A DNA stretch of 43,277 bases from Betaproteobacteria bacterium (GTDB lineage Bacteria > Pseudomonadota > Gammaproteobacteria > Burkholderiales > SG8-41), in assembly GCA_947476215.1 (NCBI GenBank), contig CANJQI010000022.1, forward strand, positions 1 through 43,277, given 5' to 3'. This document shows positions 1-43,277 of this stretch, in pieces. Each line of letters begins with the position of its first letter. The stretch's first letter is position 1. The notes beneath the pieces are model-generated. The model saw only the letters and a program-made list of their open reading frames with translations, searched no databases and was not told where the DNA came from. Both the position numbers and the translations under genes were made by a program.

Positions 1-1833
1 GCGCGCCATGTTCCTCTGCTGTGGCGCCGCTGCCGGTTTTTGCGGTAACACCGGCAGCAAGATGCAAGAGGGTCGCAGGCGATCATGGAAAATCGAGTTG
101 TCGGCCGAAACCGAACGCCGATTCCGGCCGAGCGGCTCGCCGGTATTGGGGTTGACATCGAAACGCGGAAAGTTGCTGCTCGATATGTCGACCCGGATGC
201 GATGGCCTTTCCTGAAAACGTTCGCTGTCGGAAACGGCCGGATCACGAGCCGGTACACCTGACCGGGCTCGATTAGGCTGCGCTCGCGTTTCTCATCCCT
301 GTAGCTCGCCCTCTGCAGCGCGTCCGAGATGTTCATGGCGTAGCCACCGGGGAAGTACTCGCAGGCCGGATGCTGGTCGATGAGTTTCGCGGTGAAATCG
401 GTATCGACCGCGCTGGAGGCCACGTACAGCACGACCTCGATCGGCCCTGCCACCACGACGTCTTCCACGAGCGGTTCAGTCTGGAACACAACGACATCGC
501 GCCGCGACGAGAGTGGCAGGTAGGGCGGGCGGGATCCCGCTACGTCGGACCGCTCGCGCTGGTCGAAGGCGCCGTCGCCCACTCGCGCGGAGACGTTGCC
601 GCCTATCGTCGGCACCGGATGGGCCGGGTCAAAGGTATAAGTGGTGGACGACTCGGGGTCCACAGGCTCGGTCTCGCGCAGGCTGCCGTCAACATGAAAA
701 TACCAAGCCTTGGGTGTCGCCTGCGACAGTGGCCAGGTATCGGCTTCGAACCAATACCCGCCATGCTGCAGTCGCCCGGCCTGGTTGCGCTCGCCGGAAC
801 CTGTGCCCATCAGAAACAGGCGGATGGGCGCTACTGGTTTCGCCGTCGCGTCACCCTTGAGGTGACTATCGAACCAGCGGTGGTGGAACTCAGTGTGGAA
901 ATCCTCGATGGCGGCGGCGGGCCCGAAGTCGACTTCTCCCGCCCAAGTCTGCGCGTTACCTGAGTGCGTCCAGGGCCCTATCATCAGCTGCACGGGCGAG
1001 CGTTTGCGGGCGCTGAGCGCAACGAAATTCGCGATGGTGCTTCTTAAAAAGATGTCGTACCAGCCGCCCACGTGGAGCATCGCGACGTCGGCGGTCCGGT
1101 CGTAATGATCAACCCAGTTCAGCGTGATGCTCCGCCAATAATCGGAGTAGTCGGCGTGCGTCATCTCGTCTAGGAAGTAGGCTTCGTACTCGGGGGCAAT
1201 CGCGAGCGGACTCAGGCCCGGCCGGAATGGCAACGCTGCGTACCAGTCGGTGATCTTCTCCTGTTGGAAGAGCTTGCGGACGACAGGATCGTCGATCTCA
1301 AGTGGAATCTGCCGGAACGCCCAGGTCAGTTCGCGACCGAGTTCAAAGGCGCCGCCGTGCCGCACCGCGTTGTCCCATGCGTCGGATATGCCACCTTGGT
1401 TCAAGAGCATTGCCCTCAACGCCGGCGGGTTCAGCTTGGCGGCATCCGCCTGCGCGTGCGCTGCATACGATGTGCCCCACATGCCAACCCGGCCATCCGA
1501 GTACGGTTGGCGTGCTAACCATTCGATCGTGTCATAACCATCGCTCGCGTCGAGTGCCGAGTATTTTGTGAACTCGCCTTCCGATGCGTAGCGGCCGCGG
1601 ATATCCTGGATCGCGGCGACATAGCCATGCCGAACGAGATGTCGTGCCAGCGCGACGTCCCGCGCGCGATCCTTGCTGTAGGGGCTGCGTGTCAGCACTA
1701 CGGGAAGAGGTTCCCTGACTGGCACATTGTCCGTCGCCGGGCGATAGATGTCGGTCGCAAGCCGCACCCCGTCGCGGGTCGGTATCATTACGTTGTACGA
1801 GGCTGCGATGTCGCCGTCGTCAGGCGTGTTCAT
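1..1833 (-). CDS. CocE/NonD-family serine hydrolase (X-Pro dipeptidyl-peptidase-like), cut by left edge
   Basis: The minus strand reads open from an ATG at 1833 to the window edge (611 codons, no stop), so the gene continues to the left, probably by only a few codons. Family features are an N-terminal alpha/beta-hydrolase domain with the nucleophile motif GTSYAA (Ser122) and the upstream DIRGRYASEG segment. Further on come a cap region, GGWYDIF with the likely catalytic Asp, GPWTHSG with the likely catalytic His, and a C-terminal jelly-roll-type domain (HRIRVDISSSNFPRFDVNP). Members hydrolyse acyl esters or amides, for example cocaine, glutaryl-7-ACA or X-Pro peptides; the substrate here cannot be told. 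No signal peptide is evident, so it is probably cytoplasmic. It stands alone, transcribed away from the dsbC-like gene. Confidence 0.9.
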   Translation of the reverse strand, partial: MNTPDDGDIAASYNVMIPTRDGVRLATDIYRPATDNVPVREPLPVVLTRSPYSKDRARDVALARHLVRHGYVAAIQDIRGRYASEGEFTKYSALDASDGYDTIEWLARQPYSDGRVGMWGTSYAAHAQADAAKLNPPALRAMLLNQGGISDAWDNAVRHGGAFELGRELTWAFRQIPLEIDDPVVRKLFQQEKITDWYAALPFRPGLSPLAIAPEYEAYFLDEMTHADYSDYWRSITLNWVDHYDRTADVAMLHVGGWYDIFLRSTIANFVALSARKRSPVQLMIGPWTHSGNAQTWAGEVDFGPAAAIEDFHTEFHHRWFDSHLKGDATAKPVAPIRLFLMGTGSGERNQAGRLQHGGYWFEADTWPLSQATPKAWYFHVDGSLRETEPVDPESSTTYTFDPAHPVPTIGGNVSARVGDGAFDQRERSDVAGSRPPYLPLSSRRDVVVFQTEPLVEDVVVAGPIEVVLYVASSAVDTDFTAKLIDQHPACEYFPGGYAMNISDALQRASYRDEKRERSLIEPGQVYRLVIRPFPTANVFRKGHRIRVDISSSNFPRFDVNPNTGEPLGRNRRSVSADNSIFHDRLRPSCILLPVLPQKPAAAPQQRNMAR

Positions 1834-2110
1834 GTCGAGTAATCTCCTGCCGCCCGCTTCCCTTGGTACTCGACGCGTAATGCGGATTCAATTTTCATCA
1901 TGAAGCACTCTATCGTCCGCTCCGCACATCGTCAACCGCGTGGGAGTAGGCAAGTGAATTTTAGTATCCATGTTCCATGAACGTGGTTTGTTTACGGTCA
2001 GCGCGTTGCCGTGACGCCCGACCTGCGGTTCGGGTCAAATGATGAGCGATCGAGAGCGTAAGTCTTGATTCATCTACAATTCACGGACTTTTAGCCATTT
2101 GGGAGCTGCC

Positions 2111-2821
2111 GTGCACAAATCGATCTGGATGTTTCTGCTGATGCTGTTCGCCACTAGCGTGTTCGCCGATGAGGCGAGCGTCAGAAAGATCATCGAGGGC
2201 AAATTTCCCGGTTCCAAGCTTGAGTCTGTCACGAAATCCGGCTACGGTGGCCTCTATGAGATCTACATGGATGGGAAGATGGGCTATACCGATGAACAGG
2301 TGACCTTTCTGCTGGTCGGTTTTCTGGTCGATACCAAGACCAGTCAGAACGTTACCCAGCAGCGTCTGCGCAAGCTGACCGGGGTCAATGTCAAGGAAAT
2401 CCCACTGGATCAGGGAATCCGCAAGGTGAAGGGTAACGGCAAGCGCCAACTGATCGTGTTTTCCGATCCGATGTGCCCGTTTTGCAAGCAACTCGAAAAG
2501 GAAATCGAGAAGCTGGACAATGTCACGACTTACATCATGCTGTACCCGATAGAGCATAAGTTCAAGGGCACAACCGAGTTGTCCAAACAAATCTGGTGTT
2601 CGTCGGATCGCGGCAAGGCATGGGACGACTGGATGCTCAGAGGGATCAAGCCTACGGCGCCGCCGACCTGCAAGGACCCGATAGCGCGTATCGAGCAGGT
2701 CGGAAGCAAACTCAGGCTCGACAATACGCCGTCGGTGATATTCGCCGACGGTGGCATAGTGCTCGGTGTTTTGCCCGCAGCGCAATTGGAAAAACTGCTC
2801 AACGATACGCCGTCAAAGTAG
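2111..2821 (+). CDS. dsbC: DsbC-family periplasmic disulfide isomerase
   Basis: A 236-residue protein with a signal peptide (about residues 1-19, cleavage near VFA/DEA), an N-terminal dimerisation-type domain (about 20-80), a linker, and a thioredoxin-fold domain with the active site CPFC at 122-125. The cis-proline pair Thr206-Pro207 and a second cysteine pair (163 and 187) match E. coli DsbC. It should shuffle wrong disulfides in the periplasm and be kept reduced by DsbD, which is not in this window. I chose the GTG at 2111 because GGGAG lies 5 nt upstream; an in-frame TTG at 2099 lacks such a site. Its 3' end overlaps the convergent cysteine desulfurase gene by 9 bp. Confidence 0.9.
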   Translation: MHKSIWMFLLMLFATSVFADEASVRKIIEGKFPGSKLESVTKSGYGGLYEIYMDGKMGYTDEQVTFLLVGFLVDTKTSQNVTQQRLRKLTGVNVKEIPLDQGIRKVKGNGKRQLIVFSDPMCPFCKQLEKEIEKLDNVTTYIMLYPIEHKFKGTTELSKQIWCSSDRGKAWDDWMLRGIKPTAPPTCKDPIARIEQVGSKLRLDNTPSVIFADGGIVLGVLPAAQLEKLLNDTPSK

Positions 2822-3979
2822 GGGGGGCGTGGTTCGAACACCACCGCCCGCGATCTTGCTCTTGATGTAACCGAGCGCGAAATCAATCTCTTCCGCGGTA
2901 TTAAACCGGCCGACCGTGATGCGTATCGCGTTGCTGGCAAGCCGTACATCGTTGCCCAGCGCCTGCAGCACATGCGACGGACCGCCGCCGGTGGCGCACG
3001 CGGCGGTGGATGAAACGGCGATCGCGGTCAGTGAGGCGATAATCTGGCCGCTGTCGGGCAGATCGAGGCTGATGTTGAGATTGCCGGCGATGCGCTGCTG
3101 CATATCACCATTGATGCGAATACCGTCGAGTTCACTCAATCCCTGATACAGGCGGTCGCGCAAGATGCGCAGGCGCGGCACTTCGCTGACCATTTCCTCC
3201 GCGGCGATGCTGAAACATTCTCCCATGCCGACGATTTGATGCGTCGGCAACGTCCCCGAGCGCATGCCGTTCTCATGGCCGCCGCCATGCATTTGCGGTA
3301 CCAGGTGCGGTTCCAGATCGGCGCGGACGAAGAGCGCACCTATGCCTTTGGGGCCGTACGTCTTGTGCGCGGTCAGCGACATCAGGTCTACGTGCTGCCG
3401 CCGCACATCGATGGCAACCTTGCCGGTCGCCTGGGCGGCGTCGACATGAAAGATGATGCCGTGCTCGCGGCACAGTGCGCCGAGGGCGGCGATGTCCTGA
3501 ATAACGCCGGTTTCGTTGTTGACCAGCATGATGGAGACCACGCCGGTATCAGCCCGTATGGCAGCGGCCAGCGCGGCGGGATGGAGCAGGCCGTTCGGTG
3601 CCGGGGGCAAAACCGAAATGTCGAAACCGTGCGTCGAAAGCTCGTGCATTGTATCCAGCACGGCTTTGTGTTCGGTCGACATCGTAATCAAGTGTCTACG
3701 CCGGGCGCCGCACGCGTAAGCCGCGCCCTTGAGCGCGAGATTGTCGGATTCAGTGGCGCCGGAAGTCCAGACGATCTCGCGCGGCTCGGCATTGAGCAGT
3801 AGTGCCACCTGCTGACGCGCCGTTTCGACCGCGCTGCGTGCTTCGCGGCCGTATCCGTGCGTCGTGCTGGCCGGGTTGCCGAATTTTGCGGTCAGCCACG
3901 GCAGCATCTTTTCGACGACCCGCGGGTCTACGGGTGTAGTGGCCGCATTGTCGAGGTAGATCGGGGATACGCGTGACAA
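2813..3979 (-). CDS. IscS/NifS-like cysteine desulfurase
   Basis: A 388-residue fold-type I PLP enzyme that should take sulfur from cysteine as a persulfide. Visible are the N-terminal YLDNAATTP motif, His104, Asp180 in HVDAAQ, the PLP lysine in TAHKTYGPKG (Lys206) and the mobile-loop cysteine Cys328 in STAACATGGG, close to the IscS pattern SGSACTS. The start appears to be a TTG at 3979, needed to include YLDNAATTP; the next ATG is far inside. It lies 5 nt after the stop of the upstream small gene, so translation is probably coupled. No iscR, iscU, iscA or fdx genes are adjacent, so it is not the standard isc operon copy. The target (iron-sulfur clusters, tRNA thiolation or selenium delivery) is unknown. 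Confidence 0.87.
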   Translation of the reverse strand: MSRVSPIYLDNAATTPVDPRVVEKMLPWLTAKFGNPASTTHGYGREARSAVETARQQVALLLNAEPREIVWTSGATESDNLALKGAAYACGARRRHLITMSTEHKAVLDTMHELSTHGFDISVLPPAPNGLLHPAALAAAIRADTGVVSIMLVNNETGVIQDIAALGALCREHGIIFHVDAAQATGKVAIDVRRQHVDLMSLTAHKTYGPKGIGALFVRADLEPHLVPQMHGGGHENGMRSGTLPTHQIVGMGECFSIAAEEMVSEVPRLRILRDRLYQGLSELDGIRINGDMQQRIAGNLNISLDLPDSGQIIASLTAIAVSSTAACATGGGPSHVLQALGNDVRLASNAIRITVGRFNTAEEIDFALGYIKSKIAGGGVRTTPPLL

Positions 3980-3984
3980 GGTGG

Positions 3985-4227
3985 TCAGTGCTTGGGAACC
4001 AGCGCCGAGAGTACGCGCTGGCGTTTCTCCTCGACATCCTTGGAGAATCCCGGATACGTTTGCTCCACGAACGAGGTCGCGAGACCAAGCTTCAGCAATG
4101 CCACGGCAAATGTCGCACCCAGGTCGTCCGGGTCCGGGCTCACCTTGGCCAATTGCAGGGCTTCTATTGTTTCGTCCATCAATTGTTGCAGCGCTGAGTG
4201 CATTTCATCGTCGAACATTTTTTTCAT
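3985..4227 (-). CDS. Small protein of unknown function upstream of cysteine desulfurase
   Basis: About 80 residues if translation begins at the ATG at 4227, which has AGGA 9 nt upstream. In-frame alternatives are ATG 4278 and TTG 4311, giving up to 108 residues. The protein is rich in charged and helix-favouring residues (MKKMFDDEMHSALQQLMDE) and has no cysteines, signal peptide or membrane segment from this start. I do not recognise a family. It sits directly before the cysteine desulfurase with 5 nt between stop and start, so it is probably co-transcribed and coupled with it and may act in the same process. That is context only. Confidence 0.6.
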   Translation of the reverse strand: MKKMFDDEMHSALQQLMDETIEALQLAKVSPDPDDLGATFAVALLKLGLATSFVEQTYPGFSKDVEEKRQRVLSALVPKH

Positions 4228-4454
4228 GATTTCGTATCCTTTGCTGGCGAATGCGGATTTTATCGCCTCTGGCGACATGCGGAAACCGGCTGCGGCGCAA
4301 ATCTTCCGCAAGTCATGCGGACAGTTGCACTTAAGTCAATGCTCGATCGCCTCCCGGGATACGCTATGTGTCAGAATCCGCGGACTATTGAGCGTTGCAA
4401 AATACATAACAGTCGGAACGCTCAATCCCTTAATAAGCACACAAGGAGCAGGTT

Positions 4455-5228
4455 ATGAGTTTGAATCTCAAGGGTAAGGTGGCCGCAATAACCGGCGGCA
4501 GCGAGGGTATCGGTCGTGCAACAGCACTGCGCATGGCGGAACTCGGCGCTGCCATCGCCATCTGTGCGCGGCGCGCGGATGTGCTCGAAAAAACGGCTGT
4601 GGAGATCAGAACAGCCGGTGCGGACGTGTTCACCGTGGTCGCGGATGCTTATAAAGAGGACGACATGACGCGTTTTGTCGCGCAAACGGTGGAGCGTTAC
4701 GGGCGCATCGATATTCTCGTCAACAATGCGGGGGCCACGGGCCAGTCGCCGTTCGACGCGGTCGACACAGCGGCCTGGCGTAGCGATATCGAACTGAAAG
4801 TGCTGGCGCATATACACACGGCGCGCGCGGCGATACCGCACATGAAGCGGCAGGGTGGCGGGCGCATCATCAATCTGAGCATGGTCGCCGCCAAGCAGCC
4901 CGGCGCCGCCCAGTTCCCGACCACCGTCAGTCGCGCTGCGGGACTGGCATTGACCAAGGGGCTATCCAAGGAACTGGCGGAATTCAAGATTCTGGTAAAC
5001 GCTGTCGCCGTCGGGAAAGTAAAGTCCATGCAGCAGGAACGCACCGCCGCCCGGCTGGGATTAGGCGTCGCGGATCACTATCTGAAAACCGGTAAGACGG
5101 TTCCCCTGGGCCGCATGGGCGAGGCCGCGGAAGTTGCCAACGTCATTGCATTTCTGGCTTCCGATCTGGCAAGTTACGTGACGGGCACGTGCATCAATGT
5201 GGACGGAGGGCTGTCGGGAGTGCTGTAA
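4455..5228 (+). CDS. Short-chain dehydrogenase/reductase with substituted catalytic tetrad
   Basis: A 257-residue SDR with a clear dinucleotide-binding Rossmann fold: TGGSEGIG (13-20), the NNAG motif (90-93) and the C-terminal VDGG. Aligned on FabG, the four catalytic positions are all changed. The helix-alpha4 Asn is Lys115, Ser is Met143, Tyr is Thr156 and Lys is Arg160. The surrounding scaffold is well kept, so this is not a decayed gene. It may bind NAD(P) without classic reductase chemistry, or use another mechanism. I recall similar substituted SDRs in other proteobacteria, but no proven function. The start has AGGAG 6 nt upstream. It stands alone between the divergent desulfurase operon and the SET gene. 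Confidence 0.87.
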   Translation: MSLNLKGKVAAITGGSEGIGRATALRMAELGAAIAICARRADVLEKTAVEIRTAGADVFTVVADAYKEDDMTRFVAQTVERYGRIDILVNNAGATGQSPFDAVDTAAWRSDIELKVLAHIHTARAAIPHMKRQGGGRIINLSMVAAKQPGAAQFPTTVSRAAGLALTKGLSKELAEFKILVNAVAVGKVKSMQQERTAARLGLGVADHYLKTGKTVPLGRMGEAAEVANVIAFLASDLASYVTGTCINVDGGLSGVL

Positions 5229-5334
5229 CGAGTGCGAGTTGAATTACAAGCCTGCCGTTTCTAGGTTTAATTATGTTGCGCACCCTGAATTGGTTAAAAT
5301 ACGCGCCATTCAGAATCAGGGGATCGGACCAGTC

Positions 5335-5808
5335 ATGCCAGCAGCGAAGAAGAAAAACACACCCAAGGTGGTACGGCGCATTTCCGTGCGTCGTTCCGGC
5401 ATCCACGGCAAGGGCATATTTGCGGCCGTGGCGCTGGGCAAAGGTACTCGCATCATCGAATACAAGGGCAAGCGCATCCCGGAAGAGGTCGCCGACGATA
5501 AGTATGGCAATGACGAAGGCACCCACACCTTTCTGTTTCTGCTCGAGAATCAGATCGTGATCGATGCAAATTTCGGTGGTAATTCCTCACGCTGGATTAA
5601 TCACAGCTGCGATCCGAATTGCGATGCTTTCGAGGAAAAAGGCCGCATGTACATAGACGCCATAAAAAATATCAAGGCCGGCGAGGAACTGACCTACGAT
5701 TACAATCTCATCGTCGAAGAACGCTACACACCGGCGCTGAAACGCATGTACGCGTGCGCTTGCGGTTCAAGGAAATGCCGCGGCCATATACTGGGCAGCA
5801 AGCGTTAG
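5335..5808 (+). CDS. Small bacterial SET-domain protein (putative lysine methyltransferase)
   Basis: A 157-residue protein that is essentially one SET domain with a post-SET tail. It has HGKGIFAA (24-31), EYKGKRI, the SAM/pseudoknot motif NHSCDPN (89-95), GEELTYDYN (116-124), and the post-SET cysteines 141, 143 and 148, which with Cys92 can bind zinc. SET proteins transfer methyl groups from S-adenosylmethionine to protein lysines; bacterial targets are mostly unknown. The ATG at 5335 gives a basic N-terminus (PAAKKKNTPKVVRR). The open frame extends back to 5197 into the SDR gene, but that stretch does not resemble the family. The gene ends facing the Bug gene on the other strand, with a shared hairpin between them. 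Confidence 0.85.
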   Translation: MPAAKKKNTPKVVRRISVRRSGIHGKGIFAAVALGKGTRIIEYKGKRIPEEVADDKYGNDEGTHTFLFLLENQIVIDANFGGNSSRWINHSCDPNCDAFEEKGRMYIDAIKNIKAGEELTYDYNLIVEERYTPALKRMYACACGSRKCRGHILGSKR

Positions 5809-5832
5809 GCGCCCGCCAGGCTGAACAAATAA

Positions 5833-5857
5833 AACGGGGCACAGCAAGTGCCCCGTT
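5833..5857. terminator. Hairpin terminator between convergent SET and Bug genes
   Basis: A perfect 10-bp stem, AACGGGGCAC / GTGCCCCGTT, with a 5-nt loop AGCAA. On the minus strand it is followed by TTTTATTT, a good intrinsic terminator for the hydroxy-acid oxidase-Bug-Bug operon. On the plus strand the tail (CATGTCT) is weak, so termination of the SET gene there is less certain. Confidence 0.8.
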
Positions 5858-5886
5858 CATGTCTCACGTAATACCGGAACTGCGCG

Positions 5887-6849
5887 CTACTCGGCCTTGA
5901 CGCCAGTCTTCTGTACCATCCTGCGCCATACCTCGATGTCGCTCTTGATCAAGGCTTGGAATGTTTCGGGTGTGCCACCGGCGGCTGATACGCCTTCACC
6001 TGATAGTTTCTCCTGCATCTCCTTGTTCTGTAATATCTTGTTCAATTCGCCGTTAACGCGGTCGAGTATCGGTTTCGGCAATGCCTTGGGCGCAACCAGT
6101 CCGTGCCACAGTATGACGTCGTAGTCCTTGAGGCCGGACTCCTTGATGGTTGGAATTTCGGGGGCTGCGGGGATACGTCGGCCTGTGGTGACTGCGATCC
6201 CACGCAGGCGGCCGGCTTTCATTTGCGGCAAGGTCGTTGCGATGCTGCCGAACAACATCTGCACGTGTCCGGCGATGGTATCGGTGAGCGCCGGACCCGT
6301 GCCCTTGTAGGGAATATGTATCATCTTGATTCCCGCCATATCGGCAAACAACTCGGTGGCAAGGTGGGTAATGCTGCCTGCGCCGCTGGTCGAATAGGTC
6401 AACTGACCCGGTCTTGCCTTGGCCAGCGCGATGAGTTCCTTGGTGGTTTTCACGGGTAGCGACGGATGTACTACAACCAGGAACGGGCCCTGTGACAACT
6501 GGATCACCGCTGTAATGTCGTTGACCGGGTCGAAGGTCAGCTTGAACAGGCTGGGATTGACCGCGTAACTGCCGGCGATCAAGGTGAACGTATATCCGTC
6601 GGGTGGCGCTTTTGCGCCGAGTTCGGCGCCGGTGACGCCCCCCGCGCCGGGACGATTTTCGACGATCACCTGCTGTCCCAGGACTTCCGTCATTTTTTGT
6701 GCGGCGACGCGCGCGATGAAATCCGTGCCGCCACCGGGCGCGAACGGCGCGACGATGCGTATCGGCTTGGTCGGATAATTCTGTGCAAATGCAACGCCGG
6801 AACCGCCGGCGAGCAGGGTGGATATCAAGCTGGTTACGATGCGTTTCAT
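5887..6849 (-). CDS. Bug/TctC-family periplasmic solute-binding protein
   Basis: A 320-residue extracytoplasmic receptor of the tripartite tricarboxylate transporter type. It has a signal peptide (1-22, cleaved after AFA), the first ligand loop APFAPGGGTD (Asp43), the second loop NRPGAGG, PPDGYT, and HIPYKGTGPALTD in the hinge region. The C-terminus EVWRRMVQKTGVKAE is typical. Such proteins capture small, usually carboxylated, molecules in the periplasm. No TctA/TctB membrane genes are in the window, so its transporter partner, if any, is elsewhere. GGAG lies 5 nt before the ATG. It is the last gene of an operon with another Bug gene (48 bp upstream) and an alpha-hydroxy-acid oxidase, which hints at a hydroxy-acid ligand. 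Confidence 0.92.
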   Translation of the reverse strand: MKRIVTSLISTLLAGGSGVAFAQNYPTKPIRIVAPFAPGGGTDFIARVAAQKMTEVLGQQVIVENRPGAGGVTGAELGAKAPPDGYTFTLIAGSYAVNPSLFKLTFDPVNDITAVIQLSQGPFLVVVHPSLPVKTTKELIALAKARPGQLTYSTSGAGSITHLATELFADMAGIKMIHIPYKGTGPALTDTIAGHVQMLFGSIATTLPQMKAGRLRGIAVTTGRRIPAAPEIPTIKESGLKDYDVILWHGLVAPKALPKPILDRVNGELNKILQNKEMQEKLSGEGVSAAGGTPETFQALIKSDIEVWRRMVQKTGVKAE

Positions 6850-6897
6850 ATTTTCTCCAGTGTGTAGGGGGAACCTCGACAGTGTAAGCCTACAGCA

Positions 6898-7887
6898 TCA
6901 CTCGGCCTTCAGGCCGATGATTTTGACTAGTTTGACATTCTGCGCAATTTCGCTGCGTATGAACGCCGCGTACTGCTCCGGCGTGTTGGTCTGCGGTTCG
7001 AGGCCTTGCCGGTTCAGCGATTCCTTCATCTCGGGCGTATTGATCGCCGCGCCCAGCGCCGTGTTGAGGCGGGTGATGACGTCCCTGGGCACGCCGGCGG
7101 GGGCGAGCACGCCGTACCAGATTGAGCGGTCGTAGCCGGGCACGCCGCCCTCGCTGATCGACGGTATCGAGGGCATAGACGACGAACGTTTGGCGCTGGT
7201 AATCGCGAGCACCCTGATTTTGCCCGCCGGCATGAGGGAGAGTGCCACCGGAATGCTGGAGAAGCTCATGCCGACTTCGCCGGAAACGGTGGCGACGGCG
7301 CTCTCCGGTGAACCTTTGTAAGGGACGTGCGTGATGTTGACCTTGGCCATCAACTTGAACAGCTCGCCGCCGAAATGCGCCGAACTGCCAACTCCGGAAG
7401 ATCCATAGTTGAGTTTGCCGGGTTGGGCTTGCGCCAGTGCGATCAACTCCTTGACGTTACGCGCCGGCACCGACGGATGCACGACGAGCGGGAAGCCACC
7501 GGTCACGGCTAGCGATACAGGCGAGAAATCGCGCCCCAAATCATAGGGAAGATTGGTACGCAGCGCCGCCTGTATCGCGTCCGCGGCCGCCATGATCAGC
7601 AGCGTGTAGCCATCGGCCGGCGATTTGGCGACCGCTTCGGTGGCGATGGAGCCGCCCGCGCCGGGGCGGTTTTCCGCGACCACGTGCTGGCCCAGTTGCT
7701 CCGACAGTTTCTGCGCGATGATGCGCGCCATCGCGTCGGTGCCGCTGCCGGCGGTAAATCCCACCAGCATGCGTATAGGCCGGACGGGATAGCCTTGTGC
7801 CGACAGATCCAGGGTGGACATGCCGAGGCACGCCAAGGCAAGTGCCCATGAACGCCATAATCCATTGCCTGCGGATTTACTCATCAT
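6898..7887 (-). CDS. Bug/TctC-family periplasmic solute-binding protein
   Basis: A receptor of about 329 residues of the classic Bug subtype. It has a signal peptide of about 30 residues (a hydrophobic WALALACLGMSTLDLSA core), GFTAGSGTDAMAR with the conserved Asp, NRPGAGGSIATE, SPADGYT and HVPYKGSPESA. The first loop reads TAGSGTD rather than the usual PGGGTD, so the ligand may differ from its downstream neighbour's. Two adjacent ATGs occur at the start; the second (7884) is better spaced from AGGG. It lies 34 bp after the hydroxy-acid oxidase gene and 48 bp before the second Bug gene, so the three form an operon. I infer uptake or sensing of a 2-hydroxy acid that the oxidase then uses. Confidence 0.92.
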   Translation of the reverse strand: MMSKSAGNGLWRSWALALACLGMSTLDLSAQGYPVRPIRMLVGFTAGSGTDAMARIIAQKLSEQLGQHVVAENRPGAGGSIATEAVAKSPADGYTLLIMAAADAIQAALRTNLPYDLGRDFSPVSLAVTGGFPLVVHPSVPARNVKELIALAQAQPGKLNYGSSGVGSSAHFGGELFKLMAKVNITHVPYKGSPESAVATVSGEVGMSFSSIPVALSLMPAGKIRVLAITSAKRSSSMPSIPSISEGGVPGYDRSIWYGVLAPAGVPRDVITRLNTALGAAINTPEMKESLNRQGLEPQTNTPEQYAAFIRSEIAQNVKLVKIIGLKAE

Positions 7888-7921
7888 TTCCCTGGATTAA
7901 CATGGCGGCCCGTCAGGAGAT

Positions 7922-9082
7922 TCACTTCTCGATGCGTATGTGTTCCCGGTTGAGTTCCGACACGCTGCGGCAACCGACCTGCACCAGGATGCGGTCTATC
8001 TCATCGCGGAAGATGTCGATTGCGCGCGCCGCGCCTTCCTGACCGGCCACGGCCGTGCCATACAGGGTGGAACGACCGATCAGCACCGTCTTGGCGCCCA
8101 GCGCCAGCGCTTTGACCACGTCGCTGCCGCGCCGGAAACCGCTGTCGATCATCACCGTCATCCGATGTCCGACGGCATCAACCACTTCCGGCAATACATC
8201 GATCGTCGCTCGCGCGCTGTCGAGATTGCGGCCGCCATGATTCGACACGATCACCGCGTCCGCGCCGCAGTCGGCGGCCATCACCGCATCCTGGGCGTTG
8301 AGTATGCCTTTAACCATCAGCTTGCCCGGCCACATGTCGCGCAGCGCCTTGAGGTCGTCCCAGCATAGCGACTGATTCTTGTCTAGCGTCTTGTCGCGCA
8401 GGATATTTGTTTTCATTTCCTCGGGCATGTTCTCGAAGCGCGGCATGCCGGTGGTCAGCATGTAGCGCGCCAGGACATTAAACAACCAGCCCGGGTGCGT
8501 GATGACATCGGTGACGTTCTTGCGGTTAAAGGTAAAGGGGCGGGTATAGCCATTGTGCTTGTTGTATTCGCGATTGGGATGGATCACCGAATCCACGGTT
8601 ACGATCAACGCTTCGTAGCCGGCGGCGTGTGCGCGCTTCACGAGCTGATGTGACATGGAGCGCTCTTTCCACATATAAAGCTGGAACCACAACCTGCCGC
8701 CCGCGTGCTCGGCAACTTTTTCCATCGACGTAATGGAAGCCGTTGACAATGCGAGCGGGATACCTGCTGCCTTGGCGGCACGCGCCAGCGCGATTTCACC
8801 CTGATACCACATCAGTCCCGCGGCGCCGGTCGGCGCGATCGCGATCGGCATGCTTTGCTTGTTGCCGAACAGCGTGGTTTCCTGGGAGCGCGTGGCAACG
8901 TCGACCAGCATGCGCGGGTGCAGCTTGACGCGATCCAGCGCGGCGCGGTTGTTGCGTAATGCGATTTCGTCCTCGCAGCCGCGGTCGACAAATTCAAACA
9001 GAAACTTGGGCATGCGTTTAAGTGCGATCTTGCGCAGATCGTATATGTTGTATGCGCCCAGATCGTTGGTGATATCAGACAT
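7922..9082 (-). CDS. FMN-dependent alpha-hydroxy-acid oxidase/dehydrogenase
   Basis: A 386-residue TIM-barrel flavoenzyme of the L-lactate dehydrogenase (LldD) / glycolate oxidase / mandelate dehydrogenase family. It should oxidise an (S)-2-hydroxy acid to a 2-oxo acid, passing electrons to the respiratory chain or oxygen. Visible are the N-terminal FEFVDRGCEDE segment, PTGAAGL, the FMN-binding VKGI lysine, the catalytic histidine in VSNHGGRNLD, and the phosphate-binding DSGFRRGSDVVKAL and GR motifs. There is no signal peptide. A strong GAGGGGGAG site precedes the ATG. It is the first gene of the operon with two Bug receptors downstream. The substrate cannot be chosen among lactate, glycolate, mandelate or others. 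Confidence 0.9.
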   Translation of the reverse strand: MSDITNDLGAYNIYDLRKIALKRMPKFLFEFVDRGCEDEIALRNNRAALDRVKLHPRMLVDVATRSQETTLFGNKQSMPIAIAPTGAAGLMWYQGEIALARAAKAAGIPLALSTASITSMEKVAEHAGGRLWFQLYMWKERSMSHQLVKRAHAAGYEALIVTVDSVIHPNREYNKHNGYTRPFTFNRKNVTDVITHPGWLFNVLARYMLTTGMPRFENMPEEMKTNILRDKTLDKNQSLCWDDLKALRDMWPGKLMVKGILNAQDAVMAADCGADAVIVSNHGGRNLDSARATIDVLPEVVDAVGHRMTVMIDSGFRRGSDVVKALALGAKTVLIGRSTLYGTAVAGQEGAARAIDIFRDEIDRILVQVGCRSVSELNREHIRIEK

Positions 9083-9393
9083 GTCTCCCCCTCGGTAACG
9101 TACAGGAAAAGCGATTGTAACGTCGCCGGTATCCGGCGGCTATCGCGTTTGTGATGTCGGATTGGCGGTCGGTGCGCCCTGTCAGGGCTGCCCTCGCGTG
9201 CTCCACCGATCCATCGGTGCCGCCGGCGCGTAGTGCAACAGGCGTTCCGACTGCGGCAAATTATGCAGGCCCGGGGCGTGTCAGGTCAAGGAATGGCAAC
9301 GGTGCCGGACACCTGAAGTACGTCGCGATCAATAACCGCGATAGACCGTCCGGTAGAATGATGCGCATCCGGATCGTTGACTTGAGGCACGCA

Positions 9394-10347
9394 ATGGCTA
9401 TGTCGTACTCAGTATTATCATTGGGCTTGATGCTATTGGGGGCAGGCGTGGCCGCGGGACAGTCCTATCCGGGCAAGCCCTTGCGCATCATCACCGGTGG
9501 CGTAGGCGGCGGTAACGATGTTTCGGCGCGCCTGGTCGCGCAAGGATTGTCGGTCAGTATGGGCCAGCAGACGATAGTGGATAATCGCTCAAGCGGCGCT
9601 GTTACCGCGGAAGCGGTCGCCAAAGCCGCACCGGACGGCTACACGATACTGGTGTACGGCAGCACGATATGGATCACGCCGCTCATGCAAAAGACCCCGT
9701 ACGACGCGGTGGCGGACTTCGCGGCCATCACGACTATCGCGAATTCTCCGCACGTGGTGGTCGTGCATCCCTCATTGCCGGTCAAGTTCGTCAGTGAACT
9801 GATCGCGCTCGCCAAAGCCAGGCCGGGAGAGCTTAACTACGGTTCGGCGGGTACGGGCACGTCCAACCATCTCGCGCCGGAACTGTTTATTTCCATGGCG
9901 AACGTCAGGATCGTGCACGTTCCCTACAAGAGCGCGTCGACGCAGATTGCCGATCTGCTCGGCGGTCAGGTGCAACTCATGTTTTCCGCCACGGGTGCGG
10001 CGCTGCCGCTCGTCAAATCGGGCCGATTGAAAGCGCTGGCGGTGACCAGCGCCCGGCCTTCCGCGCTGGCGCCGGGCTTGCCCACGGTGGCTGCGTCGGG
10101 GCTGCCTGGTTTTGAATCGGGGGCGCTGTATGTGATGTTCGCACCCGCTCGCACGCCGCAAGCTGTCATCGCCAGGCTCAACCAGGACACGGTGCGCCTG
10201 CTGAATCAGACGGATGTGAAGGAAAAGTTTTTCAGCGCCGGCATGGACGCGGCGGGCAGCACGCCTGATGTGCTTGCGGCGAGGATGAAGTCCGAAATCG
10301 CGCGGCTCGGTAAACTGATCAGGGACGCCGGTATACGCGTCGAGTAG
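9394..10347 (+). CDS. Bug-family solute-binding protein, GGGND subtype
   Basis: A 317-residue receptor with a signal peptide (1-23, a LGLMLLGAGVAAG core). It belongs to a subtype that recurs in this window. The first loop is GGVGGGNDVSAR instead of APGGGTD, and the second loop is NRSSGAVTAE instead of NRPGAGG. Other landmarks are APDGYT, HVPYKSAST, LAPGLPTVAASGLPGFE and the C-terminal RLGKLIRDAGIRVE. I chose the ATG at 9394 because GAGG lies 6 nt upstream and the signal peptide begins there. The open frame extends to 9151 but that stretch looks non-coding. The gene stands alone: the divergent oxidase operon is to the left and a convergent SnoaL-like gene to the right. Confidence 0.9.
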   Translation: MAMSYSVLSLGLMLLGAGVAAGQSYPGKPLRIITGGVGGGNDVSARLVAQGLSVSMGQQTIVDNRSSGAVTAEAVAKAAPDGYTILVYGSTIWITPLMQKTPYDAVADFAAITTIANSPHVVVVHPSLPVKFVSELIALAKARPGELNYGSAGTGTSNHLAPELFISMANVRIVHVPYKSASTQIADLLGGQVQLMFSATGAALPLVKSGRLKALAVTSARPSALAPGLPTVAASGLPGFESGALYVMFAPARTPQAVIARLNQDTVRLLNQTDVKEKFFSAGMDAAGSTPDVLAARMKSEIARLGKLIRDAGIRVE

Positions 10348-10390
10348 CGCGTTCTTCGTGGTTGGAGCTCGCAAGCCCGAGTTCTGAGGC

Positions 10391-10864
10391 TCAAGAAGGC
10401 GGAACTTCCGGCACCGCCGCCTCCGCGTAGTGCTGCCACAGCGGTTTATGTATCCGCATGGAAAAGCGCCACTTTCCGTCCACGCCACGTATCAGCTCAT
10501 CGTGGTAACGCAGGCCGCGTATCGCGATGCGTTCGCCTATGCCTACGTTCGAACTGACGAACGTATCCGATATGGCTTTGTCTCGAGTGACGATGATGTG
10601 GGTATGACACACGAAGCAGGTCTTGGTCTTGAAAAAGCGGTTTCTATCCTTCAGGTAATCCGAAATCGCTTTGCCGCCGATCAGCGTTTTCTTGTTGGTG
10701 GGGGTGGCGTTGAATTCGAATACCGCGTCATCGGTGAAAATATCGACCACCAGATCCCAGTTTCCCGTGTCCATGCAATGCGCATAGCAATCGATGACCG
10801 CACGTACCTGCGCCTCGTCGAGAGTCTGTGCCAATCGTAGTTCTTCCGCCGCAGTGTAGGCCAT
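10391..10864 (-). CDS. SnoaL-like / NTF2-fold protein
   Basis: A 157-residue single-domain protein of the SnoaL-like superfamily (cone-shaped alpha+beta barrel). It has the usual N-terminal helix VRAVIDCYAHCMDTGNWD, the strand DIFTDDAVFEF, and the closing strand KWRFSMRIHKPLW. Relatives include small dehydratases, ketosteroid-isomerase-like enzymes and the beta subunits of ring-hydroxylating dioxygenases; many have no known activity. Three cysteines (82-90 region and 26-30 region) are present without a known motif. The ATG at 10864 has AGGGAG 9 nt upstream; an ATG at 10888 is possible. The gene is convergent with the Bug gene on its left and alone on its strand. Confidence 0.8.
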   Translation of the reverse strand: MAYTAAEELRLAQTLDEAQVRAVIDCYAHCMDTGNWDLVVDIFTDDAVFEFNATPTNKKTLIGGKAISDYLKDRNRFFKTKTCFVCHTHIIVTRDKAISDTFVSSNVGIGERIAIRGLRYHDELIRGVDGKWRFSMRIHKPLWQHYAEAAVPEVPPS

Positions 10865-11237
10865 GCTGCATGACTCCCTGTTGATCATCCATTATCAGTG
10901 TGGATGCGCAGGTCATCATAGCAATATTGTCGTGATGCGGCAAAACGAGAGGTTGATCGTGAATAGCTTCAATTTTTTGAAAATTTTTCTGGGCACCGGT
11001 GGGATGATTGTTTTCCGATACACAAACGCTTATCAGCGTGGTCGTAGCGCGCTTAAGTCCCTTTCCCTCAGATAGACATTCCGCTAAAGTGTCACGTGGC
11101 TATGTCGTCGTCGGTTGCCTGAAGAATTGTGCCTGGTACGCTGCCTTGCTACTATTTGACACGTCTCCCGTCCCTTGCATTCACTTATTTCCCGCCACGA
11201 GGTAACGCGTCGTGACGCGCCCGATCTTGGAGGTTTA
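10865..11237. other. Intergenic stretch without a gene
   Basis: This 373-bp stretch lies between divergent genes (SnoaL-like and Bug). It contains an AT-rich patch (about 10965-10990) with runs of T and A. I see no convincing ORF, RNA gene or clear operator. Promoters for both flanking genes should lie here. TTGGAGG at its right end is the ribosome-binding site for the Bug gene. Confidence 0.5.
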
Positions 11238-12191
11238 ATGTCACTGTCCCGTTTTGAGTTACGAGTGTTCTTCATGCTGGTGCTTGCGGCGCCCGGTTTG
11301 TATGCGCAGACTTTCCCTGGCAAGCCGATACGCATGATTTCCACCGAGCCCGGCGGTGGCGCCGATTTCGCGGCGCGACTGATTGCGCAGTCCATTTCAG
11401 GTCCGCTCGGCCAGCCCGTGATTGTCGACAACCGCGGACCTATTCTCTCCATTGAAACCGCTGCCAAAGCGCCGCCCGATGGCTATACGCTGTTGTTTCA
11501 CGGCAGCACGGTGTGGCTGGCGCCCTTGCTGCAAAGTACCTCGTACGATCCGGTGCGGGACTTTGCTCCGCTGACCATGGTGGCGAGTTCGCCCAACATA
11601 CTGGTGGTGCACCCATCGTTGCCGGTCAAATCGGTGCGCGATCTGGTTGCGCTGGCAAGAGCGCGGCCCGGCGAACTCAACTATTCATCAGGTGCGTCGG
11701 GATCTTCGCCACACCTGGCCGCGGAACTCTTCAAGGTGCTCGCCAAGGTGAAGATCGTGCGCATACCCTACAAAGGCACGGGGCCGGCGCTTACCGCGCT
11801 GCTGGGCGGCGAGGTTCAGCTGATGTTTGCCACCGCAGCGACTGCGGCGCCGCACCGCAAGTCCGGCAGGCTGCGCGCGCTCGCCGTGACGAGTCCCGGA
11901 CCATCGGCACTGTTGCCGGGATTTCCCGCGATTGCGGAATCGGGATTGCCCGGGTACGAGTCTGTTTCGTTTCTCTGCATATTCGCGCCCGCCGCAACGC
12001 CGCTGGAGATTATTGCGCGGCTCAATCAGGAAATCGTACGTGCGCTTAACCGGCCCGAGGAAAAAGAGAAATTCTTCAATGCCGGCACCGAAGCTCTGGG
12101 CAGCACGCCGGAACAGCTCGCGGCCACCATCAAGACCGAAATGGCGCGTATGGGTAAAGTGATCAAGGAAGCCGGTATCAAGGCGGATTAA
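11238..12191 (+). CDS. Bug-family solute-binding protein, GGGAD subtype
   Basis: A 317-residue receptor with a signal peptide ending at LYAQ (about residue 23). The first ligand loop is EPGGGADFAAR. The second is the short NRGPILSIETAAKAPPDGYT region, where the usual RPGAGG is absent. Other features are RIPYKGTGPALTALLGG and the C-terminal EMARMGKVIKEAGIKAD. TTGGAGG 5 nt before the ATG fixes the start. A flavoprotein dehydrogenase follows on the same strand 180 bp downstream, with an intergenic repeat between. The two may share a pathway, but the repeat argues against a tight operon. Confidence 0.9.
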   Translation: MSLSRFELRVFFMLVLAAPGLYAQTFPGKPIRMISTEPGGGADFAARLIAQSISGPLGQPVIVDNRGPILSIETAAKAPPDGYTLLFHGSTVWLAPLLQSTSYDPVRDFAPLTMVASSPNILVVHPSLPVKSVRDLVALARARPGELNYSSGASGSSPHLAAELFKVLAKVKIVRIPYKGTGPALTALLGGEVQLMFATAATAAPHRKSGRLRALAVTSPGPSALLPGFPAIAESGLPGYESVSFLCIFAPAATPLEIIARLNQEIVRALNRPEEKEKFFNAGTEALGSTPEQLAATIKTEMARMGKVIKEAGIKAD

Positions 12192-12308
12192 TTGATCTTT
12201 CAAAATTTCATGACATTTGCCCGTCATTCCGGTACAAACCGGAATCCAGAACGGTTACCGAGGTTCCCATCAGTGTTTTTGGGTCACGGCGTCCGTCGGG
12301 AAGACGAT
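12191..12308. repeat. Intergenic repeat, copy A
   Basis: About 118 bp, homologous to 13814-13931 in the same orientation, roughly four-fifths identical by eye and with a one-base gap near its start. The core is the inverted motif GTCATTCCGGT..ACCGGAATCCAG, followed by a second segment around TTTTTGGGTCACGGCG. Similar CATTCCGG/CCGGAAT intergenic repeats are common in proteobacterial genomes. It begins at the end of the Bug gene and lies just upstream of the flavoprotein gene. Confidence 0.75.
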
Positions 12309-12371
12309 AGCGCTGCGCGGGCGTATTTCGAATATGGTATGCACAACAAAAAACGTCGGAGTAACTGAGTA

Positions 12372-13784
12372 ATGGAATCGACAGCAAGCGCGGACATCAT
12401 CATCGTCGGTGGCGGCATCGCGGGACTGGTTACCGCCAATCGTGCGGCACAACTCGGACTGAAAGCGCTGGTCCTGGAGCAGGGCGCCGAAGACAAGTAT
12501 CTGTGCAATTCACGCTACACCGGCGGCACGTTGCACTTGTGCCTGCGCGATCTGATGATAGACGAAGCGGTCATGGCCAGGACCATCGTCGAGATCACCG
12601 AGGGCTTCGTGGCCGTGCCGCTGGCGGAAATGCTGGCGCGCGACGGCCGCCGCATCGTGCAGTGGCTGCGCGACGAAGGCATCAAATTCATCCGCGCCAG
12701 CGGCGCCGAACACCAGAAATACGTGCTTGCGCCGCCCGCGACGCTGCGTCCCGGGCTCAACTGGGAGGGGCGGGGCGGAGACGTGATGTTGCGCACGCTG
12801 GGCGCGAATCTCGAGAAGCGCGGCGGCCGTGTTGCGCGCGCAACCCGTGCTCGCGAATTGATCGTAAAGGATGGATGCTGCACCGGCCTGATCGCATCCC
12901 GAAACGGCACGGATGTGCGCTTTGATGGCAGCGCGGTGGTACTCGCCGACGGGGGATTTCAGGGCAACAGTGAATTGGTGCAACGCTACATCTGCAGGCG
13001 ACCCGAGCGCCTCAAGCAGCGTGGCGCCGGCACCGGGCGCGGTGATGCATTGCTGATGGCGATGGCGGTTGGCGCTGCGACGCGCGGCATGGACCGGTTT
13101 TACGGGCACATGCTGTCGCGCGAAGCCATGACCAATGAAAAGCTATGGCCGCATCCTTACCTGGATTCGATAGTGACGGCGGGCATCGTTGTCGCACCCG
13201 ATGGGCGGCGCTTCGTCGATGAAGGCATCAGTGGTGTCTATGTCGCGAATGCCGTTGCCAAGCTCGATGATCCGCTGGGCGTGGTGGCCATATTTGATCA
13301 GGCGATCTGGGATGGTCCCGGACGCAGCGGCGTGGTCTCCGCCAATCCGAATCTGCCCCAAGTGGGCGGTACGGTACATGTCGCTAACGATCTCATTTCA
13401 CTTGCAAGACTGGCGGGATTGCCGGGCGATGCGCTGACCGCCACGGTCCATGCGTACAATGAAAAAATTGCGGCTGGTGCGCCGCAGTCGCTGGCGCCGC
13501 CGCGCCGAATTTCGAGTTTTCGTGCGTGGCCGATCACCCAGCCGCCGTATTATGCGGTGCCGGTGTGCGCCGGTATCACCAACACCATGGGCGGCGTCGT
13601 GGTCAACGAACATGCTCAGGCCATGCGTGCAGACGGCAGCATCATCGACGGGCTTTACGCGGTGGGCGCAACCACGGGTGGATTGGAAGGCGGTCCCGCC
13701 GTCGGTTATGTAGGCGGGCTGGCCAAGGGTGGTATCACCGGATTGCACGCGGCCGAGCACATCGCCGCGCAGCGCGCAGGGTGA
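12372..13784 (+). CDS. FAD-dependent fumarate-reductase-type dehydrogenase
   Basis: A 470-residue soluble flavoprotein. It has the N-terminal FAD-binding motif DIIIVGGGIAGLVTANRAA (about 7-25), an acidic residue (VLEQG) at the end of the second strand, a middle substrate or capping domain, and a C-terminal FAD segment (GLYAVGATTGGLEGGPAVGYVGG). The architecture matches the FAD_binding_2 family: fumarate reductase flavoprotein, tricarballylate dehydrogenase TcuA, ketosteroid dehydrogenase. No Sec/Tat signal or haem motif is present. It probably oxidises or reduces a carbon-carbon bond next to a carboxyl or keto group. The gene is bracketed by two direct copies of an intergenic repeat and lies between two Bug receptor genes that may supply its substrate. 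Confidence 0.87.
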   Translation: MESTASADIIIVGGGIAGLVTANRAAQLGLKALVLEQGAEDKYLCNSRYTGGTLHLCLRDLMIDEAVMARTIVEITEGFVAVPLAEMLARDGRRIVQWLRDEGIKFIRASGAEHQKYVLAPPATLRPGLNWEGRGGDVMLRTLGANLEKRGGRVARATRARELIVKDGCCTGLIASRNGTDVRFDGSAVVLADGGFQGNSELVQRYICRRPERLKQRGAGTGRGDALLMAMAVGAATRGMDRFYGHMLSREAMTNEKLWPHPYLDSIVTAGIVVAPDGRRFVDEGISGVYVANAVAKLDDPLGVVAIFDQAIWDGPGRSGVVSANPNLPQVGGTVHVANDLISLARLAGLPGDALTATVHAYNEKIAAGAPQSLAPPRRISSFRAWPITQPPYYAVPVCAGITNTMGGVVVNEHAQAMRADGSIIDGLYAVGATTGGLEGGPAVGYVGGLAKGGITGLHAAEHIAAQRAG

Positions 13785-13813
13785 TGGGGGTTGAGCGGGC
13801 CCAACCATTGATT

Positions 13814-13931
13814 ATTGATCTTTCCAAGAATCATGACATTCACTTGTCATTCCGGTGATAACCGGAATCCAGAAGGGTTCTCAAGGTTCCCGTTAGTGTT
13901 TCTGGGTCCCAGCGTTCGCCGGGACGACGAT
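13814..13931. repeat. Intergenic repeat, copy B
   Basis: The second copy of the element at 12191-12308, in direct orientation and 30 bp after the flavoprotein stop codon. It carries GTCATTCCGGTGATAACCGG (the inverted core) and ends with the palindromic-looking TCCCAGCGTTCGCCGGGA. Together the two copies bracket exactly one gene. Confidence 0.75.
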
Positions 13932-13990
13932 ATCACTACTATTAGTGCGTATGTGTCGAAATTTGGAAAGCACACCAATAGGATTTGCTA

Positions 13991-14953
13991 ATGCCTAAGC
14001 ATAAAAGAGTTTGGCGTATTGTTTTTCTGGCGTGCATGGTGCTCGTCGCCGGTGCCGTGTCGAGCGCAGAGTTTGCGCGTCGCCCAGTGCGGTTCCTGAT
14101 CGGATTCACGCCCGGCGGCGGTACCGACCAACTGGCGCGCATACTGAGCCCGCGGCTGTCGGAAAAGTGGGGCCAGCCCGTGGTGATCGAAAATCGTCCC
14201 GGCGCCGATGGCGACATTGCGCTCGAAATGTTAATGGGTGCCGCCAGCGATGGGCATACGTTGGTATTCGCGACCAATGCGCTGACCATCACGCCCAGCC
14301 TGCGCAGCCTGAAATATGATCCGATAAACAGTTTTGCGCCGGTAACGATGGCGGCCGCCGTGCCCGGCGTGCTCACGGTGCGTGCATCACTGCCGGTTAA
14401 TACCCTAAAGGAACTGATCGCATTGGCCAAGGCCAAGCCGGGTCAATTGAATTTTGGTTCCAGCGGAACCGGTACCACCCCGTACCTGCAGATTGCGCTG
14501 CTGATGAAGCTGACCGGGATACAGATCGCAAGCATCCCTTACAAGGGCACCACGGCGCCGGCGCTGCTGAGCGGTGAGATAGACATGAGTTTCCTGGCGG
14601 TGCCGGCGATCTACACGCAGGTCAAGGCGGGGAAGGTCAAGGCGCTTGCCGTATCAACGCTGAGTCGTGCTGCACAATTACCCGATGTGCCCACGGTGGC
14701 CGAGGCCGCTGACCTGCCGGGCTTCGAGGCTTACACCTGGTACGGCGTGCTGGCACCGGCCGCGACACCGCGGGCTGTCATCAATAAGCTACGCGCGGAT
14801 ATTGCGGCGGTGATGAGCGAGCCCGAAATCCGGCATCGCACGTCGGACCTGGGATTTTTGAACATAGTCAGCACACCGGAAGCGTTCAGCGCAACGATGA
14901 AGAGCGATATTGCAAGGTGGTCGGTGCTGCTCAAGTCGCTTGACGTCAAATGA
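13991..14953 (+). CDS. Bug/TctC-family periplasmic solute-binding protein
   Basis: A 320-residue receptor of the classic subtype. It has a basic N-terminus and hydrophobic core (signal peptide to about residue 27, VSSA), GFTPGGGTDQLAR with the conserved Asp, NRPGADGDIALE, SDGHT and SIPYKGTTAPALLSG. The last glycine of the usual PGAGG loop is changed (PGADG). The ATG at 13991 has AGGA 7 nt upstream; a TTG two codons earlier is less likely. Its stop is 17 bp from the convergent end of the transglutaminase gene, and no terminator is visible in that gap. Confidence 0.9.
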   Translation: MPKHKRVWRIVFLACMVLVAGAVSSAEFARRPVRFLIGFTPGGGTDQLARILSPRLSEKWGQPVVIENRPGADGDIALEMLMGAASDGHTLVFATNALTITPSLRSLKYDPINSFAPVTMAAAVPGVLTVRASLPVNTLKELIALAKAKPGQLNFGSSGTGTTPYLQIALLMKLTGIQIASIPYKGTTAPALLSGEIDMSFLAVPAIYTQVKAGKVKALAVSTLSRAAQLPDVPTVAEAADLPGFEAYTWYGVLAPAATPRAVINKLRADIAAVMSEPEIRHRTSDLGFLNIVSTPEAFSATMKSDIARWSVLLKSLDVK

Positions 14954-14970
14954 CAGCAACAATACAGCCG

Positions 14971-17900
14971 TCAGTCTGCCGACCAGCGCAGATCCAGTGT
15001 GTGCGGAAATGACGGATTCAGGGATTCGTTCGGCAATTCCATGGGGCCCGGCGTGTGTCCATGATTCCAGAAGCGCGCCACGCGCCGTGCTTCGGCTTCG
15101 TTGGCATTGACCGGTTGCGTATCGTAATTGCGCCCGCCGGGATGGGACACATGATAGGTGCATCCGCCCAGCGAACGTTTGCTCCACATGTCGACCACAT
15201 CAAACACCAGCGGCGCCTGCACGACTATGGTTGGATGCAGCGCCGACGGCGGATTCCATGCGCGGTATCGCACGCCAGCGACGAATTCGCCGGGTACGCC
15301 GGTGGGATGCAGCGGCAGCGCGCGGCCGTTGCAGGCCACGACATGCCGCGATTCGGTGAGACCGTTGACCTTGATCTGCAGTCGCTCGACCGAGGAATCG
15401 ACGTAGCGCGCGGTCGCGCCGGCGCGCACTTCTTCACCGAGCACGTTCCATGGCTCGATCGCCTGCCGCAACTCGAGGCGCACATTTTCGTAGGTGGCGG
15501 TGCCGTAGCGGGGGAAACGAAACTCGATGAAAGGCGCAAACCAGCTGAAATCGAATGCGTAACCGGCCCGCTGAAGATCACGAATGACATCGAGCATGTC
15601 GGCAGCGACGAAATGCGGCAGCATGAAGCGGTCGTGCAACTGCGTACCCCAGCGTATGAGATTGCCCTCATACGGCGTTTTCCAGAAGCGCGCCACCAGG
15701 GCGCGCAGCAGCAACATCTGAACAAGACTCATCTGCGGATGCGGAGGCATTTCAAACGCGCGGAATTCCAGCAATCCCAGTCGGCCGGTCGCGCTGTCGG
15801 GTGAATACAGCTTGTCGATGCAGAACTCCGCGCGATGGGTGTTGCCGGTAAGATCGATCAGCAGATTGCGCAGCAGCCGGTCGACCAGCCACGGCGTCAG
15901 CGATTCCTTACCGGCCTGCTGCTTGATCGCCATCTGCTGGAATGCGATCTCCAGTTCATAGAGATTGTCGTCGCGCGCCTCGTCGACGCGCGGCGCCTGA
16001 CTGGTCGGCCCGATAAAGGGACCGGAAAACAGGTACGACAGCGCCGGATGATTTTGCCAGTAGGTGATCAGGCTACGCAGCAGATCGGGCCGGCGCAGCA
16101 GCGGACTGTCGGCAGGCGTGGCGCCGCCCAGCGTGACGTGGTTGCCGCCGCCGGTGCCGGTATGGCGTCCGTCGAGCATGAATTTTTCGGCGCCCAGCCG
16201 TGTCAACCGTGCTTCTTCGTAAAGCGCCAGCGTGTTTGCGGCAAGCGTATCCCATTCGGCGGCGGGATGTATGTTGACTTCGATTACGCCCGGATCGGGC
16301 GTAATGTTGAGTATGCTGATGCGCGGATCGGGTACCGGGCCATAGCCTTCAATGCGCACATTAAGCGCGAGTTTTTCGATCACGCGTTCGACGACTGCCA
16401 CCAGATTCAGGTAGTCCTCGACGCGCTTGAACGGCGGCAGGAATACATGCAGTCGATGGTCGCGGACCTGAATGCACAGCGCGGTGCGAACGACTTCGCG
16501 AGGCGCGGTCTTTTTGGCATGGTCGCGTGCATGACGTTTCTTTTCAGACACGGTGTGCGCATCATGAAGGTCGCCGCGCGCGTCGAACGGGTCACGTTCA
16601 AAATCAGGTTCGATGTCTTCAGGCACACGCTCGGGCAGCGATGCCAGTGGCAAACGGTTGCCGAGTGCTGAATCACCGAATAGCAGGTAAAGCCGCTCGC
16701 GCTTCAGGGGCCACGCCGAACTCTGCCATTCGGTAATCGCGTCCGCCAGCGCTTTTTCGTCGTGTGCTTTCAGCGGCAGGACGTAACCCGCGGGCGTCGC
16801 GGGTCCGCTTTCAAGCGCGCGCCGCAGGCGCGTGCGCTCGTCGGCGTCCTTGAAGGGGACGGTCAACGGGTCTATGTTGACGGGCAATTTTCCTTCGGTC
16901 GACAGCAGCAACAAGGGATCTTCGTAAGCGGCTATCACCAGCTCTTCCCGAATGCCGAGCGCATTTGCGAGTTCTTTGGCGCAGCGCTGCGCGTCGTCGG
17001 CGGTGGCGTGGGCCGGGGTATCGTCGCGCGCGATCAGCGCCGGGTTTTTCCAGACCGGTTTTCCGTCCTTGCGCCAGTGTATGCCCAGCGCCCAGCGTGG
17101 CAGCGGTTCACCCGGATACCACTTGCCCTGCCCATAGAAAACCAGTGCGCCGGGTGCGAAGCGTTCCTTGAGCCGCCATGTGAGATTTTCGGCGAGCCCC
17201 CATTTATTTTGTGACAGCGCGGTGTAGTTCCATTCGTCGCCGTCCATGTCGTCGATTGCAACAAATGTGGGCTCGCCACCTTGCGTCAGACGTACATCAC
17301 CGGCGTGCAGTTCGCTGTCGACGTGCTTGCCCAGCCGGTCGATGTCGGTCCATTGCGCGGCCGTATACGGATGTGTCACGCGCGGGTCTTCATGTATGCG
17401 CGTGACCGACATGTCGAACGCGAACTGCGTCTCGCACGGATCAACCGCGCCTATGATGGCGGCAGCGCTTGCCGGGGACGGCGTACAGGCGAGCGGGATG
17501 TGTCCCTCGCCGGCCAGGAGTCCCGAGGTCGGATCGAGTCCTACCCAGCCTGCGCCGGGAATATAGGCTTCGGCCCACGCGTGCAAGTCGGTGAAGTCAC
17601 GCTCCGGACCGGCCGGACCATCAAGCGGCTTCACGTCGGCGGTCAGTTGTATGAGATAACCAGACACGAAGCGCGTGGCCACGCCGCAGTGACGCAGCAG
17701 TTGCACCAGCAACCAGCCACTGTCGCGGCACGAGCCGCTGCCCAGGGCAAGCGTCTGTTCACCCGCCTGCACTCCTGGTTCCATTCGAACCAAGTATTTG
17801 ATATTGCGGGATAATTGTTGGTTTATCGCAACCAGGAAATCTATCGTGTTACCGCCATCGTGCCAGTGCCGCGCGCGAAATTCCATGAGCCACTGTATGA

Positions 17901-18279
17901 GCAGCGGGCCGCGTTCCTCGATGGTGAGGTAGGGCGTGAGGTCGCGGACGAGCTCACCGCGATAATCGAACGGAAAGTGATCGGCGTAACTCTCCATGAA
18001 GAAATCGAATGGATTGATCACCGTCATTTCGGCGACCAGATCGACCGTGATTTCCAGTTCGCGCGAACGTTCCGGGAACACGAGGCGCGCAATGTAGCTG
18101 CCGAAAATATCCTGCTGCCAGTTTATGAAGTGCTGTTCGGGCCGGGCATTGAGCGAATAGGACAGTATGGGCGTGCGGCAGTGCGGCGCGGGACGCAGCC
18201 TGACTTCCTGCGGAGACAGCGCCACCGGCCGGTCGTAGCGGTAGTGCGTGCGGTGATGCAGGGCGATTTGTATGGTCAA
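14971..18279 (-). CDS. Transglutaminase-like/DUF2126 large protein of the Anbu cluster
   Basis: A protein of about 1102 residues. The N-terminal part is a bacterial transglutaminase-like module: a leading domain (1-85, ALHHRTHYRYDRPV), then a papain-like core with Cys184 (GSGSCRDSGW), His233 (LHAWAEAY) and Asp249 (LDPTSG). The remaining ~800 residues match the DUF2126 region (GLAENLTWRLKERF, GRHTGTGGGNHVTLGG, FRAFEMPPHPQMSL). The triad suggests peptide cleavage or isopeptide chemistry. The start is a TTG at 18279, chosen because family members begin at this TIQIALHH segment; it lies 17 bp after the Anbu stop. It is the last gene of the operon ATP-grasp, alpha-E, Anbu, transglutaminase. Published genomic analyses predict that such sets make and process peptide tags; this is a prediction, not proof. 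Confidence 0.9.
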   Translation of the reverse strand: MTIQIALHHRTHYRYDRPVALSPQEVRLRPAPHCRTPILSYSLNARPEQHFINWQQDIFGSYIARLVFPERSRELEITVDLVAEMTVINPFDFFMESYADHFPFDYRGELVRDLTPYLTIEERGPLLIQWLMEFRARHWHDGGNTIDFLVAINQQLSRNIKYLVRMEPGVQAGEQTLALGSGSCRDSGWLLVQLLRHCGVATRFVSGYLIQLTADVKPLDGPAGPERDFTDLHAWAEAYIPGAGWVGLDPTSGLLAGEGHIPLACTPSPASAAAIIGAVDPCETQFAFDMSVTRIHEDPRVTHPYTAAQWTDIDRLGKHVDSELHAGDVRLTQGGEPTFVAIDDMDGDEWNYTALSQNKWGLAENLTWRLKERFAPGALVFYGQGKWYPGEPLPRWALGIHWRKDGKPVWKNPALIARDDTPAHATADDAQRCAKELANALGIREELVIAAYEDPLLLLSTEGKLPVNIDPLTVPFKDADERTRLRRALESGPATPAGYVLPLKAHDEKALADAITEWQSSAWPLKRERLYLLFGDSALGNRLPLASLPERVPEDIEPDFERDPFDARGDLHDAHTVSEKKRHARDHAKKTAPREVVRTALCIQVRDHRLHVFLPPFKRVEDYLNLVAVVERVIEKLALNVRIEGYGPVPDPRISILNITPDPGVIEVNIHPAAEWDTLAANTLALYEEARLTRLGAEKFMLDGRHTGTGGGNHVTLGGATPADSPLLRRPDLLRSLITYWQNHPALSYLFSGPFIGPTSQAPRVDEARDDNLYELEIAFQQMAIKQQAGKESLTPWLVDRLLRNLLIDLTGNTHRAEFCIDKLYSPDSATGRLGLLEFRAFEMPPHPQMSLVQMLLLRALVARFWKTPYEGNLIRWGTQLHDRFMLPHFVAADMLDVIRDLQRAGYAFDFSWFAPFIEFRFPRYGTATYENVRLELRQAIEPWNVLGEEVRAGATARYVDSSVERLQIKVNGLTESRHVVACNGRALPLHPTGVPGEFVAGVRYRAWNPPSALHPTIVVQAPLVFDVVDMWSKRSLGGCTYHVSHPGGRNYDTQPVNANEAEARRVARFWNHGHTPGPMELPNESLNPSFPHTLDLRWSAD

Positions 18280-18296
18280 CGGTGCGTTACCACAAT

Positions 18297-19052
18297 CTAA
18301 TCGGTGTCCGGAACGCCATCGCCATTCCAGTCGGGATTGGGCAGTTGAGCGAATACACGGCGCAGACCTTCGCCCCATTCGGTATGTATCATCTTGAAGT
18401 AAGCATCCGATTCGTCTATGCGGCGCTGAAACCGTACCTTGAGGCTGTTGTTGTCGTAGATCACCAGGTCAATAGGCAGGCCGACCGAGATATTGCTGCG
18501 CATGGTGGAGTCAAATGAGACCAGCACGCACTTGGCCGCTTCCAGCAACTGCGTATTGCGCGTGACCACACGGTCTATAACCGGTTTTCCGTATTTGCTT
18601 TCACCGATCTGGAAATAGGGCGTTTCGGGCGTGGCCTCGATGAAATTTCCTTCCGAGTAGATATGAAAGAGGCGTTGCGGTTCGCCTCGAATCTGGCCAC
18701 CGACAATGAACGACGCTCCTGCATCTATATTGTTTTGCTGCAGGTATGGACCATCTCGGCGCCGCACATCGCGTAGCGCATTTCCCACGAGGTCGGCGAT
18801 TTCAAACATCGACGATGCGTTGGTCACGGTCTTGTTGCCATCACCCGAGCGTGAGTTGTTTTCGAGCAGATTGATGGCGCTTTGCGTGATCGACAGATTG
18901 CCTGAACTCATGATGGCGATAATGCGATCCCCGTCACGCTGTATCAGATGCATCTTGCGGAACACGGAAACCTGGTCAACGCCGGCATTGGTGCGCGAGT
19001 CGGACGCGAACACCATGCCGGCATCCAGCAATAATGCGACACAATATGTCAT
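18297..19052 (-). CDS. Anbu-type proteasome-related peptidase (copy 1)
   Basis: A 251-residue Ntn-hydrolase of the bacterial Anbu (ancestral beta-subunit) type. The start MTYCV exposes Thr2 as the N-terminal nucleophile after Met removal. Asp18 (FASDSRTNAG) and Lys33 (FRKMH) match the proteasome Asp17/Lys33 positions. FQIGESKYGKPVIDRV and STMRSNISVG are family landmarks. Anbu subunits assemble into open or stacked rings; their substrates are unknown. Compared with copy 2 it has a longer tail ending DWNGDGVPDTD, which resembles a calcium-binding DxNxDG loop. It lies between the alpha-E gene (69 bp) and the transglutaminase gene (17 bp). No strong Shine-Dalgarno sequence precedes the ATG, which suggests coupled translation. 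Confidence 0.9.
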   Translation of the reverse strand: MTYCVALLLDAGMVFASDSRTNAGVDQVSVFRKMHLIQRDGDRIIAIMSSGNLSITQSAINLLENNSRSGDGNKTVTNASSMFEIADLVGNALRDVRRRDGPYLQQNNIDAGASFIVGGQIRGEPQRLFHIYSEGNFIEATPETPYFQIGESKYGKPVIDRVVTRNTQLLEAAKCVLVSFDSTMRSNISVGLPIDLVIYDNNSLKVRFQRRIDESDAYFKMIHTEWGEGLRRVFAQLPNPDWNGDGVPDTD

Positions 19053-19121
19053 GCGTAATCGTGATGAGTTTGAGGAGTCGCGATGAAGCTTAGTGTAAAC
19101 GTGATGCGATTACAAGGCACG

Positions 19122-20102
19122 TCATGCGGACACCTGTTGCTGGGTGTAGACCGGCACCAGAAAATCGCGGTTGATTTCAGCGGTCAGCAGCGACAGCTTG
19201 TCGAGAAAATCCATCAGGTATTCGTGCAGCCCGATTTCGATGATCTTCTCGGTGCGGCCGTAGTGCAGCTGCGCGTGCAATTCCCCGGCCAGTCGCTCGG
19301 CTTCAATGGAAGAGTCATCACACAGCATCATGAGCATTTCGTAGATGTCATTCATGCACGCATGCAGCGAGCGCGGCACGTCTTCGCGCAGCACCAGCAA
19401 TTCCGTAACCTTGGCGGGCGTGATCAGGTCGCGATAAACCTTGCGGTATGCATCAAACGCGCTCAGCGAGCGCAGCAGCGCGCTCCACTGGTAGTAATCG
19501 ACCGCGCCGCCGACATCGGCGGCGCTCGGCAACAGCGTATGGTATTTCACATCCAGCAGACGCGCGGTGTTGTCGGCGCGCTCGATGAAGGTTCCCAGGC
19601 GTATGAACTTGTATCCCTCATCGCGCAGCATGGTGCCGAACGTTACGCCGCGGAACTGGTGCGACCGTACTTTGACCCAGTCGAAAAACAGACTGAGCCC
19701 GCTGTTGCAGATTTTCTCGTAGTCAGCGCCGCGCATTTTCAGCCACAGCGAGTTCATGTCCTCATACATTTCCGAGGTGATGGCGCCGCGCTCGGTGCGT
19801 GCGTTTTCGCGTGCGGCCTGAATGCAGGAATGAATGCTCGATGGATTGGTGGAATCCAACACCATGAACCGCAGAACATCGTCGCTCGATATCGGACCGG
19901 GGTAGCGCTCGTAATATGCACTCGCAAGTCCGTTGATCACCAACGGCAGCGCCCACGGCTCGGCCCACGCCTGGTCGGATTCCTGAACGCGATAGGGCAA
20001 CAGCGACATGCGATAGGTGACGTCGAGCAGACGCGCGGTGTTTTCGGCGCGTTCGATGTGGCGTGACATCCAGTACAGGTTGTTGGCGGCTCGCGATAAC
20101 AT
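19122..20102 (-). CDS. Alpha-E domain protein (DUF403)
   Basis: A 326-residue, mainly helical protein with the diagnostic start MLSRAANNLYWMSRHIERAENTAR split as LSRAANNLYW and HIERAENTAR, and a repeat of that motif in the middle (GTFIERADNTARLLDVKYH). Alpha-E proteins accompany circularly permuted ATP-grasp ligases and transglutaminase-like peptidases in many bacteria. Their biochemical role is not known; a scaffold or accessory role in peptide synthesis has been proposed from gene context. It starts 2 nt after the ATP-grasp stop codon, so the two are translationally coupled. There is no signal peptide or membrane segment. Confidence 0.9.
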   Translation of the reverse strand: MLSRAANNLYWMSRHIERAENTARLLDVTYRMSLLPYRVQESDQAWAEPWALPLVINGLASAYYERYPGPISSDDVLRFMVLDSTNPSSIHSCIQAARENARTERGAITSEMYEDMNSLWLKMRGADYEKICNSGLSLFFDWVKVRSHQFRGVTFGTMLRDEGYKFIRLGTFIERADNTARLLDVKYHTLLPSAADVGGAVDYYQWSALLRSLSAFDAYRKVYRDLITPAKVTELLVLREDVPRSLHACMNDIYEMLMMLCDDSSIEAERLAGELHAQLHYGRTEKIIEIGLHEYLMDFLDKLSLLTAEINRDFLVPVYTQQQVSA

Positions 20103-20104
20103 GG

Positions 20105-21523
20105 CTATTGCTCCAGCACCCAGGTGTCCTTGGTTCCGCCGCCCTGCGACGAATTGACCACCAGGGAGCCTTCGCGCAGGGCGACGCGCGTAAGGCCGCC
20201 CGGCACCAGCGTCACGGACTTGCCGGAGAGAACGTAGGGTCGCAGGTCCACGTGGCGTGGCGCGATGCCCGTGTCACAGAATGTCGGGCAGGTTGACAGC
20301 GCCAGCGCCGGCTGCGCGATGTAGTTGGCGGGACTTTGCAGTATGCGCTCGCGGAAATCCGCGATCTGCTGTCGCGTCGACCCAGGTCCGACCAGCATGC
20401 CGTAACCGCCGGAACCCTGCACTTCCTTAACCACCAGTTCGGGCAGATGTTCGAGTACATACTTTAAATCGTCCGCGCGGTCGAGACGGTAGGTTGGTAC
20501 GTTGGAGATGATCGGTTCTTCGCCAAGGTAAAAGCGGATCATTTCCGGCACGTAAATGTAGGTTGATTTGTCGTCCGCGACACCGGTGCCGATGGCGTTG
20601 GCGAGCGTGACCCGGCCGGCTTTGTAGGCGGCGAAAAGGTTAGGCACGCCGATGATGGAATCGGCGCGAAAGGCGAAAGGGTCGAGAAAATCGTCGTCAA
20701 CGCGGCGGTATATCACGTCTACCCGTTTCGGTCCGCGGGTGGTGCGCATGTAGACGGTGTTGTTGGTGACCAGCAGATCCTGGCCTTCGACCAGTTCAAC
20801 GCCCATTTGCTGGGCGAGAAACGCGTGCTCGAAATAGGCGCTGTTGTAGGAGCCGGGCGTAAGCACCACGACGGTAGGATTGCTGACGCCGGCCGGCGCC
20901 ACCGCGCGCAGATTTTCCAGCAATACGTCAGTGTAATGATCTACGGGCGCCACCGGTATGCGTGAAAACAGTTCCGGAAACAGACGCATCATCATCTTGC
21001 GGTTTTCGAGCATGTATGACACGCCCGATGGTGTGCGCAGGTTGTCTTCAAGCACGTAGAACTCACCCAAGTTGGTCTTGACGATGTCTATGCCCGCGAC
21101 ATGCACATAGACGTCGCCAGGTACGTTGAAGCCGCGCATTTCCGGACGGTAGAGTTTGTTGGCGAGGATTTGCTGCTCGGGAATGAGACCCGCCTTGATG
21201 ATGTCCTGATCGTGATAGATGTCCTTGAGGAAGGCGTTGAGTGCTCTGACGCGCTGGCACGCGCCCTCGGAAATGGTTTTCCACGCCTGCATGCCCAGGA
21301 TGCGGGGAACGATGTCGAACGGAATCGAACGTTCGTTGCCGCCTTCGTCGCCGTACACTGCAAAGGTGATGCCCAGGCGTGTGAAGAGTGTTTCGGCTTC
21401 GCGCTGCTTCTGTTTAATGAAGTCGACCGGCTTGCCTTTGAGCCAGTCTGAATAGGTCTGGTATTGAGGTCGTACTATCCCTTCGGCTTCATACATTTCG
21501 TCGTAGATCGTCGGCTGGATCAT
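20105..21523 (-). CDS. Circularly permuted ATP-grasp protein (predicted amidoligase)
   Basis: A 472-residue protein with landmarks of the CP_ATP-grasp (DUF404/DUF407) family: MYEAEGIVRPQYQTY at the N-terminus, PFDIVPRI, VLEDNLRTPSGVSYMLENR, VYRRVDDDFLDP-like YRRVDDDF, LVVKEVQGSGGYGMLVGP (a glycine-rich nucleotide loop), and a C-terminal HVDLRPYV..SSQGGGTKDTWV block. ATP-grasp ligases activate a carboxylate as an acylphosphate and join it to an amine or thiol. Here a peptide-forming or tagging reaction is predicted from family context. It is the first gene of the four-gene operon, with GAGG 7 nt before the ATG. Its promoter must lie in the 349-bp region shared with the divergent second Anbu gene. 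Confidence 0.9.
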   Translation of the reverse strand: MIQPTIYDEMYEAEGIVRPQYQTYSDWLKGKPVDFIKQKQREAETLFTRLGITFAVYGDEGGNERSIPFDIVPRILGMQAWKTISEGACQRVRALNAFLKDIYHDQDIIKAGLIPEQQILANKLYRPEMRGFNVPGDVYVHVAGIDIVKTNLGEFYVLEDNLRTPSGVSYMLENRKMMMRLFPELFSRIPVAPVDHYTDVLLENLRAVAPAGVSNPTVVVLTPGSYNSAYFEHAFLAQQMGVELVEGQDLLVTNNTVYMRTTRGPKRVDVIYRRVDDDFLDPFAFRADSIIGVPNLFAAYKAGRVTLANAIGTGVADDKSTYIYVPEMIRFYLGEEPIISNVPTYRLDRADDLKYVLEHLPELVVKEVQGSGGYGMLVGPGSTRQQIADFRERILQSPANYIAQPALALSTCPTFCDTGIAPRHVDLRPYVLSGKSVTLVPGGLTRVALREGSLVVNSSQGGGTKDTWVLEQ

Positions 21524-21872
21524 TGTTTTGCCTCGGGGGCATGCCAGTTATTCTGAATGGTATCCTTACAGCAATCCTCGTGCCATGATCAAATGCTGCA
21601 TCATGAGATTCGCTATATATCTGTTTCTAAAACCATAAATTCATGATTTCGGAATTTCTCTGCGACCCTTGTTCTCGCTGGACGAAAGGTTTGCACCAAG
21701 TTGGACCATACACCCCGAATTGGTGCCTGAGTAAACATTCGCCATGCTTCCTGATACACGGCAAAGTCCTGTGCATGTGGCGCTGCAGCCGGCCTCTGCG
21801 GTAGCGTCAATGCGCGAGCGTCTCGCTGCAATGCGGTAAGATGTGATTGCGTGGCTTTTTGGGTGATTATTC
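21524..21872. other. Divergent intergenic region between the two Anbu transcription units
   Basis: This 349-bp stretch is noticeably A+T-rich near 21600-21660 and holds no ORF I would trust. It must contain promoters for both the ATP-grasp operon (minus) and the second Anbu gene (plus). GGGTGA just before 21873 serves as the Anbu ribosome-binding site. I found no clear long palindrome to propose as an operator. Confidence 0.5.
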
Positions 21873-22613
21873 ATGACGTATTGTGTGGCTGCGGTTACCG
21901 ATCAGGGAATAGTCTTTGCATCCGATTCGCGCACCAACGCGGGTGTGGACCAGTTGGGCATATTCAGCAAGATGACGGTCATAGAGGCGCCGGATGAGCG
22001 CATGATCGTCTTGTTGTGCGCCGGCAATCTGGCATCCACCCAGAGCGTGGTGAGTCTGCTCAAATTGCGCATGGCGGGCGACGATGGCCATGTTAACCCC
22101 ACGGGCATCATGGGGCTGAGCAGCCTCTATGACGTGGCGGCGACGGTCGGCGAAACCATGCGTGAAGTGGTCACTCGTGACGGCCCCATGCTGACACAAC
22201 AGAACATAGACCCGGGATGCACCTTCATTCTGGGCGGACAGATCAAAGGCAAGGCACAGTGCCTGTTCCTGATTTATCCGCAGGGAAATTTCATTGAATC
22301 CAGTCGCGACACCAATTTTTTCCAGATCGGCGAAACCAAATACGGCAAGCCAATTATTGATCGCGTCGTCACCTTCGAGTCGTCGCTCAAGGATGTGGCC
22401 AAGTGTTTTATGGTGTCGATTAATTCCACCATGCGCAGCAACCTGTCGGTGGGCCCGCCCATCGAAATGCTGGCTTATGAAAAAGATGCGTTGCGTGTAA
22501 CGATGCGTCGACGTTTTGCCGAAAAGAATCAGTACTTTTCGGAGATCAGCCAGTTCTGGTCGTCGGGGTTGCGGCGCGTCTTTCTTGAGGTGCCGGACGT
22601 TCCGTGGACCTGA
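21873..22613 (+). CDS. Anbu-type proteasome-related peptidase (copy 2)
   Basis: A 246-residue paralogue of the Anbu gene at 18297-19052. It keeps the N-terminal MTYCV with nucleophile Thr2, Asp18 (FASDSRTNAG), Lys33 (FSKMT), a QQNID..GGQIKG block, FQIGETKYGKPIIDRV and STMRSNLSVG. It lacks the acidic DxNxDG-like tail of copy 1, ending FLEVPDVPWT. Both copies look catalytically complete, so they could form mixed rings or act separately. The gene is divergent from the ATP-grasp operon across 349 bp, which suggests shared control. A Gfo/Idh/MocA gene follows after 53 bp and could be co-transcribed, although it has its own strong ribosome-binding site. Confidence 0.9.
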   Translation: MTYCVAAVTDQGIVFASDSRTNAGVDQLGIFSKMTVIEAPDERMIVLLCAGNLASTQSVVSLLKLRMAGDDGHVNPTGIMGLSSLYDVAATVGETMREVVTRDGPMLTQQNIDPGCTFILGGQIKGKAQCLFLIYPQGNFIESSRDTNFFQIGETKYGKPIIDRVVTFESSLKDVAKCFMVSINSTMRSNLSVGPPIEMLAYEKDALRVTMRRRFAEKNQYFSEISQFWSSGLRRVFLEVPDVPWT

Positions 22614-22666
22614 TTGCAGCCGGGTGGCTGAGGTTTATGACAATAGCAAGTTAGAGGAGCATGCAT

Positions 22667-23764
22667 ATGGCAAAAAAAATACGGCTGGGTTTCATCGGAG
22701 CAAGCCTGAATTCGCACTGGGCCTCGCAATCGCACTTACCGGCGCTGCGTGCCCACCCGGATGTAGAGATGACCGCTGTCTGCACGACCCGGCCTGCAAG
22801 CGCGGAAGAGGCGCGCAAGGCGTTCGGCGCCAAATTCGCCTTTCACGATTTTCGGGCGATGGTGGTGTCAAAGGAAATCGACGCGGTTGCGGTAGTGGTG
22901 CGCGTGCCGTCTCACTATGAGACGACCAAAGCCGCCATCGACGCCGGCAAGCACGTTTACACTGAGTGGCCGCTGGGCCGTACCATAGGCGAAGCTAGGG
23001 AACTCACGGCGCTGGCCCGGGCGAAGGGGGTGCATGCCGTCGTCGGCCTGCAATCTCGCGTCAGTCCCGCGTTGTGCTACATGAAGGAGTTGATCGAGGC
23101 CGGCTATGTCGGCGAGGTGCTGTCGTGCAATGCCACCACCATGCGTGACGGTGCGCTTGAGCGCCCCTCCAGTCGCACCTGGCAGCGCGACTTCAGCCTG
23201 GGCGCGAATCCGCTGACGATCGCCACCGGGCACGTCATAGACGCCCTGCGCTTCGTGCTGGGTAACTTCACACGTGTGTCCGGAATGCTTACGATACAGG
23301 CGCCGCAGTGGTACGAGACTGACACCAAACAAATGGTTGATGTCACGTCGCCGGACAACGTAATGGTCAGGGGCCCGCTTGTGAGCGGTGCGATCGCGTC
23401 GGTCCACGTCGGCGCCGTGCCCTGGGCGGGCAGCGGTTACCGGATGGAGATCTACGGACGCAAAGGCTCGCTGATCGTGACTGGAAACATCTCGTCGCAG
23501 CGGGGCGAAATGTTGCGCGTGCAAGGTGCGCAGGGCAGCCAGGAACTGAAGGATCTGGCGGTACCCGAGCGCTTCGTATACGTGCCTCCCGAATTCCCGC
23601 GCGGCGATCCGTTCAACGTCGGGCAGATGTATGCGTTGTTCGCCGACGCGATCCGCACCGGGAAAAACCGCCTGCCCACATTTGAAACCGCGGTGGATCT
23701 GCACAGCTTGCTCGATACCGTCAAGCAGTCATCGGATACGGGCCAGACTTTGCCCGTGGCGTGA
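22667..23764 (+). CDS. Gfo/Idh/MocA-family protein with EWP in place of EKP
   Basis: A 365-residue two-domain protein: an N-terminal Rossmann fold (LGFIGASLNSHW, then AVCTTRP) and a C-terminal alpha/beta domain. Most family enzymes carry EKP, with a lysine that takes part in catalysis. Here the position reads TEWPLG (Glu100-Trp101-Pro102). The first glycine motif is also loose. The same replacement occurs, as I recall, in relatives of the yeast regulator Gal80, which bind NAD(P) without acting as dehydrogenases, so the role here may be non-enzymatic or mechanistically different. The ATG at 22667 is 7 nt from AGGAG; the ATG at 22661 is too close to it. It lies 53 bp after the second Anbu gene. 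Confidence 0.85.
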   Translation: MAKKIRLGFIGASLNSHWASQSHLPALRAHPDVEMTAVCTTRPASAEEARKAFGAKFAFHDFRAMVVSKEIDAVAVVVRVPSHYETTKAAIDAGKHVYTEWPLGRTIGEARELTALARAKGVHAVVGLQSRVSPALCYMKELIEAGYVGEVLSCNATTMRDGALERPSSRTWQRDFSLGANPLTIATGHVIDALRFVLGNFTRVSGMLTIQAPQWYETDTKQMVDVTSPDNVMVRGPLVSGAIASVHVGAVPWAGSGYRMEIYGRKGSLIVTGNISSQRGEMLRVQGAQGSQELKDLAVPERFVYVPPEFPRGDPFNVGQMYALFADAIRTGKNRLPTFETAVDLHSLLDTVKQSSDTGQTLPVA

Positions 23765-23864
23765 CGGTTGCCTGACTGCGGCGCGTAGGGCGCATCCGCG
23801 GCGATAGGTGCGCCGACTTGCACCAAATCGCTGTGGGCTTTATTCGAGAGCGGGCAAAGGAACG

Positions 23865-24893
23865 CTAACGCGGCCCAAGGTCATCGCTGACCCGAATCAC
23901 CAGTTTGCCGTTGTTTTCTCCGCGGAACAACATGCCGAGCGCTATGGGCGCCTGTTGCAGTCCGGCGAGCACGTGCAATTTTTGTTGCAGACTGCTGTCC
24001 CGGTGTCGCGCTGCAAGCCAGATACGTGCCTCGTCGTAACGATCATGGTAGTTGAATACCAGAAAGCTTTGCATGCGGCCGTTTGCCGCCGACAGTCGCC
24101 CCAGATTGCGCACCCCATAGGACTCCGCGGCGAGCGTCTGGGAGATGCGTCCGCACAATACGATGCGCGCACCGGGTCTCAGGTGTTCGAGTGCCGCGTC
24201 CAACGTGGGACCGCCGACATTGTCGAAATATAGATCGATGCCGTGCGGACAGGCGCGGGCAATGGCCGCGGACAGATTTTCTTCCGCCTTGTAATCGATG
24301 ACCGCGTGCGCGCCGAGTTCATTTGCAACGAACGCGCATTTTCTTGCGCCGCCCGCAATGCCGACTACGCGGCAACCTTCGATGCGCGCGATCTGCACCG
24401 CGATCTGGCCCACGCCGCCGGCGGCAGACGAGACCAGTACGTGATCGTGCCGCCGCAAGCCACCGATGTCGCGCAGGCCGAAATATGCGGTAACGGCACT
24501 CAGTCCGAGCGGACCTATCCAGTCCTCGGACGTGCCGAGGGTCAGATCCAGTTTCTGCAGATAGCGGCCATTCAGGGTTGGGTGGGTTTGCCAGCCCAGA
24601 CGCGCCTGCACCAGATCACCGGGTTCGATTCCCGCGGCACGACTCGCGATGACGCGCGCGATGCCGCCGCCGCGCATGACCTCGCCAAGCGATATGTTTT
24701 TGTTTTGTAATGGTTTTTCGCTCATCCACGAGCGCATCGCCGGATCGATGGAAAGATAGGTGGTTTCCATCAGCACTTCGCCCGCATCTGGCGCGCGGGC
24801 TGGCACCGTATCCGCAGCGAAATTTTCCGGGCCCGGGATACCCGTCGGCCTGGCGGCGAGCAGCAAACGATGGTTGGTTGGCAGTTCCTGCAT
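23865..24893 (-). CDS. MDR-family NADP-dependent oxidoreductase (leukotriene B4 dehydrogenase/CurA-like)
   Basis: A 342-residue zinc-free medium-chain reductase. It shows the N-terminal YLSIDPAMRSWM segment typical of the prostaglandin reductase/CurA group, LGLSAVTAYFGL, and the nucleotide-binding AAGGVGQIAVQIA motif (about 148-160). VIDYKAE and DLYFDNVGG follow, then a C-terminal FHYHDR-like segment. Members reduce alpha,beta-unsaturated ketones or aldehydes with NADPH; the substrate is unknown. The ATG at 24893 has GGGA 5 nt upstream and is preferred to the TTG at 24908. It lies downstream of the rubredoxin-reductase-like gene on the same strand, separated by 141 bp that include a perfect hairpin. 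Confidence 0.88.
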   Translation of the reverse strand: MQELPTNHRLLLAARPTGIPGPENFAADTVPARAPDAGEVLMETTYLSIDPAMRSWMSEKPLQNKNISLGEVMRGGGIARVIASRAAGIEPGDLVQARLGWQTHPTLNGRYLQKLDLTLGTSEDWIGPLGLSAVTAYFGLRDIGGLRRHDHVLVSSAAGGVGQIAVQIARIEGCRVVGIAGGARKCAFVANELGAHAVIDYKAEENLSAAIARACPHGIDLYFDNVGGPTLDAALEHLRPGARIVLCGRISQTLAAESYGVRNLGRLSAANGRMQSFLVFNYHDRYDEARIWLAARHRDSSLQQKLHVLAGLQQAPIALGMLFRGENNGKLVIRVSDDLGPR

Positions 24894-24992
24894 CGCTTTC
24901 CCGCGCAAGAGAATAATGAGTCAGGTATGCCGAGTCGTTAGAAGTTGCACCAGGTGCGGGCGCAATGTAATTCACTCGATGATGCTGCGACA

Positions 24993-25020
24993 CCGTGAGA
25001 CAAGAGATCTTGTCTCACGG
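24993..25020. terminator. Perfect 12-bp hairpin between two minus-strand genes
   Basis: CCGTGAGACAAG and CTTGTCTCACGG form a perfect 12-bp stem around AGAT. It is 14 bp beyond the stop of the rubredoxin-reductase-like gene. Neither strand has a T tract after it, so it is not a standard intrinsic terminator. It may be an mRNA-stabilising or processing hairpin, a rho-assisted terminator, or a palindromic protein site. Confidence 0.4.
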
Positions 25021-25034
25021 CGCTGTGTACGCCC

Positions 25035-26180
25035 TCACGCAAGAACCGGCGGTAGCAGCTTGGCCAGCGCCGCGCGTTCTTCGGTCGCTTTGCCGTTGAG
25101 TGCGAACCCCAGCAGTTTTCCAGACGCATCATAGAACAAGGCTTTCACGCCTTCTTCGGTGGCCGTTACGTCCCATTTGCCGGCTGCACCCGCGGCGGGC
25201 GGTGACACGATGGTCGGGCATGCCGGTGTCTTCACCAGTACCGGCATGGCGGGATAGCTGACCGCCGTCGGTTTGCCGGCGAGTGTTGCAGCGAGCGCGC
25301 GCGCCGCGTGCATGATGGGCATGACGTACGGTAACACCAGGCCTTCGACTTCCGCGCAGTCGCCCAGCGCATACACGTCGGCTGCGCTGGTCTCAAGGTT
25401 GCGATTGACGGTAATGCCCATGCCGGTTTTGATGCCGGCTGCCTGCGCGAGCGCGACGCGCGGCCTCAATCCGATGGCGGAGATGACCACGTCCGCATCG
25501 AACACCGTGCCGTTGGTCAGCGTAACGCGCGTGCGCTCGCGGTCCGCGTCCAGACTTTCGACGCTGGTTCCCAAATGCCAGGTGACGCCTAGATCCGTAA
25601 GCTTGCGTTGCATCATTGCTCCACCTTCGGGCGTCAGCAGGCGCGACAGCGGGTACGCCGCAATGTCGATCACCGCCGCCTTGTGGCCGCCGGCGCTCAG
25701 GTCGTGCGCAAATTCACAACCTATCAGTCCGGCGCCTATGACCGCGACCATGGGCTTGTCCTTGATCGCGCTACGAAACTGTGCGTAATCGTCCAGATCG
25801 TTGACCGTCAGCACGCGTTCCGCGGCACTGCCTTTGAATGGCAGGCGTAGCTGGTCGGCGCCCAGCGCCAGCACCAGCTTGGAATAACGCACGCTCTCTT
25901 CACCGATGCGCACCATATGCTGCGCCGGATCTAGGTTTGTCACATACGTGCGTGCCCGCACGGGTCCGTTGATCTGCCCCGACATCTGCTCGGGGCCGTT
26001 GAGCGGGATGCTTTCCGGCGTTTTTTTCGACCCCAACGCGCTCGACAGCATGGGCTTGGAATAAAAATGCCCGCTGTCGGACGAAATCACCATCAGCGGT
26101 ATTTCCTTGTCGAGCTTGCGCAATTCGCGCGCAACGTTATAGCCGGCGAGGCCGCTGCCGATGATGACGATAGGATCCAT
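25035..26180 (-). CDS. NAD(P)/FAD-dependent reductase, rubredoxin-NAD+ reductase type
   Basis: A 381-residue pyridine-nucleotide-disulfide-fold flavoprotein. It has the FAD motif IVIIGSGLAGYNVARELR (4-21), the NAD motif VAVIGAGLIGCEFAHDLS (about 145-162), the second FAD motif DVYALGDCAEV, and a C-terminal domain as in RubB/AlkT rubredoxin reductases. There is no redox-active CxxxxC pair, so electrons probably go directly from FAD to a small iron protein such as rubredoxin. No rubredoxin gene is visible next to it, so its partner lies elsewhere. The MDR-family reductase follows on the same strand. The ATG has only a weak AAAGAAA upstream. Confidence 0.87.
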   Translation of the reverse strand: MDPIVIIGSGLAGYNVARELRKLDKEIPLMVISSDSGHFYSKPMLSSALGSKKTPESIPLNGPEQMSGQINGPVRARTYVTNLDPAQHMVRIGEESVRYSKLVLALGADQLRLPFKGSAAERVLTVNDLDDYAQFRSAIKDKPMVAVIGAGLIGCEFAHDLSAGGHKAAVIDIAAYPLSRLLTPEGGAMMQRKLTDLGVTWHLGTSVESLDADRERTRVTLTNGTVFDADVVISAIGLRPRVALAQAAGIKTGMGITVNRNLETSAADVYALGDCAEVEGLVLPYVMPIMHAARALAATLAGKPTAVSYPAMPVLVKTPACPTIVSPPAAGAAGKWDVTATEEGVKALFYDASGKLLGFALNGKATEERAALAKLLPPVLA

Positions 26181-26294
26181 GATGATTTCTTTTTACGGGT
26201 TGAGGGAAACGCGGCGGGTCACAGCGGCTGCGAGGTTGTGCGCAGTGGAGCTGAGAAATTCAACGACATTTTACTACGGTCGTGGGGACAGAGT

Positions 26295-27686
26295 TTAATC
26301 CGGGTATTTCCGTCGCGATGCCGGCACCCGCATCAGTGGAAAAAGCCGGCTGATATCGTCAATTTTTTCAAGCGCCCACAATTGGTCGAGCAGTGCGCGC
26401 GATTGCCGGCCGGGTAGCACGGGGTCCGTCTGTTTCAGGAATTTTTCTTCGATCTCCTGGTCGCTGAGGGGATTGGACGGGTGTCCCCTGGGATTGGATT
26501 CCTGCAGGGTGATTTTGCCGCCGGATCGCGTCGTAACCGCTATGCGGCACTGAAAGGTGCGCGGGAACGCGGCCGTGAACGTCATGTCTTCCTCGATGCG
26601 GATTTTCCGCGTGAGGGCGAGTACATCGGCGTTTCGATAGCGTTGAGGCGTAAACGTCGCAGGGGTGATTTCGCCGTCTATCAATGCCGCTGCGATCAGA
26701 TAGGGCGAGCTGTGATTGGCGGTCTCGCCCGTCTGCGGATCCCAGTATTCCGGCTTGCCGGTACGCGTCACGACGGAGCGCTTTTCGAGATAAACGCACA
26801 CCGACTCGATAGCGTCGTGCTGCACTTGAACACGTAGCTTGAAGGCGATCAGTACCGGCAGTTGAACCGTGTAACGTATGGGCAGGCATTTGAAGTAAGT
26901 GCGTTCGATCTTGAAAGCCGTGCTCCGGTCGGCGAATTGGCCGAGTTCGAATGTATTGCCGAGCTGTTTCATGAAACCGGCTTTGCCTTCGAACGGATCG
27001 ACAGGGCCGGTAATGCCTTCCCTGGCGAGTTCGGCGGCGAACAGACCGTTGCGGCTGCCATTGGGTCCGCGCAAGCCTTTCCAGATGGACAGATCGCCGC
27101 TGCGCGATTGATTGAGGCAGATGTTGGGGACGATGGCGAGCGCGAGTGCATCCGACATTTGTGTCCCCGACAATCCCAGAATATTTCCCGCGCCCAGCGC
27201 GGTGGCGATGGCGTGGAACACGGGATAGTCCCATCCGCGCACGCCCAGCGCGGTCTTGTCCACCAGTTGACCGCATGCTTCGTAAGCGATCGCAATGCCC
27301 ACCATCAGACGCTTGCTGTCCCTGCCCGCGGATTCAGCGGCGGCAAACAATCCGCCGATGTTGTCGCTCGGATGCGGGCCGGTGTCGCCGCTGCCGCCAA
27401 AATAATCGTCGCTGAAATCCGAATAGCGGATCATCGCGCCGTTCGCGATCGCCGCCATTTCCGGCGAAGTTCTGATCGCCGTGCCCATGATGGTTGCGGG
27501 CGTGGTAGAGCGGGTTCGCGCGGCCATTGAGCGGATGGCACGCAATGGCTCGGCATGGAAGGCGCCTATCGCACATCCTATCGAATCGACAACGCTACGC
27601 TTGACCGCGTGTATCGCTTTTTGCGTCAGATCGTCGTAACAAAGGTCCGTTGCAAAGTCGACAAACGCCTGTGCCGTCTTATCCAC
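26295..27686 (-). CDS. MmgE/PrpD-family protein (copy 1)
   Basis: A 463-residue member of the family that includes 2-methylcitrate dehydratase PrpD, cis-aconitate decarboxylase and iminodisuccinate epimerase. It has the N-terminal helical domain with SVVDSIGCAIGAF, NGAMIRYSDFSDDYFGG (the active-site acidic segment), GPHPSDN, and a C-terminal domain around YTVQLPVLIAF. The start is GTG at 27686, 11 bp after the stop of the CapA-like gene and with no clear Shine-Dalgarno sequence, implying coupling. It is the last of four minus-strand genes (MmgE/PrpD, flavoprotein, CapA-like, MmgE/PrpD). It differs clearly from the other two MmgE/PrpD proteins here, which resemble each other. The substrate is probably a polycarboxylate. 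Confidence 0.88.
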   Translation of the reverse strand: MDKTAQAFVDFATDLCYDDLTQKAIHAVKRSVVDSIGCAIGAFHAEPLRAIRSMAARTRSTTPATIMGTAIRTSPEMAAIANGAMIRYSDFSDDYFGGSGDTGPHPSDNIGGLFAAAESAGRDSKRLMVGIAIAYEACGQLVDKTALGVRGWDYPVFHAIATALGAGNILGLSGTQMSDALALAIVPNICLNQSRSGDLSIWKGLRGPNGSRNGLFAAELAREGITGPVDPFEGKAGFMKQLGNTFELGQFADRSTAFKIERTYFKCLPIRYTVQLPVLIAFKLRVQVQHDAIESVCVYLEKRSVVTRTGKPEYWDPQTGETANHSSPYLIAAALIDGEITPATFTPQRYRNADVLALTRKIRIEEDMTFTAAFPRTFQCRIAVTTRSGGKITLQESNPRGHPSNPLSDQEIEEKFLKQTDPVLPGRQSRALLDQLWALEKIDDISRLFPLMRVPASRRKYPD

Positions 27687-27697
27687 GGCGCGTTCGG

Positions 27698-28849
27698 CTA
27701 CGACGCGGCGCGTCTGAAAATTTCGTAGCGGTCGCCGCTGGCCTTGATGTTCGTGATGCCGCCATCGATGAACTTGCCGGCCCAGTTGAAATATTCCAGG
27801 GATTTCGCGAACTGCGGATGGCCGGGGCTCAGTATCTCGGGCTGGCCGGCGGCGTTCATCAGCGTAGGCTGATAGCAGACGCGTGTTATGCCGGAGCGGT
27901 CCATGTCGAAAAACGCGATCCCGCCTTCCTTGTAATGGCGTTTGTAATCAAACACAAAGCCGGGATCAGGTTCCATCGTATAAACCTCCTGATGGGTATA
28001 CTCGCCATAGGGCGCGCAGCGAGAATGCCGTTTCTTGGCGATTTCCGGCGCCGACGTGTAGGCGGAGAAGTTGCCCATGCTGTAGAAGATCACCCCGTCC
28101 TTGTAGATTTCGATGCCTTGCGGCTGGTGGGCGTGATGTCCGAGTATTGCCGATGCTCCAGCGTCGATGGCGGCGTGGGCAACCACGGGTTGATAGTCGC
28201 AAGGGCGCGTCAGGAAGTGCACACCCCAGTGCAGCGAGACGAATACGAGGTCGGCCTGCTGTTTCGCTTTTTTCACATCGTCGACCAGATTCGCCAGGTC
28301 GTCGGCATAAGGCACTGTTACAACGCGAGCTGGCGCGCCCGGCTGATATTCATAGGGTTCGTAGTAGGTGTGGGCGCGCATGGGCGCGGTGCCGGCACGT
28401 GATTCGGTCGCCCAGTACTGCGGCAAAGAGACGGACAAATAGGCGAGGAACGCGATGCGTGTGCCGTTGCGTTCGAGGATGGCCGGTTTACGCGCTTCCG
28501 CGAGGTTGCGTCCGGCGCCTATTGCCGCGACACCGAGTTTGCGAAAAGTGTCGGCGGTGTCTTCAACAGCGTCGGGTCCCCAGTCACCGCTGTTATTGGA
28601 TGCGATTGATACCACATCAAATGGCACGGCCTTGAACATGCTGGCCTGGCGCGGATGCAGCTTGTCGTGATAGGCCACGGCTTGCTGCTGCCAGCTGCCG
28701 CGTTCGGAGAAAACCCGCTCGCACTGCGCAAAACGGATATCGGCCGTGTTGAGCGATGCAATTACATGTTCAAAACTGCCCTCAAGCGGTTCCGGAGGGG
28801 CGTGGCCGGTGCTGACGTCTGCGACCGCTGCTAGCGTAACCTTGTCCAT
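27698..28849 (-). CDS. CapA-family metallophosphatase-like protein with altered active site
   Basis: A 383-residue protein of the PGA_cap/CapA superfamily (calcineurin-like fold related to poly-gamma-glutamate synthesis CapA). It retains Asp11, FVSLHWGVHF, GHHAHQPQGIEIY and FYSMGNFS. Two usual metal-site motifs are changed compared with its paralogue at 33555-34715. NCE becomes QCE (Gln42), and ANNHxxD becomes SNNSGDW, with Ser87 in place of the catalytic or ligand His. It may be inactive or use a different chemistry. AGGA 7 nt before the ATG supports the start. There is no signal peptide. It lies in the operon between the flavoprotein (46 bp) and the MmgE/PrpD gene (11 bp), so a catabolic rather than a capsule role is likely. 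Confidence 0.85.
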   Translation of the reverse strand: MDKVTLAAVADVSTGHAPPEPLEGSFEHVIASLNTADIRFAQCERVFSERGSWQQQAVAYHDKLHPRQASMFKAVPFDVVSIASNNSGDWGPDAVEDTADTFRKLGVAAIGAGRNLAEARKPAILERNGTRIAFLAYLSVSLPQYWATESRAGTAPMRAHTYYEPYEYQPGAPARVVTVPYADDLANLVDDVKKAKQQADLVFVSLHWGVHFLTRPCDYQPVVAHAAIDAGASAILGHHAHQPQGIEIYKDGVIFYSMGNFSAYTSAPEIAKKRHSRCAPYGEYTHQEVYTMEPDPGFVFDYKRHYKEGGIAFFDMDRSGITRVCYQPTLMNAAGQPEILSPGHPQFAKSLEYFNWAGKFIDGGITNIKASGDRYEIFRRAAS

Positions 28850-28895
28850 TTCGAAGTCCTTGGTGTTTGCGGGAAAGTCTTGTTGTTAGCGCCGG

Positions 28896-30380
28896 TTACT
28901 TTCCGTAACCTGCGGCATTGGTGCCGGCGATACGGCCGAAAACGGTGCCATTGGTCAGTCCGCTACCGCCAGGATAGTTAAAGAAGAAAATGCCGCCGAC
29001 AAGTTCGCCGGCGCCATACAGCCCGGGTATCGGACGGTCTTCGACATCGATGATCTCGGCCTTGGTCGAAATTCTCAGTCCGCCGAACGTAAACGTGATG
29101 CCACAGGTCACCGCATAGGCCTCGAACGGACCGTCGCAGATGGTATTCGCCCAGTTGGATTTCGGAATGGCCAGACCCTGGGTGCCACGACCGTCCTTGA
29201 TGCTGGGGTTGAAAGGAACGTCCTGCTGCACGGCGGCGTTGTATTCAGCCATGGTCTTCAGGAACTGCTCCTTATTGACCCCATCGAGTTTGTCAGCGAG
29301 CTCGTCGAGCGTGTTGGCACTGACCTTGGTCATCTGCTTCATATGGTAGAGAGGGCCGAGCAGATCGAATACCTTGGAATCGAATATCTGCCACGCGAAT
29401 TGCCCGGGTTGCGCGAGTATGATCTTGCCGTACTTGGCATAGGTGAAGTTTCTGAAATCGGCGCCCTCATCGAGGAATCGCCGGCCCTCGGAGTTAACGA
29501 TGATGCCGCGGTGATAGCTGTTCTTGGTGAATCCGTCTCCGACGTTGATGTCGCCATACGGCGGCGCGTTCAGATCCCAACCCACCGCATGCGCACCCGA
29601 CCAGTTGCCGTACGGCTGCGCGCCGATTTCCAGCGCCATGCGTATGCCGTCTCCCGTGTTGTAACGCGTGCCGCGTACTTTGGCCAGGTCCCAGCCGAAG
29701 CCCAGATAGCGCGTGCGCCATTCGGCATTGGCCTGAAAGCCGCCGCACGCCAACACGACCGCGGATGAACTCAGTTGACGCGTCTTGCCATCTATGCGGG
29801 CCTCGACACCGTGCACGCCGCTGTCGTCATGGATAAGCCGTTTGACGGCCGCGTTGTAGTAGACGTCGACACCGGCCCGCTTGACCGCTGCATAAAGGGA
29901 CTCGACCAGCCCGCGACCGGCGCCGGCGGCGCCCAGCGTGGAGCCCGATGAAAACTTGAACTTGCCGCCAATATTGGGTGCATGCGTGCCGTAACGCGGC
30001 ACCAGGCGCACGCCCTGCTTGCGCAGCCAGTGCACGGCGGCATTGCTGTTTTTGATCAACACTTCGGCCAGATCGGGGTTGGTACGATACTGGGTGACCC
30101 GGTACAGGTCGTCGAAATAGCGCTCTTCGGTATAGGTGCCGAAGTCGGTATTGGCTTTTTCCTCGGCCGTCAGATCCGGGACCAGTTTGTAGATTTCTTC
30201 CTGACTGTCATAGGCGAAGCGTATGGTGCCGGCGGTGTAGCTGCTGTTGCCGCCGCGTGCTTCTTCCGGGGCGCGCTCCATGATGAGAACGCGCGCGCCC
30301 TGTTCGCGCGCGGATAACGCGGCGCAGATGGCGGCATTTCCGCCGCCTACGACGATGACATCAAAATCCGTTTTGGCCAT
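28896..30380 (-). CDS. FAD-dependent dehydrogenase, tricarballylate dehydrogenase (TcuA)-like
   Basis: A 494-residue soluble flavoprotein of the fumarate-reductase/succinate-dehydrogenase flavoprotein family. It has FDVIVVGGGNAAICAALSA (about 6-24), ERAPEEARGGNSSYTAG (a TcuA-like signature), ACGGFQAN, and the C-terminal GLYGAGELVGGIFFFNYPGGSGL. TcuA oxidises tricarballylate to cis-aconitate. Next to aconitate/methylcitrate-type MmgE/PrpD proteins, a tricarboxylate or related acid is a reasonable but unproven substrate. No tcuB electron-transfer gene is adjacent. AGGA lies 8 nt before the ATG. It is the second gene of the four-gene operon. Confidence 0.88.
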   Translation of the reverse strand: MAKTDFDVIVVGGGNAAICAALSAREQGARVLIMERAPEEARGGNSSYTAGTIRFAYDSQEEIYKLVPDLTAEEKANTDFGTYTEERYFDDLYRVTQYRTNPDLAEVLIKNSNAAVHWLRKQGVRLVPRYGTHAPNIGGKFKFSSGSTLGAAGAGRGLVESLYAAVKRAGVDVYYNAAVKRLIHDDSGVHGVEARIDGKTRQLSSSAVVLACGGFQANAEWRTRYLGFGWDLAKVRGTRYNTGDGIRMALEIGAQPYGNWSGAHAVGWDLNAPPYGDINVGDGFTKNSYHRGIIVNSEGRRFLDEGADFRNFTYAKYGKIILAQPGQFAWQIFDSKVFDLLGPLYHMKQMTKVSANTLDELADKLDGVNKEQFLKTMAEYNAAVQQDVPFNPSIKDGRGTQGLAIPKSNWANTICDGPFEAYAVTCGITFTFGGLRISTKAEIIDVEDRPIPGLYGAGELVGGIFFFNYPGGSGLTNGTVFGRIAGTNAAGYGK

Positions 30381-30419
30381 TTCAATATTCCTGGTTGGTG
30401 ATGGAAGATTATTGCGTGA

Positions 30420-31796
30420 CTACCTGTTGCTTACGATCAGCATGGACGCGAGCTTCGCGGTGTCGTCCAGGCTGTCTATGGAACGCAGCGCGCTCAACAC
30501 CTGGTCGGACTGCTTTTTCCCCATGATGTCCGCGGCCTGCAGGGAGAATTTGGCATCGATCTCCGCGCTGCTCAGTGGGACTTCGGCCGATCCCCTGGCG
30601 TCCGGCACGAGTTTTTCGTGTTGACCGCCTGATCGCGTCCTGACCTTGACGCGCGCCGGGAAACGGCCCCGTCCCTCGCATAACTTGTTGAGGTCCACGT
30701 CTTCGTAGACGCGTATGCGCGACGCGAATTCGCGTATGCTCGGGTCGCTCAGTATCTCTGTCTTATATTCCACCGGCGAGTTGCCGCCTTTCAATACGGT
30801 CAAGGCGAGTGAGTACGAGGTGCTGAATTGCGCGCCTGCCAGATCATGCGGCGCGGTGATACCCACATGATCATGCAAGCCGCTCGGATAGCCCACGTCG
30901 ACCGATACGATATCGTCCGCTTTGAGTTTGTGATCGTTGACTATGCCGCGCATCGCATCGATCGCGGCGTGTATGATGCCGCAGCAACTGTAGGCCTTGA
31001 ACAATGTTTGCTCTATGGTCCAGAGTTTTCCGAAGTCCGCGGTCAGTCTTTCATGGCGGAATTCAGTTGAAAACATGCGCAACAGTCCGCGTTTGCCCTC
31101 GAATATGCCCTCCGGGCCGGTAATTCCCGACTGGGCGAGGAACGCTGACTGAATTCCGCTGCTGGCCGCGATCGCGCATACTACGCGCTTGACCGAGCCG
31201 CCGCCCTGATCGTATTGCATGAGCCCGCCGGCAAAGCTGCCGGCGATGCCGATTGCATGATGAATGCCTTCGAAATCCATCCCCAGCAGTCTCGCCACGC
31301 CCATCGCCGCGCCGAATCCGCCGCAGCCGCTTGAATAGTGAGGGGCTCCGTGCCGGCTCATTTCCGGCGATACCGCCCAGCCTACGCGTCCGCGCAATTC
31401 GTAAGCCGCCACCAATGTCGTCAGCAGTTCGCGGCCGGATACGTGTTCGCGCTCCGCGACCGCCATCAGCGCAGGAATGATTTCGCTGCCGGGGTGGCCA
31501 TGATACGGCGGTGTTCCGTCGTCATACTCGAAAGCGTGGCTGAAGGTGGCATTTATGAAGGCTGCCGATGCAACCGGCAGGCGGTCACCGTAACAGGTGA
31601 CCGTCGCTTCTGGAAGATTGCCAACATGGCGATAAGCGGCGTGCACGCTCTTTGACCACGGCAGTGCTGAACCGCCTATTTCGCATCCGATGGTGTTGAC
31701 CAGGAGATCAATGGCCAGTGTCCTGACGTGCTGCGGTACTTGTTCGTAGGTAAGTTCTGCCGCGAACTTTGCCAGCGCGCGCGATTCATCTGCCAT
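30420..31796 (-). CDS. MmgE/PrpD-family protein (copy 2)
   Basis: A 458-residue protein. Landmarks are GCEIGGSALPWSK, YGDRLPVASAAFINATFSHAFEYDD, GHPGSEIIPALMAVAERE and RFPARVKVRTRSGG. It is a close paralogue of the divergent gene at 32113-33483, with the same landmarks in the same order. The ATG at 31796 has AGGAG 7 nt upstream; a TTG six codons earlier is unlikely. It is the first gene of the minus-strand operon, and its promoter lies in the 316-bp region shared with the divergent paralogue. Family chemistry is dehydration, decarboxylation or epimerisation of carboxylic acids; the substrate is not known. Confidence 0.9.
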   Translation of the reverse strand: MADESRALAKFAAELTYEQVPQHVRTLAIDLLVNTIGCEIGGSALPWSKSVHAAYRHVGNLPEATVTCYGDRLPVASAAFINATFSHAFEYDDGTPPYHGHPGSEIIPALMAVAEREHVSGRELLTTLVAAYELRGRVGWAVSPEMSRHGAPHYSSGCGGFGAAMGVARLLGMDFEGIHHAIGIAGSFAGGLMQYDQGGGSVKRVVCAIAASSGIQSAFLAQSGITGPEGIFEGKRGLLRMFSTEFRHERLTADFGKLWTIEQTLFKAYSCCGIIHAAIDAMRGIVNDHKLKADDIVSVDVGYPSGLHDHVGITAPHDLAGAQFSTSYSLALTVLKGGNSPVEYKTEILSDPSIREFASRIRVYEDVDLNKLCEGRGRFPARVKVRTRSGGQHEKLVPDARGSAEVPLSSAEIDAKFSLQAADIMGKKQSDQVLSALRSIDSLDDTAKLASMLIVSNR

Positions 31797-32112
31797 TACA
31801 TGACTCCTCTCCAATTATTCGATGCGGTGACGCCAATGTTCCGGTCATAATGTGCATCGGATCGCGATGATCGAAACTGGCGATAGTCTCTCGCCCCTTG
31901 TTCCCGTTGGCAATGTTCAGGGAAAACAGTCTATCTAACATATTTAGCCAGATGGTAAAAGGAATCGGGCGCACTGGCAAACTTGATTCCGACCACTCTT
32001 GCGCGGTATGGAACGCCAACATAATATCGCAGCCATGCAAGTGTAAAGTGTAGAAACCGGTGCGCCGACTGGAAACCGCAATATTCGGCAGTTTAACAAG
32101 AGGAACCCTGCA
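31797..32112. other. Divergent intergenic region between MmgE/PrpD paralogues
   Basis: These 316 bp contain no gene. AT-rich patches occur near 31935-31965 and 32015-32035. Promoters for both MmgE/PrpD transcription units must be here. I see only short imperfect dyads, none strong enough to call an operator. No regulator gene adjoins either side. Confidence 0.5.
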
Positions 32113-33483
32113 ATGGTGGATGAAACACGAGAACTGGCAAGATTCGTATCGGAATTCAAATACGAGAATATCCCCGATCATGTTCGAGCGCTGGCGCTCG
32201 ACAATCTCATCGACCAGCTTGGCTGCGAAATCAGCAGTTCGCAGCTAATATGGGGCAGGCAGGTGCGCGACGCCTATGGCAGCGCTGGTGGCACGCCTGA
32301 AGCGACCGTCGTGGGCTATGGCGACCGTTTGCCCGTGGTCGCGGCGGCGTTTATCAACAGTACGTTCGGCCATTCATTTGAATACGATGATGTAAATCCG
32401 CCGTACCTGGGGCATCCGGGCGCCGAGCTTATTCCCGCGTTCATGGCGATTGCCGAGCGCGAACACAAGTCGGGCCGTGATTTTCTGACCACGTTCGTTG
32501 CCGCCTACGAACTGCGCGGTCGCATAGGCTGGTCGGTGTCGCCTGATCTCGTGGAGCACGGCGGCCCTCATCCTTCTTCGACGTGCGGTCCGTTCGGCGC
32601 GGCGGCAGGCGTTGCGCGATTGCTGGGCTTGGGGACCGAAGGCATACGTAACGCGGTAGCCATTGCCGGGAGTTTTTCAGGAGGGCTGATGCAGTATGAC
32701 CATGGCGGCGGTTCTGTGAAGCGCATCGTCTGCGCGATCGCCGCCAGCAACGGCATGCAGGCAGCGCGCCTTGCACAGGTCGGGATGACGGGGCCCGAAG
32801 GAATTCTTGAAGGCAAGCGCGGGCTGCTGCGCATTTTTTCGTCGAATTTCCGGACCGAACGGCTGGTGGCGGATTTTGGAAGGTTATGGACGATAGAACG
32901 GGTGTTGTTCAAACCGTATTGCTGCTGTGCCGTCATACATCCGGCCATCGACGGACTGACCACACTGGTGGCGAGGCACAAGCTCAAACCTGACGACATC
33001 AAGGCTATCGAAATAGGCTATCCGACGCGCTCGTACGACCATGCCGCGATCACATCGCCGCATGACCTGCTGGGCATGCAATTCAGCACCTCGTATTCGC
33101 TCGCGCTCACGGTCCTGAAAGGTGGAAATACCCCGCGTGAATATACCGAACAGGCGTTGACCGATCCATGCATCAAGGCATTTGCGTCGCGAGTGCGTCT
33201 GGTGGAAGAGCCGGAGCTGGGCAAACTGCATGAAGGGCGCTTTCCGGCGCGCGTGAAAGTCGAGACCGCGTCGGGTACCGTTCATGAGGAACTGGTGATC
33301 AATGCCAAGGGATCGCCGGGCGCGTGTTTTACCAGCGACGAAATTGACGCCAAGTTTCGTTCGCAGGTCAGCGTGGTAATGGGGGCCGAGCGGTGCGAAA
33401 AACTCATCAAGGTCTTGCGCAGTATTGATACGCTCGACGACATGGCCAAGCTTCCGCCCATGCTTACGCTGAATGCGGCGTAA
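32113..33483 (+). CDS. MmgE/PrpD-family protein (copy 3)
   Basis: A 456-residue paralogue of the divergently transcribed copy 2. It has GCEISSSQLIWGR, YGDRLPVVAAAFINSTFGHSFEYDD, GHPGAELIPAFMAIAERE, QYDHGGGSVKRIVCAIAAS and RFPARVKVETASG. The EYDD segment corresponds to the family's active-site acidic motif. AGGA 8 nt before the ATG supports the start. A CapA-like gene follows on the same strand. The order MmgE/PrpD then CapA-like therefore occurs on both sides of the divergent region, which suggests duplication of a module. Function is probably isomerisation, dehydration or decarboxylation of a carboxylate. Confidence 0.9.
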   Translation: MVDETRELARFVSEFKYENIPDHVRALALDNLIDQLGCEISSSQLIWGRQVRDAYGSAGGTPEATVVGYGDRLPVVAAAFINSTFGHSFEYDDVNPPYLGHPGAELIPAFMAIAEREHKSGRDFLTTFVAAYELRGRIGWSVSPDLVEHGGPHPSSTCGPFGAAAGVARLLGLGTEGIRNAVAIAGSFSGGLMQYDHGGGSVKRIVCAIAASNGMQAARLAQVGMTGPEGILEGKRGLLRIFSSNFRTERLVADFGRLWTIERVLFKPYCCCAVIHPAIDGLTTLVARHKLKPDDIKAIEIGYPTRSYDHAAITSPHDLLGMQFSTSYSLALTVLKGGNTPREYTEQALTDPCIKAFASRVRLVEEPELGKLHEGRFPARVKVETASGTVHEELVINAKGSPGACFTSDEIDAKFRSQVSVVMGAERCEKLIKVLRSIDTLDDMAKLPPMLTLNAA

Positions 33484-33554
33484 GAGACGCGCGCTTGACG
33501 CGCGACACGATGAAACGTGAAAAATAAACCGGTATGAGTACAAAAGGAAGAGCA

Positions 33555-34715
33555 GTGTCAAATTCCAATTCCGATAAAGAAATTTCCCTCCTCGCCACCG
33601 GAGACTGCGGCCCGGTTCATGGTCCGGAAGACGGCATACCCATAGAGCGCTACTCGGAATTGGTGCGTCCGACATTCGCGGCGGCGGACATTCGTTTCGG
33701 TAACTGCGAGCGGCAGTATTCGCTGCGCGAAGCGGCGCCCGGCGCGGACGTGCATGGTTGCGCATCGCCCCATATGGCGAAAATCTTTACCGATTGTGGT
33801 TTTGATGCGCTGACCATCGCCAACAATCACATGTACGATCATGGGCCGGAAGCCCTGCTCGACACGCGTGCTTTACTGCAGGGGAAAGGCATCCAGGTTA
33901 CCGGTGCCGGCAAGAACATCGATGAAGCATGTCAACCCGCGATCGTGGAGCGCGGCGGCATACGGGTCGGTTTCCTCGGTTACTGTTCGTTTATTCCCAA
34001 GGGCGGGACGGCGGGGCCGGACAAAGTCGGCATTGCCCCCCTGCGCTACCACACCCAACACGAACAGACCGACTACCACCCCAAGGGATTGCTCACACTG
34101 ACGCGTGTTCGCACCGAACCGGACGAGCACGATATGCAGCGCATCAAGGACGATATTGCGGCATTACGCAGGCAGGTTGACATCGTGATCGTTGCATTTC
34201 ACTGGGGCGTCATCTGGATACCCAGAGTCATCGCGGATTATCAGGTGGCCGTGGCGCACGCGTGTATCGATGCCGGCGCCGACATGATAGTCGGGCATCA
34301 CACGCATGTGCCCAAGGGTATCGAGGTATATAAAGGCAAGGCAATTTTCTACAGCCTGGGGCTGTTCTGCATGACCAAGCGCCCTCTGGATCCCCACGGG
34401 TCTTGGAAGGAGCCGGCGTGGGTCCATGGCTCACTGCGCAATTACACCGACCTCGACCCCGATTACCCGCTGATGCCCTACGGCAAGGATGCCACCAAGT
34501 CGCTGATCGCCAAAGCAGTATTGACCAAGGGCGGCATCAAGCGTGTTTCCTTCCTGCCGATGATGATAGACAAGCAGTACCGGCCTGAAATCCTGCCAAA
34601 TGGCGATCCCCGATTCGATACCATCGTCAATTACATGAACTGGGCGTCGGACGGCTTCAATCACGCATTCAGGGTCGAAGGCGACGAAGTCGTCATCACG
34701 GGCAGCAGCGGATAG
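33555..34715 (+). CDS. CapA-family metallophosphatase-like protein (intact active site)
   Basis: A 386-residue protein of the PGA_cap/CapA superfamily with the full set of fold motifs: ATGDCGPVHG, FGNCER, ANNHMYDHGPEAL, FHWGVIW and GHHTHVPKGIEVYKG, then FYSLGLF. In calcineurin-like enzymes these residues bind a two-metal centre. I chose the GTG at 33555 because AAGGA lies 6-7 nt upstream; an ATG at 33534 adds seven residues but has no such site. There is no signal peptide or membrane anchor, unlike true capsule CapA, so it probably acts in the cytoplasm on a small molecule. It lies 71 bp after MmgE/PrpD copy 3 and is likely co-transcribed with it. Confidence 0.86.
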   Translation: MSNSNSDKEISLLATGDCGPVHGPEDGIPIERYSELVRPTFAAADIRFGNCERQYSLREAAPGADVHGCASPHMAKIFTDCGFDALTIANNHMYDHGPEALLDTRALLQGKGIQVTGAGKNIDEACQPAIVERGGIRVGFLGYCSFIPKGGTAGPDKVGIAPLRYHTQHEQTDYHPKGLLTLTRVRTEPDEHDMQRIKDDIAALRRQVDIVIVAFHWGVIWIPRVIADYQVAVAHACIDAGADMIVGHHTHVPKGIEVYKGKAIFYSLGLFCMTKRPLDPHGSWKEPAWVHGSLRNYTDLDPDYPLMPYGKDATKSLIAKAVLTKGGIKRVSFLPMMIDKQYRPEILPNGDPRFDTIVNYMNWASDGFNHAFRVEGDEVVITGSSG

Positions 34716-34732
34716 GGCGGCAGACGATATTG

Positions 34733-34807
34733 TCGCAGTCCCGGAAATCGGAGCAACATTATGCGTACAGCAAACTGATCAAGACACTGGGCATACGCGC
34801 CGAGTAA
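34733..34807 (+). pseudogene. Remnant: C-terminal tail of a Bug-family gene
   Basis: Between the CapA-like gene and the convergent dioxygenase, one frame ends in KSEQHYAYSKLIKTLGIRAE followed by TAA. This matches the last residues of intact Bug proteins in the window (compare KSEIARLGKLIRDAGIRVE at the end of the gene at 9394-10347). No upstream part survives. It is most simply the 3' end of a Bug gene whose body was deleted. The match is short, so chance cannot be wholly excluded. Confidence 0.6.
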
Positions 34808-34809
34808 AG

Positions 34810-35676
34810 TTAGACATCCAGGGTGGTCGCCCGCACCAGTTCGCGTCTGTATTTCATATCGTCGTAAGCGCGGCCGCGATGCATGGTGGCGCGGTTGTCC
34901 CATATCACGAAATCCCCCACCTTCCATGCGTGCTGGTACACAAATTGACGCTGGGTGGCGTGCTCGGTCAGGTCCATCAGCATCATGCGACCTTCCGGTA
35001 TCGGCCATCCCACGATGTGCGAGGCGTGTGACGCGAGGTACAACGAGCGTCTGCCTGAACCGGGAATGGTACGGATCAGGGGATGCACGGCGCCCTTGAT
35101 TTGTGCCTTTTCGTTCGCCGACAGTTCGACGCCCAGGATGGACCGCGTATGAACCGGATTATGCACGACCTGCAGGCCTTCCAGCCTGACCCTGGTCTCG
35201 TCATCGAGCGCATCGTAGGCGGCGCGCATGTCTGCATATTCCGTATCGGCGCTGACGGGCGGCACGGTTTTGGCCAGCAGCATCGAGTAGCGGCCATTGG
35301 GTTTCTCGTAAGACTGATCGGTGTGCCACAAGCGGTTTGTCATTCTGCTCATGCGTTTACGGTCTTCCGACGACCATATTTCGCCTTTCGCGTTGACATT
35401 GGAAATGTCGCTCAGGCCCTCGTACCCGGAGCGACCTTTGCCGATCATGGCCGATACACCCGCTTTGCGTGTAGAGCCGTCAAAACGCTGCGCGAATGCA
35501 AGTTGCTCGTCATTTGAGAAGGATTGATCGTGGAATACGAGTACGGCGTATTCGTCCATGCCGGCGCGTATCTGATTCAGTATTGGCCTGTCGTGAAGCT
35601 GGTGCAAATCAATCGCGCTCGCTTCCGCGACAAAATGAGGATGAATCCTTCTGAAGGTCAGTGTCATCGTGGGCAT
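34810..35676 (-). CDS. TauD/TfdA-family Fe(II)/2-oxoglutarate dioxygenase
   Basis: A 288-residue enzyme with the iron-binding facial triad His118-x-Asp120 (LWHTDQSY) and His266 (ATMHRGRAYDD), plus the 2-oxoglutarate-binding arginine region YRRELVRATT (277-282). Family members hydroxylate taurine, alkylsulfates or 2,4-D-type aryloxy acids with oxygen and 2-oxoglutarate. The HTDQSY and CGRATT-like arrangement fits the TfdA-type branch, but the substrate is not determined. I chose the ATG at 35676 (or 35667) because the family begins there; the frame is open to 35874, but that extension has no family likeness. It is convergent with the CapA-like gene and the Bug remnant. Confidence 0.88.
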   Translation of the reverse strand: MPTMTLTFRRIHPHFVAEASAIDLHQLHDRPILNQIRAGMDEYAVLVFHDQSFSNDEQLAFAQRFDGSTRKAGVSAMIGKGRSGYEGLSDISNVNAKGEIWSSEDRKRMSRMTNRLWHTDQSYEKPNGRYSMLLAKTVPPVSADTEYADMRAAYDALDDETRVRLEGLQVVHNPVHTRSILGVELSANEKAQIKGAVHPLIRTIPGSGRRSLYLASHASHIVGWPIPEGRMMLMDLTEHATQRQFVYQHAWKVGDFVIWDNRATMHRGRAYDDMKYRRELVRATTLDV

Positions 35677-36048
35677 TTCATATTTCGCCAGATCATCGGT
35701 ATCTTGAAATCCACGTGCGGCAAATTGGACAGACCATGCAAAGCGGCAGACAAACGCATTCGACCGAATCCGGAGGCAGATCGTATAGGCTGTTTGTCCA
35801 CGAGTGAGCGATTGAGCAGACATGTTAGTCGGCTTCGTTACCTCGGTCAAACCGTTACCACGGGACTGCACCAATGGGAACGCTAAATGGTAGCGTGACT
35901 ATCCGCTACAATTAAAAAAAATCGGCGGCCAAAGGGAGCGAACGCGGCTTTTCCAAAACCAGATACCGGCGCTACTTTCTGCCAGTTCGTGGAGGAATCT
36001 GAAGATGACTGACAGGGCATCGCGGGCTCGAAAGGGAACGGAGGACAT
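35677..36048. other. Intergenic region between dioxygenase and Bug gene
   Basis: A 372-bp stretch between divergent genes. The dioxygenase frame stays open through about 200 bp of it but codes for nothing recognisable. An A-run lies near 35912. GGAGGACAT just before 36049 is the Bug ribosome-binding site. No RNA gene or clear operator is seen. Confidence 0.45.
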
Positions 36049-37026
36049 ATGAAAGCATCGGCAAGGACAATTTCATTATTGCTCGTCATGTGCGGCGCAG
36101 GTTTGTCGGCATATGCTGTTGCCCAGGGTTTTCCGTCGCGCACGGTGAGAGTTGTAGTGCCGGTGGCCGCCGGCGGTACGCAGGACATCGTGACACGCAG
36201 CATCGCGCAAAAGCTCACGGAACAACTGGGGCAGCAGGTCATCGTGGACAACCGTCCCAGCGCCAGCGGTGTCGTGGGGGTCGAATACGTGGTGAAGGCG
36301 CCGCCGGATGGGTATACGTATCTTGCGGCGTCAAACTCGCAGATTTCCGCGCCCACTGTCGTGCGGAATATCTCCTATGACGTGACCCGCGATTTCGTGG
36401 GCGTGAGCCTGCTTGCACGGGTTCCTTTCGTTCTCGTTATCAACCCGCATATTCCGGTTCGTTCCGTGAAGGAATTGATTTCGCTGGCAAAGCGCCGCCC
36501 CAACGAATTGACATATGGATCGGCTGGCAATGGCACGGGCGCGCATTTCGCGACGGAGCTCTTCAGTCATCTGGCCGCAATCAGGATGACGCATGTGCCA
36601 TACAAGGGCAATGCACCGGCGCTGGTTGACGTGCTGGGCGGGCAGATTTCGATGCTCTTTGATACGTTGAACACTTCGATTCAGCACATCCAGACTGGCA
36701 AGGTCAGGGGCTTGGGCGTGTCCAGCGCGAAGCGTTCACCCGTATTTCCCGATATGCCCACAATAGGCGAGGCAGGCTTGTCCGGATACGAACTCGGGGT
36801 TTTTAACACCCTGCTGGCCGCGGCGGGCACACCGCGGGAAATCGTGCTGCGTATGCACGCCGAAATCGCGCGTGCGGTTCAACAGCCGGACTTGCGCGAC
36901 CATTATCTTAAACAGGGCGTGGAATTGTCCGCGAGCGTCGCCGCGGATGAATGCAGCGCTTTTGTCAAAACCGAAACAGCAAAATATGCACGGATAGCGC
37001 AGGAAGCCGGGATACAGCCGAACTGA
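36049..37026 (+). CDS. Bug/TctC-family periplasmic solute-binding protein
   Basis: A 325-residue receptor with a signal peptide ending about AVAQ (residue 26). The first loop is VAAGGTQDIVTR, the second NRPSASGVVGVE, then PPDGYT, HVPYKGNAPALVDVLGG and the C-terminal ETAKYARIAQEAGIQPN. The usual PGGGTD is changed to AAGGTQD, and PGAGG to PSASG, so the binding pocket differs from the other copies. GGAGG stands 4 nt before the ATG. The UGSC operon on the opposite strand converges on it, 32 bp apart, with no obvious shared terminator. Confidence 0.9.
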   Translation: MKASARTISLLLVMCGAGLSAYAVAQGFPSRTVRVVVPVAAGGTQDIVTRSIAQKLTEQLGQQVIVDNRPSASGVVGVEYVVKAPPDGYTYLAASNSQISAPTVVRNISYDVTRDFVGVSLLARVPFVLVINPHIPVRSVKELISLAKRRPNELTYGSAGNGTGAHFATELFSHLAAIRMTHVPYKGNAPALVDVLGGQISMLFDTLNTSIQHIQTGKVRGLGVSSAKRSPVFPDMPTIGEAGLSGYELGVFNTLLAAAGTPREIVLRMHAEIARAVQQPDLRDHYLKQGVELSASVAADECSAFVKTETAKYARIAQEAGIQPN

Positions 37027-37058
37027 CGTTGCCGTCCATTCATGGACGGTTGCCGCAA

Positions 37059-38186
37059 TCAGACACGTAGCTCCTGCACGGACCTTGCAAGCTCGCCGTC
37101 GCGCCGTTTGAGCGCGCGTGTTACTGCACGCGTAGTGCCAAAGGTCGGCAGGAAAGCCGCGTGCTTGCCTGCGCCGCCGATGACGGCAATCATGAAATCT
37201 TCGGCACGTTCGGCCGCAGCCACCATGGCATTCGGCCCGGCCTGCGCGTACAGCTCGGGTGATCGGACTTTGAGTCTGCGCTGAATGTTCTCGTCCGAGA
37301 AGCTGCCCAGCGGAATCCGCGCATGCTCGAACAGGAAACGTTTGACGTCGGCCTTCGAATAGCCGTCTCCGGCGACCGTGGCAGCGAGCTCAGGCCCAAA
37401 CACGATCAACGCCTCGCCTGAGGTCGGCATGCTGATTGCCGATGCATTGTTGGAACCCGTGATGGCGACCGTTCCCGCGATCATTTTGAGCACGCCGAGG
37501 CCGGACAGGCTCTCGTGATCGTTCACGTTATGCGGATTTTCCGCGCCGACGATCGTGACGGTACTGGCGTGCGCGGGGAAACCGCGTTCGACGTGCAGCG
37601 GCTGCCACGGACTTGCAGCTTCGTTTTCGGCCACCAGAAAACTGTATTTGGCGGGGGAGCCAAACGTGGACATATCGCCGGTTCCCGGGATCGCACCGCC
37701 GATGTTGATGAGCGCAAGACGAATTGCCCGTCCTATCGTGGCATTGCTCTGCCAGCCGGGCCCAAAGGCATTGTGGCCGGCGTTGATGCCCAGTTCTTGT
37801 ACGATCGGGCCGTTGACGATGACCAGCGGTGCGCAAGGATGGGTGGTCGCCTGTATGCCGTATAAATTGAATTGCTCTTCGCACATTGCCTCGATGGCAA
37901 GCATGAGAATCGGGAAATACTCCGGCCGGCAACCCGCCATTACGGCATTGGCCGCGAGTCTGAGCGGCGTGGCGTCACCCCAGCGCGGCGCAATCCGCGC
38001 CACCGGCTGGTCCCACGGGCGGTCGCAATAGGCGAGCATCTGTTCCAGCCGCTGCGTGGTGGGCGGCACGATAGGCAGGCCGTCGCTCCATCCGCGCTGC
38101 AGATAAAGATTGTTGATCGTATCCCAATCGTCGTCTACTTCGATGCTGGCGCCGTCGGATTCAAGCAAAGCACTGACGCTGGTCAT
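37059..38186 (-). CDS. Conserved protein of unknown function, partner of the UGSC selenoprotein
   Basis: A 375-residue protein starting at ATG 38186, which overlaps the selenoprotein stop by 4 nt (ATGA), so the two are translationally coupled. The frame is open to 38435, but that extension lies inside the selenoprotein gene in another frame and looks artificial. The N-terminus has WDTINNLYLQRGWSDGLPIV. The middle has MAGCRPEYFPIL, YGIQATTHPCAPLVIVNGP and NAGHNAFGPGWQSNATIGRA, rich in conserved-looking Gly, Asn and Cys, as in an enzyme. I do not recognise a characterised family or cofactor motif. Tight coupling suggests it acts with the UGSC protein, perhaps as the other subunit of a redox enzyme; this is inference. 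Confidence 0.8.
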   Translation of the reverse strand: MTSVSALLESDGASIEVDDDWDTINNLYLQRGWSDGLPIVPPTTQRLEQMLAYCDRPWDQPVARIAPRWGDATPLRLAANAVMAGCRPEYFPILMLAIEAMCEEQFNLYGIQATTHPCAPLVIVNGPIVQELGINAGHNAFGPGWQSNATIGRAIRLALINIGGAIPGTGDMSTFGSPAKYSFLVAENEAASPWQPLHVERGFPAHASTVTIVGAENPHNVNDHESLSGLGVLKMIAGTVAITGSNNASAISMPTSGEALIVFGPELAATVAGDGYSKADVKRFLFEHARIPLGSFSDENIQRRLKVRSPELYAQAGPNAMVAAAERAEDFMIAVIGGAGKHAAFLPTFGTTRAVTRALKRRDGELARSVQELRV

Positions 38187-38722
38187 TTCAGATGTCCCCG
38201 GATAACGTCGACAAACTGGGCGACCGCCTGCTCGGCACGTGCCTGAACATGCTCGATGGAAATGCCGCCCAGAGGATGCGTGATCATGAGCAGCGGCATC
38301 TCGGGCACGCCCAGCACCCGCGCCTGAGTGCGTCCCAGACGCTCGAATTGCGTCGAACACACCACTGCCGTCAACAGCCCGCGCTTGCGCAGCTCGGCCA
38401 TGTCGTGGACACTCCACGACGTGCAGCCTCCTCAATCTGCCATGGCTGACACGACGCAGTCGGCTTCACGCGTCAGTCGGTCGAGCAGATCGTCCGGCGC
38501 GGGCATGCCGGCACCAAGCTTGCGCACCGAAACCACCGACGCGACCGGCAGGGCGCTTTGCACGCCTTCAACGATCATCGCCAGCAGGTGGTCGGCGTTG
38601 CCCTTGCTGTTGTCGAGTACGCCGAGCCGAAGTGCGTGCGCATGCAGCGGGCGCAGCGGCGGCAGGGTTGTCAACGGTGGGGGCGGAGCTTCGGGCACGG
38701 CCAAGACCACTTTTTGTGACAT
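38183..38722 (-). CDS. Putative UGSC-family selenoprotein, in-frame TGA read as selenocysteine
   Basis: Reading through the TGA at 38434-38432 gives one 179-residue protein with selenocysteine at position 97, in the motif MADUGGCTSWSVHD. This resembles the UGSC motif of UGSC-family (seleno)proteins, where U or Cys is followed by GSCTS..SVHD; here the third residue is Gly. The flanks fit one domain: VLDNSKGNADHLLAMI and READCVVSAMAD before, and ELRKRGLLTAVVCSTQFE and GVPEMPLLMITHPLGG after. The ATG has GGAG 8 nt upstream. A hairpin at 38420-38402 sits where a bacterial SECIS should be. Its stop overlaps the next gene by 4 nt. A simple nonsense mutation is the alternative, but downstream coding quality and the hairpin argue against it. 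The reaction is unknown; a thiol/selenol redox role is likely. Confidence 0.82.
38402..38420 (-). promoter_or_regulatory. Candidate bacterial SECIS element
   Basis: On the minus strand, 11 nt after the TGA, GTCGTGG and CCACGAC form a perfect 7-bp stem around the loop AGTGT. The loop starts 18 nt after the TGA and has G as its second base with an adjacent U. This fits the known spacing of E. coli fdhF-type SECIS hairpins read by SelB. There is no bulged U in the stem as in fdhF. Confidence 0.72.
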
Positions 38723-38908
38723 TTCGTTTTCTCCGTTTCGGGTAGTCTTGCGGTTGGTATTCGAGCGTTGATATGGCCGGTTTGTGCGCGCGATGCATCA
38801 TGGAATCATAACATTGGTATGGCAGCGCAAATCGTCATGCTAAGCTGGCGACAGATCGTGCCGGAGTATGGACCTGCCACGAGAATTTGCGGTTAGTCAG
38901 GAGCGCAC

Positions 38909-39862
38909 ATGAGGAATCTTGGATTCGTAGCGTTGTCATGTAGTCTGTCGATTCCGGGTGTGGGGCCGGCGTACGCTCAGGACTATCCGATCAAACCGAT
39001 ACGCATTTTTACCGGCGAGCCGGGCGGCGGCAACGACTTCGCGGCGCGGGTTATGTCTCCCGAACTGACCAGGAGTCTGGGACGGCAGGTAATCGTCGAC
39101 AGCCGCGGCATATTCGCGATTGAAACGGTGGCCAAAGCGCCGCCCGACGGTTACTCGCTGCTCCTCTACGCTGCCAGCACCTGGCTCACGCCATTCATGC
39201 GCGACAACACACCGTGGGATCCGGTGCGGGATTTTGCACCGATCACACTGGCGATGCGCATCCCCAATGTGTTGGTCGTGCATCCATCACTGCCGGTCAG
39301 GAATATCAGGGAACTGATCGCATTGGCAAAATCCAAACCCGGGCAACTCAATTTTTCCCTCGCGTCGCCAGGCTCCGTGTCCAGTCTGGGCGCGGAATTG
39401 TTCAAGTCCATGGCCGGAATCAATATCGTGCGTGTGCCATACAAAGGCACAGCGCAGGCACTCAATTCCCTGATCAGCGGTGAAGTGCAGATGATGATCT
39501 CGGTGGTGAGTGCGGCAGCGCCGCATGTGAAATCAGGCAGGCTGCGCGCACTGGCGGTGACCAGCGCGCAGCCGTCGCCGCTGGCGCCGGGCCTGCCGAC
39601 GGTGGCGGGTACGGGACTGCCCGGGTATGAATCGGTGTCGACGTACGGCATGTTCGTGCCGTCCAAAACGCCCGAGGCGATCGTTGTCCGGCTCAATCAG
39701 GAGATCGTGCGCGTGCTGATACGCGCGGATATCAGGGAAAAGTTTTTCAATGCCGGTATCGAGGCGGTCGGCACGTCACCGGAAGAGCTCGCGGCCTACG
39801 TCAAGTCGGAAATGGCGCGCATGGGCAGGGTCATTCGGGATGCCGGAATACGAGGCGAATAA
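38909..39862 (+). CDS. Bug-family solute-binding protein, GGGND subtype
   Basis: A 317-residue receptor with a signal peptide ending PAYAQ (about residue 24). The first loop is GEPGGGNDFAAR. The second is shortened to SRGIFAIETVAKAPPDGYS, lacking RPGAGG. Other features are RVPYKGTAQALNSLISG, LAPGLPTVAGTGLPGYES and EMARMGRVIRDAGIRGE. It is most like the copy at 11238-12191 in both loops. AGGAG lies 6 nt before the ATG. It is divergent from the selenoprotein operon (186 bp between), so the two could share regulatory DNA. Confidence 0.9.
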   Translation: MRNLGFVALSCSLSIPGVGPAYAQDYPIKPIRIFTGEPGGGNDFAARVMSPELTRSLGRQVIVDSRGIFAIETVAKAPPDGYSLLLYAASTWLTPFMRDNTPWDPVRDFAPITLAMRIPNVLVVHPSLPVRNIRELIALAKSKPGQLNFSLASPGSVSSLGAELFKSMAGINIVRVPYKGTAQALNSLISGEVQMMISVVSAAAPHVKSGRLRALAVTSAQPSPLAPGLPTVAGTGLPGYESVSTYGMFVPSKTPEAIVVRLNQEIVRVLIRADIREKFFNAGIEAVGTSPEELAAYVKSEMARMGRVIRDAGIRGE

Positions 39863-39881
39863 CTCCTGAAATGCAGTGCGG

Positions 39882-39934
39882 TCGATATGCAAGCCCCATA
39901 AAAAAAGCGCTTTAAAGGAATGCTTGCATATCGA
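39882..39934. repeat. 13-bp perfect inverted repeat with nested palindrome
   Basis: The arms TCGATATGCAAGC (39882-39894) and GCTTGCATATCGA (39922-39934) are perfect complements, 27 nt apart. The spacer holds a second palindrome, AAAGCGCTTT (39904-39913). The element lies 20 bp after a Bug stop codon and about 150 bp before the PEP-CTERM gene. The right arm contains TTGCAT, and TATAAC follows 19 bp later, so it could overlap a promoter for the PEP-CTERM gene. No T tract supports a terminator. Confidence 0.6.
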
Positions 39935-40082
39935 TTAAATACTTGTTTTATAACAATAGTTTATATGAGTATTGCTGGACTCCCCGCAATGCTTCGTTAG
40001 TCCAAACGGGCTATTTACAGAATGCTCTCCGGTATGTAGCCTCCATCCATCTTCAAATTTTTACAACTAGGCCGGAGACCAA

Positions 40083-40853
40083 ATGACAATCGGACAATCC
40101 AATATCTGGCGCGGCATGGGCGCGGTGCTCGTCGGTGCAGCAATGTGCGGGCCTCAGGCGGCTGCTGCAGCGGCATTGAATCTTACCGACGGCGACAAGA
40201 TTAAACTGGAGTGGGGTGCTGGCACTTATGGGCACGCCAGTGGCGGTGGTGAGTTCAAAGTCTCCGGTGTCAGTGTGCTTAACGGGCCCGGTGACACATT
40301 CCTCACGTTCTGCATGGAGTTTCCCGAGCATATTTCCCTGGGTACTGCCTACTATGTCGATGTTAACGACCGTGCGATCAGCGGTGGCGCTGGTTCCCTC
40401 GGTACCTATGCGGGCGATGTCGGCGGCACTGCCGCCTATGATCCGCTCAGCAATGCGACGGCGTGGCTCTATACGCAGTTCGTGAACCATACGCTTGCGG
40501 GATTCAATTTCGTCACTCCCAACGACGCGGATGCGAATTCGCTGCAAAAAGCCATATGGTTCCTTGAAAACGAGAAGCCGCTGTCGTTCCTGACCGGCGA
40601 CACCAACGCGATTGCTTTTAAGGGCGCGGCAATCGCGAACGCTATTGGTGGGTTTGCCAACCCCAAGGTGAGGGTGTTGAACCTGTGGGATACGCGCATG
40701 GGAACGCTTGGGAATTACTCGTTTTCCGGTAATCACCAGGATCAGCTTTACATGGCAACTCATATGCCCGAGCCGGAAACTTATGCGATGCTGCTGGCGG
40801 GACTGGGCCTGCTCGGGTTTGCGGCTCGTCGCCGCAAATCGAAATCCGCATAG
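40083..40853 (+). CDS. PEP-CTERM sorting-domain protein
   Basis: A 256-residue exported protein with a signal peptide (about 1-30, GAVLVGAAMCGPQAAAAA) and a C-terminal PEP-CTERM signal. That signal is the motif PEPETYAMLLAGLGLLGF, a membrane helix, then the basic cluster AARRRKSK. Exosortase (EpsH-type) recognises PEP, removes the tail and releases or anchors the protein at the surface. The mature part is Gly/Ala/Asn-rich with no known enzyme motif and one cysteine (FLTFCMEFPEH). Such proteins are often linked to exopolysaccharide or floc formation. GGAG lies 4-5 nt before the ATG. No exosortase or polysaccharide genes are in the window, so it is an orphan here. A strong terminator follows. 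Confidence 0.9.
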   Translation: MTIGQSNIWRGMGAVLVGAAMCGPQAAAAAALNLTDGDKIKLEWGAGTYGHASGGGEFKVSGVSVLNGPGDTFLTFCMEFPEHISLGTAYYVDVNDRAISGGAGSLGTYAGDVGGTAAYDPLSNATAWLYTQFVNHTLAGFNFVTPNDADANSLQKAIWFLENEKPLSFLTGDTNAIAFKGAAIANAIGGFANPKVRVLNLWDTRMGTLGNYSFSGNHQDQLYMATHMPEPETYAMLLAGLGLLGFAARRRKSKSA

Positions 40854-40870
40854 TCCTGATTTTCATTCGC

Positions 40871-40901
40871 AAAGCAGACCCCGCTAGGCGGGGTCTGCTT
40901 T
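40871..40901 (+). terminator. Strong intrinsic terminator after PEP-CTERM gene
   Basis: AAGCAGACCCCGC and GCGGGGTCTGCTT form a 13-bp perfect stem with loop TAG, followed by TTT. An A before and a T after can extend the stem. It is 17 bp after the stop codon, so the PEP-CTERM gene is a one-gene transcription unit on its right side. Confidence 0.9.
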
Positions 40902-41066
40902 TTGTGGTTTCCGATTCTGGGGATACCTAAAATTGCGATTTTGAACGCCTGATGCCGGACTGCAAAACGTTGATCAGGAATGCGGCTGCCGATTGGCGGC
41001 AATTTCGGTTTTCTCGGGATATTGACGCATGCTGCGAAGCAAGCACCGGCGTGAATCGCAATAGCC

Positions 41067-42023
41067 ATGCTGCGCAATGTGACGGGGATAATTTCCATCG
41101 GCATGATGACATCATGCTTGAATCATGGCTATTGCCAGAGCTACCCAACCAAACCGATTCGAATAGTAACAACTTCGTCCGGGGGCGGCGGCGATTTTTT
41201 AACGCGATTGATTTCGCCGGCGCTGGCCGCGAGTCTGGGCCAGACTATCGTGGTCGACAATCGCAACGGAACCTTGGGCGTCGAGATCGTCGTCAGGGCG
41301 TCACCCGACGGGTACACGTATATCTTGCACGGCAGCGTGATCTGGTTGACGCCGTATCTGCGCGGCCACGCTTCTTATGACCCGATCAGGGACCTGGCGC
41401 CAGTCGGGCTGGCTGCCCGATCTCCCAATCTGCTCGTGGTGAATCCGACGGTGGCCGCGCATACGGTTAAAGACCTGATAGCTCTGGCGAGATCGAAGCC
41501 GGGGGAACTCAACTATGCCTCGATCACCACCGGTTCATCCAACCATCTGGGCGCCGAGTTGTTCAAGTCCATGGCCGCGGTGAATATTGTGCGTGTGTCC
41601 TACAAGACCACCGCGACGGCGACTGCGGATTTGATCAGCGGGCAGGTGCAGGTAATCTTTGCGACCCTGGGGTCGATGTCGGCGCATGTGAAGGCGGGGC
41701 GGCTGCGCGCGCTGGCGGTCACGAGCGCAGAACCATCGGCGCTGATTCCGGGATTGCCCACCGTTGCGGCCTCGGGATTGCACGGGTACGAGGCCGTGTC
41801 GATATTCGGGATGTTCGCGTCGGCTGGCACACCTGCTGCGATTATCACGCGCATGAATCGGGACACAACTGCAGCATTGACTCAGGCCGATCTCAGGGAA
41901 AAATTTTTCAGCGCAGGGCTGGAACCGACGGGCAGCTCGCCGCAACAGCTGGGCGCAATGGTAAAAGCCGAAATGGCGCGTATGGGCAAGGTGATCAGGG
42001 ATGCGGGCATACGCGCCGATTAA
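41067..42023 (+). CDS. Bug-family solute-binding protein, GGGGD subtype
   Basis: A 318-residue receptor. The signal peptide region (1-25) is less classic, with two cysteines and no clear lipobox, and mature sequence starting near CQSYPTKPIRIV. The first loop is TSSGGGGDFLTR, the second NRNGTLGVEIVVRASPDGYT. Further on are RVSYKTTATATADLISG, where the usual PYKG is changed to SYKT, and EMARMGKVIRDAGIRAD. The ATG at 41067 has only a weak upstream site. A second Bug gene of the same subtype starts 40 bp after its stop, so the two form a tandem pair and probably an operon. Confidence 0.88.
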   Translation: MLRNVTGIISIGMMTSCLNHGYCQSYPTKPIRIVTTSSGGGGDFLTRLISPALAASLGQTIVVDNRNGTLGVEIVVRASPDGYTYILHGSVIWLTPYLRGHASYDPIRDLAPVGLAARSPNLLVVNPTVAAHTVKDLIALARSKPGELNYASITTGSSNHLGAELFKSMAAVNIVRVSYKTTATATADLISGQVQVIFATLGSMSAHVKAGRLRALAVTSAEPSALIPGLPTVAASGLHGYEAVSIFGMFASAGTPAAIITRMNRDTTAALTQADLREKFFSAGLEPTGSSPQQLGAMVKAEMARMGKVIRDAGIRAD

Positions 42024-42063
42024 CCACGCCAAAGCGGCTCTGTATCGTTTCAGGCGCGTGATC

Positions 42064-43026
42064 ATGCGGAGCGGAATTTGCACGGCATGGATGGCATCGA
42101 TGGGCATGACGGGGTTGCATGCGGGCTCTGCGTGCGGTCAGGACTTCCCGAGCAAACCGCTGCGCATCGTCACTCCCGGTCTGGGCGGTGGCAACGACTT
42201 TGTCGCCCGGCTCGTCAGTCAATCGCTGGCAGGCTCGATCGGACAGCCTGTGATCGTGGACAACCGGTCCAGCGGTGTTGTGCCCGGTGAAATCGTCGCC
42301 AAAGCCCCGGCCGACGGCCATACGCTGCTCTGCTACGGCAGTCCATTCTGGCTGTCGCCGCTCATGCAGAAAGTGCCCTACGATCCGGTCAAGGATTTTG
42401 TTCCAATCACGCTGGCGGTGAGGGCGCCCAATATTCTGGTCGTGCACCCCGGCGTGGCGGCTCGCTCGGTCAAGGATCTGATCGCATTGTCCAAGGCCAG
42501 GCCGGGAGAACTCAACTACGCAGCTGGTTCGACGGGTGCAGCCAATCATCTCGCTGCGGAATTGTTCAAGGCCATGGCCGGAGTCCGAATCACGCGTATT
42601 CCCTACACATCGTTTGGGCGCGCGGTAACCGATCTGCTCGCAGGAGAGACGCAAATGATGTTTGTGACGGTGGCTTCGGTCGACCACCATGTCAAATCCG
42701 AAAAGTTGCGGGCGCTGGCCGTGACCAGCGCGCAGCCGTCATTATTGACGCCGGGCCTGACCACTGTTGCAGCGGCAGGCCTGCCCGGATTTGAGGCCGC
42801 TTCATTTTTTGGATTCTTTGCGCCTTCCGCAACGCCGGCGCCGGTTGTGACTCGTCTCAATCGAGAAATCGTGCGCAGTCTGAACGTCAGCGACGCGAAG
42901 GATAGATTCTTCACGGCCGGCATGGAAGTTGTCGGCAGTTCTCCTGAGCAGTTCGCGGCTACAGTCAATTCCGAGTTGGCCAAAATGGGAAAAGTAATCA
43001 GGGAAGCGGGTATCCGGCTGGATTAA
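42064..43026 (+). CDS. Bug-family solute-binding protein, GGGND subtype
   Basis: A 320-residue receptor, second of a tandem pair. The signal peptide runs to about residue 26 (HAGSACGQ). The first loop is GLGGGNDFVAR, the second NRSSGVVPGEIVAKAPADGHT. RIPYTSFGRAVTDLLAG shows PYTS instead of PYKG. The C-terminus is ELAKMGKVIREAGIRLD. I chose the ATG at 42064, where the signal peptide begins (AGG 9 nt upstream). The frame is open from 42001, inside the upstream gene. Both tandem copies alter the PYKG motif, unlike most other copies here. Confidence 0.88.
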   Translation: MRSGICTAWMASMGMTGLHAGSACGQDFPSKPLRIVTPGLGGGNDFVARLVSQSLAGSIGQPVIVDNRSSGVVPGEIVAKAPADGHTLLCYGSPFWLSPLMQKVPYDPVKDFVPITLAVRAPNILVVHPGVAARSVKDLIALSKARPGELNYAAGSTGAANHLAAELFKAMAGVRITRIPYTSFGRAVTDLLAGETQMMFVTVASVDHHVKSEKLRALAVTSAQPSLLTPGLTTVAAAGLPGFEAASFFGFFAPSATPAPVVTRLNREIVRSLNVSDAKDRFFTAGMEVVGSSPEQFAATVNSELAKMGKVIREAGIRLD

Positions 43027-43178
43027 TCAACATCATGGGGTTTGCTCGGATCAGGGGGATATGTGGGTGTCCCGTCATCCTGGTTATCGTGGCTCGCCCG
43101 TTTCGGCTTTCGGGGTTTCCGAGAATTACTCAATGCTGAATCGATGACGAAGCGTATTGCTGTCTATTTATGCTGTCG

Positions 43179-43277
43179 CTATTCGTCCCGAATGCCAGCA
43201 TCCTTGATTACCTTGCCCATGCTGGCGATCTCGGCCCTGATCTTGGCCGCAAACTCCTGCGGCGAACTGCCGACGAC
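43179..43277 (-). CDS. Bug-family gene, C-terminal end only (cut by right edge)
   Basis: The minus strand reads VVGSSPQEFAAKIRAEIASM and then GKVIKDAGIRDE followed by TAG at 43181-43179. This is the typical C-terminus of a Bug receptor and is nearly the same as the ends of the copies at 38909 and 42064. The gene continues beyond the window. It converges on the tandem Bug pair; the 152 bp between them hold no clear terminator. Confidence 0.88.
   Translation of the reverse strand, partial: VVGSSPQEFAAKIRAEIASMGKVIKDAGIRDE

Follow-up and report, generated by a model that had tools for sequence, protein, structure and literature searches.

Does the TGA codon in the middle of a small minus-strand gene end its protein, or is it read as selenocysteine (Sec)? 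The question arises in a window of 43,277 nucleotides (the whole stretch of DNA that was analysed) from a betaproteobacterial genome, where the minus-strand frame from position 38722 to 38183 has a TGA at 38434-38432 as its sole interruption. An earlier note on this DNA, made from the letters alone, had joined the two same-frame open reading frames on either side (38722-38432 and 38401-38183) into one selenoprotein of the UGSC family, and its coordinates and sequence details proved accurate. When the TGA is translated as Sec, the joined protein has the predicted 179 residues, with U97 in DUGGCTSWSVHD (ADUGGCTSWSVHDM with one more residue on each side). The gene and its surroundings comprise the following features.

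38183..38722, minus strand: UGSC-family selenoprotein gene of 179 codons, Sec at codon 97, stop TGA at 38185-38183.
38432..38434, minus strand: in-frame TGA read as selenocysteine (U97), with TGA at the aligned codon in relatives.
38402..38420, minus strand: SECIS hairpin that follows the TGA at a distance of 11 nt, with a stem of 7 bp (GTCGTGG/CCACGAC) and the loop AGTGT, assigned from codon choice and covariation.
37059..38186, minus strand: partner protein of 375 aa, its start codon overlapping the stop of the UGSC gene, without a match among the Pfam and NCBIfam families.
38909..39862, plus strand: TctC/Bug-type periplasmic solute receptor, divergent from the UGSC gene (PF03401, 198.8 bits).
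36049..37026, plus strand: TctC/Bug-type periplasmic solute receptor, convergent with the partner gene (PF03401, 225.4 bits).

The Pfam UGSC model PF24696 covers residues 24-174, across U97, at 143.3 bits (cut-off 25; E 1e-41), and the family assignment made in the earlier note is thereby borne out on both sides of the TGA. Scored with Cys in place of Sec, the same protein misses the equivalog cut-off of the NCBIfam model NF041046 (119.1 bits vs 125). The note had also called the gene hidden. The selenoprotein reading stands, but the family is not hidden: publications on it go back to at least 2008 (PMC2398784) and it has models in both Pfam and NCBIfam, though this protein scores just under the NCBIfam cut-off. 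The window protein shares with this family the domain and the Sec at the same motif; it differs in its UGGC motif, in its NCBIfam score just below the cut-off and in being one of 53 such genes in a genome. Taken singly, the gene is an ordinary addition to a known selenoprotein family. Its own stop codon, also TGA, overlaps the start of the partner gene (ATGA; partner at 38186-37059), as had been noticed from the letters, and this is an arrangement for translational coupling to the 375-aa partner.

The genome has a size of 5.75 Mb in 326 contigs and is 98.5% complete, with an estimated contamination of 1.17%. Searches with the single protein as query returned 35 UGSC matches, and a 33-row profile returned 58. 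In the stretches fetched around these matches, 53 genes (window gene included) have a TGA exactly at the UG[SGAT]C motif, and about 50 of them are apparently intact; the doubtful three are a fragment on contig C45 and two partial copies (C37_36480 and C307). The remaining five matches are two pieces of one frameshifted copy (C7), a half without the motif (C158) and two divergent copies (C76 and C80). The frameshifted copy (C7:46804-47311; L070:3305-3812) has the motif uESC and lies directly 5' of a seemingly intact partner gene. The divergent copies on C76 (L074:3709-4230) and C80 (L075:3301-3744) are fused to the partner and have no Sec motif (sequence ALCNAGITQPTS), indicating that loss of Sec need not separate the domain from its partner.

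The same codon was followed into other genomes through 80 partner loci from named genomes, of 571 that encode a relative. The UGSC domain is absent from the flank in seven of these. Among the 73 loci with the domain, the Sec position is TGA in 66 and Cys in six, and in one the motif is not alignable. A selenoprotein is usually tested by whether Sec and Cys replace each other at one site, and the UGSC relatives show such replacement at this position. The earlier note had proposed a search for homologues with Cys or Sec at position 97, and both kinds were found; homologues continue through the position with one residue or the other instead of ending there. The Cys-type relatives belong to Binatia, Sphingomonas, two haloarchaea, a Methanobacteriaceae bin and a Hyphomicrobiales bin. 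TGA is present in all 13 of the nearest loci (L083-L094, L099), nearly all of which are labelled as Betaproteobacteria or Burkholderiales MAGs. Environmental MAG records labelled Bordetella parapertussis also carry these Sec genes (L093, L137, L139, L160). The labels look wrong, since the tree places L093, L137 and L139 among uncultured betaproteobacteria.

The machinery for Sec insertion is complete. One contig carries, consecutively and in this order, the gene for tRNASec (selC; 74.1 bits, anticodon TCA), a gene resembling that of thioredoxin reductase, selB and selA; selD, itself of the Sec type with TGA in GGGuGCK, lies elsewhere in the genome. Thus all four genes are present whose absence, according to the note, would have spoken against its reading. 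A sequencing error at the TGA, which it had also considered, is rejected, because an error would not turn up at one and the same codon in 53 genes of this genome and again in 66 of the 73 domain-bearing loci of relatives. A general reassignment of TGA was likewise considered and rejected, as TGA terminates the window gene and ten other split-type UGSC genes.

Further evidence comes from the hairpin downstream of the TGA, which the note had described as SECIS-like, with a perfect 7-bp stem and the loop AGTGT. The stem can be extended to 8 bp through an A-T pair within the loop. On its own, the folding energy of the 55-nt hairpin stretch is unexceptional (z = -0.66, with 44 of 200 shuffles as good), and the case was therefore built on codon choice and covariation. 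Codon choice was compared in those sequences that share the same residues, namely 25 of the 53 own genes and 43 of the relatives' 65 sequences. The serine in the loop is encoded by AGT in 25/25 own genes (background 6%), the serine in the stem by TCG in 25/25 (27%) and the histidine by CAC in 25/25 (33%); in the same 25 genes the glycine codon and the next codon after the TGA are variable. At the outer stem pair, 20 of them have G-C, four A-T and one G-T (Fisher p 4e-4). In the relatives AGT encodes the loop serine in 43/43 (background 5%), while in the Cys homologues it does so in 0/5. Codon choice 3' of the TGA thus tracks the hairpin and not codon usage.

Covariation was counted in 94 sequences (87 distinct), made up of 29 of the 53 own genes and 65 relatives. 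In these, 97.5% of stem cells are paired and two-sided changes occupy 13 cells, compared with 2.9 in shuffles. Such changes occur in three of the seven stem pairs, three pairs are invariant and the outer pair is non-standard in 11 of the 87 distinct rows. A control slid by +3 reaches nearly the covariation score of the hairpin (0.098 vs 0.100), but only 58% of its cells are paired. A second subfamily (CTPAVLRAS and similar) has an unrelated hairpin sequence at the same distance, for example GCCCGC-CGTGTT-GCGGGC, and its hairpins also show matched changes (ACCCGC/GCGGGT, CCCTC/GAGGG). A simple finder, run without a shuffled control, detected a hairpin of at least 5 bp in 49 of the 53 own genes, beginning 10-12 nt after the TGA in 48 and 18 nt after it in one (C136_13239); it detected none in the other four (C14_44963, C104_19633, C86_22234 and C36_8940). 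By codon choice and covariation the hairpin of the window gene thus behaves as a SECIS, and what had been called SECIS-like is now supported as one that acts as such.

From these results the opening question can be answered. It is hardly credible that the TGA is a real stop and the gene a decayed pseudogene or the source of two separate peptides. TGA does serve as an ordinary stop elsewhere, including at the end of the window gene itself, and the hairpin region folds with an unremarkable energy. Against this stand 53 genes with TGA at the exact codon and coding conservation on either side, the full Sec machinery, the covariation of the SECIS and the presence of Cys in other relatives. A pseudogene, a sequencing error and separate small reading frames are all rejected by the 53 same-codon genes together with the relatives. 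The window gene is almost certainly a genuine UGSC selenoprotein gene, only apparently broken by a stop codon, and Sec recoding at codon 97 is supported by computation.

A second question is whether one genome really holds so many of these genes. A mixed genome bin could inflate the count as an artefact of assembly, but this is very improbable here. With 326 contigs, the assembly does not prove a single strain, a caveat that also applies to a published count of 63 selenoproteins in a MAG (PMC13188914). However, the estimated contamination is 1.17%, and the closest pair among 51 own UGSC domains is only 74.5% identical. Many copies also share contigs, with six on C27, four on C11 and three on C14. 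In a tree of 127 sequences, whose bootstrap had not settled, the 51 own rows are interleaved with those of other species (20 label changes, 12 of them forced by well-supported branches). Together, the low identity and the interleaving show that the copies are old and diverse and not assembly duplicates. Moreover, every one of 60 genomes sampled from the same taxonomic family, among them this one, has the domain, with 1 to at least 48 matches each. Computation therefore supports an expansion of UGSC to about 50 copies in one genome, which the note, confined to the letters of the window, could not reveal. By comparison, a 2016 survey of more than 5200 organisms lists 33 UGSC selenoproteins in 26 organisms (PMC5029168), and an expansion of one selenoprotein family to this size was not found in the literature searched, one open-access library of published articles other than preprints.

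Other selenoprotein genes accompany this expansion. The genes grdA (CFVU) and grdB (STUGTCT), both of the Sec type, lie together on contig C148 (L163, L222), and there are two Sec-type prdB-like genes with UPNCTC. Matches to the GrdB model PF07355 are rare in the phylum sample (4/249 genomes, this genome included). With UGSC, selD, grdA, grdB and the two prdB-like genes counted, the candidate selenoprotein genes number 58, or 55 without the three partial UGSC copies, and families beyond these may add to the total. Published counts are at least 57 selenoproteins in the Olavius Delta 1 symbiont and 63 in a Methylomirabilota MAG (PMC13188914), so the total here is of record size but not clearly a record. 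Two side observations concern these families. In 28 of 35 GrdB/PrdB-type loci (L164, L165, L176-L201), PrdB-like genes have a TGA in UPNCT, beyond which the frame stays open for about 190-270 residues. In addition, the listed PF07355 matches stop at model position 343-347, just 5' of the Sec codon, which suggests that the Pfam GrdB model was built from TGA-truncated proteins.

The most constant companion of the UGSC genes is the partner. The genome has 62 partner matches. By position, 33 of the 53 UGSC genes are fused to a partner, 12 have it just downstream and six just upstream, and two are unassigned. One of these two runs off the fetched stretch and has a partner match at C11:31064; the other is the C45 fragment. 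With the match coordinates taken into account for the former, 52 of the 53 genes have a partner relative fused or adjacent, and the pairing is supported by computation. A scan of the partner against Pfam and NCBIfam found no family. Its predicted structure is confident (pLDDT 90.5), but no solved structure matched below E 0.001 (best Foldseek E 8e-3), and the PDB gave no convincing sequence relative (best E 0.074). A fusion of UGSC to a conserved domain named 'Unknown_1' is already in print (PMC2398784), and this domain may or may not be the same as the partner described here.

The second frequent companion is the TctC/Bug-type receptor. In the window, the UGSC-partner pair is flanked by one on either side, and four such receptors lie within 36049-43026. 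Also in the window, at 33534-35874, a PGA_cap-type protein and a TauD-type dioxygenase are found beside receptors; each of these two families occurs twice among 147 UGSC-neighbour ORFs. Across the genome, TctC accounts for 66 of 174 ORFs neighbouring UGSC genes and for 39 of 316 in a background of twenty 20-kb stretches without UGSC or partner (38% vs 12%, odds ratio 4.3, p 1e-10). In 42 of the 52 fetched stretches, a TctC gene is no more than 1.5 kb away from a domain of UGSC or the partner. A Pfam tally covering 147 of the 174 neighbour ORFs, which were chosen greedily by length and not by gene calling, gave 58 TctC, 13 MmgE/PrpD, four FAD proteins and three CoA-transferases of family III; Pyr_redox_2, the Pfam family of thioredoxin reductase, was found in two. 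Since the receptor family is hugely expanded genome-wide (995 first-look candidates, with 150 of 150 scored above cut-off) and makes up 12% of background ORFs, its pairing with UGSC is enriched, not exclusive. With this qualification, computation supports the enrichment of TctC/Bug around the UGSC genes.

Partner genes were also found in 24 plasmid records, of which four regions were viewed. TRAP transporter and CoA-transferase genes lie near the partner on a Halalkalicoccus plasmid, TctC receptors, LysR and trxB on a Variovorax plasmid, and TRAP, CoA-transferase, LysR and trxB on a Roseovarius plasmid. On a Sporomusa plasmid the fused gene stands beside an FAD oxidoreductase, LysR and aconitase X, without such receptors.

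What these proteins do was approached through fold and distant homology. The AlphaFold model of the UGSC domain, with Cys for Sec, is confident (pLDDT 94) and has an alternating alpha/beta arrangement. Flavodoxin-type proteins stand high among the best 50 of 1748 Foldseek matches (E <= 10), and these 50 include no thioredoxin. A sequence search of the PDB with the UGSC profile gave no convincing relative (best E 0.013, a designed protein). The UGSC domain is thus predicted to be flavodoxin-like and not thioredoxin-like, whereas a 2008 paper had guessed a thioredoxin-like fold (PMC2398784). UGSC shares the UxxC motif with thioredoxin-fold selenoproteins, but its predicted fold differs from theirs. 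The same 2008 survey suggested a thioredoxin-like redox role (PMC2398784), in which UGSC would be a general thiol/peroxide redox protein, its copies redox buffers and the partner a docking protein. This is considered unlikely. The UxxC motif is typical of such proteins, but the structural comparison argues otherwise, the frequent neighbours are solute receptors and MmgE/PrpD, and some 50 diverged copies with a dedicated partner better fit a diversity of substrates.

The fold matches also include FMN proteins, namely azoreductase, WrbA, MsuE and a flavodiiron core. It might be argued from these top matches that UGSC and the partner bind FMN or a metal and form a flavodoxin-type reductase, with Sec as a ligand or redox relay and not a nucleophile. 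However, GTPases, a TIR domain and lumazine synthase are among the matches too, and query-normalised TM-scores are only 0.30-0.54, so that just the general fold of UGSC is indicated. A profile match that places the Sec of UGSC on the Sec of GrdB also weighs against such a reductase, which is judged improbable.

This match was obtained with hhalign. A profile of 126 UGSC sequences aligned to the C-terminal Sec domain of four GrdB proteins with a probability of 93.8% and E 1.7e-7, Sec on Sec. The 33-row UGSC profile gave 84.4% and E 7e-6 against the same four and 40.9% and E 2.8e-4 against a single GrdB sequence, while controls (shuffled columns, the partner) gave E 0.23-0.68. These are single-comparison statistics on four GrdB sequences, three of which are near copies. 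The three near copies have UGTST where the fourth has UGTCT (Ser for Cys three places after Sec), and the second Cys is therefore not kept throughout GrdB. Among the PF07355 matches listed at E up to 10, where the HMMER filters drop most above 0.1, none was to the window protein. At the level of sequence profiles there is a good but not conclusive case that UGSC and the Sec domain of GrdB are of common descent. PrdB was considered as the nearest relative of UGSC and is unsupported. PrdB-like selenoproteins, which have the motif UPNCTC, are related to GrdB (99%, E 2e-18 for GrdB vs PrdB as positive control), but their profile match to UGSC is not convincing (12%, E 0.0024).

The likeness to GrdB has limits. 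UGSC has only the length of the Sec domain, its neighbour belongs to a different protein family and this genome has a separate Sec-type grdA-grdB locus. Nevertheless, the glycine reductase system provides a precedent. There, a single reductase system is served by several GrdB proteins, each specific for its substrate, and FarB, a GrdB-like selenoprotein, was proposed to cleave fluoroacetate; the species with FarB has several substrate-specific copies, some of them near transporters (PMC10838667). Taken with the partner pairing and the receptor neighbourhood, this precedent for substrate-specific GrdB paralogs makes Sec-dependent reductive enzymes, each specific for a small acid, the most likely identity of these proteins, although the GrdB-like chemistry, the substrates and the electron donor are what we infer. 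In this form, the proposal that the window gene encodes a UGSC selenoprotein that is half of a two-part enzyme, with GrdB-like cleavage of small acids and substrate-specific paralogs, is considered fairly probable.

According to this proposal, SelB and tRNASec would read the UGA at codon 97 as Sec, guided by the hairpin 11 nt downstream. The UGSC domain and its partner of about 375 aa would then form the two-part enzyme, of which the genome would hold about 50 diverged versions. Most probably, the selenolate of U97 would attack a small carboxylic acid, which the partner helps to bind, at its alpha carbon and expel the substituent. The selenolate would then be freed by the adjacent Cys in UGxC together with reduced thiols from a thioredoxin-type system. 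Such a donor is suggested by trxB near the partner on the Variovorax and Roseovarius plasmids and by the thioredoxin-reductase-like gene between selB and selC in this genome; against it, trxB is present in only two of the four plasmid regions and Pyr_redox_2 in two of the 147 neighbour ORFs. Each paralog would have a different substrate, in many cases delivered by a TctC/Bug receptor of its own.

The function of the UGSC family is stated to be unknown in a review (PMC13188914), and the link to GrdB gives it a concrete, testable chemistry. Substrate-specific catabolism is suggested by the roughly 50 paralogs that keep Sec: of the 53 genes, 52 have the partner, and a receptor is often close by. 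In its fullest form, the idea is that these pairs are an array of GrdB-like selenoenzymes, each handling one alpha-substituted small acid imported through its own TctC/Bug receptor and reductively removing the substituent. This is offered tentatively, with rather less than even confidence. If true, it would be the largest expansion of a single selenoprotein family in one genome known to us, and a catabolic strategy that was not found described. The same review names mainly anaerobes as heavy Sec users, including Thermodesulfobacteriota, Synergistota and Clostridia (PMC13188914), and a betaproteobacterial lineage would join the heaviest known. What makes the window gene unusual is its place in an array of about 50 copies that have a dedicated partner and, frequently, receptors nearby; with it, the function of the UGSC family becomes open to direct tests.
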